A stretch of DNA of 33,232 bases, taken from the NCBI GenBank assembly GCA_017459425.1, contig JAFUCZ010000028.1, forward strand, positions 1-33,232, read 5' to 3'. A program made the position numbers and the translations under genes. The stretch comes from Bacilli bacterium. Its GTDB lineage: Bacteria; Bacillota_I; Bacilli_A; RF39; UBA660. The notes under the pieces were generated by a model. The model saw nothing but the letters and a program-made list of their open reading frames with translations, was not told where the DNA came from and searched no databases. Shown here piece after piece: positions 1 to 33,232 of this stretch (the first letter of the stretch is position 1; every line of letters starts with the position of its first letter).

Positions 1-118
1 TTATTTTTGCATCCTCGATTACATTACCTATTATTACTACTGTTATTACTGCTAATACTGCTAGTATTACTATTACTGCTAGTAATTCTATTAATGTGAA
101 CCCTTTTTTCTTTTTCAT
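1..118 (-). CDS. Prepilin-like (type IV pilin/pseudopilin) protein, N-terminal part only
   Basis: The gene starts at the ATG at 118-116 behind a good ribosome binding site (AGGAGAG, 8-9 bases upstream) and is still open at the left edge, so only about 39 residues are visible. They begin MKKKKGFTLIELLAVIVILA. This is the class III signal of type IV pilins: a short basic leader, cleavage between G and F, Glu at mature position 5, then a hydrophobic helix. By family, the product would be cut and N-methylated by a prepilin peptidase and would enter a pilus-like fibre or a competence/secretion pseudopilus. No assembly ATPase or peptidase gene is in the window. It lies downstream of the NAGPA gene, separated from it by a terminator. 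The N-terminus is certain; whether it is a major or minor pilin cannot be told. Confidence 0.85.
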   Translation of the reverse strand, partial: MKKKKGFTLIELLAVIVILAVLAVITVVIIGNVIEDAKI

Positions 119-169
119 AACATCTCTCCTACTATATAATAGTATATAACATTTTCAAAAAAAATAAAA

Positions 170-193
170 GAATAAATGAATTAACATTTATTC
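170..193 (-). terminator. Rho-independent terminator containing the stop codon of the 188-1312 gene
   Basis: The 9-bp perfect stem GAATAAATG/CATTTATTC (170-178 with 185-193, six-base loop) is followed on the minus strand by TTTTATTTTTTTT. The TAA stop at 190-188 lies inside the arm that is transcribed first. Confidence 0.8.
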
Positions 194-1312
194 AACTACT
201 ATCCAAGCATCTGGAATAGCACGTGTTAATGATTGACCTAATGCATTAACCGGTTTATTTATAAGTTCATTATTTATTACAAGTCCACTAGATGTACCAC
301 CATCTAAATTTGCGGCATTATATGCTCCATATCTTTGTAAAATTTCAGTCATATCAACCATGTCAGCACCTAATACTCCACTTTTGTAATCTCTACCATC
401 CATTACTAAGAATAAAACTATTCCATCTTGTCTTTGGGCTATAGCACTTCTTGGTGCTGAACCCCATCCACCATTACCACGGATAAATGATGGAGTTCCG
501 TTTACAATTAAGAATGGTCCAAATTCTATAGCATCTCTAATGCCTCTATTAAGTGCTTCATCTTTAGATATTTTACCAAGTATTAATTTGTTGTCTTTAT
601 CAAATCCAATAATTCCACCACCAACTGGTGCGGCTACATTATTTGATACAACTCTACCATCTTTGATTACTAATCCATGTGGTTGTCCACCGTTACTATT
701 ATACTCTGGATCTATAAATCCACTTGCGTTCATTGCAATAACAGCATTATTGTTTTTAGCTATTGTAGTTAGCATTTGACCACTTGAACCAAGGTTTTTA
801 GATACTCCAATTTTTACTTTAGATGGGTCGTAAATAGCGACTAAATAACCTCTTAAACTACCTTCGTTAATATTTATAAGTTTATATAGATTATTATCTT
901 TATCTTTAGTTAATAATTCTTTTTCATATTTATTTTTATATATTACATTGCTTGAATCATAATCTACAAACTTAATCAAATCTGTATTAGTACTTTCACC
1001 TGATTCAATTACTCTATTATTTGAAAGTATTTTATTAATTTCATCTTCTCCATAAAACCAAGTTGCTAAATATCTATGTGACATTGTAGTCATAGCAGTG
1101 GTAACTAACCAATTTCTAAATTTATCATAAGGGCCATATAAAAGTGTTAGAACAGTACTAGAACCAATTACGCCAAGTATTACAAAAATCCATAAAACTA
1201 TACATAATTTACTGCGTTTTTTCTTATTCTTTTTCTTAGATTTATTATCAAAATCAAAATCCCCTATTTTTTGATCTTCAATATCTACTATATCTAAATT
1301 ACTCTGCATCAT
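188..1312 (-). CDS. Membrane-anchored phosphodiester glycosidase family protein (NAGPA domain), copy 1
   Basis: About 374 residues. It has a Lys-rich cytoplasmic N-terminus, one membrane helix near residues 37-58, a linker, and a C-terminal NAGPA domain (roughly residue 150 to the end). Family hallmarks are visible: NASGF, PRSAIAQR, MDGRD and NLDGGTSS. Members remove sugars joined through phosphodiester bonds, and some are annotated as exopolysaccharide biosynthesis proteins. An extracytoplasmic role in cell-wall glycopolymer or glycolipid processing is inferred. The segment just after the helix, with TTAMTT and SH.YLA, is shared with the second copy at 16504. The frame opens with GTG at 1318, but the GAAGGTG ribosome site covers that codon, so the ATG at 1312 or 1309 is the likelier start. 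It overlaps the end of the upstream gene by about 14 bases and is probably translationally coupled to it. Confidence 0.85.
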   Translation of the reverse strand: MMQSNLDIVDIEDQKIGDFDFDNKSKKKNKKKRSKLCIVLWIFVILGVIGSSTVLTLLYGPYDKFRNWLVTTAMTTMSHRYLATWFYGEDEINKILSNNRVIESGESTNTDLIKFVDYDSSNVIYKNKYEKELLTKDKDNNLYKLININEGSLRGYLVAIYDPSKVKIGVSKNLGSSGQMLTTIAKNNNAVIAMNASGFIDPEYNSNGGQPHGLVIKDGRVVSNNVAAPVGGGIIGFDKDNKLILGKISKDEALNRGIRDAIEFGPFLIVNGTPSFIRGNGGWGSAPRSAIAQRQDGIVLFLVMDGRDYKSGVLGADMVDMTEILQRYGAYNAANLDGGTSSGLVINNELINKPVNALGQSLTRAIPDAWIVVE

Positions 1313-1883
1313 CGTCACCTTCTAACTTACCAGTTTTAACACCATCTTTATTTGAATCGATATATTTATACTTTAAATCAACAACATTCAATTTATCTTT
1401 TGCATTTTTATTATATTCTTCAGCAAATTTATTAAATAGTTTAATATCAGTAATATAATAATTAATTGCTACTTCGTAATTACTATTAAATTTATTACAT
1501 TTTTCATTAGTAGAATTATCAGCATAAAAGTCCATACATTTTTTTTCTAATCCTTTAGATATATTGAAAATAGTATCAATTTTTTCTCCATAAGATTTTA
1601 TAAAATCATTCCAAAATGACACTCTACTACTCATAGACTCAATGAAAAAGTCATTATCTTTATTTGCGTAAAATTCGTCTCTTGATTTTGAAAATTCTTC
1701 AACTTCTTTTTCAAATTTTTCGTAATTTGTTTTTATATATTTTAAATCTGCTTTTGAATCTACTTCTCTATTTTTCATTACATGAATAAAAACTAAATCA
1801 AAAATTACAATAAAAACTAAAATGATAATTGGTATTATTATTTTCTTTTTACTTGATTTAACTTTATTATTTACTTTTTTCAC
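1299..1883 (-). CDS. Uncharacterised protein with one N-terminal membrane helix
   Basis: No family recognised. About 194 residues: a basic N-terminus, a strongly hydrophobic helix (around residues 16-36), then a hydrophilic, Lys/Glu/Asn-rich region predicted mainly helical, probably facing outside. Two cysteines lie in the segment KKCMDFYADN...NEKC and could form a disulfide. The frame opens with GTG at 1892, but the GGAG ribosome site (1897-1894) is only one base from it. The in-frame GTG at 1883 has a normal 10-base spacing and is preferred. Its 3' end overlaps the NAGPA gene, so the two are an operon and may act together at the cell surface. A promoter with a Spo0A-box-like heptamer lies just upstream. 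Confidence 0.75.
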   Translation of the reverse strand: MKKVNNKVKSSKKKIIIPIIILVFIVIFDLVFIHVMKNREVDSKADLKYIKTNYEKFEKEVEEFSKSRDEFYANKDNDFFIESMSSRVSFWNDFIKSYGEKIDTIFNISKGLEKKCMDFYADNSTNEKCNKFNSNYEVAINYYITDIKLFNKFAEEYNKNAKDKLNVVDLKYKYIDSNKDGVKTGKLEGDDDAE

Positions 1884-1913
1884 TTTTAACACACTCCAAA
1901 CGCCTACTTTATA

Positions 1914-1942
1914 ATGATAACAAATGTGTCGAATTTTGTAAA
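1914..1942 (-). promoter_or_regulatory. Promoter with a Spo0A-box-like heptamer in the spacer
   Basis: Minus-strand -35 TTTACA (1942-1937), 17-bp spacer, -10 TATCAT (1919-1914). A perfect TGTCGAA (plus strand 1927-1933), the 0A-box consensus, lies between the two boxes. In that position, bound Spo0A would be expected to repress. The promoter drives the one-TM protein and NAGPA genes. The site is seen; binding is inferred. Confidence 0.5.
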
Positions 1943-1959
1943 GTTAAAACCCAAAAAAA

Positions 1960-1979
1960 TCGCATATTAATTTATGCGA
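1960..1979 (-). terminator. Terminator overlapping the stop codon of the 1972-2313 gene
   Basis: The 7-bp stem TCGCATA/TATGCGA (1960-1966 with 1973-1979, six-base loop) is flanked by A7 on the left and T6 on the right, so it could work in both directions. The TAA stop (1974-1972) sits at the loop/stem junction. Confidence 0.75.
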
Positions 1980-2313
1980 CTTTTTTCATTATTTTTTCTT
2001 TATAACCATCTAATTTAATAAATTCTCTTTTGTAAACATTATATTGATTAATTATATCAATAGGAGTGTCATCTTTTATTTTAGTATAAGAATTAATATA
2101 TTCATATTTAATCAATGGACTTGTAGATAATCTTTTATTTCTTGAAATAAAAATTTCGTCATGTAAAACCCAAGGTGTATATTCATACCTTTGTACTTGT
2201 TTCAATGAATTATATTTTAATTCTAATTTTTGAAATCTATGTGCTGGTTTAAATATTTTTAAAGTACCTATTCCAACATTAATATCTACACAATTATTTC
2301 TAAAACTTTCCAT
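1972..2313 (-). CDS. Small uncharacterised protein
   Basis: 113 residues with no signal peptide or membrane helix and no recognised family. It looks like a soluble cytoplasmic protein, rich in Lys, Tyr and Ile, with a probable beta-rich first half (INVGIGTLKIFKP) and a basic end. The ATG at 2313 follows GGGGTG at about eight bases. It has its own promoter immediately after the efp terminator and its own terminator, so it is a single-gene transcription unit. That full set of signals supports it as a real gene. No function can be proposed. Confidence 0.7.
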   Translation of the reverse strand: MESFRNNCVDINVGIGTLKIFKPAHRFQKLELKYNSLKQVQRYEYTPWVLHDEIFISRNKRLSTSPLIKYEYINSYTKIKDDTPIDIINQYNVYKREFIKLDGYKEKIMKKVA

Positions 2314-2351
2314 AAAATCAACACCCCATTCATAATTTACGAATGATGAAT

Positions 2352-2381
2352 ATCATATCATATTTTAAACGATCATGTCAA
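2352..2381 (-). promoter_or_regulatory. SigA-type promoter of the 1972-2313 gene
   Basis: -35 TTGACA (2381-2376), 18-bp spacer, -10 TATGAT (2357-2352). The -35 box begins within a few bases of the T-tract of the efp terminator. The leader that follows holds an inverted repeat (ATTCAT...ATGAAT) of unknown meaning. Confidence 0.7.
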
Positions 2382-2385
2382 GTAA

Positions 2386-2408
2386 AAAAATGAGATTAAC
2401 TCATTTTT
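2386..2408 (-). terminator. Terminator of rpmG-efp, overlapping the efp stop
   Basis: Stem AAAAATGAG/CTCATTTTT (2386-2394 with 2400-2408), five-base loop, T-tract on the minus strand. Two bases of the efp TAA (2409-2407) are in the stem. Confidence 0.75.
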
Positions 2409-2964
2409 ACGCTCTTGACACATATTTGCCATCTTTAGTAGAAATTAAAATTGCTTCTCCTTCTTCAATGAATAAAGGAACTCTTACAGTATATCCTGTT
2501 TCTAATTCAGCATCTTTAGTAGCATTAGTTGTAGTATTACCTTTTACAGCAGGTTCTGTATGAGTAATTTTCATTTCAACTTTATCAGGTAATACAAGTC
2601 CTAAAACTTCTCCTTTATAAAAAATTATGTCTACAAGTAGGTTTTCAGTTAGATAATTTTTATCATCACCTACTTGATCAGAAGTAAGTTCAACTTGTTC
2701 ATAAGTTTCCATATTCATGAAATTGTATGTATCACCTGTTGAATATAAAAATTGCATATTTACTTTTGAAATATTTGCTTTTTCAATTTTAACACTTGTA
2801 TTAAATGATTTTTCTAAAGTACCACCACTACGTAGATTTTTAAGTTTTACTTTCATAAATGCCGCACCTTTACCAGGTTTAACATGTAAGAAATCTACAA
2901 CTTGATAAATATTACCTTCTACGATGATAGTCATTCCATTTTTAATGTCATTTACATTTATCAT
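2407..2964 (-). CDS. efp: Translation elongation factor P
   Basis: EF-P relieves ribosome stalling at polyproline by binding between the P and E sites. At 185 residues it has the normal family length. The N-terminal KOW-like domain carries HVKPGKGAAF, with the modifiable lysine at position 32, as in Bacillus EF-P. The two OB-type domains follow, including the TGDTYNFMN region. The start follows a full AGGAGGT site. That site lies directly after the rpmG stop, with an 11-base gap between the genes, so the two ribosome-related genes are co-transcribed. Confidence 0.97.
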   Translation of the reverse strand: MINVNDIKNGMTIIVEGNIYQVVDFLHVKPGKGAAFMKVKLKNLRSGGTLEKSFNTSVKIEKANISKVNMQFLYSTGDTYNFMNMETYEQVELTSDQVGDDKNYLTENLLVDIIFYKGEVLGLVLPDKVEMKITHTEPAVKGNTTTNATKDAELETGYTVRVPLFIEEGEAILISTKDGKYVSRA

Positions 2965-2975
2965 AAGTTACCTCC

Positions 2976-3146
2976 TTATTTTTTGTCTTCTTTATGCATA
3001 GTATGTTGATTACATTTAGGACAGTATTTCTTAATTTCTAAACGATCAGTTGTATTTTTTTTATTTTTTTCTGTACGATAATTTTTTTCTTTACAAACAG
3101 TACATGCTAAAGTTATATTTTCACGTGCTTCACCTTTTTTTGCCAT
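2976..3146 (-). CDS. rpmG: Ribosomal protein bL33
   Basis: This 56-residue protein reads [18 protein letters not shown] and onward. It is the bL33 of the large ribosomal subunit, near the tRNA exit site. Two cysteine pairs, CTVC and CPKC, make it the zinc-binding form rather than the Cys-free form that some bacteria express under zinc limitation. The ATG at 3146 has a strong AAAGGAGGG ribosome site. It is the first gene of the rpmG-efp operon, and its promoter lies partly inside the end of the PBP gene. Confidence 0.95.
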
Positions 3147-3178
3147 AGTACTTCCCTCCTTTAAAACGTTTCCTATAC

Positions 3179-3206
3179 ATTATAACAAATTATTGGTAAA
3201 ATTCAA
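3179..3206 (-). promoter_or_regulatory. Promoter of rpmG-efp
   Basis: -35 TTGAAT (3206-3201), 16-bp spacer, extended -10 TGTTATAAT (TATAAT at 3184-3179). The -35 box and most of the spacer lie inside the last codons of the PBP gene. Confidence 0.7.
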
Positions 3207-5319
3207 AGAATTTTTTTGAAACTTCCGCACTTATGTGCTTATTTACATAAGTTTGGTATTCACTATTATTACCATAATGGTATGTATCTGGAGAAATAAC
3301 TGTGAATGTATACCTTGGATCTTCATATGGAACAAATCCTCCAAAAGTATTAGTAATGGTTTCAGTATCAATTATTCCATCATTATCTGTATCTATAAAA
3401 CTTTGACTTGTACCTGTCTTACCAGCAGGATTATAATTTGAATCTATATATCCTGATCCAGTACCTCCATATTCCATTACTGCTTTAAAGCCTTGTTTTA
3501 CTCTATCCAAATAAATTGGATCTGTTTCAACATTATTTAAAACCTCGGGTTCAGTTTTATAAATAAGATCAGATAATGGTTCCTCACTTTTTGAATTATA
3601 TACTTCTTTTAGTAAAAATGGTTTCATTCTTTTACCACCATTAGCAATTGTTCCAATATACTGTGATAATTGTATTGGAGTATATGTATCATATTGACCA
3701 ATTGCAAAATCAAGTAAATGTCCAGATAAATGACTAGTACCTTTATAACCTAAACTCTCGAGTGGTAAATCTATTCCTGTTTTAACACCTAGTCCAAATT
3801 GAGAAAAAGTATTTCTATAAATATCAAATGCTGATTCATCTATTTTAAGTGGCATATTATACTGATAAATACCATGGCCAACATTTATAGCAGTTAAGAA
3901 TTGATAAACATTTGAGGAATATTTCAAAGCATCAATATCATTTAAATTTCCTAAATATTTCCAAGAACATTTTTCAGGAGTAGCTGCTATTTTAACACAT
4001 GCATCATTTCTAATTTCACCTATTTTTAAACTATCTGTGTTATAACCTACTATATGAGATGCGCCTTTAATAATTGAACCAACTGTTACAGGTGAAGTTG
4101 TTACACCTGGAGTATAATCATAAAATTTATATTCTTCTCCTTCTTTTATTATTTGTTTACCTGCCATTGCAAGTATTTCGCCTGTATTTGGATCTGCAAT
4201 TATTACAAAAGATCTATTGTAATACTCAGTATTAGGTTCACCCTTAGCTTCGAGTAGTTTTTCTTCTAAAATTCTTTCAATTTCTTTTTGTAATTCAATA
4301 TCAATAGAAAGTACTAAATCATTACCCCTATTCCCTTCTTCAATTAATTTGTATGAGCCATCTTTTTGAATTTCAAATTTGTCTTTAGTTCCTCTTAAAT
4401 AATCTTCATATTGATATTCTAAATAACTTGTTCCAACTCTATCATCTAAAGTATAACCTTTATTTAAATAGTAATCTTTTAATTCATATGGAATTCCACT
4501 TTCACTAGTTGAAACACTTCCTAAAATTGTTTTAAAAGTAGAACCATATAAATATTCTCTATCCCAATCAAGTTTTGTATTAAAGCCATCTAAAGTATGT
4601 ATATTTTCAGATATTATTGCATATTCGCTATCGCTAATTGAATCTCCTTTTTTTATCACTTTTTCAGAATAAGAATAACCTGTATTCATTAATTTATATA
4701 TGTATGCTGCTTCTTTATCTACATCATCAAATGATTCTAAATCACTTTCAGTAACTCTTTCTAATTTTAAATCATTTATTTGATCATTTGTTAATTTTCT
4801 TTCACTTAATTTTTTCCACTCTTTATCAGTTATCTTTGCTTTTGCTTTTTTTTCGTTATTTATAATCCAAAACTTTTTTAAATCTTTTTCTTTTAATTTA
4901 GAATAATCTACTTCTAGCATCTCTACCAATTTATATGCAAGTTCAATTTCTTTTTTTGTAGTAATGCCTGTTGGTTTTTTATAATATATAACCTTTATAG
5001 GTTTATTATCAACTATTAATCTATGATTTCTATCATATATACGTCCACGTGGTGCGGTAGGTCCTTCTATTATATTTCCATTTAAACTTTCTACCTTTTC
5101 AATATAATAAGTTTGTTTAAAAATTTGAATATAGAACAAAAATACAAATAGTACAGTAATTATTGCGACAATTATGATTATTAATATGTTATACCTTTTT
5201 TCAATCACTTCATCGATTTCTTTTGATTTTTTATATTTATAATAATAATTATTTTGAATTCTATGATATTTATTTATTTTTTTATTTGATATTGGTTTTT
5301 GGGTTTTTCGCTTCTTCAT
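3190..5319 (-). CDS. Class B penicillin-binding protein (PBP2-type transpeptidase)
   Basis: 709 residues. This is a D,D-transpeptidase cross-linking peptidoglycan, anchored by one membrane helix (about residues 47-68) with the catalytic part outside. The dimerisation domain begins with PRGRIYDRN. The transpeptidase domain shows all three active-site motifs: SIIK (SxxK), SSN (SxN) and KTGT. The TPEKCSWKYLGNLNDIDALK segment and QFGLGVKTGIDLP resemble the PbpA/PBP2a elongation subclass of Bacillus more than SpoVD or FtsI. There is no PASTA domain. No RodA or MreBCD gene is nearby. The ATG at 5319 follows AGGAGAAATCT. The first 38 bases overlap the end of the SOD gene, so translation is probably coupled. 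Confidence is high for class B PBP and moderate for the subclass. Confidence 0.93.
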   Translation of the reverse strand: MKKRKTQKPISNKKINKYHRIQNNYYYKYKKSKEIDEVIEKRYNILIIIIVAIITVLFVFLFYIQIFKQTYYIEKVESLNGNIIEGPTAPRGRIYDRNHRLIVDNKPIKVIYYKKPTGITTKKEIELAYKLVEMLEVDYSKLKEKDLKKFWIINNEKKAKAKITDKEWKKLSERKLTNDQINDLKLERVTESDLESFDDVDKEAAYIYKLMNTGYSYSEKVIKKGDSISDSEYAIISENIHTLDGFNTKLDWDREYLYGSTFKTILGSVSTSESGIPYELKDYYLNKGYTLDDRVGTSYLEYQYEDYLRGTKDKFEIQKDGSYKLIEEGNRGNDLVLSIDIELQKEIERILEEKLLEAKGEPNTEYYNRSFVIIADPNTGEILAMAGKQIIKEGEEYKFYDYTPGVTTSPVTVGSIIKGASHIVGYNTDSLKIGEIRNDACVKIAATPEKCSWKYLGNLNDIDALKYSSNVYQFLTAINVGHGIYQYNMPLKIDESAFDIYRNTFSQFGLGVKTGIDLPLESLGYKGTSHLSGHLLDFAIGQYDTYTPIQLSQYIGTIANGGKRMKPFLLKEVYNSKSEEPLSDLIYKTEPEVLNNVETDPIYLDRVKQGFKAVMEYGGTGSGYIDSNYNPAGKTGTSQSFIDTDNDGIIDTETITNTFGGFVPYEDPRYTFTVISPDTYHYGNNSEYQTYVNKHISAEVSKKFFEFYQ

Positions 5320-5911
5320 AGATTTCTCCTATATTATCAAAATCTAGGATTTCAAAAAGTGCATCAACATATTTATTTTTTTCGTTGTTGTATTTTAAAT
5401 AATATGCATGTTCCCATAAATCAAGTGCTAAAATGGGTTTATATCCATACATATATGGTGTTTCTTGATTACTCATATTCATAATTTCCAAGTCTCCTTC
5501 TTTATTTAATACTAGAAAAACAAACCCAGATCCAACTAAAGTATTTGCTTTATCTTTTAGTATTTTTATTAAATTACTGTAACTACCAAATTGGCTATCT
5601 ATTTTATTTTTTAAACTACCTGTTGGTATATTATTACCTTTATTACTAAATTGATTAAAATATAAATTGTGATTTAATACTCCTCCTGCATTAAATAAAA
5701 TTCTACTTCTTAAATTAAGTGGGAATATTTCTATATTTTGTACAATTTCTGGCAAAGTCATAGTTCCTTTATATCCAGCTTCTTTTAAATATTTATTAAG
5801 ATTATTTAAATAATTCATATAATGTTTATCATAATGAAGAATCATAGTTTCACGATCTATAAATGGTTCCAATGCATCATATTCATAATTAAGTGGTAAA
5901 GCTTCAAACAT
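5282..5911 (-). CDS. sodA: Superoxide dismutase, Mn type
   Basis: 209 residues, normal Fe/Mn SOD length. It converts superoxide to oxygen and peroxide in the cytoplasm. The metal ligands are H26 (HYDKH, with H30 and Y34 also conserved), H81 (LNHNLYF), D164 and H168 (ALDLWEHAYY). G77 and Q149 (SNQETP) are the residues that mark Mn rather than Fe enzymes. The usual GSGWAW segment reads GSGFVF and the NH...FW segment reads NH...YF, so some second-sphere aromatic residues differ from the standard. Metal use could therefore be relaxed. It forms an operon with the PBP gene through a 38-base overlap. The start follows GGGGTGA. Confidence 0.93.
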   Translation of the reverse strand: MFEALPLNYEYDALEPFIDRETMILHYDKHYMNYLNNLNKYLKEAGYKGTMTLPEIVQNIEIFPLNLRSRILFNAGGVLNHNLYFNQFSNKGNNIPTGSLKNKIDSQFGSYSNLIKILKDKANTLVGSGFVFLVLNKEGDLEIMNMSNQETPYMYGYKPILALDLWEHAYYLKYNNEKNKYVDALFEILDFDNIGEIYEEAKNPKTNIK

Positions 5912-5990
5912 ATTTTCACCCCTATTTATATTTTATTTCAAATAATATACATTATTCTATTAATAATTCATATATTATTTTGAGGTGAAC

Positions 5991-6254
5991 ATGTATAAAT
6001 CAATAATTAAAAATTATATTAAAAAATTAAATGTTGAGGATGTATTGAATTTTTCTTTAAAAAACAACATAAATTTAAGTGAGGTTGAAGCTAATATAAT
6101 ATTAAATTATATTAAACAAGACTATGAAACTATTATTTATGGTGATCCTAAAAATATATTTAATGAACTTAAAACTAAATTAGATAAAGAAAATTACATC
6201 AAAATCATAAACATATATTATGAATTTAAAGAAAAATATAAAAATTACTTATAA
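5991..6254 (+). CDS. Small DUF2624/YqfT-like protein
   Basis: 87 residues, soluble and largely helical. The helix-turn pattern (VEDVLNFSLKNNINLSEVEA, then a second helical half ending in GDPKNIFNEL) resembles the uncharacterised YqfT family (DUF2624), whose gene neighbours the nfo homologue yqfS in Bacillus subtilis. Here the partner is also nfo, but convergent, with a 10-base overlap of the two 3' ends. The frame could open at GTG 5985, but that codon is part of the GAGGTGA ribosome site, so the ATG at 5991 is the start. The family match is from memory of the pattern and is moderate. The function is unknown. Confidence 0.7.
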   Translation: MYKSIIKNYIKKLNVEDVLNFSLKNNINLSEVEANIILNYIKQDYETIIYGDPKNIFNELKTKLDKENYIKIINIYYEFKEKYKNYL

Positions 6255-7156
6255 TATTTTTTTATATCTTCTATTAAATTATGGTTAAATTTTTTATTTC
6301 TAATCATTTCTATTTCAAATTTATATGGTGGATAAATTCTTTTTTTAGTCTCACTATCAACAAAAGGTGTCTCAAGTATTTTTGGAATACCTTTTAATTT
6401 ATCATGATAGATTATTTTTATAAGATTATCAAATCCTATTGTTCCATATCCAATATTCTCATGTCTATCTTTGTGAGCACCTATTTCATTTTTGCTATCA
6501 TTTATATGAATACATTTTATTTTTGATAAACCTATTAACTTATCAAAATTATCTAATACTTCATCAAATTTGCCCATGTCATAACCAGCGTCATTTAAAT
6601 GACATGTATCTAGACATACTCCAATTTTATCTTTTAAATTAACATTATCTAATATAAATTTTATTTCTTCAAAATTTATTCCAAGTTCTGTACCTTTACC
6701 AGCCATAGTTTCTAAACATACAATTACATTTTGAGATTCGCTTAAAACATTATTTAATCCATCAACTATATTTTGTAAAGCCACATTTCTTTCTAATTTT
6801 ACAGCACTTCCTGGATGTAAAACCAAATAATTCATTTTTAATTTATCACATCTTTTAATTTCTTGTTTTAAAAAATTGCAAGCAAAATTAAAATTATCAA
6901 TACTCATATTATTAGCTAAATTAATTATATATGGGGCATGAACAACCACATTATTTGGATCAATGTTATTTTCTTTCATTAATTCAAATGCTTTATTTGT
7001 CAGGTTATCATCTATTTCAAATCGTGCGGTATTTTGAGGAGCACCAGTATAAAACATTAAGGTAGTACAATTATACCTCAATGCATCTTCTACACTACCT
7101 AAAAGTTGAGTATCTTTTCTATATGTTACATTAGCTCCGATTATTAAATCTTCCAT
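6245..7156 (-). CDS. nfo: Endonuclease IV (AP endonuclease)
   Basis: 303 residues. It cleaves the phosphodiester 5' of abasic sites in base-excision repair, using a three-zinc centre in a TIM barrel. The metal-binding motifs appear in order: HAPYIINLAN, LHPGS, LETMAGKG, LDTCHLNDAGYD, HINDSKN with AHKDRHENIG, and LETP. It is slightly longer than the E. coli enzyme, with a basic tail after the last motif. The start follows GGAGGTAAT. Its own promoter lies in the intergenic region and reaches into the terminator of the upstream YfhO gene. It converges on the YqfT-like gene. Confidence 0.95.
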   Translation of the reverse strand: MEDLIIGANVTYRKDTQLLGSVEDALRYNCTTLMFYTGAPQNTARFEIDDNLTNKAFELMKENNIDPNNVVVHAPYIINLANNMSIDNFNFACNFLKQEIKRCDKLKMNYLVLHPGSAVKLERNVALQNIVDGLNNVLSESQNVIVCLETMAGKGTELGINFEEIKFILDNVNLKDKIGVCLDTCHLNDAGYDMGKFDEVLDNFDKLIGLSKIKCIHINDSKNEIGAHKDRHENIGYGTIGFDNLIKIIYHDKLKGIPKILETPFVDSETKKRIYPPYKFEIEMIRNKKFNHNLIEDIKKYYK

Positions 7157-7177
7157 ATATTACCTCCAATATCAATT

Positions 7178-7205
7178 ATTATACACCAAAAAGAAAATGT
7201 GTAAA
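7178..7205 (-). promoter_or_regulatory. Promoter of nfo, nested in the upstream terminator
   Basis: -35 TTTACA (7205-7200), 16-bp spacer, -10 TATAAT (7183-7178). The -35 box coincides with the second stem arm and loop edge of the YfhO terminator. Confidence 0.6.
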
Positions 7206-7222
7206 ATATTATTACACATTTT
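7194..7222 (-). terminator. Terminator of the YfhO-GtrA gene, containing its stop codon
   Basis: The 11-bp stem AAAATGTGTAA/TTACACATTTT (7194-7204 with 7212-7222, seven-base loop) is flanked by A/T tracts. The TAA stop (7214-7212) closes the stem next to the loop. Confidence 0.85.
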
Positions 7223-10133
7223 TTTTGAAAATAAATAACTTACTAAATACATAATTTGCTATAACTACTAGTACTTGAACAATTACTTTAGCTATTACAT
7301 CATTCATATTTATAATTGATACAAATAAATACATAAAACCTAATTCACCAATTAATGATATAATTCTATATTTTACAAATTCATATATTTCTTTAAATAA
7401 TTCTTTCTTACCTTTAGTTTTACTTTTAAATACAATTATTTTATTTAATATGTACGCGAATGTTACTGCTATTATCCAAGAAAGTATATTACATACTTGA
7501 TAATGTAAATGCACTACTTTAGATAATAATGCGTAACTTCCAATGCTTATAACCATAGTAGTAGCCCCTACTACTAAATATAAAATTATTTCTTCAAATT
7601 TAATATATAAATCAACAAGCTTATTCACAAACTTATCACCTTTTTTTATAAATAATATAGTAAGTATTAAACCAATTATACTAGTTATTATTCCAATTAG
7701 TAATCCTGGTGTACGATATTCAAGTTCTATTTTATGCTCACCCTTAGGTAGTTTTGCGCCTAAAAATGCTCCTGCAACACATATAATTTTTGTCTTCTTA
7801 CCATCAACTTTTAATGTCCATCCAGATTCATATGGAATAGATGTAAATAATACATTATTATCTTCTACATTTATTTTACCCTTAACATAAGTATTACCCA
7901 TTTTTGTTATTTCTAATTGATTATTTTTTAATTTTTCTATATCTTCATTAAATGCATCATTATCAAAATAATATAACTTCAATGGATAATTCAACTCTAC
8001 ACCTGCACCTAATACAGTTTTAACTTCAATAGAATTACCCTCATATTTATTATTAATTTGAAAAATACCAGAATCCATATATGTTAAATTTGAAACTAAT
8101 TCATCATTAATATATATTTTAACTGCATTTTCTATTGGTGATGAAAAATCTATTTGTCCATACATTAATTTATCATTATCAATTTGTGCCTTTAAAGTGT
8201 TATTATCAACGTTTTCTTGTTCATATAATTTAAAATAGTCGTTATTACTATCAACCATAGTATTTAACAAAATATTTTGTAATTTTGTACTATAATTTTC
8301 ATTATTTATTCTTTTTATAAAAGTTAATATTTTATTATTGACCATAAATCCTAAACTTAAAGCGTTTTCGTTTTCATATACTACTCCTTGTTGAGGTAAT
8401 GCACCATAAAGTAACCCTGTAAATGGATAATAAGAAAAATCATCTACTTTTTTATAATCAAGGTCATCAACTTTATTATAAATATATTTCACACCTAATA
8501 TAGAATCAAGTATCTTTCCATTTTTACTTTGATAGTTTATTTTATTTGTGTCAGAACTAATACCTAGTAAACTTAGCAGACATAAATTGGAACCATTAGT
8601 TGTTGAAAGAAATGTTGATACCGAATTAGTATTATTTAATAAACTTTCATTTAGAACATAAGAAAATGTACCAGAATATCTATAAAATGAATCATCACGT
8701 TTTTTAAAGTATTTATTTGATGCCAAATCAATATATTCTTTTTTTAAAATATATTCATAATTTCTAAGCGAATAAAAAGATTGAAACAACAATTCAGCAC
8801 TCGTCAATAATAAAAGAAGTAATGGGATTTTGTTTTTTATATTAAGATCACATTTGTAATATGAAATAGTAAATATAAAATAAATAGCAAACAAAGCGCA
8901 ACTTATCCATACCATATAATTTGAAACATAATCATAATTTAAAATAATAACAACAAGTGAGACGATTAAATAAAAAATTGTAATTAATAATTCTTTATGC
9001 AACGGATATATAGTTATATTTGAAACATTTTTACTTGCTAAAAGTATTAAAAATAACGAAAACAAAAATGAATATCTATAATTAAAACATATTGGATTGT
9101 TAAACCCATGCCAAATCATGTTTATAACTGGTGTAGAAAAAGAAATAATAAATATTGCTAATACCAACAAACTACAAATTTTATCTTTCCTTTTTATTTT
9201 ATCATTAATAAAATATAACAATACATTTACAAAAACAATAATCCCACAATACCAATTAATACTATTTTGATTTAAAACCATATAATAATCATGTGTTGCA
9301 AGGTAACCTTTTGAAAAAATATTAAATATATTTAAATTTACACTTAAATCAGCATCTTTAAACCCCGAAACTGTCTTAGTACTGTTAAGTAAATCTAAAG
9401 CAGTTGGCACTAGTATTATACATGCACATAACACAGCGAAAATTGAACAAAATATAAAATTAATTAATGCTTTAATAATATCTTTTTTGTTTAAATTGTT
9501 TGTAACAACTTGATATATAAAATATATTAAAGAAAAAATACATATCATAAATCCAATGTAATAATTAGTCACAATCGAAAAAAATAATGCTATGACATAT
9601 AAAAGTTTTTTATTTTCACACACTAATTTTTCAATACCTAAAACTACTAAAGGGGCTAAATATATTCCATCAAGCCACATTATATTAAAATAATAATTTA
9701 CATTATAAGCCATTAAAGCATAACATATTGAAAATAACAAAACAAATTTTTTTTCTTTTATTTTATTTTTTAATAATATACTCATTGTCAATCCAGATAA
9801 TCCTATTTTAATTAAAAGAAGTATAAGAAGCCCTATATAAAGACTTTCTTTTGAAAATAAACAAACTATAATATTAAGCGGACTTGCTAAATAATAGGCA
9901 AATGTACCAAACATTCCACCGCCAAGTCCTTTAGAAAATGAGTAAAATAAAGATTGTTTTCCATTAATGAAATCCTTTAAATATCCAAATAAAGGAACAT
10001 ATTGAGAATACATGTCTGATGCAAAAAAAGGTTTCTTTGTAAAACAACCTTTCAAAAAAAATACTAGTCCTAAAATAACAATAGGAATCACAAAAGAAAG
10101 TGCGTACACCAATTTATTTTTAAATTTTTTCAT
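7212..10133 (-). CDS. YfhO-family membrane protein fused to a C-terminal GtrA/GtcA-like flippase domain
   Basis: 973 residues. The N-terminal half is a YfhO-type polytopic GT-C-like protein with more than ten membrane helices. The conserved first-loop motif FASDMYSQYVP (Asp40) and GLGGG are visible. A soluble extracytoplasmic domain follows (about 430-790), then one helix. From about residue 836 to the end there is a complete four-helix GtrA/GtcA domain (FEEIILYLVVGATTM through NYVFSKLFIFKK). By family knowledge, YfhO/GtlB proteins transfer sugars from undecaprenyl-phosphate onto lipoteichoic acid or similar polymers outside the cell. GtcA proteins flip the undecaprenyl-phosphate sugar. The fusion therefore probably joins flipping and transfer in one chain. 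The cytoplasmic CsbB-like synthase that would supply the lipid-linked sugar is not in the window. The ATG at 10133 follows GGTGG. Confidence 0.88.
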   Translation of the reverse strand: MKKFKNKLVYALSFVIPIVILGLVFFLKGCFTKKPFFASDMYSQYVPLFGYLKDFINGKQSLFYSFSKGLGGGMFGTFAYYLASPLNIIVCLFSKESLYIGLLILLLIKIGLSGLTMSILLKNKIKEKKFVLLFSICYALMAYNVNYYFNIMWLDGIYLAPLVVLGIEKLVCENKKLLYVIALFFSIVTNYYIGFMICIFSLIYFIYQVVTNNLNKKDIIKALINFIFCSIFAVLCACIILVPTALDLLNSTKTVSGFKDADLSVNLNIFNIFSKGYLATHDYYMVLNQNSINWYCGIIVFVNVLLYFINDKIKRKDKICSLLVLAIFIISFSTPVINMIWHGFNNPICFNYRYSFLFSLFLILLASKNVSNITIYPLHKELLITIFYLIVSLVVIILNYDYVSNYMVWISCALFAIYFIFTISYYKCDLNIKNKIPLLLLLLTSAELLFQSFYSLRNYEYILKKEYIDLASNKYFKKRDDSFYRYSGTFSYVLNESLLNNTNSVSTFLSTTNGSNLCLLSLLGISSDTNKINYQSKNGKILDSILGVKYIYNKVDDLDYKKVDDFSYYPFTGLLYGALPQQGVVYENENALSLGFMVNNKILTFIKRINNENYSTKLQNILLNTMVDSNNDYFKLYEQENVDNNTLKAQIDNDKLMYGQIDFSSPIENAVKIYINDELVSNLTYMDSGIFQINNKYEGNSIEVKTVLGAGVELNYPLKLYYFDNDAFNEDIEKLKNNQLEITKMGNTYVKGKINVEDNNVLFTSIPYESGWTLKVDGKKTKIICVAGAFLGAKLPKGEHKIELEYRTPGLLIGIITSIIGLILTILFIKKGDKFVNKLVDLYIKFEEIILYLVVGATTMVISIGSYALLSKVVHLHYQVCNILSWIIAVTFAYILNKIIVFKSKTKGKKELFKEIYEFVKYRIISLIGELGFMYLFVSIINMNDVIAKVIVQVLVVIANYVFSKLFIFKKNV

Positions 10134-10148
10134 TAAACCACCATCTTA

Positions 10149-10177
10149 ATTTTACACATAAAAAACCTAAAAATCAA
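10149..10177 (-). promoter_or_regulatory. Promoter of the YfhO-GtrA gene
   Basis: -35 TTGATT (10177-10172), 17-bp spacer, -10 TAAAAT (10154-10149), directly after the terminator of the upstream pilin gene. Confidence 0.6.
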
Positions 10178-10184
10178 CAAAAAA

Positions 10185-10207
10185 CTAACAATATTTTATA
10201 TTGTCAG
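10185..10207 (-). terminator. Terminator of the pilin gene at 10232
   Basis: The 10-bp stem CTAACAATAT/ATATTGTCAG (10185-10194 with 10198-10207, one G-U pair in RNA) has a three-base loop and T6 on the minus strand. Confidence 0.8.
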
Positions 10208-10231
10208 TCATTACATTGCAATTACTCTTAA

Positions 10232-10669
10232 TTAATTAGCTAAACTTAATTTACCATCAGAACCAATAGTAAAAGTTTTAGAATTTACAACAATAGTACC
10301 ACCTGTAAGTGCACCACTAGTATATGTAAGTGAAGTTCCTGATTCAGTTGGAACTGTACCTTTAAATGCTACATCAAGAACTTTTGTTGTAGTATTTCTT
10401 AATTCAGTTGCTGAACTAGAAATAGTATATGTACCATTTAAAGTAACAAAATTTGCTGTTGAAGGATCTCCAGTTGTACCAAATCCTGATTTAACAGCAG
10501 CTTTGTCAACCGCATCTAAATATCCATATGCACTATTCATTGCAGCATTTGTTCTAGCATCATCAATAATACCCATAATAATTGGAGTAGCTATTAATGC
10601 TATGATTGCTAAAATAACGATTACAGCTAACAATTCAATTAATGTAAAACCTTTCTTATTCATTTTCAT
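10232..10669 (-). CDS. Type IV pilin-like protein (major-pilin type)
   Basis: 145 residues. The leader MKMNKKG precedes FTLIELLAVIVILAIIALIA, with Glu at mature position 5 and a long hydrophobic helix. A Thr/Ser/Gly-rich, low-charge C-terminal domain, probably a beta-sheet pilin head, follows. Composition (few Lys, many Thr/Ala/Gly) differs from the neighbouring Lys/Asn-rich proteins, which fits an exposed, abundant surface protein. The start follows a perfect AGGAGG. It has its own strong promoter and its own terminator, so it is monocistronic, as expected for a highly expressed pilin. The assembly machinery is not in the window. Confidence 0.9.
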   Translation of the reverse strand: MKMNKKGFTLIELLAVIVILAIIALIATPIIMGIIDDARTNAAMNSAYGYLDAVDKAAVKSGFGTTGDPSTANFVTLNGTYTISSSATELRNTTTKVLDVAFKGTVPTESGTSLTYTSGALTGGTIVVNSKTFTIGSDGKLSLAN

Positions 10670-10700
10670 AAATCTTTCCTCCTTTATTTTTTACATTATT

Positions 10701-10730
10701 AATATATCACATATTTTTATTATTAGTCAA
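10701..10730 (-). promoter_or_regulatory. Promoter of the pilin gene
   Basis: -35 TTGACT (10730-10725), 18-bp spacer, extended -10 TGATATATT (TATATT at 10706-10701). The leader is about 25 bases long. Confidence 0.7.
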
Positions 10731-10801
10731 TATTAATTTTTATATAATGTCAAAATTTGTAAAGTATAAAAAAATATATAAATTAGTTTTCCATATTTTA
10801 T

Positions 10802-11827
10802 TTATTCTTTTAATTTAAAAACTTGTTTTTGCTCTTCAACTGCAGTAATCAATTCTTGAACTGTAGGCATATGTAATTTATATTGGGATGAAAATATTGT
10901 CTTATTATCTTCGGGAAGTGTATACTTTACAACTGTTTCATTTTTGTCAGTTGATAGTAATATTCCTACCGTCGGATTTTCATCTTCTTGCTTTATTTCT
11001 CTATCATAGTAATTGACATACATTTGCATTTGTCCTATATCTTGATGTGATACTTTTCCAATTTTTAAATCAATAATGACAAAACACTTTAAAAGTCGAT
11101 TATAGAAAACTAAATCAGGATAAAAATGATCTTCTCCTAAAGTTAATCTTACTTGATTTCCAACATAACTAAATCCTTTACCTAGTTCTAATAAAAATTC
11201 TTTTAAATGTTCTATAATATTTTTTTCTAAATCTGTTTCAAGATAATCTGTATTTTCTTTTATATCTAAAAATTCTAAAACAAATGGATCTTTTACTAAA
11301 TCCTTGTTTGTTTTTAATATTTGCCCTTTTTCAGATAGTTCAAATACTTTCTCTTTATTAGCAGATGAAATTAATCTTTCATATAACAGCGAATCTTTTT
11401 GTCTTTGTAATTCTCTTACACTCCACTTAGAATTTATACATTCATTTAAATAAAATTTTCTTTTAGGTTCTTCATCAATTTTTATTAATTCTAAATAATG
11501 AGACCAGCTTAATTTGGAAGACACTGTTTTCCAAATTGGATACGTAATATAAAATTTTCTCATTGTTCTTAAATTTCTTGCAGAAAAACCTTTACCAAAT
11601 TCTGCAGTTAATTTTTTTGATAACTTTTCAAGTACTTCATCACCATACGCAGCCCTTTTATCTCCTTGTTGTATATTCATAATTGATGCCCCAATATTCC
11701 AATAGAGATAAAGCATTTCAGTATTAACTGTTTGATACACTTTATCTCTACTGTTTATAATTAATTTTTTTATATTATCAAATATACGATTCAATTCTGT
11801 TCCATTCTCTATTATTTCATTTTTCAT
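10802..11827 (-). CDS. DUF1016/YhcG-family PD-(D/E)XK nuclease protein
   Basis: About 341 residues. The N-terminal DUF1016 half (SRDKVYQTVNTEMLYLYWNI; GFSARNLRTMRKFY; LSWSHYLELIKI; WSVRELQRQ) is predicted to bind DNA. The C-terminal nuclease half has HFYPDLVFYN, then FVIIDLKIG (D-x-K) and DIGQMQMYVNYYD, the catalytic core of the PD-(D/E)XK fold. These proteins are scattered across bacteria, often near restriction-modification or mobile genes; their exact role is unsettled. Here it stands alone between a pilin and valS with its own promoter, suggesting separate acquisition. The first ATG (11839) lacks a spaced ribosome site. The ATG at 11827 follows GGAG properly and is taken as the start. No methylase, transposase or flanking repeat was seen. 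Confidence 0.92.
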   Translation of the reverse strand: MKNEIIENGTELNRIFDNIKKLIINSRDKVYQTVNTEMLYLYWNIGASIMNIQQGDKRAAYGDEVLEKLSKKLTAEFGKGFSARNLRTMRKFYITYPIWKTVSSKLSWSHYLELIKIDEEPKRKFYLNECINSKWSVRELQRQKDSLLYERLISSANKEKVFELSEKGQILKTNKDLVKDPFVLEFLDIKENTDYLETDLEKNIIEHLKEFLLELGKGFSYVGNQVRLTLGEDHFYPDLVFYNRLLKCFVIIDLKIGKVSHQDIGQMQMYVNYYDREIKQEDENPTVGILLSTDKNETVVKYTLPEDNKTIFSSQYKLHMPTVQELITAVEEQKQVFKLKE

Positions 11828-11868
11828 ATGTTTCTCCATTCTAAAAAATCAATATAACTATATATTCC

Positions 11869-11905
11869 TTAGAATAATTCTAACAAACAAACGTATGGTT
11901 GTCAA
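11869..11905 (-). promoter_or_regulatory. Promoter of the DUF1016 gene with a 15-bp palindrome over the -10 box
   Basis: -35 TTGACA (11905-11900), 17-bp spacer, extended -10 TGTTAGAAT (TAGAAT at 11882-11877). The perfect inverted repeat TTAGAATAATTCTAA (11869-11883) covers the -10 box and start site, a typical place for a repressor operator. The promoter and repeat are seen. Repression is inferred, and no repressor gene is adjacent. Confidence 0.7.
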
Positions 11906-11927
11906 CTACAAATTAACTCAAATTAAA

Positions 11928-11947
11928 AAGTATAGATTTCTATACTT
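11928..11947 (-). terminator. Terminator of valS, containing its stop codon
   Basis: The 8-bp stem AAGTATAG/CTATACTT (11928-11935 with 11940-11947) has a four-base loop and a T-tract on the minus strand. The TAG stop of valS (11942-11940) is inside the first arm. Confidence 0.75.
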
Positions 11948-14360
11948 CTTTTTGATCATCTAACTCTATTTTATCAATAGAATAAATTTCTTCTATATCA
12001 TTTAATTTTAACTCTTCAATAAACAAAGTAGCTTTAAAATCTTTAATAGATTTTTCGATTGCATCTTTCAAATCATCGTTTACACTAATTTCTAATAATT
12101 TAATTGGTGTTTTAAGCGATAAATTATTATTTGATTTTTCTCCTCTAGCTTTAGAAATTATTTCATTAATAATATCTCCATTTTTTACTTCATTTTCAAA
12201 ACTAAAATCTAAAGGCTTTATTTCTGTCAAATGAATTGATTTATTATTATGATATATTTCTTGATAAATCTCTTCAGTAATAAATGGGAAAAATATACTA
12301 AAGTCTTGTAAAAATTTATGAAGTAATATATATACTGTTTTTTGACCTGAATATCTAGGAATATCACCAAATTCTTCTGGTCTATATAATCTATGCTTTA
12401 CAATTTCTATATAATTATCACAGAAATTCCAGAAAAACTTTTCAAGAGTGTTAAGTGCTAAACCTACTTCATATTCATCAAGGTACTTTATAAATCCTTT
12501 TTCCATTTCTTGGAAACTTCCTAATATCCATTTATCTATATATTCATAATCATTAAATTCTTTATCCTCAAAATCACTTAAATGCATTTCTATAAACTTA
12601 GAAACATTCCATAATTTATTAACTAGTTTGCGGCCTCTAAGTAAAGTTTCATCACTATAAACTATATCTGTACCAAGTCTACCTGTTCCAGCCCAATATC
12701 TTACAACATCAGCTGAATAATTTTCTATTGCATCCATTGGTTCAATTTTACTATTTCCTTTTGATTTGCTTATTTTTTCGCCTTTACTTGCCATTACAAA
12801 TCCTGAAATCATTACATTATCCCAAGGACGAGTATTAAAATGATAAAAACTTTTAACAATTGTATAAAAATCCCAAGTTCTAATGATTTCAGAAGCATTT
12901 GTTCTTAAACTCATTGGTTTTAAAATATCTTCAAAATTATCTTTTTCGCCATATCTCATGTTGATTAAAGGTGTAATTGAAGATGTAGCCCAAGTATCCA
13001 TAACATCTGTTTCGGGGATAAACTCTTTACAGTTACATTTAGGACAACTATCTACTTTTGGTTTGTCAGATAATGGATTAACTGGTAAATCTTCAACTTT
13101 AGCAAATACTGGTTCACCACATTCTTTACAATACCATACTGGAAAAGGTACTCCAAAATAACGTTGTCTTGATATACACCAATCCCACATGATATTTTCA
13201 ACCCATTCATTATATCTATTTTGCATATGAGCTGGATGCCACTTAATTTCATTACCTATTTTAATGAAATCTTCTTTATGAGATATAGTATCTATAAACC
13301 ATTGTTTCATAACACTATATTCTACTTCTTTTCCACATCTTTCGTGTGTTTGAACTTCGTGTTCTAATTCTTCAATTTTAACTACAAACCCACCTGCTTG
13401 TAAATCTTCTATAATTTTCTTTCTAGCTTCTTTAATTTTTAATCCACCATAATTAGGTATTGAATCGATAATTTTACCATCATTTGTAAAAATATACTTA
13501 AGTGGCAAATTATATTTTTTCCACCATTCAATATCTGTTTGATCTCCAAATGTACAGCACATAACCACACCTGTACCTTTATCTATAGCTACTTTTTCAT
13601 CAGCCATAATTGGTACTTCTATATCAAGTACTGGTATATGTGCAGTCTTACCAATTAAATGTTTATGTTCTTCGTCTTGTGGATTTACAAACACAGAAAC
13701 TATTGCAGGTAATAATTCTGGTCTAGTTGTAGCAATTGTAAATTCTTCATTATCCTCAACAGTTTTAAAATTAATATAATTGAATGTTGTCTTAATTGTC
13801 TTTGTTTCAAGTTCAGCTTGAGCGATAGATGTTAAACATTCATTACACCATAGTGCTGGACTTTCTTTATGATAACAATGTCCTTTATCTATTAAATCTA
13901 AAAATGATCTTTGACTTATTTTAATTGTAGAAGGGCTTACGGTTTTATAGTGAATATTCCAATCAGTACTTACCCCTACCTTACTAAATAAGTTTTGGAA
14001 TTCCTCTTCATATTTGTCTGTAGTTTTATAGCATAACTTAGAAAATTCTTCTCTACCAATTTCATGTGCTTTTTTGCCTTGTTCTTTTTCAACTAGTCTT
14101 TCACTAGGAAGTCCATTATCATCAAATCCAAATGGATAAAAAACATTGTATCCTCTAAGTCTTTTATACCTGGCTACCATTTCTGTTTGAGTATATGAAA
14201 AAATATGACCTATATGAATTTTACCATTTACAGTTGGTGGTGGTGTATCAATTGAAAACACCTCTCTTTGATCAGGTTTAAAATCATATATATTCTTTTC
14301 TTTCCAATAATTTAACCATTTTTCTTCTTTTTCTTTTGCATTATATTTCTTATCTAACAT
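11940..14360 (-). CDS. valS: Valyl-tRNA synthetase, archaeal-like short form
   Basis: 806 residues. It charges tRNA-Val. Class I signatures are PPPTVNGKIHIGH (HIGH at 49-52) and KISKSKGN near residue 528. The editing domain (TIATTRPELLPA; GTGVVMCCTFGDQTD) lies between them. WYCKECGEP and CPKCNC form probable zinc knuckles before the KMSKS-type loop. DVMDTWATSS replaces the DTWFSS of ordinary bacterial ValRS. Together with the shorter length and the absence of a long C-terminal coiled coil, this points to the archaeal-type ValRS known in Rickettsia and some other bacteria. The HD gene upstream overlaps its start by seven bases, and both lie behind a T-box. Confidence is high for ValRS and moderate for the archaeal affiliation. 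Confidence 0.95.
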   Translation of the reverse strand: MLDKKYNAKEKEEKWLNYWKEKNIYDFKPDQREVFSIDTPPPTVNGKIHIGHIFSYTQTEMVARYKRLRGYNVFYPFGFDDNGLPSERLVEKEQGKKAHEIGREEFSKLCYKTTDKYEEEFQNLFSKVGVSTDWNIHYKTVSPSTIKISQRSFLDLIDKGHCYHKESPALWCNECLTSIAQAELETKTIKTTFNYINFKTVEDNEEFTIATTRPELLPAIVSVFVNPQDEEHKHLIGKTAHIPVLDIEVPIMADEKVAIDKGTGVVMCCTFGDQTDIEWWKKYNLPLKYIFTNDGKIIDSIPNYGGLKIKEARKKIIEDLQAGGFVVKIEELEHEVQTHERCGKEVEYSVMKQWFIDTISHKEDFIKIGNEIKWHPAHMQNRYNEWVENIMWDWCISRQRYFGVPFPVWYCKECGEPVFAKVEDLPVNPLSDKPKVDSCPKCNCKEFIPETDVMDTWATSSITPLINMRYGEKDNFEDILKPMSLRTNASEIIRTWDFYTIVKSFYHFNTRPWDNVMISGFVMASKGEKISKSKGNSKIEPMDAIENYSADVVRYWAGTGRLGTDIVYSDETLLRGRKLVNKLWNVSKFIEMHLSDFEDKEFNDYEYIDKWILGSFQEMEKGFIKYLDEYEVGLALNTLEKFFWNFCDNYIEIVKHRLYRPEEFGDIPRYSGQKTVYILLHKFLQDFSIFFPFITEEIYQEIYHNNKSIHLTEIKPLDFSFENEVKNGDIINEIISKARGEKSNNNLSLKTPIKLLEISVNDDLKDAIEKSIKDFKATLFIEELKLNDIEEIYSIDKIELDDQKEV

Positions 14361-15103
14361 AAATTTCCTCTTTTCTTATAATATACTTTTTTTATTTCTA
14401 ATAAATTATCTTTTTCATGCATATTATTTTCCATAATACTATCTATTAATTTATCAGGTATTTTATCTTTAATTACTTTATTAATGCTATATTTAAAATT
14501 TAAATCATATAACATTCCAAAACTTCTCAAATAAAAATCCATTTTAGTTTCATTAAAACTATCTGGTAATACTATACCTTTTAAATAACAATATAAAATT
14601 CTATTACTTATGTTTGAATTAGTTCTAGGCATATCTAAATCTCCGTTTACAAATATTTTAAAAATATCTAATTTATCAGCATCTCTAATTATTTTACAAA
14701 ACATAAGTGTTTTTTTATCTAAATTATCTTCTATTTTATATTTATTGTGATTATTTATTGCTGTTAAAACAATATTTTGTATATACTTATCACTTACAAA
14801 ACTGTCAATAAAATTATTTCCTTTTAATATTTCAATTCCAAGATTTGCATGATCTACTGATTTTAAATCATTAAAAGTATTATATTTTGTTATTTGTTCA
14901 AATCTACCAATATCATGAAGTAGTCCAATAAGTGCGGCTACCCAAACATCAGATTCACTTAAATTAAGTGATTTAGCTATTTCAATAGAATTGTCTAAGA
15001 CTCGGTATGTATGATATACTTTTAAAAATATTTTTTCATCATTATAATCATATTTATTTACATATCTTTGAAATAATTTTTTGCTATTTTCTATATCAAT
15101 CAT
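14354..15103 (-). CDS. HD-domain metal-dependent hydrolase
   Basis: 249 residues, cytoplasmic. HD-superfamily motifs are HTYRV (first His), LLHDIGRFEQ (the HD pair), NHNKY, and DADKLDIF (last Asp). Such proteins hydrolyse phosphate esters of nucleotides or related metabolites; the substrate here is not predictable. It is the first gene after the T-box and overlaps valS by seven bases, so it is made when charged tRNA-Val is scarce. A link to tRNA quality or nucleotide turnover during starvation is possible but inferred. The start follows AGGAGGTTTTT. Confidence 0.88.
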   Translation of the reverse strand: MIDIENSKKLFQRYVNKYDYNDEKIFLKVYHTYRVLDNSIEIAKSLNLSESDVWVAALIGLLHDIGRFEQITKYNTFNDLKSVDHANLGIEILKGNNFIDSFVSDKYIQNIVLTAINNHNKYKIEDNLDKKTLMFCKIIRDADKLDIFKIFVNGDLDMPRTNSNISNRILYCYLKGIVLPDSFNETKMDFYLRSFGMLYDLNFKYSINKVIKDKIPDKLIDSIMENNMHEKDNLLEIKKVYYKKRGNLC

Positions 15104-15113
15104 AAAAACCTCC

Positions 15114-15341
15114 TAAAAAAAGATGGTACCCAAAAAGGACGAAATCCGTGGTACCACCTTTATTCATAATAATTTATAATTATTACCTTAAAATTTTAAC
15201 GCAATTACACGTATTATTCTACTTAATTTCAAATAATAAACTCCCAAGCTACCTTCAATATATCTTTTTATTCATTTCCACCACACATGAACTCTCTTCA
15301 AAAATAAATATATTTACTCCTCTTGTTCTTCGTTTTTTATA
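15114..15341 (-). promoter_or_regulatory. T-box riboswitch, probably Val-specific, upstream of HD-valS
   Basis: The minus-strand leader has the full T-box layout. Stem I includes AGAGAG, a distal hairpin and a basal CAAG/CTTG pairing. The 3' side of the specifier loop reads TGAAGGTAG, giving GTA (Val) at 15252-15250. The conserved antiterminator sequence AAAGGTGGTACCACGG follows. The competing terminator pairs GGTGGTACC with GGTACCATC and ends in seven Ts (to 15114). Uncharged tRNA-Val would favour read-through into the HD gene and valS. The T-box class is certain. The specifier assignment rests partly on the downstream gene. Confidence 0.93.
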
Positions 15342-15347
15342 TTTAAT

Positions 15348-15376
15348 ATTATAATAAAAATTAATTTACATGTCAA
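15348..15376 (-). promoter_or_regulatory. Consensus promoter of the T-box operon
   Basis: -35 TTGACA (15376-15371), exactly 17 bp, -10 TATAAT (15353-15348): a perfect SigA promoter. The TGA stop of the upstream Gly-rich gene (15375-15373) is part of the -35 box. Confidence 0.85.
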
Positions 15377-16494
15377 TTTATTTTTGTAATTCTAGCATGA
15401 CCATTACCATTATGTCCAATTGTTGTAGTTCCATCAGGTTGAATTTGACCTTCATAATTTCCTTTTTCATTAGTCCAATTATAACCTTCTCCATCAACCA
15501 TTTTAGTTTCAGTAAATACATATCCTAAATAATGATTTGAATCCTGTTTAAAACTAATACTACTACTTGTTGAATTCTCATCTATTGCTACACATCCATC
15601 ATGACCTGATATAAAAGATGATCCACTTCCTCCACCTGAAGGAGAAAATCCAGAATCAATTCCACCTTGTCCCCCAAAGTAACCAGATCCTCCACCTGAT
15701 GAATTTATAGTAGAACCAGAAGATCCAAATTTACCATATGTAGAAGTATCTGAATATGTATTATTTCCACCAGACATTTGTGAACCACCTAGTGGTTCTG
15801 GATGAGTAACAAACGTACAATTACTTGAATCATTTAAATGTTCACACCCATTTAAAATTATACCATTATTACCACTTAATCCTCCAGCATTAGAACCATT
15901 TGTATATGCATCAGTATCATAACTGTTATCAACTGTAAAATCTACTCCAGTTCCACCACCTGCTGCAACCATTATTCTAGTTTTTAAAGATTCGAAATTG
16001 TTCCAAGTACTATTTACTAATCTTACATCAGTAGCTCCTCCTCCAGAGCCAAGAATAGCACTACTATTAGAAGAAGAAGCTCCTCCTCCATTGAAAGTTT
16101 GGGTAAGTGCTGCTTCACCTTTTTGAGATTGCATTTTACCACTTTCTCCAACATATAAATATAAAATAGTGTTTTTACTTAAATCTATTAATCCTTCAGT
16201 ATAAGCACCAAATCCACCAGTACTTACATCATTACTTCCTCCACTAGCGCCCCAAAGTTGAATTTTATATTTACCATCACTTGGAACTATAAATTCTTGA
16301 TAATTGCCTGTATACATAAAATCCCATATTTTTTCATCTCCACTAGTTTCAAGGCTTTCTTTTAAATCTTTTTTTACTTTATCGAGTATTACTTTTCTAC
16401 TGCCAAGCATTCCAAGAATACCTAACAATAATATTAGGAAAACTACTAATATTGAATACATAATTGAAGATATTGCAAACCCTTTGTTATTCAT
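15373..16494 (-). CDS. Glycine-rich surface protein with a prepilin-like N-terminus
   Basis: 373 residues. The N-terminus MNNKGFAISSIMYSILVVF is like a prepilin leader (G/F cleavage site followed by a hydrophobic helix) but has Ser instead of Glu at mature position 5. After a short basic helix and a Trp/Tyr-rich start, the rest is a Gly/Ser-rich domain of the Gly_rich (PF12810) type. It has YKIQLWGASGG, LYLYVGESG, GGGATDVRLV, IMVAAGGG and a closing GSSFISGHDGCVA. Such domains occur in many surface proteins of gut Firmicutes; their ligands are unknown. It follows the second NAGPA gene by nine bases (ribosome site AGAGGTGG), closing a three-gene operon. A role as a minor pilin or surface adhesin is inferred. 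Whether the leader is cut by a prepilin peptidase is uncertain. Confidence 0.85.
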   Translation of the reverse strand: MNNKGFAISSIMYSILVVFLILLLGILGMLGSRKVILDKVKKDLKESLETSGDEKIWDFMYTGNYQEFIVPSDGKYKIQLWGASGGSNDVSTGGFGAYTEGLIDLSKNTILYLYVGESGKMQSQKGEAALTQTFNGGGASSSNSSAILGSGGGATDVRLVNSTWNNFESLKTRIMVAAGGGTGVDFTVDNSYDTDAYTNGSNAGGLSGNNGIILNGCEHLNDSSNCTFVTHPEPLGGSQMSGGNNTYSDTSTYGKFGSSGSTINSSGGGSGYFGGQGGIDSGFSPSGGGSGSSFISGHDGCVAIDENSTSSSISFKQDSNHYLGYVFTETKMVDGEGYNWTNEKGNYEGQIQPDGTTTIGHNGNGHARITKIN

Positions 16495-16503
16495 ATTCCA
16501 CCT

Positions 16504-17511
16504 CTATTTTACAATCCATGCGTTTGGTAGTGCTCTTTCACCAAATGAACCATCTGCTTTTATGCCACAAGGTTTATTATATAATTTACCATTAACTGTT
16601 AAAGTTGAAGAGGCTCCACCATCTAAATTAACTGCATTATACGCACCATAATTAGTAAGAATATCAATTAATTCACCCATGTCTGTACCTATACTATATC
16701 CTGGTTGTCTTCCATCTATTACAATAAATAATACTATTCCATCTTTTCTTTGAGCCAAAACAGTTCGTGGAGCAATACCCCATCCACCGTTTCCAACAAC
16801 ATTTGAAGCATTACCATTAATCATTAAAAATGGCCCAAATTCAACAGCATCTACTAATCCTTTAGAAATGGCAACACTAGCGCTTTCCCTAGTTAGTACA
16901 AGTACTCCATCTTTATTAAATCCAGCAAGTCCTCCACCGTGACCTGTAGTACCACCAGTATAAACTACTTTACCATTTTGTATTACTTGACCAGTAGGAG
17001 CTCCACCTGATCCATGTCCGCCAACATCAACAAATCCACTTGCATTCATTCCAATTATTGCATTATTATTTTCAGATAAAGCAGATAAAGTTTCACCTCT
17101 AGTACCTAAATATCTACTTGAAACTAAAGAAATTCTTTTAGAATCATATATTACAACCATATTACCTTTATAGCCACTTCCAGAAAGTGGAATTATTTTA
17201 TATAGACTATTACCTTTATCTTTTTTTAATATTTGTTCTTCATAAACTGAATCGTAAGTTGTTTTATTACTTTTAGAAAAATCAATATCGTCATTTGAGT
17301 TATTACTATCTTCTATCATATAATTACTTGCAAGTACTTTTTCTATTGTTGCTTTACTATATAAAGTGTATGCTAGATAATGATGACTTTTTGTAGTCAT
17401 TGCTGTAGTAATAAGTAAATTTCTAAAATAAGATATAGGGCCATAAGCTAAAAACAAACATGTAAACGCTAATAAATCTAAAATCGCACATATTATGACA
17501 CCTTTTTTCAT
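16504..17511 (-). CDS. Membrane-anchored phosphodiester glycosidase family protein (NAGPA domain), copy 2
   Basis: 335 residues, a paralogue of the gene at 188-1312. It has a shorter N-terminus (helix at residues 3-23), then the same juxtamembrane block (FRNLLITTAMTT, SHHYLA), a variable linker and the NAGPA domain with MNASGFVD, PRTVLAQRKDG, IDGRQ and NLDGGASS. The external catalytic domain probably acts on phosphodiester-linked sugars of wall polymers or lipids. It starts at ATG 17511 with a 4-base ATGA overlap with the stop of the pseudo-iPGM gene (ribosome site GGGGTG), which indicates tight translational coupling. The Gly-rich protein gene follows. Confidence 0.87.
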   Translation of the reverse strand: MKKGVIICAILDLLAFTCLFLAYGPISYFRNLLITTAMTTKSHHYLAYTLYSKATIEKVLASNYMIEDSNNSNDDIDFSKSNKTTYDSVYEEQILKKDKGNSLYKIIPLSGSGYKGNMVVIYDSKRISLVSSRYLGTRGETLSALSENNNAIIGMNASGFVDVGGHGSGGAPTGQVIQNGKVVYTGGTTGHGGGLAGFNKDGVLVLTRESASVAISKGLVDAVEFGPFLMINGNASNVVGNGGWGIAPRTVLAQRKDGIVLFIVIDGRQPGYSIGTDMGELIDILTNYGAYNAVNLDGGASSTLTVNGKLYNKPCGIKADGSFGERALPNAWIVK

Positions 17512-18818
17512 AATACACCCCTATCTGATATTTCTATCAATTTGTCTTCACGACTCTTATAATAGAAAAATCTACAAGTATATATTAGTATTAAAGAAAC
17601 AATAAAAACAATTGAAGCAATCATAAAAATCGAAGATTTTTTTATTTTTCTTTTTGATTTTATTTCAGGTTTAGATAATAACGAACGTCCTACCATACTA
17701 CTTGTTTTACTTAAACCAAGTAAATCTAATACGGTTGGAGCAACATCTGACATTCTACCAGAATTCAATGTCAATTCATTACTAGTAATTAAAAATGGTA
17801 TTTTTTTATCACCATAGCACGATGTCAATACAAGCATACCTGAATTTTCATTTACATAATCTAATATTTTATTTAAATTCTTTTCAATATTATAAGAATC
17901 ATTATAATATACAAATACAAAATCATAATTTCTATCATGTAATTCATCTAATAGTATTTGTGTAACGCTATTTGAATCTAAATTTTTAGTAGGCACTACT
18001 CTACATTTTTTTAAACTTTCTTGATCAATACCTATTAAAAGTTGTTTTAATCCTTTATCACTTAAATACGAAAATATTTTTTCATTGTTATCAATACTAA
18101 AAATCGAATTTTTTCTATTAAACATAAATGTATTTATTTCTAAAGAATCTATATAATATGGGCTATTTTTTTTATTAAATAAATCGAAAAAATCATTCAT
18201 TTCTTCATCTAAATCAAATAAAATTACAGAATCGGATTCTTTAATAACTCCATCTTTATCAAATATAGCTTCGGAGAAATTATCTTTCTTCATTAAAAAT
18301 TGATTATAATCATTAAAATTTTGTCCAATACCCTCTACTAATAAATTATAAACTTTATCCTTACTACTATCTAAGCTACAAATACTTGAAATAACACCAA
18401 AATCAGCTTTCTTTAGTACTAAGTTTAATTTATCTAAATAAACAAAGTCAGCTTGAGATAAAAATAAATGTAAATACACATCATATATTTTTTTAAGTCT
18501 ACAACCTTCAAGCAAAGAAACCAAATAATTAAATGAATTTCTATTAAGTGCCCCAACTAAATGTAGAGTTCTTTCACACTCGCCGACATCATTTAAAATA
18601 TAATTCAAGTTTAAATTTTCAAAAAATGTTCTACTTTTAATTTCATCATCTATTACATTATTTAACTTTTTACCACTAGTTAATTCGAGTAACCCAATTG
18701 TTTTACTCTCCACTTTATTTAAAAATGTACTTTGATAATTATTAAATAAAAAATCTAAATCTGATGAAATGTTCTTTTCATTTAAATTATTTACAACACA
18801 CATTACTATTGGACCCAT
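17508..18818 (-). CDS. Degenerate, tail-anchored iPGM-like pseudoenzyme
   Basis: 436 residues from the ATG at 18818 (site GAGGTAATT; an upstream TTG at 18851 in the same frame has none). The chain follows cofactor-independent phosphoglycerate mutase (GpmI) from end to end: PIVMCVVNN for VVLLILDGF, FFEN, LHLVGALNRN for LHLMGLLSDGG, VYLHLFLSQAD for VYVHAFLDGRD, SVILFDLDEEMN for the FNFRPDRAR block, KGLKQLLIG, CRVVPTKNLDS for the VPSPKV block, and MSDVAPTVLDLLGL. The metal ligands and nucleophile are gone: DG reads NN, the NSEVGH serine segment is missing, ADHG reads SCYG, and the HT site is absent. Residues 397-416 form a membrane helix, absent from GpmI. It cannot be a working mutase. It is coupled by a 4-base overlap to NAGPA copy 2. 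A structural or sensory role at the membrane is inference. Confidence 0.8.
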   Translation of the reverse strand: MGPIVMCVVNNLNEKNISSDLDFLFNNYQSTFLNKVESKTIGLLELTSGKKLNNVIDDEIKSRTFFENLNLNYILNDVGECERTLHLVGALNRNSFNYLVSLLEGCRLKKIYDVYLHLFLSQADFVYLDKLNLVLKKADFGVISSICSLDSSKDKVYNLLVEGIGQNFNDYNQFLMKKDNFSEAIFDKDGVIKESDSVILFDLDEEMNDFFDLFNKKNSPYYIDSLEINTFMFNRKNSIFSIDNNEKIFSYLSDKGLKQLLIGIDQESLKKCRVVPTKNLDSNSVTQILLDELHDRNYDFVFVYYNDSYNIEKNLNKILDYVNENSGMLVLTSCYGDKKIPFLITSNELTLNSGRMSDVAPTVLDLLGLSKTSSMVGRSLLSKPEIKSKRKIKKSSIFMIASIVFIVSLILIYTCRFFYYKSREDKLIEISDRGVL

Positions 18819-18841
18819 AATTACCTCTATTCTCAATATAC

Positions 18842-18847
18842 ATTTTA
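18842..18847 (-). promoter_or_regulatory. Possible extended -10 promoter of the pseudo-iPGM operon
   Basis: TGATAAAAT (TAAAAT at 18847-18842) has a weak -35 (TTTATT, 17 bp upstream). It lies about 25 bases before the chosen ATG and just after the terminator of the zinc-ribbon gene on the opposite side. Confidence 0.4.
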
Positions 18848-18877
18848 TCAAATTTATCGCATTTAATAAAGAAAAAA

Positions 18878-18895
18878 GTAAATATAATTATTTAC
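18878..18895 (-). terminator. Terminator of the zinc-ribbon gene (spo0A unit)
   Basis: The 7-bp stem GTAAATA/TATTTAC (18878-18884 with 18889-18895, four-base loop) is followed by T6 on the minus strand, eight bases after the stop at 18903. Confidence 0.8.
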
Positions 18896-18902
18896 CTTTA
18901 CA

Positions 18903-19403
18903 CTATTTATAAAATGAATATCTACCAATTATTGGAAGTTCATTTTCTTCATCATTTAAAGCATTATTAATTCCAATTATCATAAGAATCAAAATAGATA
19001 AGCCACCAATTAAAGAAATTATTCCTGCTAAAACATTTCCAACTATAGTTACATTAAACACACCAGTTGCATGTCCTAAAACATATTGTTCTGTTCTAAA
19101 TATACCATAAACTATTGATTGTAAAAAATTAGTTATCATATTTACAATTACACTATATATAGTTAAAATTATACCTTGTCCAACATGAAATTTTAATTTC
19201 ACATCATCTTTTTGTTTAATAAATAATCCTATTATCCATAAAATTCCAACATATGATAATGCTTTAAACACTTTAATATCATCTACTTTAGTTGAATTTG
19301 TATAAGTTTTACTCTTAACTACTGCATTAGTAGATGTCCCACAATTAGTACAAAACTTTGAATTATTTGAAATTTTTTTACCACATTTTTTACATACTGC
19401 CAT
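18903..19403 (-). CDS. Zinc-ribbon membrane protein
   Basis: 166 residues. The N-terminal zinc ribbon has CKKCGKK and CTNCG (about residues 4-22), followed by a flexible Thr/Ser linker and three to four membrane helices (about 45-62, 75-100, 115-145). The layout resembles zinc-ribbon/DUF4870 or Tic20-like small membrane proteins (KFHVGQGIIL motif). No function is known for them. The start follows AGGAGGATATTT. It lies 40 bases after spo0A, and I see no terminator between them, so it is probably co-transcribed with spo0A. A role in sporulation is possible only by association. Confidence 0.75.
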   Translation of the reverse strand: MAVCKKCGKKISNNSKFCTNCGTSTNAVVKSKTYTNSTKVDDIKVFKALSYVGILWIIGLFIKQKDDVKLKFHVGQGIILTIYSVIVNMITNFLQSIVYGIFRTEQYVLGHATGVFNVTIVGNVLAGIISLIGGLSILILMIIGINNALNDEENELPIIGRYSFYK

Positions 19404-19443
19404 AAATATCCTCCTACAATCATTTTAACACATATTAAAAGTT

Positions 19444-20211
19444 TTAGCCAGATATTTTATGATATTCTAATCTTAACTTATCAGCAATTGTTACAATAAA
19501 TTCAGAATTAGTAGGTTTTGCTTTATCTATATCAACACTATGTCCAAATATTTCTTCCATCAAATCCCAATTGCCACGATTCCAACTAACTTCAATCGCA
19601 TGTCTTATAGCTCTTTCAACTCTAGATACAGTAGTATCAAATTTATAAGCTAGTTCTGGATATAATTCTTTAGTAATACCACCTATAGTTTCTGGATGTT
19701 CATATATTATACCTATTCCTTCTCTAATATATTGATAACCTTTTATGTGTGATGGAATTCCTAATTCATGTAAAATTTTAGTTATAGAAATTTGTAAATT
19801 GTTGTGATAAAAATCTATACTTTTGTTATCTAGTGTTTTGATTTTAAATGTATCTTTAATTCTCTTTTCTAAATCCATCAAATCAAATGGTTTAAGTACA
19901 AAATAATTAACACCAAATTCAGAAACTTGTCTAATAACTTCACTTGAATTATAACTAGTTGCTACAATAACATTTTTAGTTATATTTTTCTTTTTCATTT
20001 GTTCTAAAACATATATACCATCTTTTTTTGGCATTATTAAATCTAAAAGTATTAAGTCATAACTATTATTTTCACTTATTTTTTTAAAACCTTCTAGTCC
20101 ATCATACGCTACATCAACAATATCAATACAATCATTTTCTTTAAAATATTCTTTTACCATTTCAACTAAGTTTATATTATCATCAATCATTACTACCTTA
20201 ATCTTTTCCAT
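19444..20211 (-). CDS. spo0A: Spo0A, master response regulator of sporulation
   Basis: 255 residues. The N-terminal receiver domain has the acidic pair D10-D11, the phospho-acceptor D57 (LILLDLIMP), the Thr/Ser switch (VATSYNS) and the KPFDL lysine. The C-terminal Spo0A DNA-binding domain (about 140-255) has [19 protein letters not shown] and the recognition helix [15 protein letters not shown]. Phosphorylated Spo0A would bind TGTCGAA boxes and commit the cell to sporulation. A perfect box lies upstream of its own promoter, which suggests autoregulation. The start follows AAGGAGATTAAAAT. No phosphorelay kinase or Spo0F/Spo0B gene is in the window. Confidence 0.97.
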
Positions 20212-20242
20212 ATTTTAATCTCCTTTTTTATTCTACAAATTA

Positions 20243-20299
20243 ATTATACTACTACCATTACTTACTTTGCCATAGCGATTTTTTTCTAGTTTTGTCGAA
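20243..20299 (-). promoter_or_regulatory. spo0A promoter with an upstream 0A box
   Basis: The -10 TATAAT is at 20248-20243, with a weak -35 (ATGGCA, 18 bp upstream). TGTCGAA (plus strand 20293-20299), a perfect Spo0A box, is centred about 60 bp upstream of the likely start site, an activator-type position. The gene between this site and tpiA's terminator is spo0A alone. Confidence 0.65.
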
Positions 20300-20318
20300 A
20301 AAAGTGAAAAAAAGTAAA

Positions 20319-20344
20319 AAGAAGTAACTTAACGTATACTTCTT
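20319..20344 (-). terminator. Terminator of the pgk-tpiA operon, with the tpiA stop in its loop
   Basis: The 8-bp stem AAGAAGTA/TACTTCTT (20319-20326 with 20337-20344) has a ten-base loop and a T-tract on the minus strand. The TAA of tpiA (20331-20329) is in the loop. Confidence 0.7.
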
Positions 20345-21030
20345 ACTACATTTTTTAAACTAATACTTTTTGTGGATGCCTTGCCAATGAGGAATCCATC
20401 TACTTCAAGTGTTTTTAATGATTCAATATTATCATCACTAACACTACCTCCATATAATACACTAATTTCAGTATTAAATCTATCAAATATGGATTTTTTT
20501 ATAAACTTTACAATTTTTTGTGTAAACAAAATATCTTGTGTTACACCACTATTTATTGCATAAAAAGGTTCGTATGCAATTATAATGTTTTTAATTTTAG
20601 ATTCATCTATTTTAAAAATCGTTTCTTTTAACCTGTTTAAAATGATATTACATGCAATATCAAAATCACATTTTTCTATTTCCCCTACACAAAAAATTAC
20701 TTTTAAATCATTATGAAGTGCATTATCTATTTTTTTGTTAATTATATCTGTTGTTTCGTTTAAATTAATTAATCTTTCATTATGAGAAATCATTACATAA
20801 TTTATCCCCATAGATTTAACTAAAGATGCGGTTATTTCACCTGTAGTTATTTCATTTAAATAACTAATATCTTGCACTCCTAAATTAAAACCTTTAAATA
20901 ATGTTAAATATATATTACTAGGTATAAATATAACATCATCTTTTATGTCTTTAATTTCATTTAAATACATAAGTGTATCAGGATAATTCATATAATTTTT
21001 AAGGTTTGCTACGATCATTTTATTTTCCAT
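20329..21030 (-). CDS. tpiA: Triosephosphate isomerase, divergent
   Basis: 233 residues, about 15-20 shorter than usual. It interconverts DHAP and glyceraldehyde-3-phosphate in the cytoplasm. Active-site residues are in place: N9 and K11 (ANLKNY), H83 (ISHNER), E154 (IAYEPFYAINSG, the loop-6 region), and the phosphate-binding YGGSV and GFLIGKAS. Normally invariant positions have changed: N-L-K for N-W-K, SHNER for GHSER and PFYAINSG for PVWAIGTG. It is probably active, since all catalytic residues remain, but kinetics may differ. The neighbouring pgk (two genes upstream) supports the role. It overlaps the GT4 gene by 11 bases, and its start follows GAGGTTACC. Confidence 0.93.
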   Translation of the reverse strand: MENKMIVANLKNYMNYPDTLMYLNEIKDIKDDVIFIPSNIYLTLFKGFNLGVQDISYLNEITTGEITASLVKSMGINYVMISHNERLINLNETTDIINKKIDNALHNDLKVIFCVGEIEKCDFDIACNIILNRLKETIFKIDESKIKNIIIAYEPFYAINSGVTQDILFTQKIVKFIKKSIFDRFNTEISVLYGGSVSDDNIESLKTLEVDGFLIGKASTKSISLKNVVRSIR

Positions 21031-22255
21031 GGTAACCTCTTTTTACGACACTTTTTAATCTTCCAAAAAAACTTGTAGGTTTTTCTTTAGTTCTGCCATT
21101 TGTTGCTGCTTTATAAACATCAAGCACTCTTTCGCCAAAATATTTATATGAATGATTGTTAGATGAAACTCTAGCTTGTCGTGAAAGATATTTTCTCTTA
21201 TCTTCATCATTTATTAATTCACTTATATAATTTCTATATTGTTTCTTAGTATCAAATAAATATCCATTTAAACCATCAACAATAACATCACTAAAACTTG
21301 AATCATTTATTGCAACTACAGGTACTGAAGAAGCAATAGCTTCAATTAATGTAAGTCCTTGTGTTTCTGTTAAAGATGCGGTTACAAATACATCCGCAAT
21401 TTGATAATATATTGGAATTTCTTCCCATGGGACTTTATCTGTAAATATTGTTGTATCATCTATTTTTAATTTTTTTGACATTGTTTTAAAGTGTTCTAAA
21501 TCAGGTCCACTTCCAACAATAACTAATTTTAGATTTTTATTTTTTTTATTAAGAATTTTTTGTTGTTCAAGTAAAAAGTTTACATTTTTTTCTTTAGCAA
21601 GTCTACCTACAAAAAGTATTACGAAATCATTGTTACTTATTCCTAAGCTTTTTCTTTTATCAAGTATTTGAGCTTTTGTAAAATTTTCACGATGAAAACG
21701 TTCTGTTTCAATACCTGTTGGAACAATATAAATATCTTTATCAAAGTGATATTTTTCTTTAAATAAATTATATGTTTTTTTAGTTGGAACAATTAATTCT
21801 GACGCAGTTTTGTCGCAATAAAATTTTGTTAAATAAGCAACAATTTTTTTACTTGTTCCATCAAAATATCCTTTAGTAATATAATGTACATAATCTTCAT
21901 ACATTGTATGATATGTATGAACTAATGGTATATCTAATTGTTTTGCAATAATACGGGCGAAAGTACCTACTCCAAACTCTGTATGAGAGTGTATTACATC
22001 CAAATTCCAAGCTTTTATTTTATTTATAGCTCTTATTGGATAAATTCCTGTTAATCTATAATCGTAAATACCTGTTGGAATACCAGGTATTCTTATTATT
22101 TTATCTTCATATACATATGAATGTTCCTTAGCATTTACAGTTACTACAAAAACCTGATGCCCTAATTTTTCAAGTGCTTTTTGCAACATTACAATGCTAG
22201 TTGAAACACCATTTATATATGGTGGATAAGTATCAGTAAAAATTCCTATTCTCAA
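21020..22255 (-). CDS. GT4 glycosyltransferase, probably diacylglycerol glucosyltransferase type
   Basis: 411 residues, a two-domain GT-B fold. The N-terminal acceptor domain has GIFTDTYPPYINGVSTS, HSHTEFGVG and HTYHTMYEDYVHY. The donor domain has VPTGIE, ILFVGRLAKEKN and the EX7E motif ETQGLTLIEA. The pattern matches GT4 enzymes making alpha-monoglucosyl-diacylglycerol (Acholeplasma alMGS, Gram-positive glycolipid anchor synthases). These sit on the inner membrane face and use UDP-sugar; a basic C-terminal tail here (LKSVVKRGYHGK) fits membrane attachment. The product could anchor lipoteichoic acid-like polymers, the likely substrate of YfhO-GtrA. The flippase-like gene lies five bases upstream. 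The exact sugar and acceptor are not certain. Confidence 0.88.
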   Translation of the reverse strand: MRIGIFTDTYPPYINGVSTSIVMLQKALEKLGHQVFVVTVNAKEHSYVYEDKIIRIPGIPTGIYDYRLTGIYPIRAINKIKAWNLDVIHSHTEFGVGTFARIIAKQLDIPLVHTYHTMYEDYVHYITKGYFDGTSKKIVAYLTKFYCDKTASELIVPTKKTYNLFKEKYHFDKDIYIVPTGIETERFHRENFTKAQILDKRKSLGISNNDFVILFVGRLAKEKNVNFLLEQQKILNKKNKNLKLVIVGSGPDLEHFKTMSKKLKIDDTTIFTDKVPWEEIPIYYQIADVFVTASLTETQGLTLIEAIASSVPVVAINDSSFSDVIVDGLNGYLFDTKKQYRNYISELINDEDKRKYLSRQARVSSNNHSYKYFGERVLDVYKAATNGRTKEKPTSFFGRLKSVVKRGYHGK

Positions 22256-22260
22256 TTAAA

Positions 22261-23289
22261 TCACCTTTGTTTAGTTGACCCTTTCTTTTTTAAAGCCAAT
22301 AAAATCGCACCCGTAAATAAACCTAAATAATATGTTAAGAATCTCCATAAAATCATTATTGCAGTTAACTTACTACTACCTAAAAAATTACCATAAAATT
22401 TTATAAATGCATATTCAAGTCCACCAGAACCACCTGGAATTGGGACAAATGAACCTATAAGCATAACATATGCGCTTGTAACAACTGCTTCAACCAAATT
22501 AAAGCTACTGTAATCACCTATTGAATATAATAAAATTAATGGTGTCATATATAAAATAATTAAAGACGCAAAATTAATTAAAATCATATTAATAAAATGT
22601 TTTTTATCTTGTAATAATTTTTTTGCTCCTACATTAAATTCAGATAAATTTCCTTCTAATTTATCTATAACTTCATCTTTATTCTTTACAACATTCATTT
22701 TTGATAAAACATTTATTATAAATTTTACAACAACTTTATGTAATCCTTTACAAAATGTAAGGGCAAAAAGCGCTATTATTACAAAAGTATTTATAGCAAA
22801 TCCTAAGATAATTAAATTTTTTAATAAAGATACATTAGAATACAAATTCAAAAATGAATTAGTTATAAATGCAAAAACACCAAGTAAAACTAATGCAATT
22901 TGATATACAATAAAATTTTGTATAGAAATATTTGTAACATCGCTAATACTTATATTTTCTTTTTTAAGTGAATATATTTCATATGGTTGTCCACCTGATG
23001 CAAAAGGTGTTATAGCGTGGAAAAACTGTGTTTCAACTACTAACCTTAAAGCATTTTTATATTTATAATCACTTTTAAACTTTTTAGTAATGCTATACAT
23101 TGATACACCACGTATCATCCAATAAACTACTATCATTAAAATTCCTAATAAAATAAATAATTTATTTGAACTTAAAAGTACATCTACTGTTTCATTAAAA
23201 TTATCCTTTAAACAGAAATATAATACTAATCCGCTTATTAAAAATAATACTAAAATATTTATAATTGTTTTTTTAGTTTCCTTGTTCAT
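22261..23289 (-). CDS. Flippase-like integral membrane protein (UPF0104/LPG_synthase_TM family)
   Basis: 342 residues with about eight membrane helices. The family motifs RGVSMYSI, TQFFHAITPFASGGQPYEIY and PIPGGSGGLEYAFI are clear. This is the domain found in the flippase half of MprF and in YbhN/AglD-like proteins thought to move lipids or lipid-linked sugars. It lacks the soluble aminoacyl-transfer domain of MprF. Next to a glycolipid glycosyltransferase, transport of a glycolipid is a reasonable inference. It overlaps the end of pgk by 17 bases. The start (ATG 23289) lies inside the last codons of pgk. Confidence 0.88.
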   Translation of the reverse strand: MNKETKKTIINILVLFLISGLVLYFCLKDNFNETVDVLLSSNKLFILLGILMIVVYWMIRGVSMYSITKKFKSDYKYKNALRLVVETQFFHAITPFASGGQPYEIYSLKKENISISDVTNISIQNFIVYQIALVLLGVFAFITNSFLNLYSNVSLLKNLIILGFAINTFVIIALFALTFCKGLHKVVVKFIINVLSKMNVVKNKDEVIDKLEGNLSEFNVGAKKLLQDKKHFINMILINFASLIILYMTPLILLYSIGDYSSFNLVEAVVTSAYVMLIGSFVPIPGGSGGLEYAFIKFYGNFLGSSKLTAIMILWRFLTYYLGLFTGAILLALKKKGSTKQR

Positions 23290-24457
23290 TAATCACATCA
23301 ATCCCATCCATTTTTTTACCTTCTAAAAGTTCTAATGTAGCTCCACCACCAGTTGAAATAAAAGTAACTGAATCTTCATATCCTAAGTTTTTAACAGCAC
23401 TTCCAGTATCGCCACCACCAACTATTTTTATAGCATCAATACTCTTTAATACTTCACATAAAAGGCATGTTCCTTTTGCAAATGTTTCATTTTCAAAATA
23501 TCCTACAGGTCCATTCCATAAAATAGTTTTACTATCGCTTAAATAACTTTTAAATAGTTTAATTGTATTATACCCAATATCAAGTCCAATTTCATTATTT
23601 TTTATTTCATTAATAAAGCATGTTCTAGATTTTTTTGAATCTAGTGTTTCTCCATTTACACTGTCAATTGGTAAGATTATCTTATCACTATATTTATTTA
23701 ATAAATCTTTACAATATTCAACACTATCATTATCAACTATCGATGCACCTACATTAATATCTCTACTTTTTAAAAATGTATATGCCATTGCTCCACCAAT
23801 TAATATGTAGTCTGCTTTTTTTACAAGTGTTTCAATAACTCCTATTTTATCACTTACCTTTGCGCCTCCAAGAATTACGTTAAAAGGTCTTTTAGGATTA
23901 TTTAAAACATTCTCAATATATTTTAATTCTTCTTCTATTAAAAATCCTATCCCATTTGGTAAATTAGACGCAATTCCTACATTAGAAGCATGTGCTCTAT
24001 GTGATGTACCAAATGCATCATTGATAAAAATATCACCTAGTGATGCCCAATATTTGCCTAAAGAATCATCATTACTACTTTCTAATTTACCATTTAGATC
24101 TTCAAATCTAGTATTTTCCATTAAAATAATATCTCCCGGTTTCATATTATTAACGGCTTGTTCTAATTTTTCACCTCTAGTAGTATCAATAAACAACACA
24201 TTTGTTTTTAGTATTTCTTCTAATCTTATTGCTACAGGTTTTAATGTATTTTTTAAATCATTTTCGTCTTTAACTCTACCAAGATGAGACATTAAAATTA
24301 CTTTAGCCCCATTTTCTTTAGCGTATTTAATTGTTTTTATACTTTTTACTATTCTACTATCATCAAGTATGATACCATCTTTAATAGGAACATTAAAATC
24401 AACTCTAATTATAACTTTTTTATTTTTTAAATCATAATCTTTAATTGTTTTTTTCAT
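23273..24457 (-). CDS. pgk: Phosphoglycerate kinase
   Basis: 394 residues, the standard length, from the ATG at 24457 (ribosome site GGTGA). An ATG at 24469 would overlap the pilin gene and has no site. It makes ATP from 1,3-bisphosphoglycerate. Motifs: IRVDFNVP, SHLGR, ENTRFEDL, NDAFGTSHRAHAS, ILGGAKVSDKIGV, WNGPVGYFE, GGGDTGSAV and FISTGGGATLELLEG. It is followed by the flippase-like, GT4 and tpiA genes with overlaps or gaps under six bases, so glycolytic and envelope functions share a transcript. Confidence 0.97.
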   Translation of the reverse strand: MKKTIKDYDLKNKKVIIRVDFNVPIKDGIILDDSRIVKSIKTIKYAKENGAKVILMSHLGRVKDENDLKNTLKPVAIRLEEILKTNVLFIDTTRGEKLEQAVNNMKPGDIILMENTRFEDLNGKLESSNDDSLGKYWASLGDIFINDAFGTSHRAHASNVGIASNLPNGIGFLIEEELKYIENVLNNPKRPFNVILGGAKVSDKIGVIETLVKKADYILIGGAMAYTFLKSRDINVGASIVDNDSVEYCKDLLNKYSDKIILPIDSVNGETLDSKKSRTCFINEIKNNEIGLDIGYNTIKLFKSYLSDSKTILWNGPVGYFENETFAKGTCLLCEVLKSIDAIKIVGGGDTGSAVKNLGYEDSVTFISTGGGATLELLEGKKMDGIDVINEQGN

Positions 24458-24458
24458 C

Positions 24459-24827
24459 TTATTCACCATTTTCTATATATGAATAACTATATTCAACATT
24501 ACCATTTTGATCAGTGTTAGGCGTTACTTTAATACTATCATTTAATATACTTTTATTTGTTTTTGGATTTTTGATATTATCTTTTATAAATCCTTCGCTT
24601 ATTAAAGTTTGAGTTGATATTACTTCTTCAGAATTAATTTCAACATTATTAGTTTCTATGTAAGTTTCTGTACTTAAATAAAGATTTTCTTTAAAGTTTT
24701 CATAATCTTTGTCACTTGTTCTTTTTACAGTATTTGAAATTGTAACAAATGAAACTATTCCGATTAAACCTATTACAACAAGTACTCCTAGTAATTCTAT
24801 CAAAGTAAAACCTGCTCTTTTTTTCAT
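24459..24827 (-). CDS. Prepilin-like protein, small
   Basis: 122 residues. The leader MKKRAG precedes FTLIELLGVLVVIGLIGIV with Glu5, and an acidic, Asn-rich globular part (STETYIETNNVEINSEE) follows. It is probably a minor pilin or pseudopilin. Its stop lies one base before the pgk start, so it heads the pgk-flippase-GT4-tpiA operon, an unusual place for a pilin gene. The start follows AAAGGTGAT. It shares little with the other two prepilins beyond the N-terminus. Confidence 0.88.
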   Translation of the reverse strand: MKKRAGFTLIELLGVLVVIGLIGIVSFVTISNTVKRTSDKDYENFKENLYLSTETYIETNNVEINSEEVISTQTLISEGFIKDNIKNPKTNKSILNDSIKVTPNTDQNGNVEYSYSYIENGE

Positions 24828-24885
24828 GATATCACCTTTACTTATTTTATAACTTTTCCAAATTTTTTACAAGTAATTCTTTATT

Positions 24886-25680
24886 TTACTTACTGTGAAC
24901 GTCAATTTGATTATAAGGAACTTGAATATTTTTTTCTTCTAATCCTTCTAATATACATCTTAGTGAATCTCTTCTAATTTGAACCTTATCCATAGGTGGA
25001 CAATATACTTTTATTTGATAATTAATGCTTGAATCTGCTATTTGGTTTACACCTCTATATTCAACTTTTTCAACTTTATTTATAACTTTAATTTTATCCA
25101 CTATATATTTTATTGCAGCTTCTGCTTCATTTAGTTTTAAATCGTAAGAAAGAGGAACATCAATATTTATTAAGTGAGATTCAATTTCAACTTTTTCTAT
25201 ATTACGATTAGAAACAGAAACAACATTTAAAGTATATATATCTTCTATTTTTGTTGTTCTAAGCCCTATTGATAGAACCTTACCAGTATTATTATCATAT
25301 TTAATTACATCTCCAACTTGGTAATATGAATCTGAAATAATAGTAAATCCTTTTATTATATCTTTCAAAGCATCTTGAATTGCAAATCCAAGTATTATAC
25401 TTATTATTCCAACACCAGCAAGCATTGAAGATACATTTATTCCGTTTACTTGTAAAATTAAAATAACTGCTATAATTATTAAAACGTATTTAATTATATT
25501 TCTAATTAGTTTTATATACGTTTTTGATCTTTTCCCATCAAAAAATTTAAATTTAGTTCCAATTATTTTTTTTATAAAAATATCATCAATTATAATATAT
25601 AATAAAACGCATATTATTAAAATTAGTGTTGAAAAAACTAACCTTTGCATCCATACATTTTCAAAAAATGTTTTTACCAT
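24886..25680 (-). CDS. MscS-family mechanosensitive channel
   Basis: 264 residues. Three N-terminal helices are followed by the pore-lining TM3 segment (SSMLAGVGIISIILGFAIQD) and the MscS beta domain (ISDSYYQVGDVI...NNTGKVLSIGLRTT). An alpha/beta C-terminal domain ends in QVPYNQIDVHSK. The Gly/Ala pattern of TM3 and the GD.I motif are those of small MscS channels (YkuT type). It would release solutes on osmotic downshock. An upstream TTG at 25695 is in frame but lies beyond the GGAAGGTGA site; the ATG at 25680 is preferred. It is downstream of gap, behind a terminator, with no visible promoter, so it probably depends on read-through. Confidence 0.92.
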   Translation of the reverse strand: MVKTFFENVWMQRLVFSTLILIICVLLYIIIDDIFIKKIIGTKFKFFDGKRSKTYIKLIRNIIKYVLIIIAVILILQVNGINVSSMLAGVGIISIILGFAIQDALKDIIKGFTIISDSYYQVGDVIKYDNNTGKVLSIGLRTTKIEDIYTLNVVSVSNRNIEKVEIESHLINIDVPLSYDLKLNEAEAAIKYIVDKIKVINKVEKVEYRGVNQIADSSINYQIKVYCPPMDKVQIRRDSLRCILEGLEEKNIQVPYNQIDVHSK

Positions 25681-25706
25681 ACTATCACCTTCCAAAACTT
25701 TTAAAA

Positions 25707-25729
25707 AATTCTATCAAATTGATAGAATT
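25707..25729 (-). terminator. Terminator of gap, overlapping its stop codon
   Basis: The 10-bp stem AATTCTATCA/TGATAGAATT (25707-25716 with 25720-25729) has a three-base loop and is followed by T4 on the minus strand. Two bases of the gap TAA (25730-25728) are in the stem. Confidence 0.8.
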
Positions 25730-26741
25730 AATTATCTAAATACTTACCTAAATATTTAGCTGTTCTAACCATTTGAGCACTATAACCCATTTCATTATCA
25801 TACCATGCAACTATTTTTACAAGTTGTTTATTATCAACTTCAAGTACATTAGTTAAAAGTCCATCAACTAAAGCACCAACAGTTGAACCGATAATATCAC
25901 ATGAAACTATAGGATCAAATGTTATTTTTAAAGTATCATTTTGATTATTTAAAAACAATCTATTAACTTCTTCTACACTTGTATTTCTATTTAATTCTAG
26001 TGTCAAATCAACAACTGAACCATCAGTAGTTGGAACACGTAATGCACTACCATCCATTTTACCATTTAATGAAGGTATTACCTTACCAATAGCGCTTGCA
26101 GCTCCAGTAGAAGATGGAATAATATTAGCTGCTCCTGCTCTTCCACGACGTGCTTTAATTCCTTTTTTATGTGCTACATCAAGAATTGTTTGGTCATTAG
26201 TATATGCATGAACGGTTGTCATATATCCTTTAGTTATTCCAATATTTTTATCAATTATATTTAATACTGGTGCCAAACAATTTGTAGTACAACTTGCTGC
26301 ACTAATAACTTCTTCTGTTCCATCTAAAATATCATTATTTACGTTGTAAACTATTGTTTTTAAATCACCTTTAGCTGGTGCACTAATTATTACTTTTTTA
26401 GCTCCAGCTTTAATATGTGCATAAGCCTTTTCTTTATCAGTAAATAAACCTGTACATTCAAAAACTTCATCAATTCCAAGTTCACCCCATGGTAAAGTAG
26501 ATGGATCTGTTTTTGAATATACTTTTATTTTTCTATTACCTACTATTATTTCATTATCACTAAATGATATTTCATCTACTCTATAATTTCTATGCGATGT
26601 GTCATATTTAAGTAGATGCGCTAATTGTTCAGCATCTGTTAAATCATTAATTGCTACGACTTCAAATTCTGGGTCTTCTTCCATTATTCTAAATACAAGT
26701 CTACCAATTCTTCCAAATCCGTTAATTGCTACCTTTATCAT
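25728..26741 (-). CDS. gap: Glyceraldehyde-3-phosphate dehydrogenase
   Basis: 337 residues. NAD-binding NGFGRIGR is at the N-terminus, the catalytic C151 is in AASCTTNC, the partner His is in TVHAYTNDQ, and GRAGAANIIPSSTGAA binds phosphate. ASP/Asn positions (INDLTD at 31-36) suit NAD rather than NADP. It performs the oxidative step of glycolysis. It lies 14 bases after the TGS-kinase gene and ends in its own terminator. pgk and tpiA are in the next transcription unit. Confidence 0.97.
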   Translation of the reverse strand: MIKVAINGFGRIGRLVFRIMEEDPEFEVVAINDLTDAEQLAHLLKYDTSHRNYRVDEISFSDNEIIVGNRKIKVYSKTDPSTLPWGELGIDEVFECTGLFTDKEKAYAHIKAGAKKVIISAPAKGDLKTIVYNVNNDILDGTEEVISAASCTTNCLAPVLNIIDKNIGITKGYMTTVHAYTNDQTILDVAHKKGIKARRGRAGAANIIPSSTGAASAIGKVIPSLNGKMDGSALRVPTTDGSVVDLTLELNRNTSVEEVNRLFLNNQNDTLKITFDPIVSCDIIGSTVGALVDGLLTNVLEVDNKQLVKIVAWYDNEMGYSAQMVRTAKYLGKYLDN

Positions 26742-26755
26742 TTATATCTTCCTTT

Positions 26756-28420
26756 CTAATCATTAAAACAACTTCCACCAATAAATTCACGAAGTACTGA
26801 ATCATTTGGTACATTATCACTAGGTATAGTTAAGAAATTTCTTAAGAAATTAATTAATCTTATTGCTTCTGGATAAACTTCATCATCTGGCTCAACTGAA
26901 AATAGCAATGGTTCAACATAAGTTTTTAATACACCTAATTCATAAATAAGTGCTGAATTTATTATTGCATCTGCAGTATCCTGATATGGGAAAATATATT
27001 TTTCTTCACCAGCTCTAATTTTATCCCACATTTTTAATGTATCACTAGCACTATATCCTCTAAATTTGTTGTCTCTAGCTATTCTTCTAAGACGTCTAGT
27101 ATCGCTAGTATGGATTCTATTATGATTATCAACATTTAATTGAGTAAATGGCGCTAAATATATTTTATATTTATTACACCTATCAATTGACATAGTTAAA
27201 TCATCATTAAGTCCATGAATTCCTTCAATTATTATTACATCGTCTTTTTCTATCTGTAAATATTTTTTATGATATTCTCGTTTTCCTAAAACAAAATTAT
27301 ACTGTGGCATTAATACTTTTTCACCTTCTATTAATTTTGTTAAGTGCTTATTAAATAAATTTATGTCAATAGCTTCTAAACATTCAAAATCATATTCGCC
27401 ATCAGGTGTTTTAGGTGTTTTTTCTTTATCGACAAAATAATCATCAACAGATATTTGATGTGTTTTAATTCCTTTACTCCATAAATACACTTGTAGTTTT
27501 TTACTAGTTGTAGTTTTACCACTTGAAGAAGGTCCTGCTATTAAAATTATTTTAATTTGATCTTTCTTGTTATAAATATCATCTGCGATACGTGACAATT
27601 GACCATTAAAATATGCTTCTGCAAGTCTTATAAGTCCATCATATAAACCAACGGATACAACTTCATTTAAATCAGCCGCGTTGCTTATTTTTAAAATTCT
27701 ACCCCATTTAGTATAATCTAAAAATGTGTCAAAAATCTTTTTGTGATGAATATAATCAAGAGTACATTCAGGATTATAAATACTTGGATAGCTTAAAACA
27801 AAACCATTATCCTTTATGTAAGTTAATTTAAAATCATTAATAACTTTTGTACTATATGCCATTTCATTAAAATAGTAATCATATACATCATCTAATCTGT
27901 ATAAATTGATATATGTATTACTGATATACTTTAAAACCCTAACTTTATCCATTTGCTTCATTTTTTTGAAATATTTTATTGCGTCAACTCTAGATACACT
28001 TATTTTAGAATAAACATAATCAGCTTTAGATAGTTCCTTCATTTTTTCTTCTAGTTTTCTAATAACCGGTTTATCTATTTCAACTCCTGTTATTTCACAA
28101 TAAAATCCTTTATCAATAGAATGTTCTATTAATACTTCAGCATCCATGCCAAGTAGTTTTTTTACAGCTAAAACAAGTAAAAATTGAACACTTCTAGCAT
28201 ATACACTATAACCTACTGTACTGCTTCTATCGTAAAAATCTATAACACATTTTTTTGTTATTTTTTCACTTAATTCAGTAAGTTCATTATCAACTTTAGC
28301 TACTAATATTGGATAATTATAATACTTTTTAAACTTTTCACTTACACTTAAAAGTGTAGTATCAGGACTAACTTCAATTTCTTCAATTCCTCTAAAACTA
28401 ACTTTAATCTTTCTATCCAT
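26756..28420 (-). CDS. TGS and ThrRS-like N-terminal domains fused to a uridine kinase-type P-loop kinase
   Basis: 554 residues. Residues 1-62 form a TGS domain. Residues 70-260 resemble the second additional (editing) domain of threonyl-tRNA synthetase (AVKKLLGMD...IDKGFYCEI), but without its His/Cys zinc site. From about 288 on there is a uridine kinase/phosphoribulokinase domain with the P-loop GPSSSGKTT (296-304), SVDDYFVD, DFECLEAID, IIIEGIHGLND and RRLRRIARDNKFRG. It is probably a nucleoside kinase. The TGS-SAD part may bind RNA or a nucleotide and regulate the kinase (inference). This architecture is known in Firmicutes. It is first in the operon with gap, and its promoter is clear. 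Confidence 0.9.
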   Translation of the reverse strand: MDRKIKVSFRGIEEIEVSPDTTLLSVSEKFKKYYNYPILVAKVDNELTELSEKITKKCVIDFYDRSSTVGYSVYARSVQFLLVLAVKKLLGMDAEVLIEHSIDKGFYCEITGVEIDKPVIRKLEEKMKELSKADYVYSKISVSRVDAIKYFKKMKQMDKVRVLKYISNTYINLYRLDDVYDYYFNEMAYSTKVINDFKLTYIKDNGFVLSYPSIYNPECTLDYIHHKKIFDTFLDYTKWGRILKISNAADLNEVVSVGLYDGLIRLAEAYFNGQLSRIADDIYNKKDQIKIILIAGPSSSGKTTTSKKLQVYLWSKGIKTHQISVDDYFVDKEKTPKTPDGEYDFECLEAIDINLFNKHLTKLIEGEKVLMPQYNFVLGKREYHKKYLQIEKDDVIIIEGIHGLNDDLTMSIDRCNKYKIYLAPFTQLNVDNHNRIHTSDTRRLRRIARDNKFRGYSASDTLKMWDKIRAGEEKYIFPYQDTADAIINSALIYELGVLKTYVEPLLFSVEPDDEVYPEAIRLINFLRNFLTIPSDNVPNDSVLREFIGGSCFND

Positions 28421-28443
28421 AAAATCCCTCTTATTCTAATTAA

Positions 28444-28472
28444 ATTATACTATTAATTGTATTCAAAATCAA
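28444..28472 (-). promoter_or_regulatory. Promoter of the TGS-kinase-gap operon
   Basis: -35 TTGATT (28472-28467), 17-bp spacer, -10 TATAAT (28449-28444). The start is expected near 28437, giving a leader of under 20 bases. Confidence 0.75.
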
Positions 28473-28478
28473 ATCATA

Positions 28479-29219
28479 TTATTTATTTTTATAACTATTA
28501 TTTACGTTTAAACTATTTAGTTCATTTTCTAACTTTGGAATCAAGTCGGTAAAACCTAATTCATGTAGCCTTGGAACAATACTTTCATAAAACCATTTTA
28601 CAGTTGTTTCATAATCATAAACATCCATAATAAAATTATTTAAAGAATAATGAATTACTTCATACATATCTTTTGTAATATCAAATTTATATAATTTATT
28701 ACATAATTGATTATATTTATCTAATTTTTTGTTTAATTTTTCGATTTTTTTCTTATAGTTTAATTCTATCAAATCTATTTTTGATTCACTTAAACCTGTA
28801 ACTTTATCAGCAAGTTTATTAATTGGATTTTTAATTTTATTTTGAAATTTTATTTTATTTAATTGCGCTAATTTATAGTTAATAGCAGTACAAAATTCAA
28901 AACAATAATCATTTAATAAAACGAATGCTTCTGAAACAATATTTGACATATAATCAAGTAAAGCAAATTCTAAGCTTAAATATTTTGAACCTCCTTTTTT
29001 ATGAAAAAAAGTTCCTTTTTCTTTATAAAAAGCTCTAACTTCATTATATTTATTGTTTTCTATTATAAAAATATTTTGAACGTCAAAGTTTTTATCGAAG
29101 TCTTTACATAAATTTAACATGGAATTTGCTTTTTCAATCATTTTTATTCTTTCTTCAAAAAAAATTTTTTCAGATTCTATGTCATATTCTTCTTGTATTT
29201 TTTTATCTATATTATGCAT
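28479..29219 (-). CDS. Uncharacterised helical cytoplasmic protein
   Basis: 246 residues; no family recognised. There is no signal peptide and no convincing membrane helix. The N-terminal 30 residues and the stretch around 150-185 (LNKKLDKYNQLCNKLYK) are charged and likely coiled coil. The middle (LSLEFALLDYMSNIVSEAF) is amphipathic. It is Lys/Asn/Glu-rich, like other proteins of this genome, so composition gives no sign of transfer. It is divergent from clpP and lies upstream of the TGS-kinase promoter on the same strand. The start is the ATG at 29219 behind GGTGAG. Function unknown. Confidence 0.7.
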   Translation of the reverse strand: MHNIDKKIQEEYDIESEKIFFEERIKMIEKANSMLNLCKDFDKNFDVQNIFIIENNKYNEVRAFYKEKGTFFHKKGGSKYLSLEFALLDYMSNIVSEAFVLLNDYCFEFCTAINYKLAQLNKIKFQNKIKNPINKLADKVTGLSESKIDLIELNYKKKIEKLNKKLDKYNQLCNKLYKFDITKDMYEVIHYSLNNFIMDVYDYETTVKWFYESIVPRLHELGFTDLIPKLENELNSLNVNNSYKNK

Positions 29220-29323
29220 TGTTACTCACCAATTATATATTATCAAAATTTTAATATTTTGTCGACATTAATAATGAATAAAAAAAAGCCCTAAGCTTAT
29301 TATAAATATAGGAGCGTGATAAT

Positions 29324-29893
29324 TTGAATTTAATACCTACTGTAATTGAAAAAACAAGTGGTAAGGAATATGCATATGATATATATTCAAGATTATTAAA
29401 AGATAGAATTATACTTTTAAATGGAGAAATTAATGATAATACCTCAAATATTGTTGTCGCACAATTGCTATATCTAGACTCTCTTAATCATGATGATATT
29501 AATATTTATATAAATTCTCCTGGAGGAAGTATCACTGCTGGAATGGCAATATATGATACAATGAACTTTATAAAAAGTGATGTGTCAACAATATGTATAG
29601 GTATTTCTGCAAGTATGGCTGCTTTTTTACTATCAAGTGGCAAAAAAGGGAAAAGATTTTGTTTACCAAATAGCGAAGTAATGATACATCAACCACTTGG
29701 TGGAGCTCAAGGACAGGCAACTGAAATAAAAATAGCTGCAGAAAGAATTATAAAATTAAAAAATAAGCTAAATAAAATTTTATCTGAAAATACAAATCAA
29801 GACTTAAAAACTATTGAAAGAGATACAGAAAGAGATTATTTTTTAAGTGCAAAAGAGGCTTTGGATTATGGAATAATAGATAAAATTATTTAA
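29324..29893 (+). CDS. clpP: ATP-dependent Clp protease proteolytic subunit
   Basis: 189 residues, slightly shorter than most ClpP (193-197). The serine protease triad is S97 (SASMAA), H122 (MIHQPLGG) and D171 (ERDYFLSA), with the INSPGGS loop and GQATEI hinge helix in place. It forms the tetradecameric chamber fed by ClpX/ClpC. The start codon is TTG at 29324 behind GGAG nine bases upstream; no ATG is available in frame nearby. No CtsR-type heptad repeat is seen upstream. The 3' end overlaps the convergent kinase-like gene by eight bases. Confidence 0.96.
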
Positions 29894-30659
29894 TTTTTAG
29901 TTTTTTTATTTCTTTTTTTAAAAAATCATTTTCTGGAATATTTACTAATGCATCATTAAATAAATTAATTCTATATTCATTAATACTTTTACAGTTTTCT
30001 AATTCATCTATTAAATAATCAATATATTTATATGTATTTAATTTATAATTATAGTTGACTAATTGAGAAATGATTTTTTTAATTTTTAGCTTTTTAAAAA
30101 AATTTAATTTAATATCTAGTTTCTCAATTACTTCTTTTAAATCACCATCATCATAAAAGAAAGTATCAAAAAGCAAATAATAAATCACTAAATTTATCAT
30201 TTGAATATTACGTAAATATGTATCGTTTTTTTCTATTGTATAATAGCCTGAATCAATAAACCTAATATGTCCATCATATAAAATATTGTCTAAATTCCCA
30301 CAATCAGCTAATAAAATATTATTACTTGATAATAAATCAACTTCATTTCTTATATTTTTTAATTCGGATATTAAATTTATATTGTTTATTTTTCTAACAT
30401 TTTTTCTTTCTTCAACAAAGTTTTTTGTATAGCCAATTAATTTGTTTTGTCTATCATATATTAAATCTTTTGGCATAATTATATTTTTTGTATTAAATTG
30501 ACTTAAAAAACAAATTTGTTCTTTGTTTAAATCTTTTCTATTATGATATATTTTTAAAACAATATTTTTATATTTATAACATCTTGCTTCATTACCAATT
30601 CCTATAATAGGTAAACATTTAATATCAATAGTTCCAATATTATCTACATTAATAACCAT
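29886..30659 (-). CDS. Protein-kinase-fold protein, reduced
   Basis: 257 residues. The N-terminus has a Gly-rich loop ([11 protein letters not shown]) and a VAIK-like lysine (VLKIYHN). Mid-protein there is a catalytic-loop-like segment [14 protein letters not shown], in which D, N and N match the order in kinase and aminoglycoside phosphotransferase folds, then IDSG in place of DFG. The C-terminal helical half is short. The substrate is unknown. It may be an active small-molecule or protein kinase, or a pseudokinase, since the HxD histidine is missing and DFG is DSG. It has its own promoter and converges on clpP. The start follows AAGGTGGTTTT. Confidence 0.65.
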
Positions 30660-30674
30660 AAAACCACCTTTTTT

Positions 30675-30703
30675 ATATTACCAAACAATAAATATAGAGT
30701 CAA
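30675..30703 (-). promoter_or_regulatory. Promoter of the kinase-like gene
   Basis: -35 TTGACT (30703-30698), 17-bp spacer, extended -10 TGGTAATAT (TAATAT at 30680-30675). The opposite strand carries a TATAAT (30715-30720) that could serve the divergent PF06541 gene, with a weak -35. Confidence 0.65.
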
Positions 30704-30747
30704 TGTATATTTATTATAATTATATTAATAATAAAAATGGTGATGAC

Positions 30748-31257
30748 ATGTATTATATTAATAATTTTTTTCTATATTCATTTGTAGGGTTTATCTTAGA
30801 AACAATTATTCAATTTATTATAAAATCAAAAGTAAATAGCGGTATATTATATGGGCCATGGACAATAGTTTATGGTTTTGGAGTAATTATAATACTTCTT
30901 TTAGAAAAATTAGTGTTTAGTAAAAAAAATTATAATAAATGGGTAAAAAGAATTTTTCTTTTTTTATCAGTTGCAATTTGTTTAACTTTAATAGAATTAT
31001 TAGGTGGAATACTAATAGAAAAAATATTTCACAAAACATTTTGGAATTATTCTAAATTTAAATTTAATATTGGAAAATATATATCTTTAGAAATATCTAT
31101 AATTTGGACAGTTCTTTCAATTATATTTGTATATATACTTAAACCATTAACAGATAAAATAATTAAAAAAATACCAAATTTAATAACTTATATTTTAATA
31201 ATATTAATGGTTATTGATTTTACATTTACGTTAATAAATAAAATAAGACTTCAATGA
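30748..31257 (+). CDS. Integral membrane protein, PF06541 type (annotated as putative ABC transporter permease)
   Basis: 169 residues from the ATG at 30748 (GGTGATGAC site). An ATG at 30703 is in frame but lies in the promoter region and has no site. Four to five membrane helices are present. The family motifs SGILYGPWTIVYGFG, ELLGGILIEKIFHKTFWNYS and ISLEISIIW are clear. The family is common in Firmicutes, and its name as a transporter permease is not backed by experiment. No ABC ATPase is nearby. Its TGA stop lies inside a bidirectional terminator shared with the convergent SASP gene. Confidence 0.85.
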   Translation: MYYINNFFLYSFVGFILETIIQFIIKSKVNSGILYGPWTIVYGFGVIIILLLEKLVFSKKNYNKWVKRIFLFLSVAICLTLIELLGGILIEKIFHKTFWNYSKFKFNIGKYISLEISIIWTVLSIIFVYILKPLTDKIIKKIPNLITYILIILMVIDFTFTLINKIRLQ

Positions 31258-31268
31258 AGTCTTATTTT
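31240..31268. terminator. Bidirectional terminator shared by two convergent genes, holding both stop codons
   Basis: The 12-bp perfect stem AAAATAAGACTT/AAGTCTTATTTT (31240-31251 with 31257-31268) has a five-base loop. The plus-strand TGA (31255-31257) and the minus-strand TAA (31264-31262) are both within it; only four bases separate the genes. Confidence 0.9.
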
Positions 31269-31450
31269 CTATAATTTAAACTTTGTTCTCCTAGTTTTAC
31301 TAAACGTCTTGTCATTTCTCCACCAACAGTACCATTTAATCTAGAACTAGTATCTGCACCAAGTGTTACACCTAATTCACGTGCGATTTCATATTTTAAT
31401 TGTTCAATTGCTTGTTTTGATCCACTAGCAACTAATCTATTGTTTGTCAT
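31262..31450 (-). CDS. Alpha/beta-type small acid-soluble spore protein (SASP)
   Basis: 62 residues. These proteins coat spore DNA and protect it from UV and chemicals; the GPR protease removes them at germination. The sequence shows the family pattern: [15 protein letters not shown], which contains the GPR cleavage region, then [27 protein letters not shown]. It is the shorter of two tandem paralogues (the other begins at 31769). The start follows GGTGGTGAAAAT. A SigG-type promoter can be drawn upstream. Confidence 0.95.
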
Positions 31451-31469
31451 ATTTTCACCACCTTATTAA

Positions 31470-31498
31470 TATGATGGCTAATATTCGACATTTTATTT
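31470..31498 (-). promoter_or_regulatory. Putative forespore SigG promoter of the first SASP gene
   Basis: -35 AAATA (31498-31494), 17-bp spacer, -10 CATCATA (31476-31470), matching the SigG -10 form CATNNTA. The -10 differs by one base from that of the second SASP gene, with the same spacing. A TTCGACA heptamer (31484-31490) lies in the spacer. Confidence 0.5.
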
Positions 31499-31528
31499 AT
31501 AAATTTAATTTACAATTTTTAGAAAAAA

Positions 31529-31549
31529 GACAGCTTATTAATCACTGTC
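31529..31549 (-). terminator. Terminator of the second SASP gene
   Basis: Stem GACAG/CTGTC (31529-31533 with 31545-31549), 11-base loop, T6 on the minus strand. Confidence 0.7.
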
Positions 31550-31562
31550 CTTAACTATTAGA

Positions 31563-31769
31563 TTATTTAGATTGATAATTTGAACCACCTAAATGTTGTT
31601 CTCCCATTTTTACTAATCTCTTAGTGATTTCTCCACCAACAGATCCATTTGCTCTTGAAGTAGCATCAGGTCCCATATTAACACCTAATTCATTAGCTAT
31701 TTCATATTTCATTTGTTCGATAGCTTGTTTAGCTCCTGGAACAACGAAGTTACTTGAACCGTTTTTCAT
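31563..31769 (-). CDS. Alpha/beta-type small acid-soluble spore protein (SASP), second copy
   Basis: 68 residues, paralogue of the SASP at 31262-31450 and clearly a tandem duplicate: [39 protein letters not shown], with a short QYSK-type tail. It has the same DNA-binding and GPR-cleavage pattern. The start follows GGAGGTGAAACA. It has its own terminator and a SigG-like promoter, so the two copies are independent transcription units rather than an operon. Confidence 0.95.
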
Positions 31770-31791
31770 TGTTTCACCTCCTATACACTAA

Positions 31792-31820
31792 TATCATGTG
31801 TATAAAGAGATTTTTAATAC
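31792..31820 (-). promoter_or_regulatory. Putative forespore SigG promoter of the second SASP gene
   Basis: -35 GTATT (31820-31816), 17-bp spacer, -10 CATGATA (31798-31792). The -35 element is inside the stem of the thiI terminator. Confidence 0.55.
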
Positions 31821-31847
31821 ATTTTTTTTAATGGTAAAAAATGTATT
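31816..31847 (-). terminator. Terminator of thiI
   Basis: The 12-bp stem AATACATTTTTT/AAAAAATGTATT (31816-31827 with 31836-31847, eight-base loop) is followed by TTAAAAATC on the minus strand; it is very AT-rich. It begins two bases after the thiI stop. Confidence 0.6.
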
Positions 31848-31849
31848 TT

Positions 31850-33025
31850 TTAAAGTATATCACTATATTTTTCTTTTTCTAAATTAGTAATTGTTTCAAT
31901 ATTTTCAATAGTTTTATCTATTAAAAATTCAAAATCAAATCTTGATTCTAATTCTATACATTTACTTAAATTTGGATTAATTACTGGATGGCGAGGCACG
32001 AAAATAGTACAGCAATCTTCAAAAGGTAAAATACTAGTTTCATATGTTCCTATTTTTTTAGCTATATCAATTATTTCTATTTTATCTAAACACGCAACTG
32101 GTCTAATAACAGGAATAGATGTTACATTATTAATTACAACCATACTATCTAAAGTCTGACTTGCAACTTGACCAATACTTTCACCATTTATTAAAATTTT
32201 ACATTTTCTAATTTTAGAGTATTTTGCAGCTATACGATACATCATTCTGCGCATAATAGTAATAACATAGTCACTATCTACATTTTTATAAATAGCTTCT
32301 TGAATTTCAGTAAATGGAACTACATGTACTTTTATATTACCAGAATAAGCATTAATTATTCTAGCCAATTCAATAACTTTATTTTTTGCTTCTATACTAG
32401 TGTGAGGTGGCGATTCAAAATAAAGACATTCTATATCTACTCCTCTTTTTAAAGATAAATATCCTGCTACCGGTGAATCTATTCCTCCACTAAGCATTAA
32501 TAATCCTTTACCTTGAACACCTACAGGATATCCACCAATACCTTTAATTTCATCAAAATAAATAAATGTACCTTCATGTCTTATTTCAATTTTTATAGTT
32601 ATATCAGGATTATGAACATCAACTTTGGTATTATAATTTTTTAAAACTACTCCACCAATTAGCGCTGAAAAATCCATAGAATTAATTGAAAAAGTTTTAT
32701 CAGCACGTTTTGTTTCTACTTTAAAAGTATTAAATCGTTTATTTTTTAAAATTTCAACTACTTTTTCTTTTATTTCATCAATATTATTATTTACTTTATG
32801 ACATATTACTATACTATGTATTCCAAAAACTAATTGTAATTTTTTAGTAATTTCAGATAAATCTTTTTCTTCACATTCTATATACATTCTAACTCGATCT
32901 TTTTTTATTTTAAAATTAAAATTTTTTAAAATATTTTCTATATTTCTAGATAACAATTCTATAAACTGTTTTCTATTTTGTTTTTTTGTAGTTAATTCAC
33001 CATATTTAATTAAAATTAATTTCAA
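31850..33025 (-). CDS. thiI: tRNA 4-thiouridine synthase ThiI
   Basis: 391 residues. The N-terminal ferredoxin-like and THUMP domains (about 1-165) are followed by a PP-loop ATP-pyrophosphatase with LSGGIDSPVA (about 178-187) and a C-terminal LPFEDCCTIFVPRHP. It makes s4U at position 8 of tRNA and can feed sulfur to thiamine synthesis. The rhodanese domain of the E. coli enzyme is absent, as in Bacillus ThiI, so sulfur must come from a cysteine desulfurase acting directly. None is adjacent. The frame opens with GTG at 33034, but this is part of the GAGGTGA ribosome site. The TTG at 33025, eight bases further, gives the usual short start (MKLILIKYGEL). Confidence 0.94.
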   Translation of the reverse strand: MKLILIKYGELTTKKQNRKQFIELLSRNIENILKNFNFKIKKDRVRMYIECEEKDLSEITKKLQLVFGIHSIVICHKVNNNIDEIKEKVVEILKNKRFNTFKVETKRADKTFSINSMDFSALIGGVVLKNYNTKVDVHNPDITIKIEIRHEGTFIYFDEIKGIGGYPVGVQGKGLLMLSGGIDSPVAGYLSLKRGVDIECLYFESPPHTSIEAKNKVIELARIINAYSGNIKVHVVPFTEIQEAIYKNVDSDYVITIMRRMMYRIAAKYSKIRKCKILINGESIGQVASQTLDSMVVINNVTSIPVIRPVACLDKIEIIDIAKKIGTYETSILPFEDCCTIFVPRHPVINPNLSKCIELESRFDFEFLIDKTIENIETITNLEKEKYSDIL

Positions 33026-33060
33026 AGTAATCACCTCTTAAATAATTTAATAATGAAAGA

Positions 33061-33066
33061 ATTATA
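33061..33066 (-). promoter_or_regulatory. Probable extended -10 promoter of thiI
   Basis: TGCTATAAT (TATAAT at 33066-33061) is an extended -10. A consensus -35 is not seen at 16-18 bp. Confidence 0.45.
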
Positions 33067-33093
33067 GCATATTTTATGTAAAAAGAAAAGATG

Positions 33094-33163
33094 GACCTTT
33101 TTAACTTAACTGTGTCTATTAAGGCACATTAGGTTAAAGGAGGTCTTTTTATGTGTAACCTAA
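33094..33163 (+). promoter_or_regulatory. Leader RNA with two mutually exclusive hairpins over a ribosome binding site
   Basis: Structure A pairs 33094-33109 (starting GACCTTTTT) with 33129-33145, which ends in AAAGGAGGTC. It therefore hides the ribosome site, and T5 follows. An inner TGTG/CACA helix closes its loop. Structure B pairs TTAGGTTA (33129-33136) perfectly with TAACCTAA (33156-33163, codons 2-5 of the gene), leaving the ribosome site and ATG in its loop. The two share 33129-33136, so only one can form. The pairing is seen; switching is inferred. Confidence 0.5.
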
Positions 33164-33232
33164 CTATTAATGAATTACATAATAGAAATTTAGATAAATG
33201 CTATTTTGTTATTATGTGTTTCAAAACTAAAA
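33151..33232 (+). CDS. Partial unknown gene at the right edge
   Basis: ATG at 33151 behind a very strong AAAGGAGGTC ribosome site. The frame is open to the window edge (27 residues visible). The N-terminus begins MCNLTINELHN, has three Cys in 23 residues, and is not recognised. The hairpin-masked ribosome site upstream recalls the way some IS200/IS605 transposase genes are kept silent, but the residues do not match the TnpA start I know, so I do not call it a transposase. A coding gene is likely on the basis of the ribosome site; its identity is open. Confidence 0.5.
   Translation, partial: MCNLTINELHNRNLDKCYFVIMCFKTK

Follow-up and report, generated by a model that had tools for sequence, protein, structure and literature searches.

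The window studied here, that is, the whole analysed stretch of 33,232 nt (contig JAFUCZ010000028.1 of a Bacilli bacterium, GTDB lineage RF39; UBA660), carries on its minus strand the gene order gap–(two ORFs)–pgk–LPG-synthase-TM–glycosyltransferase–tpiA–spo0A–zinc-ribbon protein–pseudo-GpmI–NAGPA. The genes for glyceraldehyde 3-phosphate dehydrogenase (gap, 25728..26741; PF00044 and PF02800), phosphoglycerate kinase (pgk, 23273..24469; PF00162, E = 1.3e-140) and triosephosphate isomerase (tpiA, 20329..21030; PF00121, E = 3.9e-45) are followed by spo0A (19444..20211; TIGR02875, 273 bits), which adjoins gpmI in many relatives, and by a gene for a zinc-ribbon membrane protein (18903..19403). Next come pseudo-GpmI (17508..18818, 436 aa), a dead protein of the iPGM fold with a C-terminal membrane anchor, and NAGPA, a phosphodiester glycosidase with an N-terminal hydrophobic anchor (16504..17511; PF09992, E = 1.1e-39). 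The end of pseudo-GpmI overlaps NAGPA by four bases (17508–17511), and tpiA lies approximately 1.5 kb upstream, both as described in a sequence-only reading of this DNA that preceded our analysis. The start of pseudo-GpmI is the ATG at 18818, with a good ribosome-binding site (AGAGG) ahead of it; an alternative TTG start at 18851 (17508..18851) would add 11 residues, giving 447 aa.

Several other genes of the window deserve mention. A second NAGPA paralogue, 48% identical, is located near the contig end (188–1318), and NAGPA homologues are present in 92 of 145 genomes. The product of the gene after NAGPA (15373–16494) combines a pilin-like hydrophobic N-terminus with a glycine-rich domain of the ALK/LTK type (PF12810, E = 6.7e-48), which is unusual in bacteria. 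A full Spo0A is encoded within the glycolytic cluster (19444–20211) of a 1.1 Mb genome, and G028 has two tandem copies (G028:C32:7093-8712).

In relatives, the order in the same slot is spo0A, intact gpmI, a surface protein with a transmembrane segment and a DUF6273 domain, and NAGPA. This intact-gpmI version is found with tpiA and spo0A upstream in G016 and G098, and on a shorter contig in G116; spo0A adjoins gpmI in several more genomes. As relatives carry an intact gpmI in this slot, the tpiA gene 1.5 kb away belongs to an ancestral glycolytic cluster, and pseudo-GpmI is the altered resident gpmI of this gap-pgk-tpiA-spo0A cluster.

The sequence-only reading had listed GpmI landmark motifs and a full-length alignment with GpmI. 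The motifs are present, pseudo-GpmI is collinear with intact GpmIs over its full length, and both profile and structure comparisons agree with this assignment. The protein matches iPGM_N with E = 2.7e-4, which is under the Pfam cut-off, and TIGR01307 with E = 5.8e-11 and 41.5 bits, compared to the curated cut-off of 330.65 bits; GpmI entries of PDB match it by sequence with E ~1e-8. An AlphaFold model (mean pLDDT 85, pTM 0.74, with 61 aligned sequences as input) retrieved the GpmI structure 1EJJ in Foldseek (E = 2.1e-25), and ranks 1–19 were all GpmI, the sole strong fold match. DeoB (phosphopentomutase) and the sulfatases of the alkaline phosphatase superfamily, which are catalytic, show a distant fold likeness but are far poorer matches (E ~1e-5 or weaker). 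The two-domain iPGM fold is present in the predicted model, with a TM-score of 0.57 and rmsd of 7.0 to 1EJJ, values that may reflect a changed relative orientation of the two domains. Thus, pseudo-GpmI shares with GpmI/iPGM (TIGR01307; PDB 1EJJ, 4MY4) the two-domain fold, full-length collinearity and the gap-pgk-tpiA locus, while its PGM part is more than 100 residues shorter and a C-terminal membrane helix is added. Because its score is below the cut-off and the catalytic residues are lost, it falls outside the GpmI equivalog family TIGR01307.

For the active site, we considered 15 catalytic and ligand residues of the Geobacillus enzyme (Asp12, Ser62, His123, Arg153, Asp154, Arg185, Arg191, Arg261, Arg264, Lys336, Asp403, His407, Asp444, His445 and His462), mapped onto pseudo-GpmI by way of its intact counterpart in the same genome. 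Fourteen of the fifteen are lost, the sole aligned survivor being Asp154, in a gappy stretch, so that the loss of all catalytic motifs proposed earlier is borne out. Ser62, Asp12, Asp403, His407, Asp444, His445 and His462 are each replaced or deleted, and His123, Arg153, Arg185, Arg191, Arg261, Arg264 and Lys336 are all lost too, but H117, D196 and G263, among other structural invariants, are retained. In intact GpmIs of the family all 15 residues are kept in 21 proteins out of 22, and 14 in the remaining one. With metal site and substrate pocket both gone, neither catalysis nor phosphoglycerate sensing by the old pocket would be expected from pseudo-GpmI.

The latter point bears on the suggestion that pseudo-GpmI senses 3- or 2-phosphoglycerate and reports the glycolytic state to the membrane. 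The glycolytic locus, the membrane anchor and the neighbouring spo0A fit such a role, and in Bacillus subtilis the 3PGA pool of spores is reported to be set by inhibition of PGM (PMC9864370). Still, the seven substrate-binding residues from His123 to Lys336 listed above are all absent, which makes sensing of 3-phosphoglycerate unlikely; the sequence-only reading had raised sensing in general terms, and sensing of a glycolytic ligand is not supported, being the reading to which we give the least credence.

An intact gpmI was found on another contig of the same genome (G000:C25:186106-187587, 499 aa, 667.5 bits). The nearest kin of this C25 gene are gpmI of G118 and G091 (66–67%), whereas for Spo0A and NAGPA the nearest genomes are G002 and G116. 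C25 gpmI may be a horizontally acquired replacement, an idea advanced only tentatively because individual genes can move on their own in this family, as a leucyl-tRNA synthetase-like protein illustrates. The latter, encoded at 11940–14360 of the window, is 84–86% identical to its counterparts in G085, G010 and G118, and only ~32% identical to those of most other tested family members; two types of the protein alternate across the family, a pattern probably due to horizontal replacement.

With an intact paralogue present, pseudo-GpmI could be a decaying pseudogene of a redundant gpmI, with the frame still open and chance read-through into the anchor of the neighbouring gene. Its occurrence in one genome only, its long branch and the missing DUF6273 ectodomain are in line with this. 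On the other hand, the frame has no internal stops, with 98 identities in 376 aligned columns (26%) to the intact paralogue, whereas in a simple simulation of neutral substitution, taking the intact gene to 30% identity, each of 600 runs yielded at least 16 stops (mean 30–37). All 19 indel events between the two paralogues are in frame, and the ribosome-binding site and codon periodicity are intact (GC by codon position 0.32/0.25/0.13, similar to that of neighbouring genes). By this computation, the open frame is what neutral decay would not leave. The confident fold prediction and the purifying selection that appears to keep dead GpmIs in many relatives (see below) also speak against decay, which we therefore consider improbable. 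Neither close orthologues of pseudo-GpmI nor a second instance of its exact arrangement were found in one genome of the genus, GTDB contigs and 386 genomes of the family; hence, the case for selection on pseudo-GpmI itself rests on ORF retention and not on dN/dS.

The membrane helix, described previously as a gain at the C-terminus, was recovered as the single hydrophobic segment of the protein (residues 397–415). It is preceded by KSKRKIKK, and by the positive-inside rule the GpmI-fold domain is predicted to be cytosolic. The basic linker and helix together (residues 387–420 of the ATG form, 17559..17660, minus strand) are homologous to the N-terminal anchor of DUF6273 proteins. The tail of pseudo-GpmI matches an anchor profile, built from 16 DUF6273-locus proteins encoded between gpmI and NAGPA in relatives, with 34.9 bits (E = 1e-9), compared to the best score of 8.4 bits among 2000 shuffled tails. 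Judging by this homology, what remains of the neighbouring DUF6273 surface protein is its anchor, now the helix of pseudo-GpmI, and the ectodomain is gone: no profile match to the outer domain was found in pseudo-GpmI, and NAGPA begins, in the overlap, approximately 20 residues after the helix.

Related arrangements exist in two genera other than that of the window. In genus g158 (G160, G264, G341, G401) and in G130 a single open frame of 943–965 codons encodes GpmI, the transmembrane anchor and DUF6273 (ORFs at L101:130-2967 and L102:6094-8925; G264, G341 and G401 were recognised by open-frame length). In these fusions, as in pseudo-GpmI, the GpmI domain is followed by the same anchor, but the fusions keep the catalytic motifs and the DUF6273 outer domain, and pseudo-GpmI has neither. 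The complete sequences of the G160 and G130 fusions were examined: each retains every catalytic motif and runs from the anchor into the outer domain, identified in G160 as DUF6273 with E = 7.5e-6; both lie directly before NAGPA. The fusion is the only GpmI-type match in each of the five genomes at the thresholds used. It is apparently a glycolytic enzyme tied to the membrane and seemingly active, and a plausible natural intermediate on the way to pseudo-GpmI.

This re-use of the fold is not an isolated case. Dead GpmIs are found, with a profile of divergent homologues, in approximately 46 of 386 genomes of the family, and a scan of GTDB contigs yielded 94 species with the N-terminal motif of this clade (‘FLINGFGIE’) and a confirmed match, of which 80 loci were kept; most are titled as MAGs of gut Bacilli or Mycoplasmatota, e.g., Candidatus Faecisoma and Candidatus Scybalousia. 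All eight clade matches in a class-level sample of 395 genomes fall inside the family of the window. Clade-profile scores separate the dead members (327–598 bits) from intact GpmIs (at most 271 bits). Among 37 aligned clade members, most keep none of the 15 functional residues, the maximum being three; Asp12 is replaced by Asn in 33 of the 37, and ADHG, by S-x-Y-G or S-x-F-G. For one member, structure prediction (pLDDT 92) likewise gave a model whose sole strong structural match is GpmI. Within genera, dN/dS is ~0.1–0.35 (NG86, with some dS values saturated), indicating that the clade is under purifying selection. The absence of a described family, as supposed earlier, is confirmed to the extent that the clade has no name in Pfam or NCBIfam and that no paper on an iPGM-derived pseudoenzyme was found in the open-access literature searched.

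Among the 18 carriers of dead members in a sample of 145 genomes, an intact gpmI is present as well in 14, and gpmA in its place in G115; in G019, G013 and G065, possibly incomplete genomes, neither gene scores above the cut-offs. The basal branches of the clade have a C-terminal membrane helix, and the remainder, a lysine-rich tail, the last 20 residues of members lacking the helix having a net charge of +4.2 compared to +0.1 for neighbours (p = 3e-29). Membrane targeting of these members by an amphipathic helix was considered and rejected, the hydrophobic moment being no higher than background (p = 0.83). A second recurring neighbourhood, in some genera, has genes for a DUF1538 membrane protein and a P-II-like protein downstream of the dead GpmI (L114:4979-7117, also L150, L180 and L187).

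Conservation at the former metal site raises the possibility that pseudo-GpmI, with its fold of the alkaline-phosphatase superfamily, catalyses a different reaction: in the dead clade the old metal-site positions hold a conserved Asn and Ser-x-Tyr-Gly, and therefore seem to be under selection. However, no conserved cluster of Asp/His metal ligands and no nucleophile are left, and conservation elsewhere mostly concerns structural invariants that intact GpmI also has, so we regard a new activity as very improbable.

The relationship of pseudo-GpmI to this clade is less straightforward. It has lost catalysis like the clade and carries both clade marks, N10 in place of Asp12 and S333-C-Y-G336 in place of ADHG, the TSCYG string being identical in G096 and G314, and it shares the C-terminal membrane helix with a part of the clade. 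At the same time, clade members are just 16–27% identical to it, most of them reside at other loci, and most have the lysine-rich tail and no helix. It may be a true clade member, catalysis having been lost once in a common ancestor, and its locus and anchor may then be ancestral or later acquisitions. Besides the shared marks, this is favoured by an outgroup-rooted tree, where pseudo-GpmI joins the dead clade with SH-aLRT 100, albeit with long branches, and by a placement ~29 log units better than that with an intact fusion. Conversely, pseudo-GpmI scores higher on the intact-GpmI profile than on the clade profile (84 vs. 47 bits), joining it to GpmI of G130, G003 or G160/G139 is not rejected by the AU test (p ~0.12), and synteny favours an origin in situ. 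We give clade membership somewhat less than an even chance. Catalysis may have been lost either once or several times; in G125, which has an intact gpmI elsewhere, a further dead GpmI (447 aa, no anchor) lies directly after spo0A (L165:3952-5295) and may represent an independent loss at the same locus. In any case, clade membership concerns origin and is compatible with a non-catalytic, membrane-bound mode of action.

Coupling with NAGPA was suggested by the sequence-only reading. A linkage outside the glycolytic cluster exists in genus g124 and its relatives in GTDB, where a dead GpmI is followed by DUF6273 and then by NAGPA, making two separate linkages, counting the window. Yet NAGPA is within the fetched flank of only 8 of 80 dead-clade loci, most of the clade being located elsewhere, and in the window the proximity could be nothing but inherited gene order, which explains a part of the pattern. 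Hence, the gene-order data are only suggestive of functional coupling. As a possible sporulation-related NAGPA we considered ShfP, and rejected it: its catalytic domain is calcineurin-like, NAGPA being only an occasional fusion partner in ShfP relatives (PMC11188070).

Taken as a whole, we consider it probable, if not securely so, that pseudo-GpmI is a former cluster gpmI that lost catalysis, was joined to the DUF6273 anchor and now serves as a membrane-held non-catalytic module. We infer both the order of events and the action without catalysis. C25 gpmI would have carried glycolysis, after which the cluster gpmI could lose catalysis; it would have been joined to the anchor of the adjacent DUF6273 surface protein, with loss of the outer domain of the latter. 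The intermediate would be a GpmI-TM-DUF6273 fusion, which became pseudo-GpmI by losing both catalysis and the outer domain. The cytosolic GpmI-shaped domain, held beneath the membrane, would act by contact. The role that fits best is membrane-bound docking without catalysis: pseudo-GpmI would receive protein partners as a docking or regulatory module, similar to pseudoenzyme scaffolds, and scaffolding is a possible, putative function. The likeliest partner would be the co-encoded surface-glycan system (NAGPA), or else the module might place other proteins at the membrane. More tentatively, and rather doubtfully, the fusion may first have tethered an active enzyme in this lineage of uncultured gut Bacilli, a redundant copy then becoming a maintained dead membrane protein that works with the surface phosphodiester glycosidase. 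If so, the family would hold intact soluble, intact tethered and dead tethered forms of one enzyme.

Pseudoenzymes are well known among kinases and phosphatases. Pipelines may call dead GpmIs phosphoglycerate mutase or hypothetical, and as a result the glycolysis of uncultured genomes may be misjudged. Dead versions of the enzyme in no fewer than 80 related species suggest that an old metabolic fold has found a new, unnamed use, and the series of a soluble enzyme, a membrane-fused enzyme and a dead membrane protein within one bacterial family allows the route from enzyme to non-enzyme to be tested directly.
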